Assembly (NCBI GenBank): GCA_002718345.1
Contig: PBDA01000060.1
Span: 1-64,000 of the forward strand
Length of the DNA: 64,000 nt
Direction: 5' to 3'
From: Rhodospirillaceae bacterium
GTDB lineage: Bacteria > Pseudomonadota > Gammaproteobacteria > Steroidobacterales > Rariloculaceae
The translations under genes were made by a program, and so were the position numbers. Below, piece after piece: positions 1-64,000 of this stretch. Position 1 is the first letter of the stretch; every line of letters starts with the position of its first letter. A model generated the notes under the pieces. It saw only the letters and a list, made by a program, of their open reading frames with translations, searched no databases and was not told the origin of the DNA.

Positions 1-1053
1 AACCTTGTGTTTGTCTACAATCTGCCAAAAACGACTGCTATTAGGGTAGTTTGGAACGCCCTCAAACATCAAAGTTGTTGCACCATTGGCTAATGGACCA
101 TAGACAATATACGAGTGACCAGTTACCCAACCAACATCTGCAGTGCACCAATAGATATCACCATCATGGTAGTCGAACACATACTGATGGGTCATGGCAG
201 CAAACATTAAGTAACCAGCAGAGGTATGGAGTACTCCTTTTGGTTTTCCAGTAGAGCCAGAAGTATAGAGAATGAAAAGGGGATCTTCTGCATTCATGAC
301 TTCAGCAGGACAGTTCACATCTGACGATGCTGTAATTTCGTGGTACCAGTGATCGCGTTTATCTTTCCATTCTATTTTTCCGCCTGTTCTTTTAACCACA
401 ATCACACTATTAACATGTTCTAGTGGCAATCCATCTAACGCTGCATCTACGTTTGCTTTGAGCGGTATTGATTTGCCACCCCTCAGACCCTCATCAGCTG
501 TTATCACAAAGTTTGATGCACAGTCTTGGATTCTTCCTCTAAGAGCTTCTGGAGAAAATCCCCCAAAGACTACTGAGTGCACCGCACCAATTCGAGCGCA
601 TGCCAACATTGCGATGGCAGCTTCAGGGATCATAGGCATGTAGATGGTTACTCTGTCACCCTTTTGTACGCCAAGAGTACGTAAAGCGTTGCCCAGACGA
701 CAAACACGATCATGAAGTTCTTTGAAGGTGATATGGGATTCTTCACTCGGGTCATCACCTTCCCAAATAATAGCTGTTTGATCTGCGCGTTTTGCAAGAT
801 GTCGGTCAAGGCAATTAGCCGCGACATTTAACTCTCCATCATCAAACCAACGTATATGCAAATCTGAAGCATCGTAAGAAACATCTTTCGTGTTTGTGAA
901 CGCTTTTATCCAATCCAGTCGCATAGCTTGTTCTTCCCAGAAGGCGATAGGGTTTTCAACAGATTTTCTGTAAAGAGCTTGATAATCAGCCTTGTCTGTC
1001 CAAGCTTGGGCAGCGACACTATCTGGTACCGGATAAATTTTTTCTTCACTCAT
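1..1053 (-). CDS. acs: acetyl-CoA synthetase, N-terminal part (cut by window edge)
   Basis: AMP-forming acetate-CoA ligase: activates acetate with ATP to acetyl-AMP, then to acetyl-CoA in the cytoplasm. The frame opens with ATG at 1053 ([13 protein letters not shown]) and stays open for 351 residues to the left edge, so roughly the N-terminal half is visible. The N-terminal acetyl-CoA synthetase region (FWEEQA, then [10 protein letters not shown]) and the adenylate-forming P-loop-like signature [11 protein letters not shown] near residue 262 are clear, with [13 protein letters not shown] following. Length and motif spacing match the standard ~650-residue Acs. It is a monocistronic-looking core gene reading away from the tRNA. 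The C-terminal domain with the acetylatable lysine lies outside the window. Confidence 0.96.
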
Positions 1054-1156
1054 AATTGATTCCTGATTCTAAAATAATGTTCAGATGCTGGGTCTCTTTA
1101 AGACCTCAAGTCAGCGTTTTATGATTATAGCGAGTAAAAACAAAATGCTTATGCTC

Positions 1157-1186
1157 TTGACGTGCTGTGAGTGGGGCCGTTCTAAT
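1157..1186 (+). promoter_or_regulatory. sigma-70-type promoter of tRNA-Phe
   Basis: A -35 box TTGACG (1157-1162) and a -10 box TCTAAT (1181-1186) are separated by 18 bases. Each matches 5 of 6 consensus bases. The predicted start near 1193 lies just upstream of the mature tRNA 5' end at 1201, as expected for a stable-RNA gene. Inferred from sequence only. Confidence 0.55.
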
Positions 1187-1200
1187 AACCCACCTTTTAA

Positions 1201-1276
<76 letters not shown>

Positions 1277-1324
1277 TATTTTGCTGAAAATAATAAAAAT
1301 TATACGAGAAACTGGGAGTCTTGA

Positions 1325-2110
1325 ATGAAAAACACAGATAAAACAAGCCGGCGCCAATTCCTTTCTGGTAGTGCGGCAGCGGCAGCAGCGGCATGCGTTT
1401 CACGGGATGCATCAGCGCAAGATGCAGATTATGTGATTGATCCGCCAAATATTGTTTCTATGGAAATTGATGGCTCGGACGAGCGATTCCCAGTAAGACG
1501 TGTTTTTTGTCTGGGGCGCAACTACCGTGCCCATGCCTATGAAAGTGGCGATGATCCTGATGTTAATCCTCCATTCTTTTTCATTAAACCAAGGGATGCC
1601 ATCACAGATAGCAGGGAGGGCCATCCCTATCCATCAGTGACTAGGGCATTACGTTATGAAGGAGAGTTAGTAGTCGCACTACAAAGTGGTGGAACGAATA
1701 TTGACCCTGCTGATGCTTTAGACCACGTCTATGCTTACGGAGTGGGGCTTGATATGACACGTCAAGACTTGCAGCAAGAGGCGCAGAGATTGTCACGGCC
1801 TTGGGCTATAAGTAAGTCTTTTGATAACTCTGCTCCATGTGGACCGCTTTATCCGGTGGAAACAAATGGTCACGCAGTGACGGGCAGAATTTGGTTAAGT
1901 GTTAACGGTGAGGTAAAACAAGATTCAGACCTGTCATTTCAAATATGGTCGGTATCTGAAGGTATCGCCATTTTGTCGAGGCATTATGAGCTTAAAGCAG
2001 GTGACATTATTATGACCGGGACACCCGAGGGTATTGGCCTTGTAGAGACGGGTGATGTGGTTCGTGTAGGAATCGATGGCCTAGGCGAGATAGAAGTCAA
2101 TATTACTTAA
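1325..2110 (+). CDS. Tat-exported fumarylacetoacetate-hydrolase-family protein
   Basis: A 261-residue FAH-superfamily protein; members hydrolyse or decarboxylate C-C bonds in oxo-acids such as fumarylpyruvate. The fold signatures are present: CLGRNYRAH (62-70), the metal-binding glutamates in YEGEL (Glu112, Glu114), Asp143 in LDMTRQD, KSFDNSAP, and GDIIMTGTPEGIG near the end. The oddity is the N-terminus: a twin-arginine signal SRRQFL (Arg9-Arg10), an alanine-rich h-region and a likely cleavage after ASA at residue 31. Relatives are normally cytoplasmic. Its stop directly abuts the stop of the convergent gene. The substrate is unknown; the neighbourhood suggests catabolism of an imported organic acid. 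Confidence 0.88.
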   Translation: MKNTDKTSRRQFLSGSAAAAAAACVSRDASAQDADYVIDPPNIVSMEIDGSDERFPVRRVFCLGRNYRAHAYESGDDPDVNPPFFFIKPRDAITDSREGHPYPSVTRALRYEGELVVALQSGGTNIDPADALDHVYAYGVGLDMTRQDLQQEAQRLSRPWAISKSFDNSAPCGPLYPVETNGHAVTGRIWLSVNGEVKQDSDLSFQIWSVSEGIAILSRHYELKAGDIIMTGTPEGIGLVETGDVVRVGIDGLGEIEVNIT

Positions 2111-3112
2111 TTAGTAAACCTGACAGTCATAGACCTCAATCTGTTCACCTAGCGCTAACCAGTAGCGTTGGTAAGCTGCTGGCCTTGAAAATGTATTTGG
2201 GTCTGTCACTGTCAATTGGTAGTTTAGGCGTGTTTGGTCATCGCTAACGGTAAATATTTCTAGCATCTCGACGGAATTGCTTTGTGGTGTACCAATGTTG
2301 TCAAAGTAGGGCCAGTTAATATGAGTTGTTTTTACGGTCAGCGTGTTTTCATCCAATATCCCAGTTGAATATCCTAGAGGGGATCCACCCTGGTCTAACG
2401 GTGGTGCGGAATCGCCAATATGAATTGTGCGTACAAGGTCATAGAGTTCAGATATAAGAAAAATCTCATGTCCATTATCTACGAACTCAAATGCATGCGG
2501 GTTGCGCATAATTCTTGGCATACCCTCAGGTTCACACCTTTCAGCAAAGTTGTCGACGGGATTCCAATTTTCACGGGCGGCAATTGCTGCAGAAGTAAAA
2601 GGGAAATCCATTATTTGACCAACCCCGCCCGGTGTAGCACTCCAGACTCGGTAAAGGCCACGATTTTCAGCTAAAGCATCTACTAATTCATAGTTAGAAG
2701 TACCTGGAGAAGCAAAACTTTGTTCACCCCAATAAGGTTCAGCTTCACCAGAAAGTAATATTTCCCGACCATTTTCAAGTAATAGGTTAGTTGTCAGAAG
2801 GTCTCTTTCTCGGCGAATAGACGGGCTACCTCGCGCAATAACATGCTCACCCACCGTAAAGACATCACTTGAGACATTACCTCGCTGCATGCTTAGCAGG
2901 TTTGAATGCCCTTCAACCCGCCAAAGTTCTTCCTCTCCTTGTTCATTTTTAACCTTTACGGTAAAGCCAACATGAGGATTTACCCAGTGCACAGCTACTA
3001 GCTCGCCTTCTATTTGCTGGATTTCATACGAATAATGTGAACGTGAGTGATGTGTGTGCACGATTGATGAAAATATCAGTAGAGCTGTTAGTGTTATGGC
3101 GCGCATGATCAT
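2111..3112 (-). CDS. secreted DUF6152-like protein
   Basis: A 333-residue protein with a signal peptide over about residues 1-20 (MIMRAITLTALLIFSSIVHT), followed by a histidine-rich start of the mature chain (HHSRSHY). The next ~100 residues carry the pattern of DUF6152 proteins: a conserved His pair, then VHWVNPHVGFTVKV and WRVEGHS, suggesting a small beta-barrel. The remaining ~200 residues are unfamiliar. The function of DUF6152 is not established. It lies downstream (same strand) of the TctABC transporter genes and converges with the Tat-exported FAH protein with no intervening base. Met3 is an alternative start. Family assignment is by pattern recognition only. Confidence 0.7.
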   Translation of the reverse strand: MIMRAITLTALLIFSSIVHTHHSRSHYSYEIQQIEGELVAVHWVNPHVGFTVKVKNEQGEEELWRVEGHSNLLSMQRGNVSSDVFTVGEHVIARGSPSIRRERDLLTTNLLLENGREILLSGEAEPYWGEQSFASPGTSNYELVDALAENRGLYRVWSATPGGVGQIMDFPFTSAAIAARENWNPVDNFAERCEPEGMPRIMRNPHAFEFVDNGHEIFLISELYDLVRTIHIGDSAPPLDQGGSPLGYSTGILDENTLTVKTTHINWPYFDNIGTPQSNSVEMLEIFTVSDDQTRLNYQLTVTDPNTFSRPAAYQRYWLALGEQIEVYDCQVY

Positions 3113-3193
3113 TCTATTGGGATTGATAGTTAAACTAAATCTGTTTATCTCTAACTTTTAAGTGTAACTATAAATTGTGTTGTTGTCTGATTA

Positions 3194-4702
3194 TCAATTT
3201 CTAGTATTTGACAATAATTGACGTAATTTTGGGACCAATGGGTAAGAGAGTGCGGCCGCCGACAGAAGTAACATAGTTAACGCAATAGGCCTTTCAAAAA
3301 ATACCACCCAGGAGCCATCTGAGATAATCAGAGATCTTCGTAGGTTTTCCTCTAGAATTGGCCCAAGAATCAGGCCAAAAGCGAGAGGAGCTACTGGAAT
3401 ATCAAGCCTATTCATTACATATCCAGTCACGCCGAAAACGATCATTATATAAACGTCGGTGACGTTGTTACGTATCGCAAACGAACCAACTACACAAAGC
3501 ATGGCGATGATGACTAATAAAATGTGACTTGGTGTTCGCATCAGCCTGACAAAATGCCGTACTAATAAAAAACCAAATACAACTGTAAGTATAAGTGCCA
3601 AAAAAAGTGCAACATAGACAGCGGCAACAAAATCAGGCCGCTCCATAAACAATAACGGTCCTGGTCGAAGTCCATGAATTAGCAGAGCTCCCATCAAGAC
3701 GGCAGTCATTGTGTCTCCGGGAATACCCAGTGTCATCAACGGTACAAGTGCGCCCCCAACACATGCGTTATTTGCAGCCTCTGGGCCAGCAAGTCCTTCT
3801 GGAACACCTGTGCCAAACGCTTCTTTACGCTTGGAAAGTCTTTGCTCCTGTGCGTAGGAAACAGCGACAGCAATAGCAGAACCAGCTGCAGGTATCGCTC
3901 CAATAATGGCCCCGAGCGCTGATCCACGCAGAATAGTTTTCCATAGACGCCGCACTCGCTTTAATGATGGTAGTAAAGACCCTAAATCAGGGGTTTTTTT
4001 AGATGGTTTTCCTCCTCCCTCAATTCCTCGCAACACTTCTGCTAGGCCAAAAAGACCAACAGTCAGAGGTACAAGCTCTATACCAGATTGTAAAGCAGTT
4101 GTTCCAAAATCAAACCGAGGAACGTCAGTTACTAAATCAAAACCAACCATCCCACACAGAAGACCTACCGCACCACTTAAAATTCCCCGAAACGTGGATC
4201 CAGGGGTTGAGTAAGCGAGCATGGTTAAGCCAAAAACTGTTGTCATAGCAAACTCTGGGCTACGAAATTCCATTGCAGCTCTGGCTACAATGGGAGCTAC
4301 AAGAATGAGAATGGTAAGACCTACTATTCCGCCAAATGTTGAGGAAAATAAAGAGTAAGTTAGCGCTTCACTTGCCTTTCCGCTCTTTGTCATTGCGTAG
4401 CCTTCTAGTTGCGTGACTATCGCTCCGGGTGTTCCGGGTATGTTAATTAGTATGGCTGAAATTGATCCACCGAAAACACTTGCTGAAAATACAGCCATCA
4501 AAAATACCATGGCTGCTATAGGACTCATTGCATAGGTGACAGGCAGCAAAATCGCAAGGGCCATTGTGGAGCTTATGCCGGGCAAACAACCCATAAGAAT
4601 TCCTAAAATAGTCCCAAGCGCACTTAAACCTAACAGTTGGGGGTCAGTGATAACGTTTGAAATTATAGAAATAAATTCTGTGAACAATATGTTTTTGGCC
4701 AA
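3194..4702 (-). CDS. tctA: tripartite tricarboxylate transporter, large membrane subunit TctA
   Basis: A 502-residue, very hydrophobic inner-membrane protein with about 10-12 membrane segments. It is the large permease subunit that, with TctB, imports a carboxylic acid delivered by a periplasmic TctC protein, driven by an ion gradient. The TctA signatures are visible: GILMGCLPGISSTMALAILLP near residue 35, then GGSISAILINIPGTPGA, and a second-half repeat with AIPAAGSAIA and LGIPGDTMTAVLMGAL. It is the last gene of tctC-tctB-tctA, 3 bases after tctB. TTT systems commonly carry citrate, tartrate or aromatic acids; the substrate here is unknown. Confidence 0.95.
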   Translation of the reverse strand: MAKNILFTEFISIISNVITDPQLLGLSALGTILGILMGCLPGISSTMALAILLPVTYAMSPIAAMVFLMAVFSASVFGGSISAILINIPGTPGAIVTQLEGYAMTKSGKASEALTYSLFSSTFGGIVGLTILILVAPIVARAAMEFRSPEFAMTTVFGLTMLAYSTPGSTFRGILSGAVGLLCGMVGFDLVTDVPRFDFGTTALQSGIELVPLTVGLFGLAEVLRGIEGGGKPSKKTPDLGSLLPSLKRVRRLWKTILRGSALGAIIGAIPAAGSAIAVAVSYAQEQRLSKRKEAFGTGVPEGLAGPEAANNACVGGALVPLMTLGIPGDTMTAVLMGALLIHGLRPGPLLFMERPDFVAAVYVALFLALILTVVFGFLLVRHFVRLMRTPSHILLVIIAMLCVVGSFAIRNNVTDVYIMIVFGVTGYVMNRLDIPVAPLAFGLILGPILEENLRRSLIISDGSWVVFFERPIALTMLLLSAAALSYPLVPKLRQLLSNTRN

Positions 4703-4705
4703 TAG

Positions 4706-5215
4706 TTATCCTATGGGCACTCCTATTAGGTAGACGAAAACAAAATAAATTAGTCCGACCCCAATGAGCGTGCCGAGACCTGCTAAGAATAAGCCAGAAA
4801 CTGCTGTTTCACTCCTGCTTTTAAGGCCTAGCAACCACATCCATGACAGAGCAAAAATGATGCTTGCAAATATAAAACCAAAAATCTCCATTAAACCAAT
4901 ATAGAAGATTAATGAAATAACGAAGAGCGTTGGCAAAAGTGTGTTTTGATATAGTTTTGTCCAATAGTTAGTTTTGGGAGTTTTATACATGATTACCTGA
5001 AATGTTCCTGCGCCCAGTAGAGTAAGAGCGCCTCCCGATAAAAGAGTCAAAACAATCACAGGTAGTAATTCTGGCCCCGGATCAACACCGAATTCATTGG
5101 TCCATAAAGCCGGGGTATTAATTAATGACAACCAACCTATAAAACTGATTAGCCCAAGATAAAATCCTGCTGCAAGTTGATTCCTAGGGTCTCGTTTAGC
5201 AATTTTTTCTGACAT
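4706..5215 (-). CDS. tctB: tripartite tricarboxylate transporter, small membrane subunit TctB
   Basis: A 169-residue protein with four predicted membrane helices (around residues 15-35, 48-72, 88-128 and 140-165). This is the usual size and layout of TctB, the poorly conserved small permease subunit. Identity relies on topology and on its place between tctC and tctA with 6- and 3-base gaps, so the three are almost certainly co-transcribed and co-assembled. Confidence 0.9.
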   Translation of the reverse strand: MSEKIAKRDPRNQLAAGFYLGLISFIGWLSLINTPALWTNEFGVDPGPELLPVIVLTLLSGGALTLLGAGTFQVIMYKTPKTNYWTKLYQNTLLPTLFVISLIFYIGLMEIFGFIFASIIFALSWMWLLGLKSRSETAVSGLFLAGLGTLIGVGLIYFVFVYLIGVPIG

Positions 5216-5221
5216 GGGAAA

Positions 5222-6208
5222 TTATTTTTGACGGGCTTTAACTAGGTCGCTTTCGAGCAGAATTGGATACAGAGCGGTATCGAAATCCTCAATAAATTGT
5301 TTTGTGTCATCTGCCATCATCGGAGTGATAAAGAAACTGAGCCGCTCTGCAGCTTCCTGGAATTCTGGATCATTCATCGTTTCATAAAAAATTTTCTCTA
5401 AAAAAGAATGACGATCCGGGGGAACCCCGTTCGGCAGATAAATGGCCCGCCAGTCTCCAGTTATAAGATCAATTCCCTGCTCTTTGAATGTTGGTACATC
5501 AGGAGCCATAAAGTGACGTTCCTCTGACATGACTCCTAGTATTTTTACTTCCCCCGCTTCATGTTGATCAATCAACTGATGGACAGGCAGGGTAGTAGAT
5601 TGAACTTCCCCCGAGATGATTGCAGCTACAGTTGGTGCGTAGCCTCTGTAAGGAACTAGAGTCAGATCTATGCTTGTTATGCGCTGGAGCAGTGTTGCAG
5701 CTATATGAGAGACTCCGCCAGGAGCATCATTGCCATTCTTGATAGAAGCCGGGTTTGTTTTTGCGGTTTCAACATATTCCTCTAGAGTGTTAATTCCCGA
5801 ATCAGAACGTACTTGCAAGGCTGCAGGGTCGGGACCGATGAATGAGATTACATCTATCTCGTCGATGCTGTTAGCGTTTGGGTTTATATATTGGCTTGCA
5901 ACCAGACTTGCTCCCAGGATTCCTACTGTATAGCCGTCAGGGTCAGCATCAGCTACATGCCTTACACCAGTTGCTCCACCTGCACCAGACACATTGATAA
6001 CGGCAATTGGCACATCCAATCTTTTTCGAGCATACTCTGCTACTAAGCGGCCTGCACGATCCATTCCTCCACCAGCTGGCCAGTTTACAACCAATGTTAT
6101 TGGCTCACTTGGGAATGGTGCTTCGCTTCTATTGTCGCATGCTACTAATGCCATAATGGCAATTAGAGCGGTGATAATTTGGTTGCGATAGTTGATTAGG
6201 AAGGTCAT
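5222..6208 (-). CDS. tctC: TctC/Bug-family substrate-binding lipoprotein
   Basis: A 328-residue periplasmic solute-binding protein of the Bug (TctC) family. The N-terminus has a lipoprotein signal with lipobox LVAC, so Cys24 should be lipidated. The mature chain begins with the family pattern PITLVVNWPAGGGMDRAGRLVA and later has VPYRGYAP and PNGVPPDR. It captures the carboxylate and hands it to TctB-TctA. As first gene of the operon it faces the divergent aminotransferase gene across a 200-base region that probably holds control sites for both. Bug proteins bind diverse acids, so the ligand cannot be stated. Confidence 0.93.
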   Translation of the reverse strand: MTFLINYRNQIITALIAIMALVACDNRSEAPFPSEPITLVVNWPAGGGMDRAGRLVAEYARKRLDVPIAVINVSGAGGATGVRHVADADPDGYTVGILGASLVASQYINPNANSIDEIDVISFIGPDPAALQVRSDSGINTLEEYVETAKTNPASIKNGNDAPGGVSHIAATLLQRITSIDLTLVPYRGYAPTVAAIISGEVQSTTLPVHQLIDQHEAGEVKILGVMSEERHFMAPDVPTFKEQGIDLITGDWRAIYLPNGVPPDRHSFLEKIFYETMNDPEFQEAAERLSFFITPMMADDTKQFIEDFDTALYPILLESDLVKARQK

Positions 6209-6266
6209 CGTTTTTGTTTTTCCTTTTAAAATTAGTTTATGTATCGCTATGGTCTTAAACGTAGGC

Positions 6267-6304
6267 TATCGTTTTTTGCCAAGGCGAGGTAGGTATAAAC
6301 GATA
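6267..6304. promoter_or_regulatory. possible operator: spaced inverted repeat between tctC and the aminotransferase
   Basis: TATCGTTT (6267-6274) and its exact complement AAACGATA (6297-6304) lie 30 bases centre to centre, about three helical turns, inside the 200-base divergent region. Such spacing would suit a dimeric regulator contacting two half-sites. No regulator gene is adjacent and chance occurrence in AT-rich DNA is possible. Confidence 0.3.
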
Positions 6305-6408
6305 TTCTAAAAGAAAAAATATATGATATGTGCGCTTTACACGCAATGAGATATTTAGTGTTGAGATAATTTAAGATTTTTAGGCTAACTAAAACAGAGT
6401 AAAAAATA

Positions 6409-7539
6409 ATGGACTTTGAGCGTCGTAATCAACATTTTGATAGATTGGTGAATCAGCCGGACTTACGTTGGCTGGGTCAGAACACAAATCACATAGTGAC
6501 TCATCCAGATGTTCGAGACGCTATGATCGAATGTATTCGAGAAGAAGCTTTCCACATTTATGCACCTCCAGCAGGTTTGGAAGAATTGCGCTCCCTTGTG
6601 GTTAAGGATTTGGGTCTAACTAACGCGTCATCATTAATTACAGATGGAGCTATTTCAGGGCTATACCATTTATGCCATACCCTTTGTAACGCAGGAGATG
6701 AATTTATTACCACAGATCCAACCTGGCCATGGCCGATGAAGTTTGCAACTTCTGTTGGTTCTACGGTGAAGCAAATACCTATATATGGCGATGAATATGC
6801 ATATAGGTTAAGCCCCGAGCGTTTAAAGGAATCGGTTAGTGATAAAACAAAGATTATCTATCTGGTAGACCCTAATAATCCCCTAGGCACTTGTTGTACC
6901 CGTGAAGAGATACAAGAAATCGCTGCTATTGCAAGGTCTTTGAACGCTTATTTAATTCATGATTGTACATATCGTGATTTTGCCTATGACCACCATTTAG
7001 CAGCTAGCTATTATCCTGAGCGTACCGTAACGGTATGGAGTTTTTCTAAATGGCTTGGTTTTGCAGGCCTTCGAATAGGTTCCTTGGTGGCAATCCCAGA
7101 GATTATTGAACAATTATCAAGTGCTCCACCGAATAATTTAGGTTCAAATATTGTAGCTCAAAGGGGGGCAATAGCAGGATTGAAGATAAAATCAGAATGG
7201 CTCGAAACAGTTTTATCAGTCACAAGGGGTAATCAGGATCTTATTCTTAAAACAGTTGAAAAAGTTCCCGGGCTTAGTGTTCCTGTCTCGCCTTCAAATG
7301 GAAATTTTCTCATTATTCAATGCACGGAAGCCAATGTTACTCCAAAGGCTATTTGTGCTTCTCTTGCAAAGCATAAAATTATGGTTCGTCATGGCACTTA
7401 CCATACTGAAGAATTTGGCGATAGATTTATCAAGGTCTCTACCAGCACCCCAACGGAGTGGGTAGAGGAGTTTTGCGAACTACTTCCTGAATCGGTTGAA
7501 GAAGCTAAAGATATAGCTGACGATGGTGAGTTTTTTTAA
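6409..7539 (+). CDS. class I/II PLP-dependent aminotransferase
   Basis: A 376-residue fold-type I PLP enzyme. The PLP Schiff-base lysine is Lys214 in SFSKWLGFAGLRIG, with the cofactor Asp/Tyr pattern HDCTYRDF about 35 residues before and DPNNPLGT near residue 160. It most resembles the histidinol-phosphate aminotransferase / threonine-phosphate decarboxylase branch, but no biosynthetic partners surround it. It is the first of four tightly spaced plus-strand genes (aminotransferase, SDR, alpha/beta hydrolase, M20 amidase), diverging from the transporter. The likely role is removal of an amino group from a catabolic intermediate; the substrate is unknown. Confidence 0.9.
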   Translation: MDFERRNQHFDRLVNQPDLRWLGQNTNHIVTHPDVRDAMIECIREEAFHIYAPPAGLEELRSLVVKDLGLTNASSLITDGAISGLYHLCHTLCNAGDEFITTDPTWPWPMKFATSVGSTVKQIPIYGDEYAYRLSPERLKESVSDKTKIIYLVDPNNPLGTCCTREEIQEIAAIARSLNAYLIHDCTYRDFAYDHHLAASYYPERTVTVWSFSKWLGFAGLRIGSLVAIPEIIEQLSSAPPNNLGSNIVAQRGAIAGLKIKSEWLETVLSVTRGNQDLILKTVEKVPGLSVPVSPSNGNFLIIQCTEANVTPKAICASLAKHKIMVRHGTYHTEEFGDRFIKVSTSTPTEWVEEFCELLPESVEEAKDIADDGEFF

Positions 7540-7572
7540 GTTAATTCAAATCATTTTTACGAGAAAACTTCT

Positions 7573-8355
7573 ATGGATTTAAAGCTAGCTGGACAAACAG
7601 CGCTGGTTACCGGGGCATCTCAAGGGATAGGCGAAGCGTTAGCAAAATCCTTCGCCTCCGAGGGTGTCCATCTTCATTTGACAGCAAGGAACAACACCTC
7701 ACTTGATCGTATTAAGTCGGAAATACAGGTGAGTTGTGATGTGCAGGTAAACATTTATCCCCTCGACTTAACCGAGAAAGGGGCATGTGCGCAGCTGTCT
7801 GAAGCAGTTGGAAATATCGATATCTTAGTAAATAACGCAGGCGCTATTCCAAGTGGTGTATTGTCGGAAATTGATGAAAAGGCCTGGCGAGAGGGTTGGG
7901 AGCTCAAAGTGATGAGCTATATCAATCTTTGTCGAATTTACTATGAGCGTATGAAGAATAATGGCTCTGGTGTAATTATTAACAATATTGGCAACAGTGG
8001 TGAAGTCTTTGACCCAAAATATATTGCCGGAACAACTGGTAATGGAGGACTAATGGCATTTACACGCGCACTTGGGGGGCACAGTCTTAACGACAACATT
8101 AGGGTAGTAGGAGTCAATCCTGGGCCAGTAGATACAGACCGCATTTACAATATGCTCAAGAAGCGCGCTGATGATGTATTAGGGGACGAAAATCGTTACA
8201 CGGAATTATTAGAGACGTATCCACTAAAACGCCCGGCACACATGTATGAAGTTACCGATTTGATTGTTTTTTTGGCCTCATATCGTGCTGGATATACAAC
8301 CGGAACTATCTATACGGTTGATGGTGGAATTTCATCAAGACGATCAATCATATGA
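7573..8355 (+). CDS. short-chain dehydrogenase/reductase with altered catalytic motif
   Basis: A 260-residue SDR. The NAD(P) site TGASQGIG (13-20) and the NNAGA motif (87-91) are intact. The active site is unusual: in the segment PKYIAGTTG, Tyr150 is followed four residues later by Thr154 where classical SDRs have Lys, and the position 13 residues before Tyr150 is Asn137 rather than Ser. Ser142 is the only nearby serine. A YIAG(S/T) variant occurs in a subgroup of SDRs as far as I recall, so the gene is probably functional but may not be an ordinary dehydrogenase. It lies 33 bases after the aminotransferase and 13 before the hydrolase. Confidence 0.9.
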   Translation: MDLKLAGQTALVTGASQGIGEALAKSFASEGVHLHLTARNNTSLDRIKSEIQVSCDVQVNIYPLDLTEKGACAQLSEAVGNIDILVNNAGAIPSGVLSEIDEKAWREGWELKVMSYINLCRIYYERMKNNGSGVIINNIGNSGEVFDPKYIAGTTGNGGLMAFTRALGGHSLNDNIRVVGVNPGPVDTDRIYNMLKKRADDVLGDENRYTELLETYPLKRPAHMYEVTDLIVFLASYRAGYTTGTIYTVDGGISSRRSII

Positions 8356-8368
8356 CAGACAATTAATC

Positions 8369-9253
8369 ATGGGTGAGTTTGCAGTTACAAGCGATAACGT
8401 TCGGTTGCACATAGAAGATACATCGGAGGGTGAGCCCATTGTTTTCGTGCATGAATTTGGAGGTGATCAGCGTAGTTGGGAGCCTCAAGTTAGATATTTT
8501 TCACGACGCTACCGTTGTGTGACCTTTAATGCTCGAGGTTATCCACCTTCTGATGTGCCAGATAATGTGTCGAAGTATTCTCAAGCGCGAGCTGTTGATG
8601 ATATCCGTGATGTGATGGAAAAGCTCAAAATACCTTGTGCTCATATAGTTGGTTTATCTATGGGCGGATTTGCTGCGCTACATTTTGGGATGACTTATCC
8701 TGAAAGAGCTAGATCTTTGGTAGTGGCTAGTGCTGGGTATGGTGCAGAGAAGGAATTCGAAAGTTATTTCAGGGAAGTTTCTAAAGAGGTGGCCCAACAG
8801 TTTGAAACCCTGGGTAGCGAAGATTTTTCTCATATTTATGGCCTTGCAGCATCGCGCATTCCTTTTCTGGTAAAAGACCCGAGAGGGTGGAGTGAGTTTA
8901 GAATGATGTTAGGAGAACATTCAGCGAAAGGGTCTGCTAATACAATGTTGGGAGTTCAAGCAGAGAGGCCTTCAATCTATGATCTTGAGGCTAGTTTAGA
9001 GAAGCTAACAATTCCTACCCTTGTTGTAGTTGGAGATGAAGATGACCACTGCCTAAATCCAGGAATATTTCTCAAACGCGTTATCCCTGCATGCGGTTTG
9101 CATGTTATACCCAAAACTGGCCACACACTAAACTTGGAAGAACCAGACTTATTTAATGGAATTGTGGCCGAGTTTTTATCTATGGTTGAAGAAAATCGCT
9201 GGTCTCCAAGAGATCCGCGATCTAAGCCTTCAGAAATAATGAAGACAAGTTAA
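8369..9253 (+). CDS. alpha/beta-fold hydrolase
   Basis: A 294-residue alpha/beta hydrolase from the ATG at 8369. An earlier in-frame ATG at 8264 would overlap the SDR gene by 92 bases and add residues unlike the family, so it was not used. The triad is visible: nucleophile Ser97 in GLSMGG, an acid at Asp223/Asp225 in VVGDEDDH, and His252 in KTGHTLNLEE. The oxyanion region is VHEFGGD. Such enzymes cleave esters, lactones, amides or C-C bonds. Its stop codon touches the start of the next gene, indicating translational coupling. Substrate unknown; a ring-cleavage-product or amide hydrolase would fit the cluster. Confidence 0.9.
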   Translation: MGEFAVTSDNVRLHIEDTSEGEPIVFVHEFGGDQRSWEPQVRYFSRRYRCVTFNARGYPPSDVPDNVSKYSQARAVDDIRDVMEKLKIPCAHIVGLSMGGFAALHFGMTYPERARSLVVASAGYGAEKEFESYFREVSKEVAQQFETLGSEDFSHIYGLAASRIPFLVKDPRGWSEFRMMLGEHSAKGSANTMLGVQAERPSIYDLEASLEKLTIPTLVVVGDEDDHCLNPGIFLKRVIPACGLHVIPKTGHTLNLEEPDLFNGIVAEFLSMVEENRWSPRDPRSKPSEIMKTS

Positions 9254-10510
9254 ATGAGTGCCCCTAAAGAAATTTCCTTAAAAAAAATTGCTAACCATGT
9301 AGATGAAAAGCGTCTGTGGGGCAGGCTTATGGATCTTGGAAAGATCGGTGCCACCAAAAATGATGGGGTTTGTAGGCTAGCTTTGACTGATGAGGAAATT
9401 AAGGCACGACAATTACTTATTGATTGGGCCAAAGCGATGGGTCTTTCTGTATATACAGATGCAATTAGTAATCTGTTTTTTCGTTATGAGGGGCTAAAAA
9501 ATGATGAAGCTCCCGTTGTAACGGGTTCTCATATAGACAGCCAGCCTACAGGCGGTAAGTTTGATGGAGCCTTTGGAGTTGTGGCTGGATTTGAAGTAAT
9601 TGCAGCAATGCAAGACTCTGGCTTTAGGCCACAGGCGCCATTAGAGATTGCCGTATGGCTGAATGAGGAGGGATCTCGTTTTTCTCCAGGGATGATGGGC
9701 TCAGAGGCTTTCACATCTCGAAGATCTATGGAGCAGATATTAGTTGTAGAAGACGCTGACGGTGTGAAAACTGAAGATGCATTAGCACAAACGCTAGCGA
9801 GTTTCCCCGATATTAAGCAACGGCCGCTAGGGTTTCCAATTAAGACATTTATAGAAGCCCATATAGAGCAGGGACCAATCTTAGAAGCACATGCTGTCTC
9901 TGTGGGAGTTGTTACAGGAATTCAAGGGTCACGAAGATACCGAGTGAAAGTTGTTGGTGAAGATGGCCATGCAGGCACATTACCTACTCCACAGAGAAAG
10001 GACGCATTGTTTGCTGCGATAGAAATGATTCGTGCAATGCGGCACAAATTTGATGTAGAAGATATGAAATATACGGTTGGTCTTTTTGAAGTATCGCCCA
10101 ACGTTCCATCGGTAATTCCATCAACAACTTTCTTTTCAATTGACCTGCGGCATCCTGATTGGCAAACATTAAAAGATATGGGTGATCTTGTTATGACGAT
10201 TTGTGAGCAGAATAAAGGGCCTTGTACGGTTACAGTCACCGAGATTGCGACATCAGAATCGTTAGAGTTCCCTAGTGAGATTAGAGAGTGTATATCTGCG
10301 GCAGCTGATGAGATTGGTATAGCAAATATGCCCATACTGTCGATGGCAGGACATGATGCACGGCAACTTCATTATCATTGCCCAACTGGAATGATTTTCT
10401 CGCCTTGTGATGGAGGAATTAGCCATAATGAGATGGAAAACTGCAATCCATCGGATCTTGCAGAAGTTACATGCGTTCTTGCCGGTGCGTTGGCCAAGCT
10501 TTCTGGTTAA
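9254..10510 (+). CDS. M20-family Zn-dependent amidase (N-carbamoyl-L-amino-acid hydrolase type)
   Basis: A 418-residue member of the hydantoinase/carbamoylase branch of M20 metallopeptidases (HyuC, AllC and beta-ureidopropionase relatives). Metal-binding residues are in place: His93 in TGSHIDS, Asp104 in KFDGAFG, Glu138-Glu139 in NEEGSRF, His203 in EAHIEQGP and His367 in AGHDA. The family removes carbamoyl, formyl or similar groups from N-substituted amino acids, often with Mn or Zn. Start ATG immediately follows the preceding stop. No hydantoinase or dihydropyrimidinase is next to it, so the substrate may be another N-acyl compound. It ends 62 bases before a convergent gene. Confidence 0.92.
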   Translation: MSAPKEISLKKIANHVDEKRLWGRLMDLGKIGATKNDGVCRLALTDEEIKARQLLIDWAKAMGLSVYTDAISNLFFRYEGLKNDEAPVVTGSHIDSQPTGGKFDGAFGVVAGFEVIAAMQDSGFRPQAPLEIAVWLNEEGSRFSPGMMGSEAFTSRRSMEQILVVEDADGVKTEDALAQTLASFPDIKQRPLGFPIKTFIEAHIEQGPILEAHAVSVGVVTGIQGSRRYRVKVVGEDGHAGTLPTPQRKDALFAAIEMIRAMRHKFDVEDMKYTVGLFEVSPNVPSVIPSTTFFSIDLRHPDWQTLKDMGDLVMTICEQNKGPCTVTVTEIATSESLEFPSEIRECISAAADEIGIANMPILSMAGHDARQLHYHCPTGMIFSPCDGGISHNEMENCNPSDLAEVTCVLAGALAKLSG

Positions 10511-10572
10511 CTTTAAATCTTTAAACAACAGATAAAATAAGTTTAAGAGATTGGGTATTATCTATTGGTTGT

Positions 10573-11475
10573 TCATATATTGAAATTGAGGTGATTGAGA
10601 GCTTCAGATAGCTTCTGTGTATCTTTATTACGAAGACATTCAAGTGGAGGACGAACAGTTGGCCAGTTTGGGTTTTTTTGGTGTATAGAAAGAATGGCTT
10701 TGAGTGCGGGTATTACAGGATAATTTTCAAATGTCTTCCGAACACTATTTATTTCTTTTTGTAGTTGTTTTGCATTTTCTTTTTGCCAGTTTTTGTAGAC
10801 ATTCCTAATGTTTGCAACGTTAACGTTAGCAGTAGCAGTAATAGAACCTGCGCCTCCATTTTTCAAAGTGTCCAATAGGAACACTTCAGAGCCACAGAAC
10901 GTAGCTAAAGAGGGAAATTCACTTAGTACAGCTGAAGTGTTTGCCCAGTCCCCAGAGCTGTCTTTGAGCCCAACAACTGTATCACCAAAACTTTTTAGTA
11001 ACTGCTCAATGAGGTTAAGAGATATTGATATCTTTGCAACTGGAGGTATGTGATAGAGATATACCCTCAGGGCTGAATTTCCTACTCTTTGAATTATTTC
11101 AGAGAAACTTGCATATAGACCATCATCATTGATTGCTTTGTAGTAAAAAGGCGGCAACATGAGGACACTGGAACATCCTCTTTCTAGGGCATGCTTAGTT
11201 AATCTAACTGTATCAGTTATTGATGTAGTGCCCGTCCCAGGCATTAATACATCCGTTGAAATTCCGCTTTCTATTAGGTGATCTAGAAGAGTCATGCGTT
11301 CTTCTAGTCCCAGTGAATTCGCCTCACTTGTTGTACCAAAGACAGCTAGTCCATCAGCACCTTGTTCAAGTAGCCAAAAACAATGCGCAACGAATGCATT
11401 AATGTCTGGAGATAAGTCATGTTTAAAAGGGGTTAGTGCAGGAACAAGTATTCCTTTAAAAAGGTCTGTGTTCAT
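10573..11475 (-). CDS. DapA/NanA-family lyase or aldolase
   Basis: A 300-residue class I aldolase-type TIM barrel of the dihydrodipicolinate synthase/N-acetylneuraminate lyase family. The Schiff-base lysine is Lys171 in VVGLKDSSGDW, the catalytic tyrosine Tyr141 in YLYHIPP, and the carboxylate-binding loop is GTTSE (47-51). It is unlikely to be the lysine-biosynthetic DapA: it lies in a catabolic run of minus-strand genes with two amidohydrolases and a hydroxyacid dehydrogenase, and family members often act on pyruvate-linked or 2-keto-3-deoxy substrates. The probable role is an aldol cleavage releasing pyruvate or a related oxo-acid. Confidence 0.88.
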   Translation of the reverse strand: MNTDLFKGILVPALTPFKHDLSPDINAFVAHCFWLLEQGADGLAVFGTTSEANSLGLEERMTLLDHLIESGISTDVLMPGTGTTSITDTVRLTKHALERGCSSVLMLPPFYYKAINDDGLYASFSEIIQRVGNSALRVYLYHIPPVAKISISLNLIEQLLKSFGDTVVGLKDSSGDWANTSAVLSEFPSLATFCGSEVFLLDTLKNGGAGSITATANVNVANIRNVYKNWQKENAKQLQKEINSVRKTFENYPVIPALKAILSIHQKNPNWPTVRPPLECLRNKDTQKLSEALNHLNFNI

Positions 11476-11510
11476 ATTGAATCCTTAAATAAATAGCCAA
11501 CTTACAGGCA

Positions 11511-12398
11511 TTAGAAATCGTATAGACGTGCAGGGTTTTCGACGAGTATTTTATGATAAATTTCTGGTGCCCCAGACCATATTGATAAGAGGTCTAGTAA
11601 TTTTCCATCATTTGGCATGGGCGTTTTTATACAGACATGTGGCCAATCTGAGCCCCATATGACTTGATCTATGGCTTCTTCTATTAGGCAGGTAGCAAAA
11701 TGAGTTACGTTTTTATAGGGATATTTTTTAGTTGATAATCGATAAGGTCCAGTCAGCTTAGTCCAACATCGTTTAGCCTTCATGAGATTTATTAATGCTT
11801 TGAAACCATTGTCTTCAGGGGTTTTTTTTGGATGAAAGTACCCAAGGTGACCTACGACTATATCAACAGGTATATCACTCAACTCATCATCTAAGTGAGG
11901 ATAATTGTCTACATGTAGGAGCAGTTCAATGTGCCAGCCGAAAGGTAAAATCCGTTTCGCAACCTTTTTCATTTCTTGTATTGGCAACCTTTTTTTAGGA
12001 TTTTTTACATCTACCAGATTGAATCTAACCCCACGTACCCCTTCGCTATGCAGTGTTGCAATTTCCTCCTCAGATGCATTGGGTCTCAAGACGACGATAC
12101 CTCTATTGGGAAGTGGGCACTCAGCCATGGCTTTTCGCATGACGGTGTTGTCATCTCCGTACACACTGGGCTGAATAAATACAACACGTCCAATTTTCAG
12201 AACTTGAGTCAACCGCAGATAATCGGGTAGTAGAGAGTCGGGTGGAGTGTAGATTCGGTTTTTTGAATAAGAATATTTTGTGCGTGGGCCACATATATGC
12301 ATATGCGTGTCACAGGCATTGGCTGGAGTTTCCTGTGATGGTAAAGCTGGATTGGGGTCAAACGCAGGACAGGAGGAATAATTTTTGCTTTTTAGCAT
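11511..12398 (-). CDS. amidohydrolase, 2-pyrone-4,6-dicarboxylate lactonase-like
   Basis: A 295-residue TIM-barrel amidohydrolase. The first metal/active-site motif is DTHMHI (His32, His34) and the last is IWGSDWPHV near residue 245, both typical of the LigI (2-pyrone-4,6-dicarboxylate hydrolase) group. LigI opens a lactone ring in protocatechuate 4,5-cleavage. Here the same chemistry on a related lactone is a reasonable inference, not proven. It lies 35 bases upstream of the DapA-family gene on the same strand and 32 downstream of a secreted amidohydrolase. Confidence 0.87.
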   Translation of the reverse strand: MLKSKNYSSCPAFDPNPALPSQETPANACDTHMHICGPRTKYSYSKNRIYTPPDSLLPDYLRLTQVLKIGRVVFIQPSVYGDDNTVMRKAMAECPLPNRGIVVLRPNASEEEIATLHSEGVRGVRFNLVDVKNPKKRLPIQEMKKVAKRILPFGWHIELLLHVDNYPHLDDELSDIPVDIVVGHLGYFHPKKTPEDNGFKALINLMKAKRCWTKLTGPYRLSTKKYPYKNVTHFATCLIEEAIDQVIWGSDWPHVCIKTPMPNDGKLLDLLSIWSGAPEIYHKILVENPARLYDF

Positions 12399-12430
12399 AG
12401 TTTGCTTGCTTGTAGCAGAAACCGTTAAAA

Positions 12431-14125
12431 CTATAGATTTCCGTAAACTAATTTTCCACTAACAATGGTGGCTACAGGCCTTATCTCTTTTATCTCATCT
12501 ACTGGAACCGTAAGGTAATCCCTGTCTAAGACAAGCATATCGGCAAGTAATCCTGGCTTGATTGCTCCTATATTTTGTTCTTGGAACATTAATAATGAAT
12601 TTGCACGGGTGGTTGCAATTAAGGCCTCTTCTCTTGTTAATACTTGATGTTGTATTACTTCGCCACTTAAAGACTTGCCAGTAATTGCCCACCAGAGAGT
12701 AACAAAAGGATTAATTTGAGCTGCTTTTGTGCCGTCTGTCCCAAGGCCATAGGAAACTCCACTTTCCTGAACCATTCGTAGAGGAGGCATGTTGTAAGCA
12801 TTACCGCCAAAAGCTTCAAATATTGGTTCACGTCCTCCCATAACCATATTGCTTCGAAGCTGAATATTCATACCAAGGTGTCTGACTCTATCTAATTGAT
12901 TAATATTGATGTTATCAGCATGCGTAATAGACCATCTGAGTTGACGTACGGGTTGTAGCTCGTTTATTTCAGCAACAAGATTTAGTAAGTGATCAATAGT
13001 CTCTGGCTGGGTAGCATGAGTTTGAACTGACCAGCCGCCTTCAGCAGCGGCCATTAATATCTTTTTGGCCCAATTTATATCTTCAGCCGTTGGGTTGGTT
13101 GGTTGACGCGTGTTATCCCAATGGAATGGCGCATAATAAATTTCACCAACAGCAATAAGGTCCACTAAGTCATTACCTTGAAATGGCTTTGATTCTCTAA
13201 TTTCTTGAATAAGATCTTGGGCATCTTGAGGAGTCCTTGGCATGCTACCGCCCAGAGTATGGTAGATACGTACAGTGAGTCCTTCCTCTTCAGCCAACTC
13301 TCTTAGTCTTGAATAACTTTCCCTGCGAATTCCCACCCCAGCTGGATCATAAACTGTAGTTAGGCCAATACTATTTAAATGGGAAAATGAAGATTTTATG
13401 GCCTCTATTTGTTCATCAGCGCTTACCGCTGGAAAGCTTTGCAGAGCCAGTTCTATCATAGGAAACCCACCATCAAGTCGGCCTGTAATTTTGCCTTCAG
13501 CATCTCGCACTGAATAAGATGCAAGCCCATTTTGGGTTAATTGCATTTCATTAGGGATTGTCAGTGGAATGCCCATTGCATTAAACCAGGCTGTATTTCC
13601 ATAGGCGTGATGATAGAGAGCTTGTATAAACAATGGTCTATCAGGAGCTACAGCATCAAGTTCTGCTAGTGTGAAGTCTCTTTGATCGTCAATAAACTGA
13701 GCTTCGCTCCAACCGCCAAGTGACATTATCCACTCATCTGGTCCTAACGAGTCCCCTTTTACCCTGAGAATTTGTAGTGCCTCTGCTCGACTAGTAATAC
13801 CATCTAATCTTGCTTCATTTGGCCAATACTCCGTTGCCCGCACAACATGATTGTGATTATCGATAAGACCTGGAATAACCGTTTTCCCATTAAGGTTAGT
13901 ACGTTGTGTGTTAGTAGCGGCAAGAGATTCAATTTCATTGTTGTTACCAACAGCAAGTATTCGCTGTCCCTTGATAGCAACAGCTTCTTGAATAGAAAAA
14001 TAGTCATCAACAGTAATAATTTTACCGTTAGTGAAAATCTGATCTGGAGCATTTTGCGCAAACAGCGATATCAGGCTAATAGAGTTAATAATCAATGCAG
14101 ATAAAATAAATTTTAGTGACCTCAT
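12431..14125 (-). CDS. secreted YtcJ-like metal-dependent amidohydrolase
   Basis: A protein of about 564 residues of the YtcJ / N-substituted-formamide-deformylase-like amidohydrolase group. Visible signatures are GKTVIPGLIDNHNHV, the mid-protein histidine motif GWSVQTHATQP, SITHADN, GLGTDGTKA and a C-terminal beta-strand LADMLVLDRDYLTVP. The in-frame ATG at 14125 gives a clean signal peptide (MRSLKFILSALIINSISLISLFAQ). A longer form from 14167 would overlap the upstream gene by 20 bases and add a basic extension, so 14125 is preferred. Export places it in the periplasm, unlike most family members, matching the Tat-exported FAH protein nearby. Confidence 0.88.
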   Translation of the reverse strand: MRSLKFILSALIINSISLISLFAQNAPDQIFTNGKIITVDDYFSIQEAVAIKGQRILAVGNNNEIESLAATNTQRTNLNGKTVIPGLIDNHNHVVRATEYWPNEARLDGITSRAEALQILRVKGDSLGPDEWIMSLGGWSEAQFIDDQRDFTLAELDAVAPDRPLFIQALYHHAYGNTAWFNAMGIPLTIPNEMQLTQNGLASYSVRDAEGKITGRLDGGFPMIELALQSFPAVSADEQIEAIKSSFSHLNSIGLTTVYDPAGVGIRRESYSRLRELAEEEGLTVRIYHTLGGSMPRTPQDAQDLIQEIRESKPFQGNDLVDLIAVGEIYYAPFHWDNTRQPTNPTAEDINWAKKILMAAAEGGWSVQTHATQPETIDHLLNLVAEINELQPVRQLRWSITHADNININQLDRVRHLGMNIQLRSNMVMGGREPIFEAFGGNAYNMPPLRMVQESGVSYGLGTDGTKAAQINPFVTLWWAITGKSLSGEVIQHQVLTREEALIATTRANSLLMFQEQNIGAIKPGLLADMLVLDRDYLTVPVDEIKEIRPVATIVSGKLVYGNL

Positions 14126-14147
14126 TTTTACCACTTTATTCAATATT

Positions 14148-15029
14148 TTATTTTTTAGGGTTTTCATAATTTTTCATTAGAAATCTTACAAGCTCAGTTG
14201 CATCAGCCGACCCAAGGCCCTCTTTTTTAGCAGCTTCGCATGCTGACAAAACAGCTTGCGTTGCTGTCATTGGCACTCGGGAATCCATACCAGTCTCGAG
14301 AATAAATTCCACATCCTTGTATAGTGTATCGATATCAAATGTAACCAGATCTGATTCTCCGAGAATTTCGGGAATTTTTTTTGGGAAAGCTGCCATTGAT
14401 GCTCCACTATCTTTCATAACATCCAAAATAACATTTAACTTCAATCCTCCAGCATGTCCCATAGCCGCTGCCTCACCCAGAGAATACCAATAGACTGCTA
14501 AGGGCAAATTAATAACGAGTTTCATAAGTGAGCCCTGCCCAACCTCCCCAACATGGACAATACGTCGTGTTAGAACTTCTAACACAGGACGCGCCCTTTC
14601 TAAGTTAGTTTCATTACCTCCTACTAGAGCCATCAAGCGACCTTCTTTTGCTGGGCCTACAGTTCCAGATACAGGTGAATCAATAAAGGCAGCGCCCTTA
14701 TCCGCACACGACTTAGCTAGTTTTTTTACAGTGCTGGGTCTAAGTGTACTCATCTCAATAAAAAGTTTACCTTTAACCTCATTTTTTAGAAGTCCTTCAT
14801 TACCTTTAAATACTTCTATAGCTGCTGTGTCATCATTGAGCATAGAAATAATTATTTCTGAACGAGTAGCCACTTGCGAAGGACTTGAAACAACTATTGC
14901 ACCTGCTTTTTTAGGGGCTGTTGTTTTTTCAGGACTCCGGTTCCATACGGTAAGCTTAAAGTTTGCATCGAGTAACCGCATGGCCATTGGCATTCCCATT
15001 TTTCCAAGACCAAGAAATCCAATATTCAC
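14148..15029 (-). CDS. 3-hydroxyisobutyrate-dehydrogenase-family oxidoreductase
   Basis: A 293-residue beta-hydroxyacid dehydrogenase (3-hydroxyisobutyrate / tartronate semialdehyde reductase family). The Rossmann motif GLGKMG (7-12), substrate-binding SPVSG (118-122) and catalytic Lys170 in GSLMKLVINL are all present. It interconverts a 3-hydroxyacid and a semialdehyde using NAD(P)H. It is the first gene of the minus-strand catabolic run, diverging from the FAD monooxygenase across 102 bases. The exact hydroxyacid is unknown. Confidence 0.92.
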   Translation of the reverse strand: MNIGFLGLGKMGMPMAMRLLDANFKLTVWNRSPEKTTAPKKAGAIVVSSPSQVATRSEIIISMLNDDTAAIEVFKGNEGLLKNEVKGKLFIEMSTLRPSTVKKLAKSCADKGAAFIDSPVSGTVGPAKEGRLMALVGGNETNLERARPVLEVLTRRIVHVGEVGQGSLMKLVINLPLAVYWYSLGEAAAMGHAGGLKLNVILDVMKDSGASMAAFPKKIPEILGESDLVTFDIDTLYKDVEFILETGMDSRVPMTATQAVLSACEAAKKEGLGSADATELVRFLMKNYENPKK

Positions 15030-15131
15030 TTATTTTCCAACTTTTAAGGGTGAGGAAGTATAGCGGCGAACACCAGTCCAGAGACACAGTTATTGCCCGT
15101 ATAATTACCAAGTATTTTTTAAGGAGTCTTG

Positions 15132-16283
15132 ATGGTCAACGAACGATCCATAGCAATTGTAGGTGCTGGCATGGGCGGATTAGCGGCTGCTGCAACGCTT
15201 AGAAGCATTGGAATGAAAGTACAAGTTTACGAACAAGCTACTCGTTTTGAGCGTATAGGTGCGGGAATCCAGATGATGCCAAATTCTATGAAGGTACTTA
15301 GAAAAATCGGTATAGAAGAAATGCTTATAAAATCTTCTTTTAGTCCCTATTCTCACTTAAACAGGGAGTGGAATACTGGCAAGGTTCTTAGAGACTTGCC
15401 AATGCCAGAAGAACTTTTTGGAGCACCCTATTTATGTATGCATCGTGCAGATTTAACAAGCGCTCTTTCTTCGTCAGTGCCTTCAGATCTTATTCATTTC
15501 AATAAGAAACTTATTGGTCTCGATGAAAATGTTTCAGGCGTTAAGCTTACTTTTAATGATGGAACAAGCGTGGTTGCCGATGCAGTTGTTGGTGCCGACG
15601 GGGTACATTCTGTAGTCCGGGATATTGTGGTAGGTCCGGATGAACCTATTCATAAGGGGAGAATTGCTTATCGCGCTGTATTTTCAGCAGATAGACTGAA
15701 TGGTAAAGATATAGGACCTTCTCGCACTAAATGGTGGGGCATAGATCGTCACATAGTTATTTATTATGTTACAGCACAACGCAGTGAAATTTATTTTGTT
15801 ACTAGCGTGCCGGAAACAGCAGAATGGTTAACGCCTGAGTCTTGGTCTGCAAAAGGAGACGTTAACGATCTTCGTGATGCATATGTAGGTTTTCATTCTG
15901 ATGTGCGCTCTGTGTTAGATGCATGTACGGATTGCCATAAATGGGCAATTTTGGAGCGAGAGCCGCTGCCCAAATGGAGCGATGGGAATGTTGTTTTAGT
16001 TGGCGATGCATGTCACCCAATGACGCCCTATATGGCACAAGGAGCTGCAACATCTATTGAAGATGCTGCAATTTTAGCAAGATGTATTGAGGCAGTTGAA
16101 GGCGAAGATTTAGCAGTTGCTTTCAGGCAATTTGAGGCTAATAGAAAACCTCGCACATCAAAAATTCAAGCTATCTCAAGTGCAAATACTTGGATGCAGG
16201 GTGGTGATCAGGACACTAGCTGGTTATACGGTTACGATGCGTGGAATGTTCCTCTTATTAGCGATACAAATAGTAAAGAATGA
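15132..16283 (+). CDS. FAD-dependent aromatic-ring monooxygenase (salicylate hydroxylase-like)
   Basis: A 383-residue group A flavoprotein monooxygenase. The ATG at 15132 is favoured over the in-frame TTG at 15129 because AAGGAG (15121-15126) sits 5 bases before it. The FAD dinucleotide-binding motif GAGMGG is at 11-16, the DG-type motif VVGADGVHS near 152, and the GD motif (Gly291-Asp292) in GDACHPMTPYMAQGA. Relatives hydroxylate salicylate, 6-hydroxynicotinate or other aromatic and N-heteroaromatic acids with NAD(P)H and O2. It points to an aromatic substrate for the surrounding cluster. Confidence 0.92.
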   Translation: MVNERSIAIVGAGMGGLAAAATLRSIGMKVQVYEQATRFERIGAGIQMMPNSMKVLRKIGIEEMLIKSSFSPYSHLNREWNTGKVLRDLPMPEELFGAPYLCMHRADLTSALSSSVPSDLIHFNKKLIGLDENVSGVKLTFNDGTSVVADAVVGADGVHSVVRDIVVGPDEPIHKGRIAYRAVFSADRLNGKDIGPSRTKWWGIDRHIVIYYVTAQRSEIYFVTSVPETAEWLTPESWSAKGDVNDLRDAYVGFHSDVRSVLDACTDCHKWAILEREPLPKWSDGNVVLVGDACHPMTPYMAQGAATSIEDAAILARCIEAVEGEDLAVAFRQFEANRKPRTSKIQAISSANTWMQGGDQDTSWLYGYDAWNVPLISDTNSKE

Positions 16284-16420
16284 GATCTGATGCTGGCAAC
16301 ATCCTTTAGAATATTAAATTTGTTTAAGAGTGTTTGCTTGTATAAATTTGATTTCTTAGCACGATTTCACATTCAAGCAGCTATACTTAGAGCATAATTT
16401 TGCCAGTTTGGAGGGAGTAA

Positions 16421-18163
16421 ATGAGCAGTTTTTACTCTAGATTGTTAAACATATTGTTTCTCAATCTATTCAGCGTGCCAGTCTTTGCGCAAAATTTAGA
16501 GGCTTTAGTAGAGCGCGGCGAAGAATTGTATAACTCTGATGTTGGTTGTTGGGTTTGTCATGCAGAAAGTGGAGAGGGTCTAGTTGGACCATCTCTGCAT
16601 TTTGGTCCGACGCCTGCGGATGTATTTGATCAATTAGAGAGTAATCCTGTAATGGGGGTAATCGTCAGCGAAATGAATCCTACTGATGACGACCTCGTAG
16701 CAATCTCAATGTACATTAGAACATTGGCGGATTTGCCTCTGGATGCGCAATTACCCCAGCAGTGGTTAGAGGCTTTGGCTGTTGTGAGGGATAACCAAGC
16801 TGAGGAACTAGACTTTGCAAAGACTCCTCGAGATTTACAAATAGAAGCCATTGAAACGTTTGCCTCTCTGCAGGAAACATGGACGCGCCGGTCAAAAGAA
16901 GGAAGTGTTTGGAGCGAGTATCCGTCTAGAGTTGTAGCTACCTTTGATCCGGGCGAACCAAAATTTCAGCCTGAACCAGGTAAAACCTACTTTTATGAGA
17001 ATATCGGGACTACTAGTTCCCCTTCAGTTTTGTTTGATGGCTATGTTCCCCCAACAAGAAATGGTCTGGTCGTTGGTGATGCAGAAACGATGGAAGTCAT
17101 AGCAAGTTACCATCTACCTGAGAATTTACGATCTGTAGTACACACATCGGCGATGTCCCCAGACGGAAGGTATGCTTACATCGTAGGCCCTAGAGAACCA
17201 ACAGCTGATGGTTCTCCCGATCCAGCAGGTTCTTGGACTATGATCAAGCTTGATGCGATTACTCTGCAGCCAGTGTCACAGATCACTATTGGTGGAAGAC
17301 TTCATCATGGGCAAGTATTTCGGGATAAAGTTTTATTTGATTTATTTGTCAGGGATCCAGATGGATTGGGGCTGTTTTTATTTGATCCCGAAACAGATGA
17401 GGTTATTGGCGGTATTAAAGATATAGATATGGGCGGTTTCATATATACAGTTTGGACCGATAAGGATTATGAATATATTTATGCATTGATGGAGCCCGCA
17501 GGTTATGCTCCCGGACGTGCTACGGGGATGCGTTCAGCGATCGACCTTTATCAAGGCAGACTTATGGCAGTCCGCCCTTTTTGGATTGCTAAAATTAATC
17601 CTGAAACTTGGGAAGTGGAAGCAGAGTATCCAGTGCCAGGGTATCGACCAAACTGGGCAGTAATTGATAATGCTAAAGAATTTATCTATCCAGTCATGAG
17701 TAGTTCAATTGCATCAAAAATGAACATTAATACGGGTGAAGTTATTTGGACCAATGGCACTGGTATTGGTCCTTATGGCGCAGCTTTAACAGCAGATGAA
17801 ACCGAACTTTGGATTGCTGATAAAGGAGAAGCTGCGCATCATCTAGGGCGTACGATTACCATTATTGATACTGAGTCTGGGCACGCAGTAGAAACTCTTT
17901 ATGCTTCATATAAAGCAGACCATGTGCTCTTGTCACCAAATGGTAAAGAGATGTGGTCAACTAGCAATGGTGAGGGGCGTATTTACGTGTATGACGTAGA
18001 GACGAGGGAACTTTTAAAGGTAATCGAGATGCCTGGCAATGGAGATGCACACGGATTAATTTGGGTCCATTATGATGAAAATGGAGAGCCTCGTACCGTA
18101 CGTGATCAAGGAAATTTCCACGGAGGAATTAATCCGGCAGAGGGAGCCATATTGGATTACTAA
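16421..18163 (+). CDS. periplasmic cytochrome c - beta-propeller fusion protein
   Basis: A 580-residue exported protein: signal peptide ending VFA (residue 23), a small mono-haem cytochrome c domain to about residue 110, and a beta-propeller for the rest. The haem site is CWVCH (Cys43, Cys46, His47); the sixth ligand could be Met78 or Met85. The propeller has repeated blades such as SPDGRYAYIVG and SPNGKEMWSTSNGEGRIYVYD. The order haem c domain then propeller, with His241 in VVHTSAMSPDGRY, recalls cytochrome cd1 nitrite reductase (NirS) and NirN, but no haem d1 synthesis genes are present and this is not proof. The strong Shine-Dalgarno GGAGGGAG precedes ATG 16421. It heads a set with SCO and CcdA-like genes. 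Confidence 0.85.
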   Translation: MSSFYSRLLNILFLNLFSVPVFAQNLEALVERGEELYNSDVGCWVCHAESGEGLVGPSLHFGPTPADVFDQLESNPVMGVIVSEMNPTDDDLVAISMYIRTLADLPLDAQLPQQWLEALAVVRDNQAEELDFAKTPRDLQIEAIETFASLQETWTRRSKEGSVWSEYPSRVVATFDPGEPKFQPEPGKTYFYENIGTTSSPSVLFDGYVPPTRNGLVVGDAETMEVIASYHLPENLRSVVHTSAMSPDGRYAYIVGPREPTADGSPDPAGSWTMIKLDAITLQPVSQITIGGRLHHGQVFRDKVLFDLFVRDPDGLGLFLFDPETDEVIGGIKDIDMGGFIYTVWTDKDYEYIYALMEPAGYAPGRATGMRSAIDLYQGRLMAVRPFWIAKINPETWEVEAEYPVPGYRPNWAVIDNAKEFIYPVMSSSIASKMNINTGEVIWTNGTGIGPYGAALTADETELWIADKGEAAHHLGRTITIIDTESGHAVETLYASYKADHVLLSPNGKEMWSTSNGEGRIYVYDVETRELLKVIEMPGNGDAHGLIWVHYDENGEPRTVRDQGNFHGGINPAEGAILDY

Positions 18164-18238
18164 TATTTGTGATTCCAAAAGTTTTTTGAATTTAAGCCTG
18201 AGAATCAAAAAATCTTTGACGGCAAGGTTTGAAATGCG

Positions 18239-18886
18239 GTGAAAATTTTACTAAAACCTATTGAAAAAATAGTATTCGCTGTGTTTGTGGGAGCATTCAG
18301 TCTTGGGGCTTATTCTTATCTCGCTCATTCTCAGCATGTGCATTCTGACATGCCTATGTCAGCAGATAACGCTCATGCCTTACACGCTGACAATATAGGT
18401 GCAGTTCAACCTAGTTTCGTTAGCCCACTGAGCGACATTATCGTTGGCTTTGAGCTCGTGGATCGTCACGGAAACCTTGTTTCAAATGAAGACTTTCTGG
18501 GAGAGTATCTGCTTCTTGGTTTTGGTTTTACCCATTGTCCAAATGTTTGTCCGATGATGGCATTTAATATGGGGAAAGCACTGCGAGATACAGAAGTCAA
18601 AGCAAAAGGTGTTTTTGTGAGCATAGATACTGAACGTGATACCCCCACAATAACAGACGAATATGCTTCAAGATTTGGTGATGATTTAGTCGGTCTTGGC
18701 GGAAGTATTGCTCAAATTAATGCCGCTGCAAATAATTTCAAGGTGAGTTATGCGGTAACAAAGACGCAGAATAACTACATTGTGCAGCACACGTCTAATG
18801 TTTTTCTGATTGATCCGGCAGGAAACCTTGTTGATATATTTGCCTTTTCTGCCACCGCAGAGACTATTGTTCAGGCTATGCGCTAA
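18239..18886 (+). CDS. SCO1/SenC family copper chaperone / thiol-disulfide protein
   Basis: A 215-residue membrane-anchored thioredoxin-fold protein. It starts at GTG 18239 with a hydrophobic anchor over about residues 10-28. The copper-binding motif is CPNVC (Cys100, Cys104) in FTHCPNVCPMM, with His184 in VQHTSNVF. SCO proteins deliver copper to the CuA site of cytochrome oxidase or reduce its cysteines, at the outer face of the inner membrane. A His/Met-rich stretch follows the anchor (HSQHVHSDMPM), which could also bind copper. Its stop overlaps the next start by one base (TAATG), so it is coupled to the CcdA-like gene. No oxidase subunit gene is nearby, so the client may be the cytochrome-propeller protein. 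Confidence 0.93.
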   Translation: MKILLKPIEKIVFAVFVGAFSLGAYSYLAHSQHVHSDMPMSADNAHALHADNIGAVQPSFVSPLSDIIVGFELVDRHGNLVSNEDFLGEYLLLGFGFTHCPNVCPMMAFNMGKALRDTEVKAKGVFVSIDTERDTPTITDEYASRFGDDLVGLGGSIAQINAAANNFKVSYAVTKTQNNYIVQHTSNVFLIDPAGNLVDIFAFSATAETIVQAMR

Positions 18887-20256
18887 TGATTTTTCTAAAC
18901 CGCGCATTACCAATCAACACAATTAAATTGAGTATGTTGCTTTTTTTTGCAGCTGCTATCGCTTGCTCATGGCTTGTTTTTCCTTATTTTGTTCAGGGTC
19001 AGCAACTTTTGCGGGGTGTGGGTGATGAGAGTCGCTTGATTAAAGCAGGTAGCGTTGCTCAATACCTTACGCGAGAACTTATCAAAACCCCTGATTTGGA
19101 AATAACGGCCACATTAGCAACAGACGAGTACTTTCAGTATGTTGACAGAGCTTCAGTCGTTGGGAATCTTCGGCCTGATCGAAATTTAATTTTTTTTGTA
19201 GCGGAAACAATTCATCATGGGGACTTGCCGGCAGAAGTACCATTTGCAAGTCTCAGGGTTGGAGAAGAAGAGTACTTACCAACAGTTTCAGATGGACCAA
19301 GCTTGGTTTCACATCATCGACTGAGTGTTTACAGTTTTCCAAAGCGTGATATTGACGGGAGGTTAATTCCAATTGAAGAAGCTGGACGTATGCGTCTTTA
19401 TGTATCAAACCGTTACATGGAAAGTGATCGTCCTTTGACCTTTGTGGGAAGTTGGGATGCACCATACAGTCTTCCTGATGAATTAAAATCGCGTGCGGAT
19501 ATAACCCCGATTGCGATTCTTGCGTTAGGGGCGGGGTTACTTTCTTCAGTTCTTACACCATGCCTGCTTCAGCTTGTAATAGTTTTTGGTGGTGTTTTAG
19601 CTGGTTTTTCCACAGTGCCAGGACAGTCTTCAGAGGGCACCATGGCCTTGACTCCAGTCATTCGTCGTAAGATTACACAGCTTGCTATTGCCTTTGTGCT
19701 GGGATTTGTTTCTCTTTATGCACTTGCAGGCGCTTTCATTGGGGCCTTAGGTCATCAAGCGCAGCTCGCTTTTTCGGAATATAGTCGACTTGTTGCGGTC
19801 TTATCTGGAGCTATAGTTATCCTTTTGGGATTATGGGTGGGCTTCAGAGGAACGCGAGATTTTGCTTGTCGAATTCCAGATAGAAGGGCTATGGAGTCCC
19901 TTTCAGTGAAAGATACTATAGGTACAGTTTTAACTTCTATGGGTTATGCACTGGGTTGTACCGCATGTTTTGGTGGAGCGATTGTAGCTACTTTAGTTGT
20001 TTATGTGGGTGCGATAGGTAGCGCATCGATCGGAGCTGGAATCATGCTTACTTTCGGTATTGGCGTTGCAATACCGTTCTTACTTTCAGCATATTACATT
20101 TCTAAAATGGACACGATTCTTGTATTTCTAGCTGAGAACTCTAGGTCGTTGAGTTACGCAAGCATGGTTGTAATTATATTATTTGGACTTATTTTAATTA
20201 CAGATAACTTTCATGTGGTCAGTGACATGATTTATCCTTATCTGGGATTAAGCTAG
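18886..20256 (+). CDS. CcdA/DsbD-type membrane protein with a large periplasmic N-domain
   Basis: A 456-residue inner-membrane protein. An N-terminal helix (about 9-32) is followed by about 170 soluble, presumably periplasmic residues that I do not recognise, then a six-helix cytochrome c biogenesis/DsbD transmembrane domain from about residue 210. Redox cysteines: Cys226 in LTPCLLQ, and a CxxC pair Cys358/Cys361 in GCTACFGG, where relatives usually have one cysteine. CcdA/DsbD proteins carry reducing equivalents from cytoplasmic thioredoxin to periplasmic partners. The likely partner is the coupled SCO protein or apocytochrome c upstream. There is no fused thioredoxin domain. Confidence 0.85.
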   Translation: MIFLNRALPINTIKLSMLLFFAAAIACSWLVFPYFVQGQQLLRGVGDESRLIKAGSVAQYLTRELIKTPDLEITATLATDEYFQYVDRASVVGNLRPDRNLIFFVAETIHHGDLPAEVPFASLRVGEEEYLPTVSDGPSLVSHHRLSVYSFPKRDIDGRLIPIEEAGRMRLYVSNRYMESDRPLTFVGSWDAPYSLPDELKSRADITPIAILALGAGLLSSVLTPCLLQLVIVFGGVLAGFSTVPGQSSEGTMALTPVIRRKITQLAIAFVLGFVSLYALAGAFIGALGHQAQLAFSEYSRLVAVLSGAIVILLGLWVGFRGTRDFACRIPDRRAMESLSVKDTIGTVLTSMGYALGCTACFGGAIVATLVVYVGAIGSASIGAGIMLTFGIGVAIPFLLSAYYISKMDTILVFLAENSRSLSYASMVVIILFGLILITDNFHVVSDMIYPYLGLS

Positions 20257-20271
20257 TTAAAGATAAATTAG

Positions 20272-21414
20272 ATGTTTGCTATGAAGTGGCATATTTTCAA
20301 TAGACATTTATTTGTTGTTCTAACTATTTTTCTATTTCCCTTAATGAGCGCATATGCTCAGGTTGATATTTCTAATCCACAGCGATTGATGTTTGTCGCA
20401 GATGCTATAGATCCGATAATTGATGTGATTGATCTGCAATCAAACGAAGTCATTTTCAGGATCGAGACAAAGCAGGTTGTTGATGATCTGGTAGCTACGC
20501 CATTTGCGCCTGTGCTTATCTATACAAACTATGAACAGCAATTGGTAAGCATGTATAACTTAGAGACTAAGGAGCTTGCAAAGGAAGTTATTTTGCCAAT
20601 TGTTCCTCGCCATATGGTGCTTGATACAACCGGCTCAAAAATCGGATTTACAGATAGTGCAGCTGGAGGATTTGTGCTTTTTTCGGCGTATGGCGGACAA
20701 ATATTTTTTGCATTAGAAGATTTTCCACCGACAACAGATGTTCTATTCGATCCTAATGAAGTTGATATCTGGTACAGCAATAGTTTGAATGGAAGTATCG
20801 GTTTAATTGATAGTAATGTTAAACAGACCTTTGAAATAGGAGTAACAGATCAGTCTACTCAAAAACTTAGCTCTCCTAGTAGAAGCCTAGATGGGCGATA
20901 CATTTATGTGGCAAATGAGACTACAGGTGAGATATATAGTGTAAATTCATTTTCAAAGATCGTTTATAAAACATTCAATATAGGAACCAGACCAGCTAGA
21001 CCTTACACTACTCCTGAGGGCGTATTTTTATACATGATGGATAAGGATTCAGGGAGATTTATTTCGATAGAACAAAATCAATTTACTGAGTTTGATAACG
21101 AAATAATTGGTGAAGGAATTGATCTTGTGACTGTTGGTCGTTTTGATCGCATGAATTTATTTGCAAGTTCTGAAAATAGCAACTTCTATATTTATGATAA
21201 CAATAGAAGGTCAGTGATAGAGAATGGTGTATTCAATTTTGTGCCTTTGGGCGCTCAGGGTACAGCAGACGGTCGTCGAGCTTACGTGCCTTCAAGTAAC
21301 AGCCCTGAAATAGCTATGATTGATCTTGAAGATCAACAGATTAAATATATTTCAGCGGGAAATAGTCGAATCGGGGCGTTCACAATTGGACTATCTAATA
21401 ATGTATGTCACTGA
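20272..21414 (+). CDS. secreted YncE-like beta-propeller protein
   Basis: A 380-residue protein with a signal peptide ending about MSAYAQ and then repeated short blades (MFVADAIDPIIDVIDLQSN, SLDGRYIYVANETTGEI, TADGRRAYVPSSN, EIAMIDLED) typical of seven-bladed YVTN/YncE propellers. There is no haem motif. An internal ATG at 20281 is an alternative start. It follows the CcdA-like gene by 15 bases and probably belongs to the same operon as the cytochrome-propeller fusion. The role is unknown: ligand binding, a scaffold or an electron-transfer partner are possible. A short C-terminal NNVCH leaves one cysteine near the end. Confidence 0.8.
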   Translation: MFAMKWHIFNRHLFVVLTIFLFPLMSAYAQVDISNPQRLMFVADAIDPIIDVIDLQSNEVIFRIETKQVVDDLVATPFAPVLIYTNYEQQLVSMYNLETKELAKEVILPIVPRHMVLDTTGSKIGFTDSAAGGFVLFSAYGGQIFFALEDFPPTTDVLFDPNEVDIWYSNSLNGSIGLIDSNVKQTFEIGVTDQSTQKLSSPSRSLDGRYIYVANETTGEIYSVNSFSKIVYKTFNIGTRPARPYTTPEGVFLYMMDKDSGRFISIEQNQFTEFDNEIIGEGIDLVTVGRFDRMNLFASSENSNFYIYDNNRRSVIENGVFNFVPLGAQGTADGRRAYVPSSNSPEIAMIDLEDQQIKYISAGNSRIGAFTIGLSNNVCH

Positions 21415-21577
21415 TTGAGAATAGATCATTTGATCTGCAATTATACTTTAAAACCTCTGCCATGCTTGTCTAATTTCAATTGTGCTTGCAGCACTGTCAT
21501 CATAGCTAAACATAAAAGTCGGTAGCCTATGGACGCTGGGCTCGGTAATATTAAATTTTTAATATCATCTGAAGCCT

Positions 21578-22552
21578 ATGTCCCTACAAGAAAAGTTTGT
21601 CAGTCTAGAATCGCATTTGGCCGATTTGGTTGTTGGTCAAGCCACGCTTTTAAATCGGATGTTAGTGGCGTTACTTTGTGATGGTCATTTATTAGTTGAG
21701 GGCGCACCTGGGCTTGCTAAAACGCGGGCAATTAAGGTGTTGAGCCATAGCTTAGAGGGAGATTTTCATCGTCTACAGTTTACCCCTGATTTGCTCCCAG
21801 CAGACTTGACAGGGACAGAAATTTATCGTCCGCAAGATGGTTCATTTGTTTTTAGAGAAGGACCTTTGTTCCATAATCTGGTATTAGCTGATGAGGTCAA
21901 CAGAGCACCGGCTAAAGTTCAATCAGCTTTGTTGGAAGCAATGGGTGAAAGGCAAATAACAGTTGGCTCAGTAACTTATCCGCTTCCCCAACTATTTATG
22001 GTGATGGCAACTCAAAACCCCATTGAGCAAGAGGGCACTTATCCTCTGCCGGAAGCACAGTTGGACCGATTTCTGATGCATATTTTAGTGGATTACCCAG
22101 ATGCAATTGGTGAGCGGGAAATTTTGAAATTGAATCAGAAAGAGGCAAAACAATCTACTTCAGATTCGGAACTTTTCAAGCCACAAACAACTCTAAAACA
22201 AGCAGAGATTTTAATAGCGAGACAAGAGGTACTAGACTTGCATCTTGCAGAGCCTCTCCAAGAATATATTGTCCAGCTGGTATTGGCGACGAGAGATTGT
22301 GGCCGTTATGGTGATGATCTTGCAGGGTTATTGCAATATGGCGCAAGTCCTAGAGCATCGATAGCACTCGACAGATGTGCAAGAGCTCATGCATGGCTTG
22401 CTGCTCGAGACTTTGTCACGCCAGAGGATGTGCAATCAGTGGCGCATGATGTGCTGAGGCATAGAATTCTTTTGAGTTTTGAGGCTGAGGCTGCAGGAAA
22501 AGCCCCTGATGATATTGTGGATTTGCTTATAGCTAGAGTTGGGGTGCCGTGA
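21578..22552 (+). CDS. MoxR-family AAA+ ATPase
   Basis: A 324-residue MoxR AAA+ ATPase. The Walker A loop is GAPGLAKTR near residue 46, Walker B is LVLADEVNRAPAKVQSALLEAM, sensor 1 is ATQNPIEQEGTYPLPEAQLDRF, and the sensor 2 region is GASPRASIAL. MoxR proteins act as chaperone-like ATPases together with VWA-domain partners. It opens a six-gene operon (MoxR, DUF58, DUF4381, BatA, BatB-TPR, BatD) in which every junction is within a few bases. Its stop overlaps the next GTG start (GTGA). Confidence 0.95.
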   Translation: MSLQEKFVSLESHLADLVVGQATLLNRMLVALLCDGHLLVEGAPGLAKTRAIKVLSHSLEGDFHRLQFTPDLLPADLTGTEIYRPQDGSFVFREGPLFHNLVLADEVNRAPAKVQSALLEAMGERQITVGSVTYPLPQLFMVMATQNPIEQEGTYPLPEAQLDRFLMHILVDYPDAIGEREILKLNQKEAKQSTSDSELFKPQTTLKQAEILIARQEVLDLHLAEPLQEYIVQLVLATRDCGRYGDDLAGLLQYGASPRASIALDRCARAHAWLAARDFVTPEDVQSVAHDVLRHRILLSFEAEAAGKAPDDIVDLLIARVGVP

Positions 22553-23475
22553 GCAATACAGCAGAAACTACTATTGCCTCACCAGCAAGAATAGATTTAG
22601 CAGAGCTAATTGGGCTTAAGCAAGCAGGGGAAGCTCTCAATATAGATGCACTGCGGGTGCGTGCTCTTGATTCGGGGGGCTATCTATCACGAATAAAAGG
22701 CCGAGGGATAGAGTTTGATGAAGCGCGGCCTTATCAGGAAGGAGATGATCTTCGAACTATTGACTGGCGCGTCACAGCACGTACTGGGAAGCCTCATACC
22801 AAAATATTTAGAGAGGAACGAGATCGTCCGGTAATTATTTGGTTGGATTTGCGGCGCCCCATGATGTTTGCCACGCAGGGTGCATTTAAGGCTGTTCGTG
22901 CAGCTCAAGCTGCGGCTATGGTGGCATGGAGTGCCGTTGCAAATGGGGACCGTTTGGGCGGACTAGTTTTTTCTGAGTATGAGCAAGTGGAGCTGCGGCC
23001 ACGCCTAGGGCATCGATCCGCTTTAAATTTTTTTAACACGCTAACCGAGTCAATGTTTTGGGAGCACGAAGAGAGAAATAATGAACCGGAAGGACATCGT
23101 TCATTATTGCGTTTAACACGGGTGGCAAGACCCGGTAGTCAAATATTTTTGCTAAGTGATTTTCGAGGATTGGCTGCTCCCTTTGAACAGCATTTGCGAC
23201 AGTTAGCTAGGCACAGTGACGTATCCCTAATGCAGTTTTTTGACCCTGTAGAAAAACAACTACCGCCACCAGGCAGATATCAGATTGACATGAAAGGACG
23301 TTCTGTTTCTATTGATACTGATCGGCTAGGGGCTCAAGCGGATCATAAGAGACGCTTCCAGGCTATACAAATGCCTCTTGAGGAACTGGCCAAATTTCCA
23401 GGCGTGAAATTATTGGAATTTTCCACTGCGTCAGATCCTTGTCGGCTGCTTAAAAAATACTTTGAATCACGATGA
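22549..23475 (+). CDS. DUF58 domain protein
   Basis: A 308-residue protein starting at GTG 22549, overlapping moxR by 4 bases. The DUF58 signature is clear: KGRGIEFDEARPYQEGDD followed by RTIDWRVTARTG and KIFREERDRPV. The fold is VWA-like, and IIWLDLRRPM stands where a MIDAS would be but lacks the DxSxS pattern. DUF58 proteins always travel with MoxR and are thought to be part of the same membrane-associated machine. The function is not established. Confidence 0.93.
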   Translation: MSNTAETTIASPARIDLAELIGLKQAGEALNIDALRVRALDSGGYLSRIKGRGIEFDEARPYQEGDDLRTIDWRVTARTGKPHTKIFREERDRPVIIWLDLRRPMMFATQGAFKAVRAAQAAAMVAWSAVANGDRLGGLVFSEYEQVELRPRLGHRSALNFFNTLTESMFWEHEERNNEPEGHRSLLRLTRVARPGSQIFLLSDFRGLAAPFEQHLRQLARHSDVSLMQFFDPVEKQLPPPGRYQIDMKGRSVSIDTDRLGAQADHKRRFQAIQMPLEELAKFPGVKLLEFSTASDPCRLLKKYFESR

Positions 23476-23960
23476 ATCCAAACTTTGATCCAACTCAGAT
23501 GCCGCTAAGGGACATTCATCTTCCCGACGCTGTATCGTGGTGGCCAATTGCCTTTGGATGGTGGGTTTTAGCGTCTATCGTAGTTATCTGTTCCATTATA
23601 TTTGTAATTCGTTTTTATATTTGTCGGCATCGAAGAGTGGCTTGTAGAGAAATCCAAAAATCAATAGACGCTATCAACGTGGGACAGGATCCTGTCCTTT
23701 GTGCTCAAGAGGTTTCTACAATCATGAGACGATTTGCTATGACGGTTAATAAACAGCCGCAAACAGTGGCTGGATTAGTGGGAGAAGAATGGCTTTCATA
23801 CTTGGATGAATTGTGGGAACAAAAAGAATTTATTAATGATGAGGGCAGGCGATTGTTATCGGCGCCGTATAAAGTAACAGGCACTTTGGATCTAGAAGAG
23901 TTTCTAAAGATGGCGTCAGTGTGTATTTCCTGGATTAAAGCCCAGCCGGTGAGAATCTGA
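23472..23960 (+). CDS. DUF4381 membrane protein
   Basis: A 162-residue protein overlapping the DUF58 gene by 4 bases (ATGA). The N-terminus PLRDIHLPDAVSWWPIAFGWW followed by one membrane helix (about residues 27-48), then a soluble helical domain, is the DUF4381 pattern always found between DUF58 and the BatA-type VWA gene. The role is unknown; its position argues for a structural part of the Bat complex. Confidence 0.9.
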   Translation: MNPNFDPTQMPLRDIHLPDAVSWWPIAFGWWVLASIVVICSIIFVIRFYICRHRRVACREIQKSIDAINVGQDPVLCAQEVSTIMRRFAMTVNKQPQTVAGLVGEEWLSYLDELWEQKEFINDEGRRLLSAPYKVTGTLDLEEFLKMASVCISWIKAQPVRI

Positions 23961-23962
23961 TT

Positions 23963-24985
23963 GTGTGGAGTTTAGCTTGGTGGTGGGTTCTTCTTGCATT
24001 TCCAGTACCTTGGTTGGTTAGATATTTATCAAAGGCGGACAACGTTGAGCGAGAAGCGGCATTAAAAGTACCAGAGCCTCAAGAGTATGCAGGATTAACT
24101 GGAGGTAGCGCTCAGAGTGGGTTCTCAAATACTAAATTATTAATGCTTTGGACGATATGGGGGTTAGCTTTAATCGCTGCTGCTAGACCTCAGTATTTAG
24201 GAGAGCCTACTTTATTACCGGTAACTGGTAGAGATTTGCTTTTAGCGGTGGATCTTTCAGGGAGTATGGAAGAGCAGGATTTTCAACTTAATGGACAATA
24301 TGTTGACCGTCTTACTGCAACCAAATCAGTTGCTAAGGAGTTCATTGATAGACGTATAGGTGACCGCATAGGGTTAATTTTATTTGGCCGAGAGACATAT
24401 CTGCAGACGCCTCTTACTTTTGATCGTAAGACAGTTCAGACACTTCTTGATGAAGCTATAATTGGTCTCGCTGGAAAAGAAACAGCCATAGGTGATGCCA
24501 TTGGTCTTTCCATAAAGACCCTAGCGGATGCCAATGTGGAGGAGAGCCGGCGAGTATTGGTTCTTCTAACTGATGGTGCAAATACTTCAGGGGCAGTGGA
24601 TCCACTCAAGGCTGCTGATCTGGCCCGGGATCGAGGAATGGTAATTTATTCTATTGGAATAGGGGCAGATGCATTAATGGTCCGATCACTTTTTGGTGTT
24701 CGTCAAATTAATCCTTCTGCTGATCTAGATGAACAGACCTTGACCACGATTGCCGAGGGTACAGGTGGTCGTTACTTTCGTGCACGTGATACAGAGGAAC
24801 TCCAGCAGATATACGCAATATTGGATGAGCTAGAGCCAGCCGCTGATGAAGAAGAAGGGTTTAGACCAGTTGTCCAATATTTTTATTGGCCCTTGGGTTT
24901 GGCAGTAGTGTTGAGTGTCATTTGGGCAATAACGGGTCTTCGCAGAAAAACATCAGTTTTAATGACGGGGGATAGAAATGGGTGA
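23963..24985 (+). CDS. batA: VWA-domain membrane protein BatA-like
   Basis: A 340-residue protein from GTG 23963. Two membrane helices flank a von Willebrand A domain: an N-terminal pair within residues 1-85 (including LLMLWTIWGLALIAAA) and a C-terminal one (YWPLGLAVVLSVIWAI). The metal-ion-dependent adhesion site DLSGS (Asp97, Ser99, Ser101) is intact, followed by LTDGANTSG. BatA is part of the Bat set linked to stress tolerance in Bacteroides and Leptospira; the mechanism is unsettled. It overlaps the next gene by 8 bases. Confidence 0.92.
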   Translation: MWSLAWWWVLLAFPVPWLVRYLSKADNVEREAALKVPEPQEYAGLTGGSAQSGFSNTKLLMLWTIWGLALIAAARPQYLGEPTLLPVTGRDLLLAVDLSGSMEEQDFQLNGQYVDRLTATKSVAKEFIDRRIGDRIGLILFGRETYLQTPLTFDRKTVQTLLDEAIIGLAGKETAIGDAIGLSIKTLADANVEESRRVLVLLTDGANTSGAVDPLKAADLARDRGMVIYSIGIGADALMVRSLFGVRQINPSADLDEQTLTTIAEGTGGRYFRARDTEELQQIYAILDELEPAADEEEGFRPVVQYFYWPLGLAVVLSVIWAITGLRRKTSVLMTGDRNG

Positions 24986-26726
24986 GTTCCATTTTCTTCG
25001 TCCATTTTGGTTATTTTGCTTGCCAATTGGTATCTGGTTGATATGGAAACTAGCAGTAAGAAGTGGAGGCAAAGGTCGCTGGCATGAATTAGTTGATGAT
25101 GCCCTTAAACCTTTCGTACTGACTACGCCTGATTTGAGTTCAAGAGTTCATCATTGGCTAACCGGTGCTGCTATGACTACGTGGTTATTGGCCACCTTAG
25201 CACTTGCCGGGCCTACATGGGAGCGTTTACCTGTTCCTGCTTTTCGTCCTTCCGAAGCGTTGGTAATTTCTTTGGATTTGTCACGATCTATGGATGCGAG
25301 CGACCTACAACCAACCAGATTAACTCAGGCTAAACTTAAGCTTCTATCTCTCTTGGAGCATCGAACCACGGGGCAGACCGGTTTAGTCGTTTTTTCAGCG
25401 CACGCTTTTACAGTAACTCCCCTGACTACAGATACTGAAACCATTTCAGCATTAGTATCAAGTCTCACCAGTGACATTATGCCCAGCCGCGGAAGCTATC
25501 CAGAGGCCGGACTAACTCGCGCAGTTCAAATTATGCGTCAGACTGGTATGAATCAGGGTGAGGTTTTGCTAATGACAGACTCTGCAGTTTCTCCAAGATT
25601 GGAGGATTTGGCACAAGAATTTCGCGATGCTGGTTTCACATTGCATGTAATGGCAATTGGTACTGAAGAAGGTGGGCCAATAGCCCAACCGCGTGGTGGG
25701 TTTCTAACAGACAATGTTGGTGAAGTTGTTGTAAGCCAGGTTGATCACAGGGCTTTGCAGCAATTAGCAACTTTGGGTGGTGGGCGGTTTGTGAGCCTTA
25801 CTCCTGATGATCGGGATTTAGAATATCTGTTTTCGGACTCTTCATCGTCGATCATCGAAAATTCTGATAGTAGCGATTTGCAAACAGATATTTGGCGTGA
25901 TCAAGGGCCATGGCTTTCACTTATATTGCTTCCAATTCTAGCCCTCAGTTTTAGGCGTGGCTGGATTGCTCTATTGGTGATTGGAATTGTTCTGCCCGGC
26001 CAGCAGACAGAAGCACTTACTTGGCAGGATTTATGGTTGCGGCCTGATCAACAGGGTCAAATTGCTTTTGATGTTGAAGAGCACGAGAGAGCTGCTGAAC
26101 TTTTTCAAAACCTAGAATGGTTGGCAGCTGCCCAATATAGAGCTGGCGATTTCGCAGCTAGTGCGTCATCGTTAGAAAATATTGATACAGCGGAAGCTAA
26201 TTATAATCGTGGTAATGCTCTTGCAAGGGCTGGAGCAATTCCACAGGCTATCGAGGCTTATGAACGGGCTATTGAGCTTGAGCCTGAGCATGATGATGCA
26301 ATATTTAATCGTGACCTTTTGTTGGAACAAGAGCAATCAGAGTCGCCGAACCAAGAAGGACAGCAAGGTGGAAATTCAGAGGAGGATTCCACAAATGATG
26401 GGGAGCAAGAATCTCAGGGCGACTCACAACAATCACAGGAGGGGGCAAGCCCTGAAACTGGAGAGGGTGCTGATTCCCAAGACTCGGAAGACCCTGAACA
26501 AGTTGCTGAATCTGATCAGGAGGACTTGATAGAGGGCACACCACTTCCTACTCCTGGAGAGCTTGAAGAATGGGCATCTGAGCAGGCAGCCGATCAATGG
26601 TTAAGACGAATACCGCAAGACCCGGGAGGATTGCTTCGAAGAAAGTTTCTTTATCAATACCAGAGATTGGGAATTGACCAGGATGGCAATTATGTTTGGC
26701 CAGGTGATGAGGAAGAGCCATGGTGA
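24978..26726 (+). CDS. batB: VWA plus TPR protein, BatB-BatC fusion
   Basis: A 582-residue protein combining functions that are two genes (batB, batC) in some bacteria. Residues 1-330 give membrane helices around a VWA domain with MIDAS DLSRS (Asp100, Ser102, Ser104) and LLMTDSAVSP. A TPR segment follows (AEANYNRGNALARAGAIPQ, then AIELEPEHDDAIFNRDLLLEQ, about 410-450). After that comes a strongly acidic, Gln/Ser/Glu-rich stretch of roughly 70 residues (about 450-520), and a short conserved tail (WLRRIPQDPGGLLRRKF) typical of BatC/BatB fusions. It overlaps both neighbours. Confidence 0.93.
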   Translation: MGEFHFLRPFWLFCLPIGIWLIWKLAVRSGGKGRWHELVDDALKPFVLTTPDLSSRVHHWLTGAAMTTWLLATLALAGPTWERLPVPAFRPSEALVISLDLSRSMDASDLQPTRLTQAKLKLLSLLEHRTTGQTGLVVFSAHAFTVTPLTTDTETISALVSSLTSDIMPSRGSYPEAGLTRAVQIMRQTGMNQGEVLLMTDSAVSPRLEDLAQEFRDAGFTLHVMAIGTEEGGPIAQPRGGFLTDNVGEVVVSQVDHRALQQLATLGGGRFVSLTPDDRDLEYLFSDSSSSIIENSDSSDLQTDIWRDQGPWLSLILLPILALSFRRGWIALLVIGIVLPGQQTEALTWQDLWLRPDQQGQIAFDVEEHERAAELFQNLEWLAAAQYRAGDFAASASSLENIDTAEANYNRGNALARAGAIPQAIEAYERAIELEPEHDDAIFNRDLLLEQEQSESPNQEGQQGGNSEEDSTNDGEQESQGDSQQSQEGASPETGEGADSQDSEDPEQVAESDQEDLIEGTPLPTPGELEEWASEQAADQWLRRIPQDPGGLLRRKFLYQYQRLGIDQDGNYVWPGDEEEPW

Positions 26727-28375
26727 CCAAAAGTTCAATTGCTATTTTTTTGCTTGGATGCTTGTTTGTTTTAAGACTTTCAGCGCAGGATTATGTATTG
26801 AATGCTAGTGTTGATCGTCCAACAGTTAATGAAAATGAATCATTTACCTATATATTGCATGTTCAGAGTCAGGTGAATGTTGAGCCAGATTTAAGTCCCT
26901 TGTCTGATGAGTTTGAGATTCTTCAGCGAAGCAGAAACACGAGCATTCAGATGATCAATGGTGCGACTTCACAACTTACTGAGTGGCGCATTCAACTTAT
27001 GCCTCTATCTATAGGGGATTTTGTTATTCCGTCAATACAGTTAGCTGGTGCTTCTTCCAATCCAGTAGCAATAGAAGTATTGCCTGCTGTAGCTGGTGAT
27101 ACGCCTGGCGAAATTTTTTTAGAAGTAGAAATTGCTCCATCGAAAGTTTATGTCCAATCACAGGTTATTTACACACTTAGGCTTTTTCGGGCGGTGAATA
27201 CAGGGCGCTCAAGCCTAACTACACCAGAGATAGCTGGAGTTGAGGCTATCATAGTTCCGCTTGGTGAGGATCGAGAGTATCGAACCTTAAGAAATGATAG
27301 AGATTTTGTTGTTTTGGAGCGTCAGTATGCGATCTTCCCTCAGGTGGCCGGTGAATTGACTATAGAGCCGGTAACATTTGAAGCAGTTGTTATAACAGCT
27401 TCGGGTTTATCAAGTCTTCAGCGTTTTCGCTCAGGTGCTTTGGATTTGTTTGTAGAAAATGCTGTTGCACCACCTCAGGAATACCCAGATGCATCTTGGT
27501 TGCCAGCTAGTGCCCTAACCCTTTCTGAGGAATGGAGCGATGATCCGGAGCAGTTTAACTTAGGTGTTCCTCAGACTCGCACTTTGTTGGTAGAAGCTGA
27601 GGGATTATTGGAAACGCAACTTCCCGAGTTATCAATGCTGCGAACAGAAGGAGTTCGTCAGTATGCTGATCAGCCTGAGTTAAATCGGGAAATGGGGTCT
27701 GGTGGTATTTATGCATCCCGCACAGAGCGCTTTGCAGTAATAGCACAATCACCTGGGGAAATTACAATTCCTGCTGTTGAGTTGCCTTGGTTTAACGTTG
27801 TGGACGGAGTATGGGAAGTAGCTAGTCTAAACCCTAGGGTCTCAATGGTCTTCGACAGTGAATCTACATTTAGTCTTCCGTCAGCAGACCAATTACAGGT
27901 GGCTGATACAGAACTTATTGCTGGCAATGAGCAATTATGGAAAATGATTAGCGCAGTTTTGTTAGGGATTTGGCTTTTAACATTAGCTGTTTTTCGTTTT
28001 GGTTGGATAGATCAAAAATCAATCCCTACGAAAAAAGCTGAAAACATGAAGCCAAATGCAATGCCTAACCAAAGTCAATTACTTAGGGGAATTCGCGCGG
28101 CTTGCGCCAAAAATGATCCACAGACAGCGAGAGATTTATTGTTAGATTGGGCTGAGAAGTTTGTAGTTGGAAACCCTAGAACTTTAGGGCACTTAGCATC
28201 TCAGGTATCAGGAGAATTTTCTGAGGCTATATCTGCTTTGGAAAAAAGCCTCTACGGTCCGGATACCGGAGGATGGAATGGAGCATCTTTAGCGAATGCG
28301 CTTAAAGGACTTAGACAATTAGAGTCAAAGAATAACGATGTAAGTAAAGAGGTATTACAACCCCTTTATAAGTAA
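26720..28375 (+). CDS. batD: BatD-like secreted/membrane protein
   Basis: A 551-residue protein with a signal peptide (IAIFLLGCLFVLRLSAQ), a periplasmic region of immunoglobulin-like beta domains starting with VLNASVDRPTVNENESFTY, one membrane helix near residues 410-428 (MISAVLLGIWLLTLAVF) and a cytoplasmic helical tail. The opening and the W-x-P/E-R-F-A-V block (TERFAVIAQSPGEITIP) match the BatD (BatD-like 'oxygen tolerance') family. It closes the operon, starting 7 bases inside the previous gene. No clear terminator follows. Confidence 0.92.
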   Translation: MVTKSSIAIFLLGCLFVLRLSAQDYVLNASVDRPTVNENESFTYILHVQSQVNVEPDLSPLSDEFEILQRSRNTSIQMINGATSQLTEWRIQLMPLSIGDFVIPSIQLAGASSNPVAIEVLPAVAGDTPGEIFLEVEIAPSKVYVQSQVIYTLRLFRAVNTGRSSLTTPEIAGVEAIIVPLGEDREYRTLRNDRDFVVLERQYAIFPQVAGELTIEPVTFEAVVITASGLSSLQRFRSGALDLFVENAVAPPQEYPDASWLPASALTLSEEWSDDPEQFNLGVPQTRTLLVEAEGLLETQLPELSMLRTEGVRQYADQPELNREMGSGGIYASRTERFAVIAQSPGEITIPAVELPWFNVVDGVWEVASLNPRVSMVFDSESTFSLPSADQLQVADTELIAGNEQLWKMISAVLLGIWLLTLAVFRFGWIDQKSIPTKKAENMKPNAMPNQSQLLRGIRAACAKNDPQTARDLLLDWAEKFVVGNPRTLGHLASQVSGEFSEAISALEKSLYGPDTGGWNGASLANALKGLRQLESKNNDVSKEVLQPLYK

Positions 28376-28401
28376 AGATTATCAATCGTCAGTTCTTTTT
28401 T

Positions 28402-28821
28402 TCACCAATGCCCAATATTTTCCATTGACGACCATGGTTCTTGAATCGGTAGTGGCTCTCCTTTTTGAAGAAGTTCCACTGAGATATTATCTGGTGATCG
28501 TATGAAGGCCATTCGTCCATCTCTTGGCGGACGGTTAATTACCACTCCAGAATTCATTAATTTTTGGCAAGTGGTATAGATATTTTGCACTTCGTAAGCA
28601 ACATGCCCAAAGTTTCGGCCTTCATCATAAGGTTCTGGGTCCCAGTTATAGGTCAATTCAAGAGGACATTCTTCCTGACCTTCTGGTGCAACAAAGATCA
28701 AGCTGAATCGCCCCTCTTCATAGTCATCGTGTCTTGTCTTTTTTAGTCCAAGTTTTTTGCAATAAAAATCCAAGGATTTTTCAAGATCACTTACTCGAAC
28801 CATAGTGTGAAGGTAGCGCAT
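28402..28821 (-). CDS. gloA: lactoylglutathione lyase (glyoxalase I)
   Basis: A 139-residue glyoxalase I. It converts the hemithioacetal of methylglyoxal and glutathione to S-lactoylglutathione in the cytoplasm. The four metal ligands are recognisable: His5 in LHTMVRV, a Glu in [10 protein letters not shown], His in GHVAYEV and Glu in ISVELLQ. The substrate loop FYCKKLGLK is standard. Length matches the short, Ni-type bacterial enzyme. It converges with batD across 26 bases. Confidence 0.95.
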
Positions 28822-28847
28822 GATTTCAGTCTCCCTAGCAGAACAAT

Positions 28848-30287
28848 CTAATCTTGCTGTAGCTCTATTCGAATATCAATTCTACGGTTTCTAGCTCTTC
28901 CCTGGGATGTTTCATTATTTGCGATGGGACGCGTCTGACCATACCCAACAGAACTGACTCTAAATACTTCGATACCAAAAATCGTGGTTAGATAATCACC
29001 GACAGACTGAGCGCGAGATCTCGAAAGTCTTAAGTTAGCTTGGCTTCCGCCGTAGGAATCAGTATGGCCTTCAATAACGATACGAGACCTAGGAAAAGTT
29101 TCTAGTGCGTCATGAACTTTCTCTAATAATTCACTATGGGTTGGATTGATATTTGATTCACCTGAGCTAAACGTTAACCCTACAAGTCTAATTAGAATAT
29201 TATTACCTTCTCGTGTAACCTGAGCCTCTTCACGAGAGAACATGGTTTCTATTCTAGTAATTCTTGCTCGTAATTGTTCTTCCGCCTCTAGTCTTTGAAC
29301 TAATAGAATATACTCTTCAGAAGCGTTATTGATTTGATTATCTAACTCGCTTATTTCCTCTTCCAAACTACCAATTTGTCTTCTGCTATTTTCTAAATCC
29401 TCAATAAGCTGCATTTCTCGTTGACGTGCAACTTGTATATCTGAGATTAATGTTAGGGTTGCTAGCTCTGTTCCAGAATCTAGCTGTATGACGCTACCCG
29501 TTGAATCTGCAAGACGAGTCAGTTGTTCTTCATGGGCTAAAATTATATCTTCAGCAGTTCCATTGTCATTACGCAAATCTGTAATTTGTTTGGTTATATA
29601 TGCAGCATGTCTTGCTTCATAATTTGCTTGCTCTATCAGGCTAAGGGGCAACTCCATTTCATAACGATTCTCATTGATAGCCTGTTCGGCTTGTTCAAGT
29701 AGTATTTGTGCTCTCTCATAAGTTCTTGGTGAGTTTTGTGGCACACGATCTCGTTCTGCTTGGGCTAGTAAAGCACGAGTTTGACTAAGATATTGGGCTT
29801 TTATAGCTACTAGTTCTGCTTCTCGAAATAATATTTCGGCATTGTTGGCAAAGGCTTGAGCATTATTGTCATCACTAGCTTCAAGTCTTAGGACTGCATT
29901 GTTAAGTGCTTCTTCAGCATCTGACCATATTTCCGCAGCAAAATTATCGGCTCTGACCTCCAAGGCGTCATCTCTGCTTTCAATGAGTGTGTTGAAAGCA
30001 ATACTTGCTTCTCGCGCGGCAGTTGCAGCTCCATTTAGCGAGTTAACTGCATCCGCTAGACTGGTTTGTATACGATCATTATCTCGCCCACGGGCAAGAT
30101 CGTTTGCGGCATCTGCATAAGCTTCTAGGCCATCACTATATCCACGTGGAGCGAGCATAGGCGCATTGGCAGACTGAGCTGCCTCTAGCGCCTCATCTGC
30201 AGCCTGAAAAAGACTGCTTCTCAGATCCTGCGCAAAGCCAAATTGAGCCAGTGTTATACCAGAAATCAACAAAACCCATCTTCGCAT
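28848..30287 (-). CDS. OmpA-family protein with long coiled-coil region
   Basis: About 479 residues from ATG 30287, which yields a signal peptide [20 protein letters not shown]; a start at 30317 would put ten polar residues ahead of it and has no better ribosome site. Residues ~25-240 are rich in alanine and glutamate (DUF4398-like helical repeats), ~250-350 form a coiled coil, and the C-terminus is a peptidoglycan-binding OmpA domain ([19 protein letters not shown], then [12 protein letters not shown]). It should sit in the outer membrane or periplasm and bind the cell wall. Specific role unknown. Confidence 0.88.
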
Positions 30288-30349
30288 GTTATGACCGTCT
30301 TGGTTAGTTATGCCCATCTATATGTTTTACTTTAAATTTGTCAAGGATT

Positions 30350-30862
30350 TCATCCTTTCTTATAGCTTATTGCAATTAGGGTAAACGAGGTTTTTCCCTC
30401 GGGAGTCTTAACATTTATCTTTTCATTAAGAGATTTTCCCATAACAGCAATTCCAAGAGGAGAATCCATGCTGATATTCTCTTCTTTAAAGTCAAACTCA
30501 TCAGGGCCTACTAGCCGATATTTTCTAATTTGATCCTGATTATCAGATAGCGTAAACCAAGCACCAAAATAAACTTTTTCCTGGTTACTAGGAGTAGTGT
30601 TGATCACATTTATGCTTTCAAGACGTTTTCTTAGATAACGAATGCGTCGATCGATCTCACCAAGTTGTTTTTTGCCATAAATATAATCAGCATTTTCAGA
30701 TCGATCGCCTTGAGCTGCAGCCTCAGCTACTACAAGAGTTATTTCTGGTCTTTTTCGGCGCCATAAGAACTGTAACTCTTTTTCTAAGGCGGCCGCACCC
30801 TCAGGTGTTATGTATTTAGAGCTTTGTGGTTGTGGTGGTTTATAACGTCCCATAAGACGCAT
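30350..30862 (-). CDS. greB: transcript cleavage factor GreB
   Basis: A 170-residue Gre factor that rescues backtracked RNA polymerase by stimulating transcript cleavage. The N-terminal coiled coil holds the conserved loop acidic residues in GDRSENADYIYGKKQLGEIDRRIRYL, and the C-terminal FKBP-like domain has LVGPDEFD and SPLGIAVMGK. The WRRKRPEI segment is of the GreB rather than GreA type. An internal ATG at 30853 is an alternative start. It diverges from lipA across 51 bases. Confidence 0.95.
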   Translation of the reverse strand: MRLMGRYKPPQPQSSKYITPEGAAALEKELQFLWRRKRPEITLVVAEAAAQGDRSENADYIYGKKQLGEIDRRIRYLRKRLESINVINTTPSNQEKVYFGAWFTLSDNQDQIRKYRLVGPDEFDFKEENISMDSPLGIAVMGKSLNEKINVKTPEGKTSFTLIAISYKKG

Positions 30863-30913
30863 CTTGTAAAGCGTGAGATAATTTATATTCTAACAAGTTA
30901 ATATTTAATCCTC

Positions 30914-31900
30914 ATGAAAGAGTTTTGCGGCATACCAGTTGTAAAGAGTGGTAAAAAATACCAAACCACTGAAGGCATCACTGCCATTAAAAATGGAATA
31001 AAGGAACCTAATACAGATACCCATGACTTTGTATTACCAAAACCTTCATGGCTCAAGGCTCCCATTCCGTCTGGGAAGGGATATGGACGTGTTAAAGAGA
31101 TTGTTCGGGAGAATCAACTTTCTACGGTTTGTGAGGAGTCAATATGCCCAAATATTGGGGAGTGTTGGTCAAGCGGCACGGCAACACTCATGCTGATGGG
31201 TTCTGTATGCACAAGAGCGTGTAGATTCTGCGCGGTAGACACAGGAAACCCTGGTGGTTGGTTAGATCTTGATGAGCCAAAAAATGCAGCTCGCTCGGTA
31301 CAGCTTATGGGGTTGAAGTATGTTGTTTTGACATCAGTGGATCGTGATGATTTGCCAGATGGTGGTGCAGCACACTATGCCGATTGTGTTAAGGAAATAA
31401 AAAAGCTTTGTCCTAACACTAAAGTGGAAGCTTTGACCCCAGATTTTTCAGGCCAAATTGACAGTATTAAATGTTTACTTGATTCAGGGTTGGATGTTTT
31501 TGCTCAAAATGTAGAGACTGTTAAACGTTTGACGCGAGCAGTTCGTGATCCAAGGGCTGGTTACAAGCAAACTCTGACAGTTCTTTCTCGAGCAAAGAAG
31601 TACCGTCCTGAGGTCTTGACCAAAACTAGCCTCATGTTGGGTTTAGGAGAAATAGAGACCGAGGTTAGAGAAACTCTAGAGGATTTACGCAAAAAAGATG
31701 TGGATATTGTGACTCTTGGTCAGTATCTTCAGCCGACTAAAAATCATCTTCCAGTTAAACGGTATGTTTCGCCTGTTGAATTTGAGAAATATCGAAAATG
31801 GGGTATTGAGTTAGGGTTTATGGAACTTGTTGCTGGCCCTTTAGTTCGTTCAAGTTACCGGGCTGACAGGGTTTTTGAAATGAATAATGTAGGTTTATGA
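30914..31900 (+). CDS. lipA: lipoyl synthase
   Basis: A 328-residue radical-SAM enzyme that inserts two sulfurs into octanoyl groups on lipoyl domains. The auxiliary cluster cysteines Cys73, Cys78 and Cys84 ([13 protein letters not shown]) and the radical-SAM cluster Cys99, Cys103 and Cys106 (CTRACRFC) are all present, as is the C-terminal RSSYRAD with the serine that ligates the auxiliary cluster. Length is normal. LipB is not adjacent. Confidence 0.97.
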
Positions 31901-31942
31901 CATAGCTTTTAGTTTTTTCCATGGAGGCGTTGCAGCAAAGTA

Positions 31943-32917
31943 ATGATTGAATTTTTAATTGAATATGGTCTTTTTCTGGCAAAATTTGGAACCCTCGCGA
32001 TACTTATCATGGTAGTAGTAGGGTTCATTGCGGGATTAGCCAAACGGGATAAGCATGATGATGGCCTGATTGTGGAACATCTTAATAAGAAGTTAGAGTC
32101 CTTAGGAGATGTTGTACGACAGTCAGTGCTCGGAAAAGAGCAGCTTAAGCAAGCTGCTAAAGAAAGAAAAAAAGAAAGCAAAGAGTTTGCAAAAAAAGGG
32201 TCTCAACGTCATCGAGTTTATGTTATAGACTTCAAAGGTGATATTAGAGCTACAGCAACTTCCTCTTTACGTAAAGAAATCTCCGCAATACTTTCTGTTG
32301 CTGAAAAGGACGATCAGGTTCTTGTTCGATTGGAGAATTCTGGAGGAACTGTCCATGAACACGGGCTGGCAGCCTCTCAACTTTTGAGAATTAAGGATAA
32401 AGGAATTCCTTTGACAGTTTCTGTCGATAAAGTAGCAGCAAGTGGAGGTTATCTTATGGCCTGCATAGCAAATCATATTATTGCTGCGCCGTTTGCAATT
32501 ATTGGCTCGATAGGGGTTATTGCTCAGCTGCCTAATTTTCATCGATTACTAGAAAAAAAGGGAGTTGATTTTGAGCAGGTCACTGCTGGTAGATACAAGC
32601 GCACATTAACGATGTTTGGAAAAAACACAGATGAAGATAGAGATAAGCTCCAAGAAGAGATAGAAGATGTTCACACACTTTTCAAGGAGCAAATCACGAG
32701 TCATCGGCCAAAAATTGATTTGAATCGCATTGCTACTGGAGAGCACTGGTATGGCATAAGAGCGCTAGAGTTAGGGTTGATTGATGAGATTCGAACCAGT
32801 GATGATTTTTTAAATGACGTTGCTTCTGATGCTGATTTATATCGCATAACATACAAGCGCAAAAAAACTTTACCCGAACGCTTGCTTGGTGGAGCTGAGA
32901 CATTGCTAAATCGATGA
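31943..32917 (+). CDS. sohB: SohB-type inner-membrane serine protease
   Basis: A 324-residue signal-peptide-peptidase A family protease. An N-terminal membrane helix (about 10-33) is followed by a charged linker (KQAAKERKKESKEF) and the S49 protease domain. The Ser-Lys dyad is Ser167 in VAASGGYLMA and Lys219 in AGRYKRTLTMFG. SohB is thought to act in the periplasm on membrane or signal-peptide fragments. It follows lipA by 42 bases and converges with the 5-oxoprolinase gene. Confidence 0.93.
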   Translation: MIEFLIEYGLFLAKFGTLAILIMVVVGFIAGLAKRDKHDDGLIVEHLNKKLESLGDVVRQSVLGKEQLKQAAKERKKESKEFAKKGSQRHRVYVIDFKGDIRATATSSLRKEISAILSVAEKDDQVLVRLENSGGTVHEHGLAASQLLRIKDKGIPLTVSVDKVAASGGYLMACIANHIIAAPFAIIGSIGVIAQLPNFHRLLEKKGVDFEQVTAGRYKRTLTMFGKNTDEDRDKLQEEIEDVHTLFKEQITSHRPKIDLNRIATGEHWYGIRALELGLIDEIRTSDDFLNDVASDADLYRITYKRKKTLPERLLGGAETLLNR

Positions 32918-32928
32918 GATTTTTCCTC

Positions 32929-35900
32929 TCAACCGGCTCTGCCGTAACCCCCTCCGCCCGGTGTTTCAATGATAAAACGATCTCCTGAATCAACTGAGAC
33001 TTCTGCTGTAGCTGAAAGTTTTTCGGTGTTATTCCTGGATTTTCGAATAATATAATTTTTACCTGCTTTGCCATTTTCAGCGTTGGCTAAACCTAAAGGT
33101 GGTATCTGTCTGCGATTTGACAGAATAGAGGCTTGCATTGGCTCAAGAAAGAGGATTTCTCGTCTCACACCATCACCCCCATTATTTGTCCCACGTCCAC
33201 CTGATCCTTTTTTAATTTCAAACTTTTCTATACGAATGGGATAGCGGGACTCAAGTACTTCGGTATCTGTAAGGCGTGAGTTAGTCATATGAGTTTGCAC
33301 AGCGCTTGCACCATTAAAATCAGGGCCAGCGCCCGCACCTCCACATATAGTTTCGTAGTACTGATAATTTTCATTACCAAATGTGAAGTTATTCATTGTT
33401 CCTTGAGAACCAGCACATGCACCTAGCGCTGCTAGCAGAGCATCTGTAATACATTGAGAAGTCTCAACATTTCCTGCGACGACAGGCGCTGGATAGTGTG
33501 GGTTCAAAAGATTCATCTCAGGAATCCGAATGGTTATTGGCCGCAGACAACCATCATTTAGAGGAATGTTTTCCTCTACTAATGTTCGAAATACGTATAA
33601 AACTGCGGCCCTAACAACTGATTTAGGCGCATTAAAATTGCTAGAACTTTGGGGTGAAGTGCCATTGAAATCAACTATTGCTGTACCTTTTTCTTTGTTC
33701 ACCTGAATTGAAACATTAATATGTTCTTGGTTATCCATTTCTATACGCCAGCTTCCACTATTTAGTCTATTGATTGCTTTTCTTACGCAGTCCTCGGCGT
33801 TTTTTTTAATATGCTTCATATAGGCTTGTACAACTTCTAGCCCAAAACGTTGTGTCATGTTTTGTAATTCCATAACACCTTTGTTATTCGCAGCTACCTG
33901 GGCCTTCAAATCTGCAATATTTTGATCTGGATTTCGAGCTGGGTAAGAACCACTACTTAAAATCTTTCTTATATCGTTTTCCAGAAAAACGCCGCCACTA
34001 ACTAGTAGTTGGTTATCTATTAAAATGCCTTCTTCCTTTATGCTCTTGCTAGTAGCTGGCATAGAGCCAGGAGATTTTCCGCCAATGTCTGCATGGTGAG
34101 CACGACAGGCAACAAAAAATTCAAGCTTGGTACCTGAGTCGTTAAAAACTGGGGTTACTACGGTGATATCTGGCAGGTGAGTGCCGCCATTATAAGGAGC
34201 ATTTAAGAGGTATACGTTTCCAGCTTTAAGAGTACCGGAGTGTTTAGTAAGAACAGCTCTTACGCTTTCACCCATTGAACCAAGGTGTACTGGCATGTGC
34301 GGCGCATTTGCAATTAAATCACCAACCGCATCAAACAACGCACAAGAAAAATCTAGACGCTCTTTTATATTTATAGAGCGTGCGGTATTTTCTAACACGA
34401 TGCCCATTTGTTCAGCTATATGCATAAATAGGTTGTTAAAAATTTCCAGCATTATCGGGTCTGATTCTATTTCGAGTGATTCAGTAGCTGGCCGTGAATC
34501 AGTACGTGTTAATAGGAGATGACCAAAGCGATTGATTGTTGCTTGCCAGCCCGGATCAATAATCGTTGTAGAATTAGGCTCAACTACGATTGCAGGGCCC
34601 AAACTTTTCCATCCTGCAGCTAATTTTTTTCTCTGATAAATGGGTGTATTAATTAACTTGGAGTTAAACCAAACTCCTCTTTTAGAATCCGGTTTTGTAT
34701 CGATTTCGCCGCTATCCCAAATCGGTTCATCAGCCCTGGAGCCCTGAACAATGCCTTCAGATTCAATGCTTTCTACGATCAAAGTTTCATTGCTAACGTC
34801 AAATCCAAAGTGCTTGTTATGTAATGAGTGAAAATCTGTTGTGATATCTTTTAAATTCTTTCTGTATGCAACGGGTAGGGCTGTATCAGTTCCTTTTAGC
34901 TTAATCATTAGACGGCGAGAGAATCGAATTAAATCAGGAGGCACACCTTGTTTTTTAAAACCTTCGGTACTATTTTCTTCAATTTTTGAAAATGTACGCT
35001 CTAAACAGCGAAAAACTCCTTCCTCTAAAGGGCTTTCTATACTAGCTTGGTTTATAGAGCGCATCTCCGCTAATCCCATGCCATAAGCTGACAGTACTCC
35101 TGCCATTGGGTGAATAAAAATACTGTTCACTCCTAATGAATCAGCTACCTGACAAGCGTGTTGTCCAGCTGCCCCGCCAAAACAACATAGTGAAAAATTG
35201 GTTACATCGTGACCACGTTGAATTGAGATTTTCTTGATTGCTGTAGACATGCGCTCAACCGCGATTCGTACAAATCCTTCTGCCAGTTCTCTTTCGCTAT
35301 AATGATGGCCAATTTCTTTTTGAATCTTCTTTGAAAGTTTTGAAAAAAGTTTCAAAACAATTTTGTTATTTATTTGTAGATTGCCTTCCGGGCCAAAGAC
35401 TTTTGGAAAATAATCTGGTTGTATGCGGCCCAAAAGTACATTTGCATCTGTAATCGTTAAAGGCCCTCTGTTGCGATAGCATGCCGGTCCGGGGTTTGCT
35501 CCTGCTGATTCAGGACCAACTTGTAGTCGATTTGAGGAAAATTTTAAAATCGATCCGCCGCCAGCTGCTACGGTTTGCACTTGCATCATAGGAGCTGTGA
35601 GCCTAACACCAGCAATAATTGCTCTAGTTGTTCTTTCAAAATTCCCATTGTAGAGAGACACGTCTGTTGAGGTGCCACCCATATCAAACCCTATTAACTG
35701 TTTTAGACCAGCAGACGATGCAGTACCAACCATTCCTACAACTCCACCAGCTGGTCCTGAGAGGACGCTATCTTTACCCCGAAAAGAGCCGGCATCAGTA
35801 AGACCACCATGACTTTGCATAAAAAGAAGTGGTGAACTTTTTAGGTGATCCTGAAGTCCATTTTTAACTTGATTTATATAGGTATTAAGAATGGGAGACA

Positions 35901-36558
35901 GATATGCATCCGCTAGGGTTGTGTCTCCACGGGAAATAAGTTTCATAAGTGGACTAGTCAAATGAGATACAGAAATTTGTTTAATGCCAACTTCCTTGGC
36001 AATTTTTGTCGCTGCTTTTTCATGTTCGGGGAAGCGATAACCATGCAAAAAAATAATAGCAACACTTTCAATTTCATTTTTACGTGCTTTTTCAAGATCC
36101 AATCGTAGTTTTTTTTGATCCAATGGCCTAATCACATCACCATATGCAGAAACACGTTCACTGGCTTCAATAACCTGGGTATATAGCATTTCAGGTAGAT
36201 CTATATTTAGCGAAAAAATATTTGGTCGGCTTTGATAGCCAATGCGAATCGCATCACCAAATCCTTCTGTAATAACTAACGCTGTTTTTGAACCACGTCT
36301 TTCAAGTAGAGCATTTGTGGCTACGGTTGTTCCCATTCTTATAGTAGCCACTTCCTTATTTTTATTAGGGGCTATGTTCACTATTCCGTGTACAGCGGCA
36401 TCCTTGTAAAAGGATTTATTTTCTGACAAAAGCTTAGTCGAGAGAATTGATCCGTCAGGAGTCTTTGCTACTATGTCAGTAAATGTACCTCCTCGGTCAA
36501 CCCAAAATTGCCACCCTGCTGTTTTGTTTACGTCCTTCATATTATTAATTGTCACCAT
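32929..36558 (-). CDS. 5-oxoprolinase-like HyuA-HyuB fusion (ATP-dependent hydantoinase family)
   Basis: A 1209-residue single chain joining the HyuA ATPase half (about 1-680) and the HyuB half (about 700-1200), the layout of 5-oxoprolinase. It opens 5-oxo-L-proline to glutamate with ATP. HyuA features: WVDRGGTFTDIVA near residue 20, GTTVATNALLERRG, and FDMGGTSTDVSL near 293. HyuB features: MPVHLGSMGESVRAV, NAPYNGGTHLPDITVV, and the glycine-rich C-terminus (KGSGGRGTNNGGDGV). It could act on another lactam or hydantoin. Met7 (36540) is an alternative start; neither has a strong ribosome site. Confidence 0.92.
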   Translation of the reverse strand: MVTINNMKDVNKTAGWQFWVDRGGTFTDIVAKTPDGSILSTKLLSENKSFYKDAAVHGIVNIAPNKNKEVATIRMGTTVATNALLERRGSKTALVITEGFGDAIRIGYQSRPNIFSLNIDLPEMLYTQVIEASERVSAYGDVIRPLDQKKLRLDLEKARKNEIESVAIIFLHGYRFPEHEKAATKIAKEVGIKQISVSHLTSPLMKLISRGDTTLADAYLSPILNTYINQVKNGLQDHLKSSPLLFMQSHGGLTDAGSFRGKDSVLSGPAGGVVGMVGTASSAGLKQLIGFDMGGTSTDVSLYNGNFERTTRAIIAGVRLTAPMMQVQTVAAGGGSILKFSSNRLQVGPESAGANPGPACYRNRGPLTITDANVLLGRIQPDYFPKVFGPEGNLQINNKIVLKLFSKLSKKIQKEIGHHYSERELAEGFVRIAVERMSTAIKKISIQRGHDVTNFSLCCFGGAAGQHACQVADSLGVNSIFIHPMAGVLSAYGMGLAEMRSINQASIESPLEEGVFRCLERTFSKIEENSTEGFKKQGVPPDLIRFSRRLMIKLKGTDTALPVAYRKNLKDITTDFHSLHNKHFGFDVSNETLIVESIESEGIVQGSRADEPIWDSGEIDTKPDSKRGVWFNSKLINTPIYQRKKLAAGWKSLGPAIVVEPNSTTIIDPGWQATINRFGHLLLTRTDSRPATESLEIESDPIMLEIFNNLFMHIAEQMGIVLENTARSINIKERLDFSCALFDAVGDLIANAPHMPVHLGSMGESVRAVLTKHSGTLKAGNVYLLNAPYNGGTHLPDITVVTPVFNDSGTKLEFFVACRAHHADIGGKSPGSMPATSKSIKEEGILIDNQLLVSGGVFLENDIRKILSSGSYPARNPDQNIADLKAQVAANNKGVMELQNMTQRFGLEVVQAYMKHIKKNAEDCVRKAINRLNSGSWRIEMDNQEHINVSIQVNKEKGTAIVDFNGTSPQSSSNFNAPKSVVRAAVLYVFRTLVEENIPLNDGCLRPITIRIPEMNLLNPHYPAPVVAGNVETSQCITDALLAALGACAGSQGTMNNFTFGNENYQYYETICGGAGAGPDFNGASAVQTHMTNSRLTDTEVLESRYPIRIEKFEIKKGSGGRGTNNGGDGVRREILFLEPMQASILSNRRQIPPLGLANAENGKAGKNYIIRKSRNNTEKLSATAEVSVDSGDRFIIETPGGGGYGRAG

Positions 36559-36623
36559 TTTTTTAGAAAAGTAGAGGTGGGTTATGATTAGAAATTACAA
36601 TCCTACTAAATTGACGGGAGTAA

Positions 36624-38003
36624 ATGATGGCTGAATGGGTTGCTCGGGCACTTAATTTTAAACGCGGCGAACTTTCGCTTGCTGGCCTTGCTGGGCTTTT
36701 CTATTTCTGTGTGCTCTGTGGATATTTCTTTTTACGTCCAGTCAGAGAGGCCATGGGAGTATCTGGGGGAATGTGGCAGCTTCGCTGGTTATTTATTGTG
36801 ACATCAATAGTTTCACTTGTGCTTGTATTGCTATTTGGTGGCGTTGTAAGTCGGTTAAACCGGAGACGCTTCATACCCATTGGTTATTTTTTTGTTATTG
36901 CCTGTCTAGCAGGATTTTCTGCGCTCCTCATTATTGATGCAGGCTCTGGAGGAGGGCTCATCGGAACCGATGCAGAAAGTGGAGTAGCCCGCGTAGTGGG
37001 CTATACCTTCTATACATGGTTAAGCGTTATAAATCTTTTTGTGAATAGTCTTTTCTGGGCATTTATGGTGGATATATTCAGCGTAGACCAAGGCAAACGT
37101 ATGTTCGCCTTTATCGGTATCGGTGGCACAGTTGGAGCACTAATTGGAGGATGGGCTACTAGCCTCATAAGTGCCGCAACTAACTCTGTTTATCTTCCCG
37201 CAGGTTTAATGCTTACTGGAGCAGCACTGTTTGGTGTCGCAATAATTGTTATGCTTATTCTTGATAGAAAAGCTTTAGATTCTGAGTATTCACAACTTAC
37301 AGTAAATAACTCTGCATTAAATTTAAATCAAGAGGTCAGTATTGGGGGAAATTTTTGGGATGGAGCAACATCTGTCGCTAGATCGCCTTACTTATTGGGA
37401 ATTGCAGTTTTTATTATATTTTTAGCTATTTCAAATACACTCATCTACTTCACTCAGGCCAACATCATTTTAAATAATACTGATACATTCAGTCAGCGTC
37501 TGGAGGGATTTGCCCAATTTGATGTTCTTGCACAGGGTGCAACTCTAATAACGCAGATCTTTGTTACGACACGTGTAATAAAAAGGTTGGGAGTTGGTTG
37601 GACCCTGGCCATTTTGCCACTGGTCACCGTTGCCGGATTTTCGATCCTTGCAATTTGGCCATTGTATGGTGTGATGGCAATATTTCAGGCAATCCACAGG
37701 GCAACTCGCTACGCAATCTCACGCCCTGCACGAGAAACATTATTCAGCGTTGTTCCCTCAAGTGAGAAGTACAAAGCAAAGCCTCTGATTGACGTTTTTC
37801 TTTATCGTGGTGGGGATGTTGCTGGCGCTGGGATTCAGGGGGCATTAAGCGCACTTGGAACAATGACATTAATGGCTGCTGCAACCGTACCCTTTGCAGC
37901 AGTTTGGTGTTTTTTGTCTCTAGCATTAGGGCGAGCTCAATCTGAAAAAGATTCTAAAAGTACTCGTAAAAGTTCGAATTTAGCTTCACAAAGTAGCGGT
38001 TAA
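36624..38003 (+). CDS. NTP/NDP-exchange-type (ATP/ADP translocase-like) transporter
   Basis: A 459-residue inner-membrane protein with 12 likely helices. The opening ALNFKRGELSLAGLAGLFYFCVL followed by GYFFLRPVREAMG is characteristic of the MFS-related Npt/'NTP/NDP exchange transporter' family. Proven members in obligate intracellular bacteria exchange host ATP; those of free-living bacteria are uncharacterised. GGGAG (36616-36620) precedes tandem ATGs at 36624 and 36627. It diverges from the 5-oxoprolinase gene across 65 bases. Substrate unknown. Confidence 0.82.
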   Translation: MMAEWVARALNFKRGELSLAGLAGLFYFCVLCGYFFLRPVREAMGVSGGMWQLRWLFIVTSIVSLVLVLLFGGVVSRLNRRRFIPIGYFFVIACLAGFSALLIIDAGSGGGLIGTDAESGVARVVGYTFYTWLSVINLFVNSLFWAFMVDIFSVDQGKRMFAFIGIGGTVGALIGGWATSLISAATNSVYLPAGLMLTGAALFGVAIIVMLILDRKALDSEYSQLTVNNSALNLNQEVSIGGNFWDGATSVARSPYLLGIAVFIIFLAISNTLIYFTQANIILNNTDTFSQRLEGFAQFDVLAQGATLITQIFVTTRVIKRLGVGWTLAILPLVTVAGFSILAIWPLYGVMAIFQAIHRATRYAISRPARETLFSVVPSSEKYKAKPLIDVFLYRGGDVAGAGIQGALSALGTMTLMAAATVPFAAVWCFLSLALGRAQSEKDSKSTRKSSNLASQSSG

Positions 38004-38050
38004 AGATAGTTTTTTATGTGAACATTAGGCACCCATTGAAAGCCAAAGGA

Positions 38051-38087
38051 CTTCCCGGGTTGTCTTTGCCGACAACTCTACGGGAGG
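38051..38087. terminator. two-tier hairpin between convergent genes, possible bidirectional terminator
   Basis: An inner 6-bp stem GTTGTC/GACAAC (38059-38064 / 38071-38076) with a 6-base loop is enclosed by an outer 7-bp stem (38051-38057 / 38081-38087, one G-T pair). It lies between the stop of the transporter (38003) and the stop of the DUF465 gene (38102). There is no immediate T-run on either side, so an ordinary intrinsic terminator is doubtful; a Rho-stabilised 3' end is possible. Confidence 0.4.
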
Positions 38088-38101
38088 ACTTAAATTATTT
38101 A

Positions 38102-38317
38102 TCAAGCGTTAAGATCTGGAATACGGTCACTTTCGAGCTGTGTAATCATGTCTTTAATCATTAGTTTGCGTTTTTTTAACCGTGTCAACATAACCTGATC
38201 GACATCCTGATCACTAACCAGCCGTGAAATAATCCGATCTAAATCTTGGTGCTCTATACGTAACGCCTTAAGTCTTTCCAAATTTTTAAAGGCTTCAGTT
38301 TCTATTTTTTCTTTCAC
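38102..38317 (-). CDS. DUF465 (YdcH-family) small protein
   Basis: A 71-residue, highly charged helical protein starting at GTG 38317. The pattern LKALRIEHQDLDRIISRL, then LKKRKLMIKDMI and a short tail, is that of DUF465/YdcH proteins, which form a small helical hairpin and have no established function. It overlaps cysQ by 3 bases (stop TAG and start GTG share DNA), so it is translationally coupled. Confidence 0.85.
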   Translation of the reverse strand: MKEKIETEAFKNLERLKALRIEHQDLDRIISRLVSDQDVDQVMLTRLKKRKLMIKDMITQLESDRIPDLNA

Positions 38318-39132
38318 TAGTCGCTTAAAGCAGATTTCAGCCAGTTTTTCTCAGGATCCCCAAACGCCAGGAAATGCGGATTTAACAAGCCATTTTTTGT
38401 GTTGTATCTGATTGGCTGGCCGTCAAGGTCTATCATACTCCCACCGGCACTCTCTAGGATAGCCTGTGAAGCTGCCGTGTCCCATTCCGATGTAGGGCTG
38501 AATCTTGGATAAAGATCTGCCTCACCTTCCGCAATACGACAGATTTTCAAAGAGCTACCCATTTTTTTTAACTTATGGTTTCCTAGTGTTGCCAAATAAT
38601 TTTCGAGACCAGCATTTGAGTGGCTACGGCTCCCAAGAACTCTAATGCATGGGTTATGAGGTTGGGATACTTTTATTTCGCATGTTTTCCCATCTTTTTC
38701 TCTACGCCAAGCGCCTAATCCTGTTATGCCGCTGTACTCAATTTGCATTGCTGGCGCTATAACTACTCCTAATGTAGCTCTCGTATCTTCTATTAGCGCA
38801 ATGTTGACAGTGAATTCTCCATTACGGCTAACAAACTCCTTAGTTCCATCTAAGGGATCTACTAACCAATATGATTTCCAATTTCTTCTTTCTTTGAATT
38901 CTTCTGCTAGAGATTCTTCAGATAGCAGTGGTAGTTGAGGATCAATATTAGATAATATTCCTTTGATAACATGGTGCGCATTCTCATCAGCTTTTGTTAA
39001 AGGTGAGCCATCATTTTTAATTTGGATCTCAAAACTCTCTTTATAGATATCCATAATGGATTCGCTAGCTTTTTGGGCTATTTTTTTAATTTCTTCAAGT
39101 AATTTTAATTTTTGCTTTAATGAAAATGCCAT
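38317..39132 (-). CDS. cysQ: 3'(2'),5'-bisphosphate nucleotidase CysQ
   Basis: A 271-residue inositol-monophosphatase-superfamily enzyme that dephosphorylates PAP (and PAPS) arising from sulfate assimilation and acyl-carrier-protein turnover. The metal site LVDPLDGTKEF is near residue 88, LSEESLAEEF precedes it, and the C-terminal WDTAASQAILESAGG matches CysQ. Length is normal. It diverges from the yrfG-like gene across 61 bases. Confidence 0.95.
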   Translation of the reverse strand: MAFSLKQKLKLLEEIKKIAQKASESIMDIYKESFEIQIKNDGSPLTKADENAHHVIKGILSNIDPQLPLLSEESLAEEFKERRNWKSYWLVDPLDGTKEFVSRNGEFTVNIALIEDTRATLGVVIAPAMQIEYSGITGLGAWRREKDGKTCEIKVSQPHNPCIRVLGSRSHSNAGLENYLATLGNHKLKKMGSSLKICRIAEGEADLYPRFSPTSEWDTAASQAILESAGGSMIDLDGQPIRYNTKNGLLNPHFLAFGDPEKNWLKSALSD

Positions 39133-39193
39133 ACGTTTCTACATTTACTAGTTCCTATTACTATAGTCTTTCATATCGTAACAGGTCACAAGG

Positions 39194-39865
39194 ATGTTAA
39201 ATTTGGCTGGGCCAATAATTTCGTGGAAACATGTAGATACTGTACTCATTGATATGGATGGAGTTCTGCTTGATTTATCATTTGATAATTTTTTTTGGCG
39301 CAAAATTATTCCTGCAAAGTATGCAAAACTTCACGGTCTCAGTGAGACTGTAGCTCAAGAAAAACTAATGCTACGTTACAAGGAACTACAGGGTAAATTA
39401 GCTTGGTATTGTATAGATCATTGGTCTGATGATTTAAAGCTTAATATTCGCCAACTCAAAATAGAATATAGAGAACGTATTCAATTTTTACCTGGAGCTA
39501 CGGACTTTCTGGTTTATGTTAGAAAAATACAGAAACGGATTGCACTGGTGACAAACGCACATCCTGATACTCTGGCTATTAAGAGCAAGCAAACAAAAGT
39601 GAGTGGGTTCGTTGATGATGTATTTTCGTCACATAACTTTAATGCTCCGAAAGAATCTAAAGAATTCTGGCACAGGTTTAATTCTGTATATGCATTTGAT
39701 CCAAATAGATCAGTTTTCATCGATGATAGTGTTTCAGTACTCAGAGCAGCCAGAGATTTTGGGATAAGCCAAACAATTGGAATTACTTGCCCCGACTCTA
39801 CTCTTCCTGCCCAAAAAATTGAGGGGTTCTGTTCGGCGGATGGTGTTTGCAATTTAATTATATAG
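39194..39865 (+). CDS. yrfG: HAD-family purine nucleotidase (YrfG-like)
   Basis: A 223-residue haloacid-dehalogenase-like hydrolase closely patterned on E. coli YrfG, a GMP/IMP nucleotidase. Motif I is LIDMDGVLLDL (Asp residues near 21-23), followed by FDNFFWRKIIP and LAWYCIDHWSDDL, which are YrfG hallmarks. Motif II lies in LVTNAH, and motif IV in VFIDDSVSVLRAA. Motif I has Val where many HADs have Thr (DxDGV), which is tolerated. It ends 14 bases before the convergent rhlB. Confidence 0.92.
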   Translation: MLNLAGPIISWKHVDTVLIDMDGVLLDLSFDNFFWRKIIPAKYAKLHGLSETVAQEKLMLRYKELQGKLAWYCIDHWSDDLKLNIRQLKIEYRERIQFLPGATDFLVYVRKIQKRIALVTNAHPDTLAIKSKQTKVSGFVDDVFSSHNFNAPKESKEFWHRFNSVYAFDPNRSVFIDDSVSVLRAARDFGISQTIGITCPDSTLPAQKIEGFCSADGVCNLII

Positions 39866-39879
39866 TCTGGGTGATATGA

Positions 39880-41202
39880 CTAGTTTTTTTTCTGCTTATT
39901 TTTGCGCTGTCTCCGTTGTTTATTAGTTGCATTTTTAGTCGCTAAATGAAGGTTTTTTGGGCGAGATGTCTTTGTTTTACTTGGTGGAGTTCTTACTGGC
40001 ATAAGAGAATCGTAGTTAATTTGTTCTGTTGGTATTTTGCGCCCAATAAACTTTTCTATTTCAGGGAGTGACATAGCATAATTTTCACATGCAAAACTTA
40101 TTGCATCACCTGATGCCCCGGCTCTTGCAGTACGGCCAATACGGTGTACGTAGTCTTCCACATCTTGAGGCAGGTCATAATTAAATACATGGCTTACATC
40201 TGGAATATGAAGACCGCGAGAGGCAACATCGGTGCCGATCAATATTGGTAGTTCCCCTGATAGAAATTCATTAAACATCCTAAGTCGTTTTCGTTGAGGA
40301 ACATCTCCAGAAATTGCTCGCGCATTAATTTCATTATGCTGTAAAAAATTTTGTAATTTTTCTGCTTCACGACGAGTGTTTACAAAAACCATAGTGCGAC
40401 TAGCATTACGTTGCTTTAAAAGCGTTATTAGTAGTGAAATTTTTTCGTCATTTGAGGGAAAGTAAACACTTTGTCTAACGCGATCGGCTGTAATTTTTTC
40501 TGGCTTAATACGAATTAGCTCTGGATCATTCATATGCTCATACGCGAGTTCTAGAACCCTATGCGATAGTGTTGCCGAAAAAAGCATATTGAGTCTTTGC
40601 TGTCTCTCTGGAAGTCGGCGCAATACGTAACGGATATCTTTAATAAAACCTAAATCGAACATTCGATCTGCTTCATCAAGAACCATCACTTGTACACAAC
40701 GAAATGAAAACACTTTTTGTTTGAAATAATCTATTATTCTTCCAGGTGTGCCTATAAGTATGTCAAGGTCATTTGCTAGCGTTTTTCGTTGTTTTTCATA
40801 ATCGGTGCCGCCATAAGCAAGTCCAAGTTTAAAGGGCATGTGAGGGCCAAGTTGATTAGCATCAGCATGAATCTGTACAGCGAGCTCCCTAGTAGGAGCT
40901 AATATTAAAGCTCTAGGGCCGCCATGGCGTGCTTTGATAGGGTCAGATGTGGCTAATTTTTGATATAAAGCAATCAGATAAGCGGCAGTTTTGCCTGTGC
41001 CAGTCTGTGCTTGGCCGGCAACATCACATCCTGTCAGAGCAATTGGCAAAGTCTTCTTCTGTATCGGGGTACAATAGCTGAAACCCGCCTCAGTTATGCC
41101 CTGTAGTAACTGTTCAGGAAGTGAAAGAACACTGAATTTAAGATCGGTAAGATGGTTATCTTTTTCATCTTCCAAACCAGTAACTTTCGTAAAAACTTGC
41201 AA
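39880..41202 (-). CDS. rhlB: DEAD-box ATP-dependent RNA helicase RhlB
   Basis: A 440-residue DEAD-box helicase; in E. coli RhlB is the helicase of the RNA degradosome. Motifs: Q-motif CTPIQKKTLP, motif I AQTGTGKT, PTRELA, DEAD in VLDEADRMFDLGF, SAT, and motif VI HRIGRTARAG. The block LAVQIHADANQLG and KLGLAYGGTDYEKQ are RhlB-specific. The C-terminus is a basic lysine-rich tail. The only usable start is TTG at 41202: an in-frame stop lies 12 bases upstream and no ATG occurs early in the frame. Its divergence from trxA-rho repeats the E. coli arrangement. Confidence 0.95.
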   Translation of the reverse strand: MQVFTKVTGLEDEKDNHLTDLKFSVLSLPEQLLQGITEAGFSYCTPIQKKTLPIALTGCDVAGQAQTGTGKTAAYLIALYQKLATSDPIKARHGGPRALILAPTRELAVQIHADANQLGPHMPFKLGLAYGGTDYEKQRKTLANDLDILIGTPGRIIDYFKQKVFSFRCVQVMVLDEADRMFDLGFIKDIRYVLRRLPERQQRLNMLFSATLSHRVLELAYEHMNDPELIRIKPEKITADRVRQSVYFPSNDEKISLLITLLKQRNASRTMVFVNTRREAEKLQNFLQHNEINARAISGDVPQRKRLRMFNEFLSGELPILIGTDVASRGLHIPDVSHVFNYDLPQDVEDYVHRIGRTARAGASGDAISFACENYAMSLPEIEKFIGRKIPTEQINYDSLMPVRTPPSKTKTSRPKNLHLATKNATNKQRRQRKNKQKKN

Positions 41203-41237
41203 ATTACGTTCTCAACGGTTCAAAATACACATAAATA

Positions 41238-41255
41238 AGGCGAGAGCACTCGCCT
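41238..41255. other. 7-bp hairpin in the rhlB-trxA divergent leader
   Basis: AGGCGAG (41238-41244) pairs perfectly with CTCGCCT (41249-41255) around the tetraloop AGCA. It lies 36 bases upstream of the rhlB TTG start. A second weaker stem, GACGG/CCGTC (41320-41324 / 41333-41337), lies further upstream. They could shape the rhlB 5' leader; no T-run follows on either strand, so termination is unlikely. Confidence 0.35.
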
Positions 41256-41428
41256 CCTCAGATACCCACTGTTTTCCCGCGAGTGTCGTAAGGAAGCTAC
41301 AAGAATCGACATTGTGCCTGACGGGGAGGGCTCCGTCACTCCAGTTATAGCTTACAGTGATATTAGTTAGGGCCAATTCAGTGGTTACATTATTGAATAG
41401 GATTTTTTTAGTATGGAGGTTCTGGTAG

Positions 41429-41761
41429 GTGAGCGAACATATTTTGCAGACAACTGATGATACATTTGATGAAGATGTCATTAAATCTGAGTGTCCCGTT
41501 TTAGTGGATTTTTGGGCAGAGTGGTGTGGTCCGTGCAAGATGATAGCGCCCATTTTGGATGCTATTGCTGATGAATATCAGGGCCGATTAAAGGTCGTAA
41601 AAATAAATATAGATGAAAATCAACAGACACCCCTCAACTATAATGTTCGAAGTATTCCAACACTTCTTCTTCTAAAAGAAGGCTCGGTTGAGGGTCAGCA
41701 GGTTGGGGCAGTTGCCAAAGGGGCACTGATATCGTTTATTGATCAGCACATTGATGAATAG
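41429..41761 (+). CDS. trxA: thioredoxin 1
   Basis: A 110-residue thioredoxin, the main cytoplasmic dithiol reductant. The redox motif WCGPC gives Cys33 and Cys36, with the buried aspartate in LVDFWAEW and the cis-proline in [12 protein letters not shown]. Start is GTG 41429, preceded by ATGGAGGT (41412-41419) as ribosome site. It is transcribed toward rho (37 bases on), as in E. coli, and would feed electrons to the DsbD and CcdA-like proteins in this window. Confidence 0.97.
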
Positions 41762-41810
41762 AACGTAAAAGAATTTTTAGTAATCTGGTATTAAATTCGT
41801 GAGGGGATAC

Positions 41811-43229
41811 TTGGGTAATTCAACAAGAGCACGTTCGAAAAATAGCCATAGGCATAATCGAGACGGTAATCCAAAAAAGAGAAATTCACGCAGAAAGAAA
41901 CGCGAAGAATTTCCTGATGACGAGGATTTTGATGTTATTCCGGCGTCGGAGCTTGAGCAGACAAAAAATGCAATGAATTTGTCACAGCTTAAGATGCGAC
42001 CAGCTTCAGAATTAGTGGAGCTTGCGCATTCCATGGGTTTGGAAAGCTTAGCCCGATCGAGAAAGCAAGATATTATTTTCTCAATCCTAAAAGCGCACGC
42101 CAAAAATGGAGAGAATATCTTTGGTGAAGGCGTATTGGAAATACTCCAAGATGGTTTTGGTTTTTTGCGTTCAGCTGATAGTTCCTACTTGGCTGGCCCA
42201 GATGATATATATGTGTCTCCTAGTCAGATTCGTCGTTTTAACCTAAGAACTGGCGATACCGTTTCTGGTTTGATCCGTCCACCTAAGGATGGTGAACGTT
42301 ATTTCGCAATGCTTAAGGTTGGTCAGATTAATCATGATGGGCCAGAAAATGCTAAGAATAAGGTTCTATTTGAAAACCTAACTCCGCTTTTTCCAACTCA
42401 ACGTTTAAAACTTGAGCAGGGAAACGGTAGTACTGAGGACCTTACAGCTCGGATAATTGACATGTGCGCACCCATTGGGAAAGGGCAACGTGGTTTGATT
42501 GTTTCGCCTCCCAAAGCAGGGAAAACCATGTTGTTGCAGAATATAGCTTCTTCAATTGTTGCTAATCAGCCAGAATGTGATCTTATAGTTTTGTTAATAG
42601 ATGAGCGCCCTGAGGAAGTTACCGAAATGGAACGAACGGTAAGGGGCGAGGTTGTTTCAAGTACTTTTGATGAACCTGCAACTAGGCACGTACAGGTTGC
42701 TGAAATGGTTATTGAAAAAGCAAAGCGACTTACAGAACACAAACGTGATGTTGTTATATTGCTTGATTCAATTACAAGATTAGCCCGTGCTTATAACACG
42801 GTTGTACCATCATCTGGAAAAGTATTGACGGGGGGTGTTGATGCTAATGCATTGCAAAGACCTAAAAGGTTTTTTGGTGCGGCCAGAAATATTGAGGAGG
42901 GCGGTAGTCTAACTATTATCGCAACTGCTCTTGTAGATACTGGCTCTAAGATGGACGAAGTAATTTATGAAGAGTTCAAGGGTACGGGTAATATGGAAAT
43001 TCATCTCGACCGTCGTGTTGCAGAAAAGCGTGTGTTTCCATCCATCCATATCAATCGTTCAGGCACAAGAAAAGAAGAGTTACTTACAGAACCTGATGAA
43101 CTTCAAAAGATGTGGGTTTTAAGGAAAGTTCTACACCCAATGGATGAGCTGGCGGCTATCGAGTTTTTGTTAGGTAAGCTTCAGGATACAAAAACTAATG
43201 TAGACTTTTTTGAAGCAATGAAGCGCTAA
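41811..43229 (+). CDS. rho: transcription termination factor Rho with extended N-terminus
   Basis: A hexameric RNA-dependent ATPase that ends transcription. The region from Met at 41973 ([20 protein letters not shown]) aligns with the first residue of E. coli Rho and is strongly similar to the end (FFEAMKR). Walker [24 protein letters not shown] and the Q/R loops ([11 protein letters not shown]) are intact. The frame is open upstream: TTG at 41811 with GAGGGG five bases before it gives 472 residues, adding ~54 very basic then acidic residues ([28 protein letters not shown]). GTG 41799 is another possibility. If 41973 is the true start, the protein is an ordinary 418 residues. Confidence 0.93.
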
Positions 43230-43231
43230 AT

Positions 43232-44524
43232 TTACTCGGGGGTTTTTTCGCGTTCAATTGCGCGGTAACCAATGTCTCGCCGATAAAATGCCCCATCCCA
43301 ATGTATTTTTTCCGTATCTTTGTAAGCTTGCAATGCGGCATCGGTAACACTATCTCCAAGAGCAACGACACAAAGCACTCTCCCACCATTAGTAACAACA
43401 TTATTAGATTCAATTGTGGTACCTGCATGAAAAACCTTTGAACTTTCAGTAGAGATGTTATCAAGTCCTGAGATAATTGCTCCTTTCTTATAACTTCCAG
43501 GATAACCACCACTTGCTATCACAACCCCTACTGAAGCTCTCAAGTCCCATGAAACTTCCTCAGAGTCCAAGGAACCATTAAAGGCGCTAAGGCACAGGGT
43601 CACAAGGTCTGATTTCAATCTTGCAAGAATAGGTTGGGTTTCGGGGTCGCCAAATCTACAGTTAAATTCTAATACTTTTGGGTTTCCTTTGTGGTCAATC
43701 ATCAGCCCAGCGTACAAAAACCCTCTATACTGCATTCCATCAGAATGCATGCCATCTACAGTAGGCAAAATGATTTCTTGCATTACTTTTCTATAAACTT
43801 TTTCGGTCATTACAGGTGCTGGTGAGTAGGCCCCCATTCCTCCTGTATTTGGGCCTTTGTCACCTTCATCACGAGTTTTGTGGTCCTGTGAACTTGCCAG
43901 AGGAACTATTCTTGTGTCGTCTACAATAGCTATAAAACTAACTTCCTCGCCATACAAAAATTCTTCTATGACCACCTTTGATCCGGCTTTCCCAAAAACT
44001 TTATCGTCTAGCATGCTTTGAACAGCGTCTGCTGCTTCATCAAGTGTTTCGGCAATAATTACACCTTTGCCTGCGGCTAATCCATCTGCTTTAACAACAA
44101 CAGGGAAGGTACTTGATCTCAAATAGTGCAAAGCTTCATCTAAGTCTTCAAAACTTTTATAAGAGGCGGTTGGGATATTGTGACGAGCTAAAAATTCTTT
44201 GGAGAAAGCTTTTGATCCCTCTAGTTGAGCAGCTTCAGCACGAGGACCAAAGCACTTAAGTCCTGCTGCTTCGAAAAGATCGACCACCCCATCAACTAGA
44301 GGTTGTTCAGGGCCCACAATAGTTAGATCAACCATTTCAACTTGGGCAAGCTCAAGTAACTTATCTAGGTTAGAAGAGTCTATTGGGATGTTACGGGCTT
44401 TTTTTTCTTCTAGAGTTCCAGCATTTCCAGGCGCAACTAAAACTTCCGAGACCAGAGGAGACTGGGCTAGCTTCCAAACTAGGGCATGCTCTCTCCCACC
44501 TCCACCGATAACTAAAATTTTCAT
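43232..44524 (-). CDS. purD: phosphoribosylamine-glycine ligase
   Basis: A 430-residue ATP-grasp enzyme of purine synthesis (PRA + glycine to GAR). It begins LVIGGGGREHALVWKL, with the ATP-grasp block PVVVKADGLAAGKGVIIA, the PurD-typical GPNTGGMGAYSPAP, and LEFNCRFGDPETQ. It is the last gene of the purH-purD pair, 20 bases after purH, and its stop lies 2 bases from that of rho on the opposite strand. Confidence 0.97.
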   Translation of the reverse strand: MKILVIGGGGREHALVWKLAQSPLVSEVLVAPGNAGTLEEKKARNIPIDSSNLDKLLELAQVEMVDLTIVGPEQPLVDGVVDLFEAAGLKCFGPRAEAAQLEGSKAFSKEFLARHNIPTASYKSFEDLDEALHYLRSSTFPVVVKADGLAAGKGVIIAETLDEAADAVQSMLDDKVFGKAGSKVVIEEFLYGEEVSFIAIVDDTRIVPLASSQDHKTRDEGDKGPNTGGMGAYSPAPVMTEKVYRKVMQEIILPTVDGMHSDGMQYRGFLYAGLMIDHKGNPKVLEFNCRFGDPETQPILARLKSDLVTLCLSAFNGSLDSEEVSWDLRASVGVVIASGGYPGSYKKGAIISGLDNISTESSKVFHAGTTIESNNVVTNGGRVLCVVALGDSVTDAALQAYKDTEKIHWDGAFYRRDIGYRAIEREKTPE

Positions 44525-44544
44525 GCTTTATATATTCCAGTTAA

Positions 44545-46116
44545 TTAATGACGAAAATGTCTCATTCCCGTACATACCATCGCAATATCATGTTCATTAG
44601 CAGCTGCAATTACTTCTTCATCACGCACAGAACCCCCTGGCTGGATAATAGCTTTAATACCATGCTGAGCAGCAATATCAATACCATCCCTAAAAGGGAA
44701 AAAAGCATCTGAAGCCATGGTAGCACCTGATAGATTTAGCGTTGCATCAGACGCCTTCATTGCAGCAATGCGTGCACTCATAACTCGGCTTGTCTGTCCA
44801 GCCCCTATACCCAAAGTGGCGTTTTGGTTTGTATATACGATCGCATTCGATTTAACAAACTTTACAATCGTCCAGGCAAACTTTAATGCTTTAATTTCCG
44901 AAGTTGTTGGTGCCCGTTTTGTTACTGTAGTCATTTTAAGACTTTCTGTGCCAACAAAATCATCACTTTGCGCCAGTAGCCCGCCAGAGATAGATTTTAT
45001 ATTCCAACCATGCTGAGTTTTTGGAAATGGGCCAGTTTCTAATACACGTATATTTTTTTTCTGTCTAAGTATCTGATGTGCATCCTTAGTAATTTTTGGG
45101 GCAATTATTAGCTCAACCATCTGGTTTTGAAGAATATAACTGGCAGTGTCAGGATCCAGCCTTTTGTTGAAGGCAATGATGCCGCCAAAAGCAGACTGGG
45201 AGTCTGTAGCGAATGCTAATTTGTAAGCTGCCAAAATATTTTCTGAAATAGCAACTCCGCATGGGTTAGCGTGTTTAATAATCGCACATACGGGGTTATT
45301 AAAGGCTTTTACACAGTCAAGTGCTGCTTCGGCATCAACTAGATTGTTAAAGGATAGGGGTTTCCCTTGGCTTTGTTTTGCCCCGAGAATTGACCCGGCT
45401 AACGCAGATGCGTTTCTAAAGAGCGTTGCTTCCTGGTGTGGGTTTTCCCCATAACGAAGTTTCTGTTCTCGTTTCCATCCAAGTACCAGTGGATCTGCTT
45501 CAATCAGGTTTGATTCGACTTCTGAGTTCGTGCGGTATAAATATTGGGCTATGAGTGAATCGTAGTAAGCAGTATGGCTAAATGCCTTAGCTGCAAGTTC
45601 TTTTCGTAAAGTTTTTAGTCCTTGGTTTTTTTGGAGGGAGCGAAGTACTTTTGGGTAGTCGTTCGGTTCTATGACAACCATTACTCTGTCGTGGTTTTTG
45701 GCAGCAGCCCTAATCATAGCGGGGCCGCCGACATCAATTTGTTCTATTGCTTGTTCGTACGTGCAATCCAAAGCTGCAATTGTAGATTCAAATGGGTATA
45801 GGTTTACAACAAGCAAATCTATCCAACTAATACTATGCTCGGCTGTTACTGTTTCATCAATATCAGTTCTTGCAAGCAGACCTCCATGAACTGCGGGATG
45901 AAGTGTCTTGACTCTGCCATCCATGATTTCAGGGAACTGGGTTATATCAGATATGTTGGTGACTTGAATTCCATCAGCACGTAACATTCGTGCTGTTCCA
46001 CCGGTAGATACGATTTCAAATGATAGGTCTAATAGACTTCGTGCAAATGAAGTAAGTCCAGTTTTATCAGATACACTTAGGAGGGCGCGTAGTTTCTTCT
46101 TGGGTTCGCGATTCAT
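44545..46116 (-). CDS. purH: bifunctional AICAR transformylase / IMP cyclohydrolase
   Basis: A 523-residue enzyme for the last two steps of IMP synthesis. The N-terminal cyclohydrolase domain ([44 protein letters not shown]) is followed by the transformylase domain with KHANPCG and [12 protein letters not shown]. It overlaps the fis stop by 4 bases (ATGA), so it is coupled to fis; this dusB-fis-purH-purD order is familiar from Pseudomonas-type gammaproteobacteria. Confidence 0.97.
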
Positions 46117-46403
46117 CCACCTAACATCTTGTAATTTTTTAGTTTTTTTCTAAGAGTGCCACGATTAATGCCAAGGATTTCAGCAGCTTCGCTTTGATTT
46201 CCGCCTGTGTATTCTAAAACAGCTCGAAACAAAGGTTTTTCAACCTCACCAATTACAAGCTGATACAGCTCTGCAGGTTTATGCCCATTTAAATTATGAA
46301 AATAATTTTTTAGTGCTTTATCTGTAAGAACGCCTAGAGGTTTTTTTTCTGTTGGCTCGCTATCTTTAGACGAGTTTATCTTTTTTATCTTCGAATTAGT
46401 CAC
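46113..46403 (-). CDS. fis: DNA-binding protein Fis
   Basis: A 96-residue nucleoid-associated protein that bends DNA and stimulates rRNA and recombination sites. The C-terminal helix-turn-helix GGNQSEAAEILGINRGTLRKKLK is nearly invariant, preceded by PLFRAVLEYT. The N-terminal 30 residues are lysine-rich and variable. The start is GTG 46403, 11 bases after dusB, matching the dusB-fis operon of E. coli. Confidence 0.96.
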   Translation of the reverse strand: MTNSKIKKINSSKDSEPTEKKPLGVLTDKALKNYFHNLNGHKPAELYQLVIGEVEKPLFRAVLEYTGGNQSEAAEILGINRGTLRKKLKNYKMLGG

Positions 46404-46414
46404 TAATATATCTC

Positions 46415-47431
46415 TTACTGGCCAACAAACCTACCTGTGTTGGTATCATCTGCACGCAGAATTTTATCTAGAAAATGCCGCGTTAATTTTAATTGTTCTT
46501 CAGCTGTCTCTACACGCACAATGCGCTGTCGAAAATCAATCCCACCATTCTGATGCTGTGTGTACCAGATTAGATGTTTTCGACCTATACGCACCCCTAA
46601 GATATCTCCGTAGAAGGAATACAGGCTGTCGAGGTGAGATAGAATAATATCATGGACTGTGTTGAGTGGGAGACTTAGTTTTTTATTATTTAAGAGATAA
46701 GAATTAATTTCACTGAATATCCAAGGCCTTCCTCTTGAGCCCCGGCCGATCATAATGGCATCAGCATTAGTGAACTCTAAGACAGTCTTTGCTTTTTTAG
46801 GCGAATCAATATCGCCATTCGCAATGATAGGTATATCCACAGCTTTTTTTATACACCTAATTGTTTCGTATTCAGCTTGCCCATTAAAACGACATTCTCT
46901 AGTTCGTCCATGGACTGTAATTGCTGCAACACCACAGCTTTCTGCTATTCGCGCAATTTCCACCCCGTTTCGAGATTCCGGGCACCAGCCTGTACGTATT
47001 TTTACTGTGACGGGAATCTTAATCCGTGAAACCACGCTGTCTAAAATAGCTCTAACCATTTGTGGATTCTTAAGTAATGAGGAGCCTGCTGCCCTCCGAC
47101 ATACTTTTTTTGCTGGACACCCCATATTGATATCAACAAGGTCTGCTCCTTGCGATTGAGCCAAAATTGCTGCATCAGATAACATTTCCGGGTTATATCC
47201 AGCTATTTGAATGATTTTTGGAGTGGTGTTGCCCCATGTGCTCAGGCGTCTTTTTGATTTGCTGCTTAACCATAGCTTAGTGTCAGCAGTTATCATTTCA
47301 CTTGGTGTCATAGCTGCACCCAATTGAGCGCAAAGGTATCTGAAAGGTGCGTCAGCAATACCACACATAGGCGCTAATGCTAATCGATTGGAAAAGTTAA
47401 TTCCCGCTATATTAAAGCCTTGTTCCAACAT
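46415..47431 (-). CDS. dusB: tRNA-dihydrouridine synthase B
   Basis: A 338-residue FMN enzyme that reduces uridine in tRNA (position 17 in E. coli). It shows LALAPMCGIADAPFR near residue 18, the catalytic-cysteine region VDINMGCPAKKVCRRAAGSSLL, VTVKIRTGW, ITVHGRTREC and ANGDIDSPKKA. It follows prmA by 6 bases and precedes fis. Confidence 0.96.
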   Translation of the reverse strand: MLEQGFNIAGINFSNRLALAPMCGIADAPFRYLCAQLGAAMTPSEMITADTKLWLSSKSKRRLSTWGNTTPKIIQIAGYNPEMLSDAAILAQSQGADLVDINMGCPAKKVCRRAAGSSLLKNPQMVRAILDSVVSRIKIPVTVKIRTGWCPESRNGVEIARIAESCGVAAITVHGRTRECRFNGQAEYETIRCIKKAVDIPIIANGDIDSPKKAKTVLEFTNADAIMIGRGSRGRPWIFSEINSYLLNNKKLSLPLNTVHDIILSHLDSLYSFYGDILGVRIGRKHLIWYTQHQNGGIDFRQRIVRVETAEEQLKLTRHFLDKILRADDTNTGRFVGQ

Positions 47432-47437
47432 AGCTTA

Positions 47438-48322
47438 TTAAGGTAAGTTCTTCCGGCGTTGAGCGCACAAGAGTACCCATCCCTCCTTCTGTTGCTTAGT
47501 AAATGCTTTAAATTCTTTAGCATAGCATCGAGTAATTTTAGTAACTTGTGATTCAAGGATGCCGCTAAGTATTAAGTGACCACCTGGCCGAAGACATTGT
47601 TTAAAAACTTCTGTTAAATTTTCCAAAGTTCCAGCAATAATATTTGACACAATTAAGTCCACTTGCAGGTTTGGCAAATTTTCGGGTACCCCTATCCAAA
47701 GTCTATCTTCAACACCATTGAGTTCTGCATTGTCTTTGGTTGCTAATAATGCTTGTGGTTCAATATCTACTGCCCAGGCTTGGCTAGCCTTAAGACGCAA
47801 AGTAGATATTGCTAGGATGCCCGAGCCGCAACCATAATCTAACACCTGTGACCCTGGTTTTAAGTTGGCATCAATCCACTCTAGGCAGAGGGATGTCGTT
47901 GGGTGTTCACCTGTTCCAAATGCAAGCCCCAAGTTGAGTTTTACGCAGGTTCGGTTTTTATATTCAAGTTTTGAGTCTGCAGGGGCAAGCATTAATTGTT
48001 TGCCAATATATTGAATTGAGGGGCGACGTTTCAAGCCATCTAACCAATCCTTTTCCTGTACTTCATGCTCTGTGATTAATCCTTCAATCTTGGCAGCTGT
48101 ACACAAATAGTCCTTTATCAGATTGATACTGGTTGATGGTGGAAATAGTGCTGTTAGTCTTATTGAATGCCAAACAACAGTTTCTCCTGGAGCAGGCTCT
48201 ATTATTTCATGGCCATCATTACCGGCTAAGCTGATTGCTTCAGCACCAGTTAGTCTTAAGAAAGCTTCAATGCGAGTTAGTTCATTAGGTGTTACATTAA
48301 TTTGCAATTCATGCCAGGGCAT
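47438..48322 (-). CDS. prmA: ribosomal protein L11 methyltransferase
   Basis: A 294-residue SAM-dependent enzyme that trimethylates ribosomal protein L11. The C-terminal domain carries GLAFGTGEHPTTSLCLEW, the SAM loop VLDYGCGSGILAI, AVDIEPQAL and VSNIIAGTL (the NPPY-like position is SNI, usual for PrmA). The N-terminal ~90 residues form the L11-recognition domain (MPWHELQIN). It lies between accC (7 bases) and dusB. Confidence 0.96.
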   Translation of the reverse strand: MPWHELQINVTPNELTRIEAFLRLTGAEAISLAGNDGHEIIEPAPGETVVWHSIRLTALFPPSTSINLIKDYLCTAAKIEGLITEHEVQEKDWLDGLKRRPSIQYIGKQLMLAPADSKLEYKNRTCVKLNLGLAFGTGEHPTTSLCLEWIDANLKPGSQVLDYGCGSGILAISTLRLKASQAWAVDIEPQALLATKDNAELNGVEDRLWIGVPENLPNLQVDLIVSNIIAGTLENLTEVFKQCLRPGGHLILSGILESQVTKITRCYAKEFKAFTKQQKEGWVLLCAQRRKNLP

Positions 48323-48329
48323 TGCAGCA

Positions 48330-49673
48330 CTATTTTAATCCCAGTCGATTCTCAAGATAGTTGATATCTGTCCCACCTTTTTTAAAGGCAGAATGTTGGC
48401 AAATTTCTTGATGAAGAGGCGTATTTGTTTTGATCCCTTCTACTACTAACTCTGACAGCGCTGTATTAATTCTAGCAATCGCAGTCTGTCTCGTGTCCCC
48501 ATGCGCAATAATTTTTGCAATCATCGAGTCATAGTAAGGAGGTACCTCATATCCATTATAGAGGTGGCTATCTACACGTATTCCAGGTCCTCCAGGCGGA
48601 TGCCAAGTAGTGATTTTTCCAGGAGATGGCATAAAAGTTTTTGCATCTTCAGCATTAATACGACATTCGATAGCATGTCCTTCCCATTTGATTTCTGATT
48701 GTTTGTATCGCAGACGATTACCATTAGCGATTAGTAATTGTTCTTTTACTATATCAACACCCGTTATTAGCTCTGTGATTGGATGTTCAACTTGAACACG
48801 GGTATTCATTTCTATGAAATAAAATTCTCCATCCTGATAAAGAAATTCAAATGTTCCCGCCCCTCTGTAGCCTATATTTCTGCAGGCCTCTGCACATCGT
48901 TCACCCATCTGCATTCTGATTTCAGGTGTAATTCCTGGGGCAGGAGCTTCTTCAACTACTTTTTGATGTTTTCTCTGCATTGAACAGTCGCGTTCTCCCA
49001 GATGAATTGCATTACCATGATTATCGGCCAATACTTGAAACTCAACGTGACGTGGGCGCTCAAGAAATTTTTCCATGTAAACGTTTTCATTTCCAAAAGC
49101 AGCAGCTGATTCGCTTTTGGTGATTGATATAGCATTAAAAAGATATGCTTCGCTATGCACTACTCGCATACCTCTTCCACCACCACCACCGACTGCTTTA
49201 ATGATGACTGGATAGCCAAGTTTTTTGGCTAAACGAGCGTTTTCTAAATTATCATCTGAAAGTATTCCATCTGAACCTGGAACACAGGGAACACCTGCTT
49301 CCTGCATAGCTTCAATAGCAGAAACTTTGTCCCCCATTAGACGAATGGTTTCAGGTTTAGGCCCTATAAAAATAAACCCACTTTCATTAACTTGTTCAGC
49401 AAAATTTGCATTCTCAGATAGGAAGCCGTATCCGGGATGAATAGCTACTGAATCAGTGATCTCAGCAGCTGCGATGATAGCCGGCATATTTAGGTAGCTA
49501 TTGATTGAGGGTGGTGGTCCAAGACAAACAGTTTCATCTGCTAGAAGAACATGTTTAAGATTTGCATCTGCTGATGAGTGCACTGCAACTGTTTTAATTC
49601 CCAGTTCCCTGCATGCTCTTAAGACTCGCAAAGCAATTTCGCCTCGGTTGGCTATCAGGACTTTATCCAACAT
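48330..49673 (-). CDS. accC: biotin carboxylase subunit of acetyl-CoA carboxylase
   Basis: A 447-residue ATP-grasp enzyme that carboxylates biotin on AccB with bicarbonate and ATP, the first step of fatty acid synthesis. Motifs: [16 protein letters not shown] at the N-terminus, [12 protein letters not shown], the catalytic [16 protein letters not shown], and IECRINAED. Length is standard. It lies 6 bases after accB, as in most proteobacteria. Confidence 0.98.
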
Positions 49674-49679
49674 CAGCTG

Positions 49680-50129
49680 TTAATTTTCAATGACGAACAG
49701 TGTCTGGTCAAACTCTACCGGGTCACCATTCTCAGCTAGTATCTTAGTTATTCGGCCCTTTGTATCGGATTCAATTTGATTCATCATTTTCATAGCTTCA
49801 ATGATGCACAGAGTGTCTCCAATTTCCACTTCTTTGCCTATTTCTACAAAGGGTTCAGCGCCGGGCGATGGGCTAGCGTAAAAGGTTCCTACCATAGGCG
49901 CTAATACCTCGTGCCCGTCATATTCTTTAATATCCTCATCTGTCTCAGTAGGAGGCTCCTTTGTGGCAACTTCGACAGTTTTTTGAGCTATAGGCGCTAT
50001 AGCCTGTATTTGGGAGCTGGAGGGGTTACGACTAATACGTACAGACTCTTCACCCTCGGTTATTTCTATTTCTGCAATTCCTGATTCTTCAAGGAGTTCA
50101 ATAAGCTTTTTAACTTTACGGATATCCAT
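49680..50129 (-). CDS. accB: biotin carboxyl carrier protein
   Basis: A 149-residue carrier for the carboxyl group in acetyl-CoA carboxylase. The C-terminal biotinyl domain has the biotinylation site in [13 protein letters not shown] and the opening [21 protein letters not shown]. The N-terminal ~30 residues form the usual helix ([16 protein letters not shown]), joined by an acidic/Pro linker. It is preceded by aroQ (9 bases), the common aroQ-accB-accC order. Confidence 0.98.
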
Positions 50130-50138
50130 ATAAGTCTC

Positions 50139-50576
50139 TTATTCTAAAAATTTTTCAGCTGCAATTAATGCAAGCTCATAACTTGTTACACCAAAGCCAG
50201 AGATGGTGCCCACAGCTATATCTGAGAAATAAGAGTGTTTTCTGAAATCTTCACGTGCTGCTACATTTGATAGATGAATTTCAATAAATGGCACTTTTAC
50301 AGCAAGAAGCGCATCTCGTAAGACTATGCTTGTATGGGTAAATGCAGCCGGATTAAATAGAATAAGCTCCACTTCTTCATTAGTCACATCATGAATACGC
50401 TTGACAAGTTCGTGCTCAGCGTCGCTTTGAAAACACTTAAGTTCGTGTTTACGCTCCTTTGCTAAATCGGTAAGTTGGGTCTCAATTTCACTCAAAGTAT
50501 TAGCCCCATAAAGATTGGGTTCTCTTTGACCTAGTAATCCGAGGTTTGGCCCATTGATTAATAATAAACTTGCCAT
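50139..50576 (-). CDS. aroQ: type II 3-dehydroquinate dehydratase
   Basis: A 145-residue dodecameric enzyme of the shikimate pathway. It shows LLINGPNLGLLGQREPNLYG with the catalytic tyrosine, FNPAAFTHTSIVLRDAL and FIEIHLSNVAAREDFR with the catalytic histidine region. Length is typical. A 10-base tandem repeat array lies directly upstream, between its start and the stop of the tlpA-like gene. Confidence 0.97.
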   Translation of the reverse strand: MASLLLINGPNLGLLGQREPNLYGANTLSEIETQLTDLAKERKHELKCFQSDAEHELVKRIHDVTNEEVELILFNPAAFTHTSIVLRDALLAVKVPFIEIHLSNVAAREDFRKHSYFSDIAVGTISGFGVTSYELALIAAEKFLE

Positions 50577-50616
50577 TTGGTTATTTTAAACATAAAAGAT
50601 AGAATATTTCTACATT

Positions 50617-50665
50617 TAGAAGCAAATAGAAGAAAATAGAAGCAAATAGAAGCAAATAGAAGCAA
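50617..50665. repeat. 10-base tandem repeat, about five copies
   Basis: The unit TAGAAGCAAA is repeated 4.9 times from 50617 to 50665; the second copy has one change (TAGAAGAAAA). It fills the gap between the tlpA-like stop codon (50666) and aroQ, 41 bases before the aroQ start. On the transcribed strand it reads TTTGCTTCTA. Copy number is probably variable through replication slippage and may alter spacing or RNA structure before aroQ. Confidence 0.92.
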
Positions 50666-51274
50666 TCAATTTTGCGGCGTAGAAGCTAACAAAGCTCGAG
50701 CTGTCTCTAAATCGATAGCCCCGGTTTCTAAGTCCGACAGTACCTCTTTGAAATGTTGGAGGTCTTCAGAGAGTATCTCTCCTGTATGAACTCCCAGTAT
50801 TCTACCGCTTGTATCAGAAAATACAGTAAAGGGAAGAGCAAAGAATTCAACACCAAAAGAACCAGCGGCATTCATTGCATCAGATTCTCCTACAAGAATA
50901 GGGTAATTAAAATCCATTTCAGTAGCAAAGTTTTCAACTGCCTCGAATTTGTCAATTGCAATGCCAATAACCTGCAAAGGGTAGTCATTGTTTTGATTTT
51001 GAAACTCTTTCAACAAAGGAATTTCTCTCAAGCAAGGTGCACACCAGGTAGCCCAGAAATTTATCACTAGTGCATTTTCGGGCCAGCTTTGTATAGATCG
51101 GGCATCTCCTGTGAGATCAGTAAGGGAGAATTCAGGCAACATGCCTAGTGATTGTCTAGGTTCTATTATTTCGAGCGATTGTATATTTGGAGTTGCTATG
51201 AATGTGCGATATCCCAAATACGCAACTACTGCTATAAAACTTAATATAAGAGTAATGATTGCACTTCGCGCCAT
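50666..51274 (-). CDS. TlpA/ResA-type membrane-anchored thioredoxin-like protein
   Basis: A 202-residue protein with an N-terminal membrane anchor (about residues 5-25) and a periplasmic thioredoxin fold. The redox motif is WCAPC (Cys78, Cys81), with FALPFTVFSD as the cis-proline region and GVHTGEI near the end. TlpA/ResA/DsbE proteins reduce specific periplasmic partners such as apocytochrome c. It is 29 bases downstream of dsbD, which would supply its electrons. Confidence 0.92.
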   Translation of the reverse strand: MARSAIITLILSFIAVVAYLGYRTFIATPNIQSLEIIEPRQSLGMLPEFSLTDLTGDARSIQSWPENALVINFWATWCAPCLREIPLLKEFQNQNNDYPLQVIGIAIDKFEAVENFATEMDFNYPILVGESDAMNAAGSFGVEFFALPFTVFSDTSGRILGVHTGEILSEDLQHFKEVLSDLETGAIDLETARALLASTPQN

Positions 51275-51303
51275 AAAAATTTACCTGTTAACACTAGCTC
51301 ATT

Positions 51304-53535
51304 TTACAACGAAGAAATTTGACGTACATGAGAACTAAATTCTTCTGCATTAACAAACCCAACGAGTTTGTATGCTTGAAGTTCCTCGCCTTCGCGATTA
51401 AAGAAAGCAATGGTTGGTGGGCCATAGCTTGAAAAATATCTGAGTAATGCTTGGTCATTGTCATTGTTTTCAGTGACATCAATTTGCAGCAACATAAAGG
51501 GATCTAGAGCTGTGATAACGTCCCTATCAGGGAATGTGTACCTTTCGTACTCTTTACATGCTACGCACCAGTCTGCTGTAAAGTCGACCATAACAGGCAT
51601 CTGATCATTCGACGCTTGAGTTAAGGCATTTTCTAGTTCTGTGACCGTGGCAATTGGTGCAAAAGACAGCGATGACAAATTTGTATTACTCACTGAACCA
51701 TCAAGGAACGATCTTTGTGGTATTGGGTTAAGAGGGTTGTCCCCGCCTAGAGATACTCCAATAACCATTAGTGCACCGTAAAGACAAGCTATTACCCCTA
51801 GACCTTTACGAAGTCTTTGCCGCGTTGAAGGCGAATTTGGCAAAGCCTCAAACGCACCTAGAAACACCCCTGCAAAAAATACAAGCAGTGCCCATAGGGC
51901 TAGAGTGATGTTTCCAGGCAGGATTCGTTCTAACATCCAGATTGCTAGTCCAAGCATCATAAACCCGAAAGACACCTTAACCGTATGCATCCAGGGACCA
52001 ACTTTTGGTAACAGTTTTCCTGCCGAGGCTCCTAGTACTAGTAGTGGAGTACCCATTCCTAGGCTTAAAACAAATAGTGCGCTTGAGCCACGAAACACAT
52101 CTCCGCTTTGTCCTATAACGGCCAGTGTGGCAACTAGGGGCGGGGCTACGCAGGTAGTTACAATTAGAGCTGAAAGTGCTCCGATGAAAGCTGCACCAAC
52201 AAAAGTGCCTCCCTTTTGTTTGTTTGCTAAGGTCGTTAGTCTATTTTGTATAGAAGATGGCATCTGAAGCTCGAAGAGACCAAACATAGCCATAGCTAAT
52301 ACTACAAAAAGTGTAGCAAACAAAATAAGAATCCAAGGTTGCTGAAAGGCGGCTTGTATTTGCCCTCCTGCAAGCGCTGCTCCAGCTCCAGCAGCTGTAT
52401 AGGTAATTGCCATACCCATCACATATGAGAATGAAAGCAAAAAACCTCTTGTTGGAGTTACCCTTTCTCCTTGGCCAGCAATGAGACCAGAAAGAATAGG
52501 CACCATTGGTAATACGCATGGTGTAAACGCAAGTAGCAAACCGAGGCCATAGAAGATGCCCATAACAGCCCATAAGGGGTAGTTAATAATGACGTTAGCT
52601 AGCCGGTCTTGTTCAGAAACCATTAAAGGTGCCGACTCATTAAGTGTTGTAGCGGCAAACACGCTAGACGCTGGAATGACTAAGTTGCGAAATGCTTCCA
52701 TAATGGGATAGCAAATGCTGTTTACTTTGCAGCCTTGATATTGAGCCTGGAGTTGAATCTCGACTTCATTTGGAGATGCTCGAGAGAACGGAATTTTTGA
52801 CTCAATATAGTCGTAGTAGACTTCTACCTCACCAAAGTATTCGTCCTCTGTGATTTCTCCGTTAGGTAGGCGAGGTGCACCTATCTCAATTGACCCATCT
52901 ACCGCAAACTCGAATTTATCTTTGTATAGGTAATAGCCTGGCTGAATGATCCAACTAACTGTAATTTCATTGGCTTGCTCCACCCGAACATCCATAATAA
53001 ATGCCTCATCAGGAGGAAGAGGTTCATCATTTACATCAGTTGCAGATAAAAAATTAGCGAATATCGAGCCAACACTTTGATTGTCTGAGTTGAAAGTTAT
53101 GAGGTTATTCCAACGTTGTGGCGGATAACATAGACCAATATCCGCGCAGCCTTGAAGTAATAGCTGGAACTCCATTTCATTATGGTTCGTCGATTGTTCG
53201 ATAGGTATATGAATTTGAAATTGGTCACGATATGTTTCCATAACACCAAAAAATTCATCTTCGTGAATTTGTCCGTCTGGAAATTCCGCTTCACCAAGAA
53301 TTACACCGTTTGTAGAGGTTTCGAAACCAAAACGGTCTCGGTATAAGTAGTAACCATTTTGAACTTGGAAAGTTAGCGTAATTTTATTCTGATTCGCTTC
53401 CAATGTATAAGGAAAAGCAGCTTCAGGGCGAAGTATTTCTTGTGCCTCTATTATTTTGCAGGCGAACAAAAACAGGCCAAGTAATATAGCGGATGGCCCC
53501 TTCCAAAATTGAAATTTGTTTGTATTAATACCCAT
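51304..53535 (-). CDS. dsbD: protein-disulfide reductase DsbD with duplicated N-terminal domain
   Basis: A 743-residue protein, against ~565 in E. coli, that passes electrons from thioredoxin to periplasmic substrates. The extra length is a second copy of the periplasmic alpha domain. Copy 1 (about 40-145) has GYYLYRDRF, GEAEFPDGQIHEDEFFG and the Cys130-x5-Cys136 pair in QGCADIGLCYPP. Copy 2 (about 180-285) has GYYLYKDKF, PRLPNGEITEDEYFG and Cys269-x5-Cys275 in QGCKVNSICYP. The eight-helix domain has Cys340 (FTPCVLPMVP) and Cys462 (TTCVAPP), and the C-terminal thioredoxin domain has Cys657/Cys660 (DWCVACKEYE). It overlaps cutA by 11 bases. Confidence 0.95.
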   Translation of the reverse strand: MGINTNKFQFWKGPSAILLGLFLFACKIIEAQEILRPEAAFPYTLEANQNKITLTFQVQNGYYLYRDRFGFETSTNGVILGEAEFPDGQIHEDEFFGVMETYRDQFQIHIPIEQSTNHNEMEFQLLLQGCADIGLCYPPQRWNNLITFNSDNQSVGSIFANFLSATDVNDEPLPPDEAFIMDVRVEQANEITVSWIIQPGYYLYKDKFEFAVDGSIEIGAPRLPNGEITEDEYFGEVEVYYDYIESKIPFSRASPNEVEIQLQAQYQGCKVNSICYPIMEAFRNLVIPASSVFAATTLNESAPLMVSEQDRLANVIINYPLWAVMGIFYGLGLLLAFTPCVLPMVPILSGLIAGQGERVTPTRGFLLSFSYVMGMAITYTAAGAGAALAGGQIQAAFQQPWILILFATLFVVLAMAMFGLFELQMPSSIQNRLTTLANKQKGGTFVGAAFIGALSALIVTTCVAPPLVATLAVIGQSGDVFRGSSALFVLSLGMGTPLLVLGASAGKLLPKVGPWMHTVKVSFGFMMLGLAIWMLERILPGNITLALWALLVFFAGVFLGAFEALPNSPSTRQRLRKGLGVIACLYGALMVIGVSLGGDNPLNPIPQRSFLDGSVSNTNLSSLSFAPIATVTELENALTQASNDQMPVMVDFTADWCVACKEYERYTFPDRDVITALDPFMLLQIDVTENNDNDQALLRYFSSYGPPTIAFFNREGEELQAYKLVGFVNAEEFSSHVRQISSL

Positions 53536-53869
53536 CTTCTAGTGATTCATAAAGCCATTTAATGTATTTAGCTGATCCTTTATATATTGGTAGTGCAATA
53601 ATTTCTGGTAACGCATAACTTGTACGATCTTGAATTGTTTTCTTCAATTCCTCAAAGTTTTTGTTTGTGGTTTTGATTATCAACAATATTTCATGTTCTT
53701 GCTGTATTTTCGAATTCCACTTGTAGGTTGACATTAACCCGTCAACTCTATTTACACAGGCGGCCAGTTTTTTCTCTACCAAAGTTATGGCAATTTCATC
53801 AGCTTCGCCTGTGTTAGCACAGGTTGTTAATACCACTATCGGCTTTGATTTCAAATGAAAATATCCCAT
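53525..53869 (-). CDS. cutA: divalent-ion tolerance protein CutA
   Basis: A 114-residue trimeric protein of the CutA1 family. It has VVLTTCANTGEADEIAITLVEKKLAACVNRV, then a Y-x-W strand (STYKWNSKIQQEHEILLIIKT) and PEIIALPIYKGSAKYIKWL. Linked to copper tolerance in E. coli, though its mechanism is unclear. It is the first gene of the long minus-strand block and diverges from groES. Confidence 0.95.
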   Translation of the reverse strand: MGYFHLKSKPIVVLTTCANTGEADEIAITLVEKKLAACVNRVDGLMSTYKWNSKIQQEHEILLIIKTTNKNFEELKKTIQDRTSYALPEIIALPIYKGSAKYIKWLYESLEDGY

Positions 53870-53928
53870 TTTTAATGGATTTAAGCATATTGGAGTATCC
53901 GCTGCGCGTGATAATTTCGCACAACCCC

Positions 53929-53955
53929 CTTGAAATCCTTTTATTCGCCCCTATT
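53929..53955 (+). promoter_or_regulatory. sigma-32-type heat-shock promoter of groES-groEL
   Basis: A -35 CTTGAAA (53929-53935, extended CCCTTGAAA) and a -10 CCCCTATT (53948-53955) are 12 bases apart. E. coli sigma-32 promoters read CTTGAAA, 11-16 bases, CCCCATNT; the match is one mismatch in the fixed bases. It is placed 94 bases upstream of the groES start and directly abuts a CIRCE operator. Confidence 0.75.
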
Positions 53956-53956
53956 A

Positions 53957-53983
53957 TTAGCACTCTAATGGGCCGAGTGCTAA
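53957..53983 (+). promoter_or_regulatory. CIRCE operator (HrcA-binding site)
   Basis: A perfect inverted repeat TTAGCACTC (53957-53965), 9-base spacer, GAGTGCTAA (53975-53983), identical to the CIRCE consensus recognised by the HrcA repressor. It begins one base after the -10 element, over the expected transcription start, so HrcA would block the promoter and a hairpin would form in the 5' end of the message. The hrcA gene is not in the window. Confidence 0.96.
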
Positions 53984-54048
53984 TAGCTGTACTGGCCACA
54001 TTTGGAATTTTTAATTAAATCATAGTCTTGGAAAATGGAGACCCATCT

Positions 54049-54339
54049 ATGAAGATTCGTCCGTTACATGATCGCGTCGTCATTAGGCGCACTGAGGAAG
54101 AACGAACATCCCCTGGGGGTATCGTGATTCCGGATGCCGCAGCGGAAAAACCTATTAAAGGTGAAGTAGTTGCTGTTGGCAATGGGAAGTTGCTGGACAA
54201 CGGTGAAGTCAGAGCCTTAGATCTTAAGGTTGGGGACAATGTGCTGTTCGGCAAATATTCGGGTACCGAAGTTAAGGTTGATGGTGAGGAAGTCGTTGTT
54301 ATGCGTGAAGACGATGTTATGGCCGTCATTGAGGGTTAA
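54049..54339 (+). CDS. groES: co-chaperonin GroES
   Basis: A 96-residue 10-kDa chaperonin lid that caps GroEL. The start at ATG 54049 ([14 protein letters not shown]) is set by GGAG at 54037-54040; the longer frame from 54028 adds seven residues not seen in GroES. The mobile loop is [19 protein letters not shown], and the C-terminus [14 protein letters not shown] is standard. It is co-transcribed with groEL (51-base gap) from a heat-shock promoter with CIRCE. Confidence 0.98.
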
Positions 54340-54342
54340 TGA

Positions 54343-56022
<1,680 letters not shown>

Positions 56023-56042
56023 AGTCTATTTGCAGACTAAAT

Positions 56043-56074
56043 AAAACCCCACTCAAAGTAGTGGGGTTTTTTTT
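56043..56074 (+). terminator. intrinsic terminator of groES-groEL
   Basis: AAAACCCCACT (56043-56053) pairs over 11 bp with AGTGGGGTTTT (56060-56070) around a 6-base loop and runs into eight consecutive T (56067-56074). A textbook Rho-independent terminator. Confidence 0.96.
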
Positions 56075-56126
56075 ATGTAACTGAAAAGTATCTGGATCCA
56101 AACAGAGCTTTATTGTTTGTAGTGGT

Positions 56127-56132
56127 TATAAT
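56127..56132 (+). promoter_or_regulatory. possible -10 element before the zinc-finger gene / hldD
   Basis: A perfect TATAAT lies 26 bases before the GTG start at 56158 and after the groEL terminator, where a new promoter for the LPS genes is needed. No convincing -35 hexamer is visible at 16-18 bases, so this is a suggestion only. Confidence 0.35.
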
Positions 56133-56157
56133 CTACTCATTGACCTAGGAGACAATT

Positions 56158-56379
56158 GTGAGAAATAGGCCCGGAAGAGTTCAGGAGCACCTCAAGCCTG
56201 CAAATACAGATCAGGACTATTTAGTTAGTCTTGATCAATTACCATTGCATTGTCCGCTTCCAGATATGTACCTCTGGAATTCTCATCCTAAAGTCTTTCT
56301 TCCAATTCAATCAACGGGCACAGCCAAGTGCCCATATTGTGGCACGAACTATAGCTTAGCCTCTGAAGAACATTCTTGA
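56158..56379 (+). CDS. small zinc-finger protein (CHCC type)
   Basis: A 73-residue protein from GTG 56158, with AGGAG (56147-56151) as ribosome site. It has the zf-CHCC arrangement: a Cys in LHCPLPDM, a His in SHPKVFLP, and the pair CPYC in AKCPYCGTNYSL. Related small proteins are homologous to the NDUFS6 subunit of complex I, but in bacteria their role is uncertain. It lies 4 bases before hldD and is probably co-transcribed. Confidence 0.85.
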   Translation: MRNRPGRVQEHLKPANTDQDYLVSLDQLPLHCPLPDMYLWNSHPKVFLPIQSTGTAKCPYCGTNYSLASEEHS

Positions 56380-56383
56380 TTCT

Positions 56384-57367
56384 ATGATTATTGTGACCGG
56401 AGCTGCTGGTTTTATTGGAAGCAATTTAGTAAAGGGGCTTAACCGTCTGGGTTATACGGATATTCTAGCTGTTGATGACCTAACTGACGGCCATAAGTTC
56501 TTGAACCTTGCAGATACAAATATTGCTGACTATTGGGATAAAGACTTACTTCTTAAGCGTCTGAAAGATGGACTGGGTTTTGTTCCTCATTGTGTTTTTC
56601 ACCAGGGCGCTTGTTCTGTGACTACAGAATGGAATGGGCGATATATGATGGAAAATAATTATCACTACTCAAAGGAACTTCTTCATTATTGTCATGATGA
56701 AAATGTGTCTTTTATTTACGCTTCATCTGCAGCCGTCTATGGGAATAATAGTGTTTTTGAAGAAAATTCTAACAGCGAGTATCCAATAAACATATATGGT
56801 TACTCTAAATTGCTTTTTGATAATTATGTTCGAAGAAATTTTCTTCAAAAGAGTTCGGTCGCTGAGACTTCATGCCAAATAGTGGGATTACGTTACTTTA
56901 ATGTTTATGGTCCCGGCGAGGCTCATAAAGCAAAGATGGCAAGTGTTGCTTTTCATTTAAATCAACAAGTACAGGTTGAGGGTGAGGCCAGACTTTTTGA
57001 AGGAAATGATGGCTTAAAAGATGGGGAACAAAGACGAGATTTTGTTCATATAGATGACGTAATTAGTGTGAATTTATGGATGTTTGAGAATCCAGAGGTG
57101 TTTGGCATATTCAATGTCGGTACAGGAAAAGCTTCCAGCTTTAATGAAGTGGCTGATTCGATCATTGATTGGCATGGAAAAGGGGTAAAGTGTTATATCC
57201 CATTTCCAGAGAATCTCGTAAATTCGTATCAGAGCTATACGCAGGCAGAAATAGAGAAACTGAGATCTGTTGGCTATAAAAGTTCTTTTCTGGATGTGAA
57301 GCTCGGTATAAAAAAATATCTTGATGTGCTGAATAATGATATTGATAGGCGCACGCAAAAAAAGTGA
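56384..57367 (+). CDS. hldD: ADP-L-glycero-D-manno-heptose 6-epimerase
   Basis: A 327-residue extended SDR that makes the ADP-L,D-heptose used in the LPS inner core. The NADP site TGAAGFIGSN is at residues 5-14, the lipid-core-specific VDDLTDGHKFLNL follows, the catalytic YGYSK (Tyr, Lys) is in the middle, and FNVGTGKASSFNEVA comes late. It overlaps waaF by 4 bases (GTGA). Confidence 0.97.
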   Translation: MIIVTGAAGFIGSNLVKGLNRLGYTDILAVDDLTDGHKFLNLADTNIADYWDKDLLLKRLKDGLGFVPHCVFHQGACSVTTEWNGRYMMENNYHYSKELLHYCHDENVSFIYASSAAVYGNNSVFEENSNSEYPINIYGYSKLLFDNYVRRNFLQKSSVAETSCQIVGLRYFNVYGPGEAHKAKMASVAFHLNQQVQVEGEARLFEGNDGLKDGEQRRDFVHIDDVISVNLWMFENPEVFGIFNVGTGKASSFNEVADSIIDWHGKGVKCYIPFPENLVNSYQSYTQAEIEKLRSVGYKSSFLDVKLGIKKYLDVLNNDIDRRTQKK

Positions 57368-58422
57368 GCGGCGGCATAAAATGGCTGGTTGTAGGCCCGT
57401 CTTGGGTTGGCGACATGGTCATGGCGCAGTCTTTATTTAAGTTGCTTGTTAGCCGAGAGCCAAATAGCCAAGTAGATGTTGTTGCACCAATCTGGTCAAT
57501 TTCTATTCTTGATCGAATGTCAGAGGTTGATGATGTGATGGAACTGAACGTTGTACATGGGCATCTGGCACTCAGCGCACGCTGGGCCTTAGGTCAGAGA
57601 TTGCGTGAAAAGCGCTATGACAGGGCGATTATTTTGCCTAGATCCTTAAAAGCCTCTCTCGTCCCATTTTTTGCAACTATTCCTGTACGTACAGGGTATC
57701 GTGGCGAATGGCGATATGGTTTGATAAATGACATGCGTTCATTTGACGCTAACATTTTAAATCAAACTATTAAAAAAATGGTTTTTCTGGGTCTCGGCTC
57801 AGATGAGGAAAATCTCCCACTAATTTCAAATCCAACATTAAATGTAGATAAAAAAAATCTTGATCTTGTTGCCAGACGATTAAGGCTAAATCCATCAATA
57901 GAAACGGTAGCATTAATTCCAGGAGCAGAGTATGGCCCAGCTAAACAGTGGCCTGTAGAAAAATATGCTGAGCTTGCATCGCGCTTGGTAAGCGTTGGCC
58001 TGCAAGTATGGGTTTTAGGTTCTGAAAAAGAACGTCAATTAGGCGATGCAATCGTCGCTATGATTAAAAATCATAATGTAATAAATTTGTGTGGTAAAAC
58101 TAGCCTAGAAGATGTAGTAGATCTTATTGCATCTGTTAAGGTCGCGGTGACAAATGATTCAGGATTAATGCATGTCGCTGCAGCAGTAAATACTCATGTG
58201 ATTGCATTGTATGGATCATCATCTCCAGCATTAACGCCGCCTTTGACTGAAAAAAAAGATATTTTTTATCTTGATTTAGAATGTAGCCCTTGTTTTCGTC
58301 GAGAGTGTCCTCTTGATCATTTTAAATGTATGAATGATATTGGAGTCGAGGAAATATGTAGTGCTGTTGTTACTGTGTTAGGTGGGACTCGTATGGAAGC
58401 AGATAACACACATGAGCGCTAA
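57364..58422 (+). CDS. waaF: ADP-heptose:LPS heptosyltransferase II
   Basis: A 352-residue GT-B glycosyltransferase (family GT9) that adds the second heptose to the LPS core. It opens WLVVGPSWVGDMVMAQSLF and shows ILPRSLKASLVPFFATIPVRTGY, LIPGAEYGPAKQWP and VAVTNDSGLMHVAAAV, all WaaF-like. The start is GTG 57364, coupled to hldD. The Cys-rich ECSPCFRRECPLDH near the C-terminus is usual for WaaF. Confidence 0.96.
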   Translation: MSGGIKWLVVGPSWVGDMVMAQSLFKLLVSREPNSQVDVVAPIWSISILDRMSEVDDVMELNVVHGHLALSARWALGQRLREKRYDRAIILPRSLKASLVPFFATIPVRTGYRGEWRYGLINDMRSFDANILNQTIKKMVFLGLGSDEENLPLISNPTLNVDKKNLDLVARRLRLNPSIETVALIPGAEYGPAKQWPVEKYAELASRLVSVGLQVWVLGSEKERQLGDAIVAMIKNHNVINLCGKTSLEDVVDLIASVKVAVTNDSGLMHVAAAVNTHVIALYGSSSPALTPPLTEKKDIFYLDLECSPCFRRECPLDHFKCMNDIGVEEICSAVVTVLGGTRMEADNTHER

Positions 58423-58464
58423 TATTGTTTATTACTATGCCATTAAGTGTTGGCGTCAAATTAA

Positions 58465-59181
58465 ATGTTAAGTCCGAAAGTGCAAATAAAGAAAAACTCC
58501 TACATATTGTTTGATAGGAGCAAATATACGCAACTGCCAAGCGAATGGTTTCTAGAATCATATTGGCGTGATCATAATTTGATAATCGATGAAATTCTTG
58601 GAAGAGGCAAGGTTTTCGTCGTTCAACAGCAAGATGAGAAGTGGGTCCTTCGTCACTATCATCGTGGAGGGCTGATAGCGAATGTTACAGAAGATATTTA
58701 TGTGTGGACGGGACTAGAAAAAACCCGTTCTTTTAGGGAATGGCGGTTGCTTCAATCCCTTTACCAACAAAACTTACCAGTACCTCGTCCAATTTCGGCT
58801 CAAGTTATTAGAAATGGAATCTTCTATAGCGCAAATATCATTACAGAGTGTATTGAGAATTCTCATTCTTGGGCGTCTTTGATTATTTCAAAAGAAACAG
58901 AAAGCGCACACTGGAGAACTATTGGTTTGACGTTAAAACGATTCCATCAAAAGGGCGTAAATCACGTTGATTTGAACGCTCATAACATAATTATCGATAG
59001 CTCAGAACAAATTTATCTTGTTGATTTTGACAGAAGCGGTGTATACGAAGACGGGACTTGGAAAAAGAAAAATATAAATAGACTATTGAGGTCTTTAAAA
59101 AAACTTTCCCTTAAGTCGGGGTGTAATTTTAATGAGAAAGGGTGGAAGCAATTATTAAGCAGTTACAACTCTGGATTGTAA
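58465..59181 (+). CDS. kdkA: 3-deoxy-D-manno-octulosonic acid kinase
   Basis: A 238-residue LPS sugar kinase with a protein-kinase-like fold. Typical parts are GRGKVFVVQQQDEKWVLRHY followed by HRGGLIANV, the catalytic-loop HVDLNAHNIIID and the metal site LVDFDRSG. KdkA phosphorylates Kdo, as in Haemophilus and Vibrio, where the inner core carries a single phosphorylated Kdo. Its end overlaps the convergent acyltransferase gene by 19 bases. Confidence 0.93.
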   Translation: MLSPKVQIKKNSYILFDRSKYTQLPSEWFLESYWRDHNLIIDEILGRGKVFVVQQQDEKWVLRHYHRGGLIANVTEDIYVWTGLEKTRSFREWRLLQSLYQQNLPVPRPISAQVIRNGIFYSANIITECIENSHSWASLIISKETESAHWRTIGLTLKRFHQKGVNHVDLNAHNIIIDSSEQIYLVDFDRSGVYEDGTWKKKNINRLLRSLKKLSLKSGCNFNEKGWKQLLSSYNSGL

Positions 59182-60101
59182 ATGTCTCGAAATGGATGAG
59201 GTCTACCTTTGAAGCGACGATAGGTCCACATATATTGTTCGGGCGCCAGACGAATGTAATCCTCTAGACGCCTAACTAATCTACAGGTATCTGCTATAAC
59301 ATCATCCGATGGAAAGTCTTCAAGAGGTGCTCCAATGTTGGCTACATATCCTTCTTTTCCTGGTAGTCTTCTAAAGAAATACGTTAGTACAGTAGCACCT
59401 GTTATTTTTGCAAGCTTGCTAACGGTAGTTGATGTGATCGCAGGTTCGCCAAAAAAAGGGATAAGCTCGCTATTACTACCCTTATTTGCAAGGTCTGCCA
59501 GATAACAGACTGAATGATTATTGCGTAATGCTCTGACCATTGCCCGTATATTGTCACTAGGAATTTGTTCTTCTACTTGTCTTTTTCTTCCGCGATGTAT
59601 CAGAGCGTCTATCATAGCGTTAGGTTGGGGGCGATAAATAGATTTCATTCCTGGAAAATATTCTCCTAGGACAGATGTACTAGTTTCAAGAGTAGTAAAA
59701 TGAGCTGCTAGAATTATTATCCCTTTGCCTTTTTCTCGGGCACGTTCCACATGTTCTATTCCTTCAACTTTAACTAATTCAATTAGTCTGTTCGTGGAAG
59801 AAAACCAGCCTAACCCCATTTCTGAAAAAGCTGCCCCTACAGCTTCAAAATGGTTTTTTACAAACGTATTTTTATCTGCACCAGACAGTTCTGGAAAGCA
59901 AACTTCTATATTTTTTCTTACATTATTGCGAGTCTTTTTGGCAATATAAAATCCTAGCTTGCCAAAATATTTTCCTATATTAATTTGCCAAGGGTAAGGC
60001 AGGAGGGCAGCAATTTTCATCCATCCTAGTAATACCCAGGTAGGTAAGTATCTAGGTGCTAGAAATTGACTATAGGACAAAGTTTTCACTTTTGACTTCA
60101 T
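59163..60101 (-). CDS. lipid A late acyltransferase (LpxL/HtrB family), copy 1
   Basis: A 312-residue inner-membrane enzyme that adds a secondary acyl chain to (Kdo)-lipid IVA. The N-terminal anchor is PTWVLLGWMKIAALLPYPW; the catalytic HX4E motif is in ILAAHFTTLETS; then SIYRPQPNAMIDALI, VPFFG-type PFFGEPAITSTTVSKLA and the C-terminal PEQYMWTYRRFKGRP. It is a paralogue of the next gene. Which acyl position it serves cannot be told. Confidence 0.93.
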   Translation of the reverse strand: MKSKVKTLSYSQFLAPRYLPTWVLLGWMKIAALLPYPWQINIGKYFGKLGFYIAKKTRNNVRKNIEVCFPELSGADKNTFVKNHFEAVGAAFSEMGLGWFSSTNRLIELVKVEGIEHVERAREKGKGIIILAAHFTTLETSTSVLGEYFPGMKSIYRPQPNAMIDALIHRGRKRQVEEQIPSDNIRAMVRALRNNHSVCYLADLANKGSNSELIPFFGEPAITSTTVSKLAKITGATVLTYFFRRLPGKEGYVANIGAPLEDFPSDDVIADTCRLVRRLEDYIRLAPEQYMWTYRRFKGRPHPFRDIYNPEL

Positions 60102-60123
60102 TTTTTACTGGTGTTTTCACGTT

Positions 60124-61065
60124 CTAAGAACGGCCTGCGTCGTTATAAATATCTATATAAGGTTTAGGTCTTCCCTTAAAGCGTTTATGAATCCAAGCAT
60201 ATTGTTCTGGGCATGTTCTTATATAGGTCTCAAGTTCTTTCATCAATATGGCTGTATCTTTTGTTGCGTCATTGGTTGGAAAGTTTTTCAAGGGCGGACA
60301 TATTTGAGCAATATAACCGGTATCATCTTCACGGCGTTTGTAAAACAGCCGTAAAAGCGTTGCCCCACTAAGTTTTAGTAACCTGCTTGTAGCGGTACTA
60401 GTCATTGCCGGCTCACTAAAAAATGGAACTAATGCGCTATGTTTTCCTGTATAGCATTGATCTGTTAAATGTATAACCACTGAATTTTTATTCAGGCTAT
60501 TTATAAGATTCCTTACGCTATATTTGGAAAATAGCTCATCAAAACTTCTCAATCGACCTCTTAACATAATCTCATCTGCAAGCTTATTTCGCATTGGTTT
60601 GTACATTGCCGTTAGCCGTGGGCAAAAAGGTTTTAATGCAGGGTATAGAATCTCGATGGATGTAAAATGACCGCAAAATAAAATAACCCCTCTTCCTTTT
60701 TCAAGGGCTTCTGCTAGATGTTCTTGTCCATCAATCTTAAATATTTTCTGAACTGATTGTTTTTTACCAAACCACCCCATAGCTATTTCTGAAAAAGCAG
60801 CGCCCATAGCCTCAAAATTTTTATCAACTAGTCCCTCTCGTTCTTTAGCTGAAAATTCTGGAAAGCAAACTTCTATATTTTTTGATGCGATATGCCGCTT
60901 TTCAGGAAGTAACCGGCTGCAATATCTACCTATACATTTCCCAATAGTAATTTGCCAGCGAAGAGGCAGTAACAAATTAGTTCGTATGAGTCCAATTAAA
61001 ATCCAAGTGGGCCAGTACTGAGGTGTCCAGTATCTTATTAGCGAGGAAGAGATGTTGGTCTTCAT
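60124..61065 (-). CDS. lipid A late acyltransferase (LpxL/HtrB family), copy 2
   Basis: A 313-residue paralogue of the neighbouring acyltransferase: WPTWILIGLIRTNLLLPLRW anchor, catalytic GHFTSIEILY, MYKPMRNKLADEIM, PFFSEPAMTSTATSRLLK and PEQYAWIHKRFKGRPKP. ATG 61065 is preferred over GTG 61074 because the resulting N-terminus lines up with copy 1. The two are 22 bases apart on the same strand. Compared with copy 1 it has diverged substantially, suggesting different acyl positions or donors. Confidence 0.92.
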   Translation of the reverse strand: MKTNISSSLIRYWTPQYWPTWILIGLIRTNLLLPLRWQITIGKCIGRYCSRLLPEKRHIASKNIEVCFPEFSAKEREGLVDKNFEAMGAAFSEIAMGWFGKKQSVQKIFKIDGQEHLAEALEKGRGVILFCGHFTSIEILYPALKPFCPRLTAMYKPMRNKLADEIMLRGRLRSFDELFSKYSVRNLINSLNKNSVVIHLTDQCYTGKHSALVPFFSEPAMTSTATSRLLKLSGATLLRLFYKRREDDTGYIAQICPPLKNFPTNDATKDTAILMKELETYIRTCPEQYAWIHKRFKGRPKPYIDIYNDAGRS

Positions 61066-61155
61066 TATTCGCACAGTATAGGAAGCTAATACATAATTCT
61101 AATGATCTAATATATGAAGTCTTCCGAAGTGATTTATGCTTTTGTCAAAAAAAGC

Positions 61156-61183
61156 CTTGAAATTATCTTTAGAGGCCTTATGT
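61156..61183 (+). promoter_or_regulatory. sigma-32-like promoter of htpX
   Basis: CTTGAAA (61156-61162) is a perfect heat-shock -35. After 13 bases comes CCTTATGT (61176-61183), matching CCCCATNT at all but two positions. It lies 43 bases before the htpX start; htpX is a known heat-shock gene in E. coli. Confidence 0.5.
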
Positions 61184-61226
61184 TCAAGAAATATTTTTTA
61201 GAAAATTTATTAAGATTTAAGCAGAT

Positions 61227-62108
61227 ATGAACAGAATTATTCTATTCCTAGGCACTAATATTGCCATTTTAGTTGTTTTATCCATCTTCATGAGACTCTT
61301 GGGAGTTGAATCGCTGCTAGCTGAACAAGGAACATCACTTGACCTACAGGCATTATTAGTTTTTTCTGCTGTTATTGGTTTTACAGGCTCCTTTGTTTCG
61401 CTAGTGATTTCAAAGTGGTCTGCTAAGCGCCTAACAGGCGCAAGAGTTATAGATTCGCCAAAGAATTCTGTGGAGAGTTGGCTGCTTAATACTGTCCAGA
61501 GGCAAGCAAAAATGGCAGATATAGGAATGCCGGAAGTTGCAATCTACGAAGCGCCTGATGTGAATGCGTTTGCAACTGGCGCTAATAGAAATAATGCATT
61601 AGTTGCAGTGAGTACCGGATTATTAAAACAGTTAGGAGAAAAAGAAGTCGAGGCTGTACTTGCTCATGAGGTTAGTCATGTCGCAAACGGAGATATGGTA
61701 ACTCTTGCGTTAATACAGGGTGTGGTTAACACATTTGTAGTATTTCTCTCAAGAGTTGTGGGTTTTATGGTTGATCGATTGATTTTTAGAACTCAGCGCG
61801 GTTACGGCCCAGGGTTTTATATTGCTAGTATCATTGCTCAGATTGTTCTAGGAATCTTGGCTAGTACAATAGTTATGTGGTTTTCGAGACAGCGTGAATT
61901 CAGAGCAGATTTTGGTGGTGCTAGGATGGCTGGTCGAGACAATATGATCAGTGCTTTGGAGCAGTTGCGCCGTGTCCATCAACCTTCTGATTTGCCAGAA
62001 TCTATGCAAGCTTTTGGGATTTCAGCAGGCAAGGCAAGCGGCTTTAGAAAGCTGTTTATGTCTCATCCTCCTCTAGAGGAACGTATTGCAGCACTCAGAA
62101 AGCTTTAA
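61227..62108 (+). CDS. htpX: membrane zinc metalloprotease HtpX
   Basis: A 293-residue M48 protease that removes damaged membrane proteins. Two N-terminal helices (about 4-22 and 38-60), the zinc motif HEVSH (His147, Glu148, His151) in [13 protein letters not shown], two further helices, and the third-ligand region [14 protein letters not shown] are present. The C-terminal [15 protein letters not shown] is standard. It is the E. coli HtpX length. Confidence 0.97.
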
Positions 62109-62180
62109 TATCAAAGAAGGTTTCTAAGTAGGCATATTCACTCGTTGATCTATAGCGGATAATTGTTTTAGAGTGTTTGG

Positions 62181-62699
62181 GTGAATAGAACAATAAAAAT
62201 TATTAAATACTTGTGTTTTCTTCTTTTGGCCTTCAATTGGGCTGTAAGCGCAAATGATCTGACGCCTAACTATGACAAAGCAGATAGGGTGCTTGTTATC
62301 AAATCTGAGCGTAAGCTTCATCTGTATAAAGAAGATAAAGTTTTGAAGACTTTTAATATTGCGCTGGGGTTAGTTCCGGAAGGCCCTAAACAACGTTCGG
62401 GTGATTTTCGTACTCCCGAAGGTCATTATTACCTAGAAACAAAAAACCCCAACAGTGATTATTTCCTTTCTATCAAAGTGTCCTATCCAAATGATTATGA
62501 TCTTGCCAGAGCTGGAGAGCTTGGGGTAGACCCGGGTGGGCAAATAATGATCCACGGACAGCCTAATGAAGAAAGGTACTCTGCACTTCGTGCACAAGGA
62601 CTAGATTGGACCGACGGGTGCATTGCTGTATCCAATTCAGACATGATAGATATTTGGCTAATGATAGATGAACTCACTCCTATAGAGATACGACCCTAA
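62181..62699 (+). CDS. L,D-transpeptidase family protein (YkuD domain)
   Basis: A 172-residue exported protein starting at GTG 62181, with a signal peptide IKYLCFLLLAFNWAVSAN. The YkuD domain starts LVIKSERKLHLYKEDKVLKTFNIALG; the catalytic His is in IMIHGQPNE and the nucleophilic Cys in WTDGCIAVSN. The family usually has SxGCIR(M/L); here Thr and Ala replace the flanking Ser and Arg. Relatives crosslink peptidoglycan or anchor proteins to it; some short forms act as amidases. Confidence 0.9.
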   Translation: MNRTIKIIKYLCFLLLAFNWAVSANDLTPNYDKADRVLVIKSERKLHLYKEDKVLKTFNIALGLVPEGPKQRSGDFRTPEGHYYLETKNPNSDYFLSIKVSYPNDYDLARAGELGVDPGGQIMIHGQPNEERYSALRAQGLDWTDGCIAVSNSDMIDIWLMIDELTPIEIRP

Positions 62700-62833
62700 T
62701 GATTCATAGTAGGGATTCATGAGAAAATGAAACTATATGTTCTTTGGTTATCTGATACTTATGCAATTTAGAAGCCCAGTTGCTTTCTATGATTTTAATC
62801 TTGCATTTAGAAAAACTTTTGCCGCTGTAATGC

Positions 62834-62862
62834 CTTGAAATTGTCAGTATGACGCCCCATTT
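62834..62862 (+). promoter_or_regulatory. sigma-32-type heat-shock promoter of htpG
   Basis: CTTGAAA (62834-62840), 14 bases, CCCCATTT (62855-62862): an exact match to the E. coli sigma-32 consensus (CTTGAAA, 11-16, CCCCATNT). It lies 33 bases before the htpG start. No CIRCE repeat is seen here. Confidence 0.88.
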
Positions 62863-62895
62863 ATTTTTTCAATCTAAATATTTTTGGAGTTGCTG

Positions 62896-64000
62896 ATGAG
62901 CAAAACCCAAAAGCCAGATGTATTCAGTTTTCAGGCGGAAGTAAAGCAACTTCTGAACCTGATGATTAATTCTCTATATAGCAATAAGGAAATCTTTCTG
63001 CGAGAGCTAATTTCTAACGCTTCAGATGCAAACGATAAACTTAGATTTGAAGCTCTTGAGAAACCTGAGCTTTTGGAGAATGAAAAAGATCTGGTGATAT
63101 CTATAACGCTGAATTCAGATGACCGCACTTTGACAATAAGTGATAACGGTATTGGCATGAGTCGTGATGAGATCATCGAGCAACTTGGTACTATTGCCCA
63201 TTCAGGCACAGCTAAATTTATTGAATCCCTTAGCGGAGAGGCGAAACAGGATTCTCAATTAATAGGTAAATTCGGTGTCGGATTTTACTCAGCGTTCATA
63301 GTGGCAGAACATGTTGAAGTGTTAACTAGAAGGGCAGGCTTAAAGGCATCTGACGGTGTTCGATGGGTTTCGACGGGGGATGGTAATTACAAAGTTGAAA
63401 CTGTGAAAAAACAAGGCAGAGGAACAGTAATAAAGCTCACCTTGAAGCCCGAAGAGATAGAGTTCGTTGATAATCTGAGAGTAAGCACGCTTATAAGAAA
63501 ATATTCAGATCATATAGGGTTTCCGGTCAGACTCAAAAACACTGATGAGGACAATACTAATGAGCCTATCAATAAAGCAAAGGCATTGTGGACTAGACCG
63601 AGAACAGAAATTGCGGATGAAGAATATATTGAGTTCTACAAGCATATAGCTCATGACTTTATGGATCCATTAACATGGAGCCATAACAAGGTTGAAGGAA
63701 AGAGAGAATATACAGGTCTACTTTTTGTGCCCGCATCCGCTCCTTTTGATCTCTGGAATCGGGAGTCTCCACGAGGGCTAAAGTTGTATGTTCAGCGGGT
63801 TTTTATTACAGATGAAGCTACACAGTTTCTTCCTTTATACCTGAGATTTATGCGTGGGGTGGTTGATTCCAGTGATCTTTCATTAAATGTTTCGCGTGAG
63901 TTATTGCAACAGGATCCAGCAGTTGGCGCTATTAGAAGTGCCCTTACTAAGAGATCTATCTCTATATTAGAGAACCTTGCTAGTTCTGATTCAGAGAAGT
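62896..64000 (+). CDS. htpG: molecular chaperone HtpG (Hsp90), N-terminal part
   Basis: Bacterial Hsp90; 368 residues are visible before the right edge, about 58% of the family's ~630. The GHKL ATPase domain is complete: [30 protein letters not shown], and [17 protein letters not shown]. The middle domain follows with [10 protein letters not shown] near the end. Start ATG 62896 is preceded by GGAG (62886-62889). It is driven by a consensus heat-shock promoter. Confidence 0.98.

Follow-up and report, generated by a model that had tools for sequence, protein, structure and literature searches.

A cytochrome c-beta-propeller protein encoded with SCO, CcdA-type and second propeller genes as a candidate periplasmic oxidoreductase with its proposed maturation set

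Four adjacent genes of a marine gammaproteobacterium probably encode a periplasmic oxidoreductase whose beta-propeller holds a metal site (gene 1) together with a set of proteins for its maturation (genes 2-4), a reading to which we assign a probability of about 0.6. This reading builds on the domain make-up of the proteins, their invariant residues, their conserved linkage and their co-occurrence in related genomes. The genes lie within a 64,000-nucleotide stretch of DNA (the window) and are as follows.

16421..18163, + strand: gene 1, 580 residues, exported; signal peptide, c-type cytochrome domain, linker and 7-bladed beta-propeller
18239..18886, + strand: gene 2, GTG start, 215 residues; SCO1/SenC copper/thiol chaperone (PF02630, E 2.5e-36)
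18886..20256, + strand: gene 3, 456 residues; start within a TAATG overlap with gene 2
20272..21414, + strand: gene 4, 380 residues; second exported beta-propeller, YVTN-like
51307-53535: full-length DsbD, with a thioredoxin-like neighbour; the pair spans about 50.7-53.5 kb of the same window

Layout and recurrence of the cassette

The original prediction of four consecutive plus-strand genes was borne out, with every open reading frame confirmed in the window in the order 1-2-3-4 over 16421-21414. The same order was found again in several genera of the host family. A fragment of gene 1 compared with a sister genome differed at 48 of 345 bases and 1 of 115 residues, giving a dN/dS of about 0.003 that is approximate because dS is high; by this sequence comparison gene 1 appears to be under extreme purifying selection. 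This purifying selection and the reappearance of the gene order outside the genus show that the cassette is not a chance arrangement. Between genera the four cassette genes are common and the flanks differ. Functional ties to the downstream MoxR/DUF58/vWA operon and to the upstream monooxygenase were rejected, as these neighbourhoods are common to the genus and not to other genera. A promoter and terminator scan gave no clear operon boundary, with promoter-like sites fewer than in shuffled sequences and terminator-like sites ~2 standard deviations above them. A plasmid origin was rejected after five weak partial matches (at about 25% identity, the proteins hit carrying cytochrome D1 or YVTN propeller annotations), as was a phage origin, with no matches in phages.

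As predicted, the cassette has no oxidase, ccm or nir gene next to it. The window does, however, contain genes for thiol reduction, namely the full-length DsbD and its thioredoxin-like neighbour, which the prediction had omitted. Outside the cassette the host genome thus encodes its own DsbD, and it also has one CcdA-like protein, a second SCO and two COX1 genes; given these separate DsbD, CcdA-like and SCO proteins, the cassette copies are extra.

Genes 3 and 4 occurred in the identical 13 of 58 related genomes, every one of which also held gene 1 (Fisher p 1.8e-10), and gene 4 was found without gene 1 in none of the 58. This pattern, with the recurrence of the order across genera, favors the earlier proposal of an assembly set dedicated to gene 1. 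The strict four-gene set did not survive: many gene 1 paralogues stand solo outside cassettes, three relatives have gene 1 and lack genes 3-4, and two gammaproteobacterial gene 3-4 pairs stand without an SCO gene. The three relatives imply that not every paralogue needs the set. The gene 1 family is amplified, some genomes giving at least 10 matches, and a genome with many gene 1 paralogues can have a single full-length gene 4. Since cassettes and solo paralogues share one genome, it is testable whether many enzymes rely on a single assembly set. A sample of the class Gammaproteobacteria gave only short YVTN-type matches, the window's own genome aside.

Two Alphaproteobacteria carry genes 3-4 directly 5' of gene 1 with no SCO. 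In several loci a LysR-type gene lies upstream of these independent 3-4-1 modules on the opposite strand, two loci have a porin, and in one locus (L111) a single gene 4 stands beside three tandem copies of gene 1. Rhodobacteraceae bacterium Alg231_30 has 3-4-1 modules. A swap of gene 1 between cassettes was hinted at by a large tree and not resolved in a small one, and we do not claim it. Because the helpers are inherited with gene 1, Alphaproteobacteria included, we suggest that these proteins form a new branch among the metal-propeller enzymes, one that brings a dedicated assembly kit.

The gene 1 cytochrome-propeller protein

The predicted export signal, CxxCH motif and propeller of gene 1 were all recovered, the motif as CWVCH and the propeller in the structural model. 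The cytochrome domain covers about residues 25-105, the linker 106-170 and the propeller about 185-575. Conservation was assessed in an alignment of 83 non-redundant homologues.

16547..16561, + strand: CWVCH haem c motif, C43-H47; C43 in 71/71 and H47 in 68/71 aligned rows with letters there
16652-16654, + strand: Met78, candidate axial haem ligand; 74/74 rows with letters there
17141..17143, + strand: His241, at the start of an inner propeller strand, V-H-T-S-x-M-S-P-D-G; 83/83
17303..17308, + strand: His295-His296, G-R-L-H-H-G-Q, inner strand of the next blade; 83/83
17921..17923, + strand: His501, with invariant Asp500, inner strand; 83/83
18050..18052, + strand: His544, A-H-G-L, inner strand; 83/83
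18119..18121, + strand: His567, C-terminal tail after the last blade, D-Q-G-x-F-H; 77/83, otherwise Arg

The CxxCH motif and conserved M78 identify gene 1 as a c-type cytochrome with predicted haem attachment, at a Pfam Cytochrom_C score of 18.4 that falls under the cut-off of 21.3. The motif region is a gap in 12 of the 83 homologues and CxxCH is missing in 3 more, so that most members keep the haem. No curated Pfam or NCBIfam family matched gene 1 above cut-off.

The gene 1 model has a mean pLDDT of 89, and we counted seven blades, or inner strands, in it. In this model, by DSSP and our own blade assignment, the invariant histidines fall on or beside the inner strands of four neighbouring blades. 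H241, H295, H296, H501 and H544 are invariant across all 83 homologues, as are many charged residues, R409, K468, E470, R477, D307 and D500 among them. Such a set of invariant histidines and charged residues marks an enzyme family and not a structural propeller. The original prediction missed this His/Arg/Lys/Glu set, the hallmark of an enzyme rather than of a mere cytochrome-propeller scaffold. An alternative, that gene 1 is a non-redox lactonase-like hydrolase or scaffold with the cytochrome as a carrier tag and with SCO and CcdA serving only haem attachment, draws on the presence of 6-phosphogluconolactonases among the best fold matches and on the members without a haem motif. We consider it improbable in view of the five to six inner-strand histidines in the invariant set, the haem domain kept in most members, and an SCO whose CxxxC and His are intact.

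Genes 2 to 4 and the proposed function

The conserved residues of the three accompanying proteins are listed below.

18536..18550, + strand: CPNVC motif of gene 2, C100 and C104; invariant in 9/9
18788-18790, + strand: His184 of gene 2, partner of CPNVC; invariant in 9/9
19213..19317, + strand: H110 and H143-H144 in the periplasmic domain of gene 3, candidate metal ligands; 15/15 across Gamma- and Alphaproteobacteria
19561..19968, + strand: membrane-domain cysteines of gene 3, TPC226, C328 and GC358xxC361FGG; invariant in 15/15
21406..21411, + strand: Cys379-His380, the final two residues of gene 4, directly before the stop

Gene 2 has the SCO fold, the CxxxC motif and the distal histidine of the SCO1/SenC family, and solved SCO homologues were found, in agreement with its original assignment. 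The prediction of a CcdA/DsbD-type protein coupled to gene 2 by the TAATG overlap likewise agreed with our data, although it had missed a periplasmic domain. Gene 3 consists of an N-terminal transmembrane helix, a periplasmic beta-sandwich at about residues 60-195 and a CcdA/DsbD-type membrane domain at about 207-456. The membrane half matches PF02683 (DsbD_TM/CcdA, E 1.3e-8, 34.8 bits against a cut-off of 27.1) and CcdA 5vkv (Foldseek probability 1.00, E 0.035; VIA Z 8.1), and its paired cysteines place it with the DsbD/CcdA transmembrane family. It thus shares with CcdA/DsbD and ScsB-type transporters the CcdA-like membrane domain and the TPC and GCxxC cysteines, whereas it differs from them in the beta-sandwich with invariant H110/H143/H144 and in having no C-terminal thioredoxin domain. 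DsbD proper was rejected for gene 3, as the sequence stops at the membrane domain and NCBIfam DsbD scored 17 bits against a cut-off of 330. The gene 3 model has a pLDDT of 66 overall and 79-90 over residues 101-190. A fold search with the N-terminal domain gave Z of about 8, tied among unrelated beta-sandwiches that include the copper protein CrdA, and this modelled likeness to CrdA is a lead only.

Gene 4, the predicted second exported propeller, is YVTN-like with no match in Pfam. All full-length homologues listed, down to about 20% identity, end in (V/I)-C-H. This tail, which could reach into a partner's site, and the position of gene 4 beside genes 1 and 3 and its constant company with gene 1 in the 58 genomes would also fit genes 1 and 4 as two propeller subunits of one enzyme, with gene 4 catalytic or electron-transferring and genes 2-3 alone performing assembly. 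Gene 4 diverges far faster than gene 1, however (about 20% identity between classes vs 43-53%), and both its single copy beside three gene 1 copies at L111 and the lone full-length gene 4 among many gene 1 paralogues suggest a helper role more readily than that of a subunit in fixed stoichiometry. We therefore regard the two-subunit arrangement as unlikely.

For the reading of gene 1 as an oxidoreductase matured by genes 2-4, we infer copper as the metal, oxidation as the direction of the reaction and a maturation role for genes 3 and 4; the case for copper, from the SCO neighbour and the His-rich site, is circumstantial. The inner-strand residues H241, H295/H296, H501 and H544 would hold one or more metal ions, most likely copper, with H567 capping the site. 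A small substrate would be oxidised there, in the central propeller channel, and electrons would pass from the metal site to the fused c-haem and on to the respiratory chain. The gene 3 membrane domain would move reducing equivalents outward, gene 2, kept reduced, would deliver copper, and gene 4, which ends in Cys-His, may act as a docking or metal-handing factor. More tentatively, gene 1 may represent a new family of metal-propeller dehydrogenases with a fused haem, which would have multiplied in some bacteria of marine and sponge-associated habitats to handle different substrates and would receive copper from genes 3 and 4. Copper hand-over by a beta-sandwich-CcdA protein and a Cys-His propeller is not described in the literature searched.

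If true, uncultured marine bacteria, some of them probable sponge associates, would possess a so far unrecognised family of respiratory enzymes in the periplasm, and its many paralogues per genome would probably act on different substrates. Genes 3-4 and the absolutely conserved terminal Cys-His would then give direct access to the way in which propellers acquire their metal, a question also for methanethiol oxidase and related enzymes.

Comparison with known systems

Neither Pfam and NCBIfam nor the literature searched yielded a named operon matching the cassette, in line with the earlier remark that no described system is known to have this exact make-up. Cytochrome cd1 and NirN are also cytochrome c-propeller fusions, and NirS/NirN with the lone propeller NirF resembles genes 1 plus 4. 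Gene 1 could on this basis be a cd1/NirN-like protein with a modified haem instead of copper in its propeller and gene 4 as NirF, and both NirN and cd1 appear among the top Foldseek rows. A weak Cytochrom_D1 Pfam score of 23.6 bits also points this way, although it is just under the cut-off of 25.5. The rows to NirN, however, have an rmsd over 20 A, and refinement put seven-bladed YVTN/lactonase folds and NosZ at the top of the matches. The propellers of cd1 have eight blades, whereas the gene 1 model has seven, and no nir or d1 biosynthesis gene was seen near the cassette. We rejected gene 1 as a cytochrome cd1 or NirN, and the modified-haem alternative is very improbable. NosZ shares with gene 1 the seven-bladed propeller fold (VIA Z 26-27, tied with many unrelated propellers), which in NosZ is N-terminal and has a His-ligated copper site. 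Gene 1 was rejected as a NosZ, having no CuA cupredoxin domain in its 580 residues and no Pfam or NCBIfam NosZ match; no nos genes were seen near the cassette.

MtoX is a copper-dependent periplasmic methanethiol oxidase of the SBP56 family with proposed ligands HH+H+H, and in the mto operon, conserved in marine bacteria, a SCO1/SenC gene lies immediately downstream of mtoX, with MauG also present (PMC5739008). By analogy, the SCO1/SenC neighbour and a proposed His-ligated copper in a periplasmic enzyme would be common to both systems. Gene 1 differs in lacking an SBP56 match in Pfam at E up to 0.1, and was rejected as a family member with no Pfam or NCBIfam match. It also has a fused cytochrome c, none being described for MtoX, and the cassette has no mauG, while the mto operon described in PMC5739008 contains neither gene 3 nor gene 4.

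Thiocyanate dehydrogenase (TcDH) resembles the proposed gene 1 enzyme in its seven-bladed propeller, copper ligands on inner strands and cytochrome c acceptor, and has copper-handling genes nearby, as in the cassette (PMC6504805, PMC9456337). In the model the invariant gene 1 histidines share the inner-strand register of the TcDH ligands, and in a segment profile the HH blade aligns weakly with the TcDH ligand blade 'GPDMHTLAI' at chain residue 423, which by our own mapping is Tp-TcDH His482. The TcDH active-site residue set (PMC6504805) was not found in gene 1, where three inner strands have Thr/Tyr, Trp and Tyr, not His. The haem is fused in gene 1 and separate in TcDH, and the export signal is Sec-type in gene 1 and Tat in TcDH. 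Against a TcDH-like profile, built from five genomes and matching solved TcDH at 1e-88 to 1e-95, gene 1 gave an hhalign probability of 6.7% over 61 columns and no family-level kinship, and it was rejected as a TcDH. Our best reading, by analogy, is that gene 1 may work like methanethiol oxidase or TcDH while standing outside both families by sequence.

Composition and conservation of the four-gene set

The four genes lie on the plus strand where the original prediction had placed them, as follows:

16421-18163, plus strand: gene 1, 580 residues, c-type cytochrome domain and propeller
18239-18886, plus strand: gene 2, SCO1/SenC
18886-20256, plus strand: gene 3, beta-sandwich and CcdA/DsbD-type membrane domain
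20272-21414, plus strand: gene 4, 380 residues, second exported propeller
21406-21411, plus strand: Cys-His at the very C-terminus of gene 4

A signal peptide, a CWVCH motif and a propeller are present in gene 1. Gene 2 is a clear SCO1/SenC protein with CPNVC and H184, gene 3 overlaps it in TAATG and has a membrane half assigned to DsbD_TM/CcdA by Pfam, and gene 4 is the second exported propeller that had been described, with no Pfam family matched.

The four-gene finding is real and conserved. The order gene 1-SCO-gene 3-gene 4, scored as intact or as interrupted by a contig end, is not confined to the window: several other genera of the family have genomes that carry it, and so does a Porticoccaceae bin (L118). 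Its surroundings differ between genera, with single genes as the sole common flanks. Among 58 related genomes, full-length matches to genes 3 and 4 fall in an identical 13 (Fisher p 1.8e-10, which overstates independence because the genomes are related). The expected co-occurrence of all four genes held in part: genes 3 and 4 are always accompanied by gene 1, while full-length gene 1 stands without them in three further genomes and SCO is not constant. In Rhodobacteraceae bacterium Alg231_30, four loci are ordered gene 3-gene 4-gene 1, one with three tandem copies of gene 1, and a fifth carries the three genes rearranged. The order gene 3-gene 4-gene 1 is also found in another alphaproteobacterium (G477, L187), where a porin-like gene lies upstream and a LysR-type gene is divergent. 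Since SCO is absent from these alphaproteobacterial modules and from the gene 3-4 pair in two gammaproteobacterial genomes, the core association is that of genes 3 and 4 with gene 1, and SCO is a frequent gammaproteobacterial addition.

A MoxR-DUF58-vWA-type operon (21578-28372) directly follows the set, an arrangement common to the genus only. In the sister genomes (L169, L168), DNA identity to the window is ~85-93% for genes 1 and 2 and ~77% for genes 3 and 4, and the gene 1 protein is 99-100% identical.

The gene 1 family and its putative site

Gene 1 appears to represent a family of enzymes. Its Pfam matches fall below the cut-offs, with 23.6 vs 25.5 bits for Cytochrom_D1 and 18.4 vs 21.3 for Cytochrom_C. 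Some match occurs in 21 of the 58 relatives, with close homologues distributed over the window's genus and family; four genomes of these groups have 10 to 16 matches each, a count that includes contig-end fragments and weak YVTN matches. Except for the window's own genome, the class sample gave short YVTN-type matches at most. A scan of genome contigs returned 76 loci, mostly from uncultured Gammaproteobacteria and including Woeseiaceae, Porticoccaceae, one Rhodobacteraceae genome and one Rhodothermales bin. A further copy, truncated by the contig end (L189, 3390-3605, contig 14), brings the window's genome to at least two. A recurrent cluster of neighbouring proteins (20 of the 41 sequences compared) accompanies gene 1 paralogues and is frequent near solo copies; its scanned representative matches DUF6152, and members lie at L042, L043, L046 and other paralogue loci, with one in the window at 2114-3112. 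A small propeller at L165 (931-2019), in which several blades start with a His, reaches 89 bits against the clade III lactonase-type NosZ model of NCBIfam, where the cut-off is 700.

Across 83 non-redundant homologues, H241, H295, H296, H501 and H544 are invariant, as are R409, K468, E470, R477, D307, D500, D562, Q563 and W412; H567 is kept in 77. CxxCH is present in 68 of the 71 rows with letters there, the other 12 being gapped. The last 115 codons differ from those of a sister genome at 48 nucleotides and one amino acid (dN/dS ~0.003, with dS >1).

In the AlphaFold2 model (mean pLDDT 89), seven blades were counted from the DSSP inner strands. Four consecutive blades carry the invariant His residues on or beside their inner strands, and the inner strands of the other three bear T343, W412 and Y452. 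Foldseek ranks NirN first with cd1 among the top rows, at rmsd >20 A. In VIA-align, the best matches are seven-bladed propellers of the YVTN and lactonase types; nitrous oxide reductase follows a few Z units below, amid many unrelated propellers. No function can therefore be assigned to gene 1 from fold alone.

When the segment from H241 to HH295 was used as a profile, it matched thiocyanate dehydrogenase (TcDH) at E 1e-4 to 0.3, with the HH pair falling on the motif GPDMHTLAI. By our own mapping from the chain offset, this pair would correspond to His482 of Thioalkalivibrio TcDH, a residue listed in PMC6504805. The whole-profile comparison with a TcDH-like alignment was negative (6.7%). The two sites therefore seem to be constructed similarly, yet gene 1 is not a TcDH.

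The helper genes

Gene 3 joins a CcdA-like domain to a beta-sandwich on the periplasmic side, in which H110 and H143-H144 are invariant. Gene 4 homologues share ~20% identity between Gamma- and Alphaproteobacteria, and a C-terminal (V/I)-Cys-His ends every full-length one listed (L082, L085, L092, L099, L100, L102, L111, L113, L118, L130, L147, L187). Most of the alphaproteobacterial proteins start with a Tat-like SRRxFL stretch. Outside the set, the window's genome has a second SCO gene, which adjoins housekeeping genes, as well as two COX1 genes, a CcdA-size DsbD_TM protein and a full-length DsbD; genes 2 and 3 are therefore extra, specialised copies. This DsbD (743 residues) and an adjoining exported thioredoxin-like protein lie in the window on the minus strand (50669-53535), apart from the set.

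Proposed chemistry and known systems

The set is predicted to pair a redox enzyme of the metal-propeller kind with genes devoted to its maturation. We infer the metal, substrate and direction of electron flow: a small periplasmic substrate would be oxidised at a copper site within the gene 1 propeller channel, its electrons would pass to the protein's own haem c, and genes 2-4 would build or load the copper site. The alphaproteobacterial porin and regulator neighbours and the many paralogues are consistent with inducible substrate oxidation.

No family or paper in the databases and literature searched covers the set. All four proteins fall within known superfamilies. The nearest precedent is methanethiol oxidase of the SBP56 family, a copper enzyme with an adjoining SCO1/SenC gene (PMC5739008).
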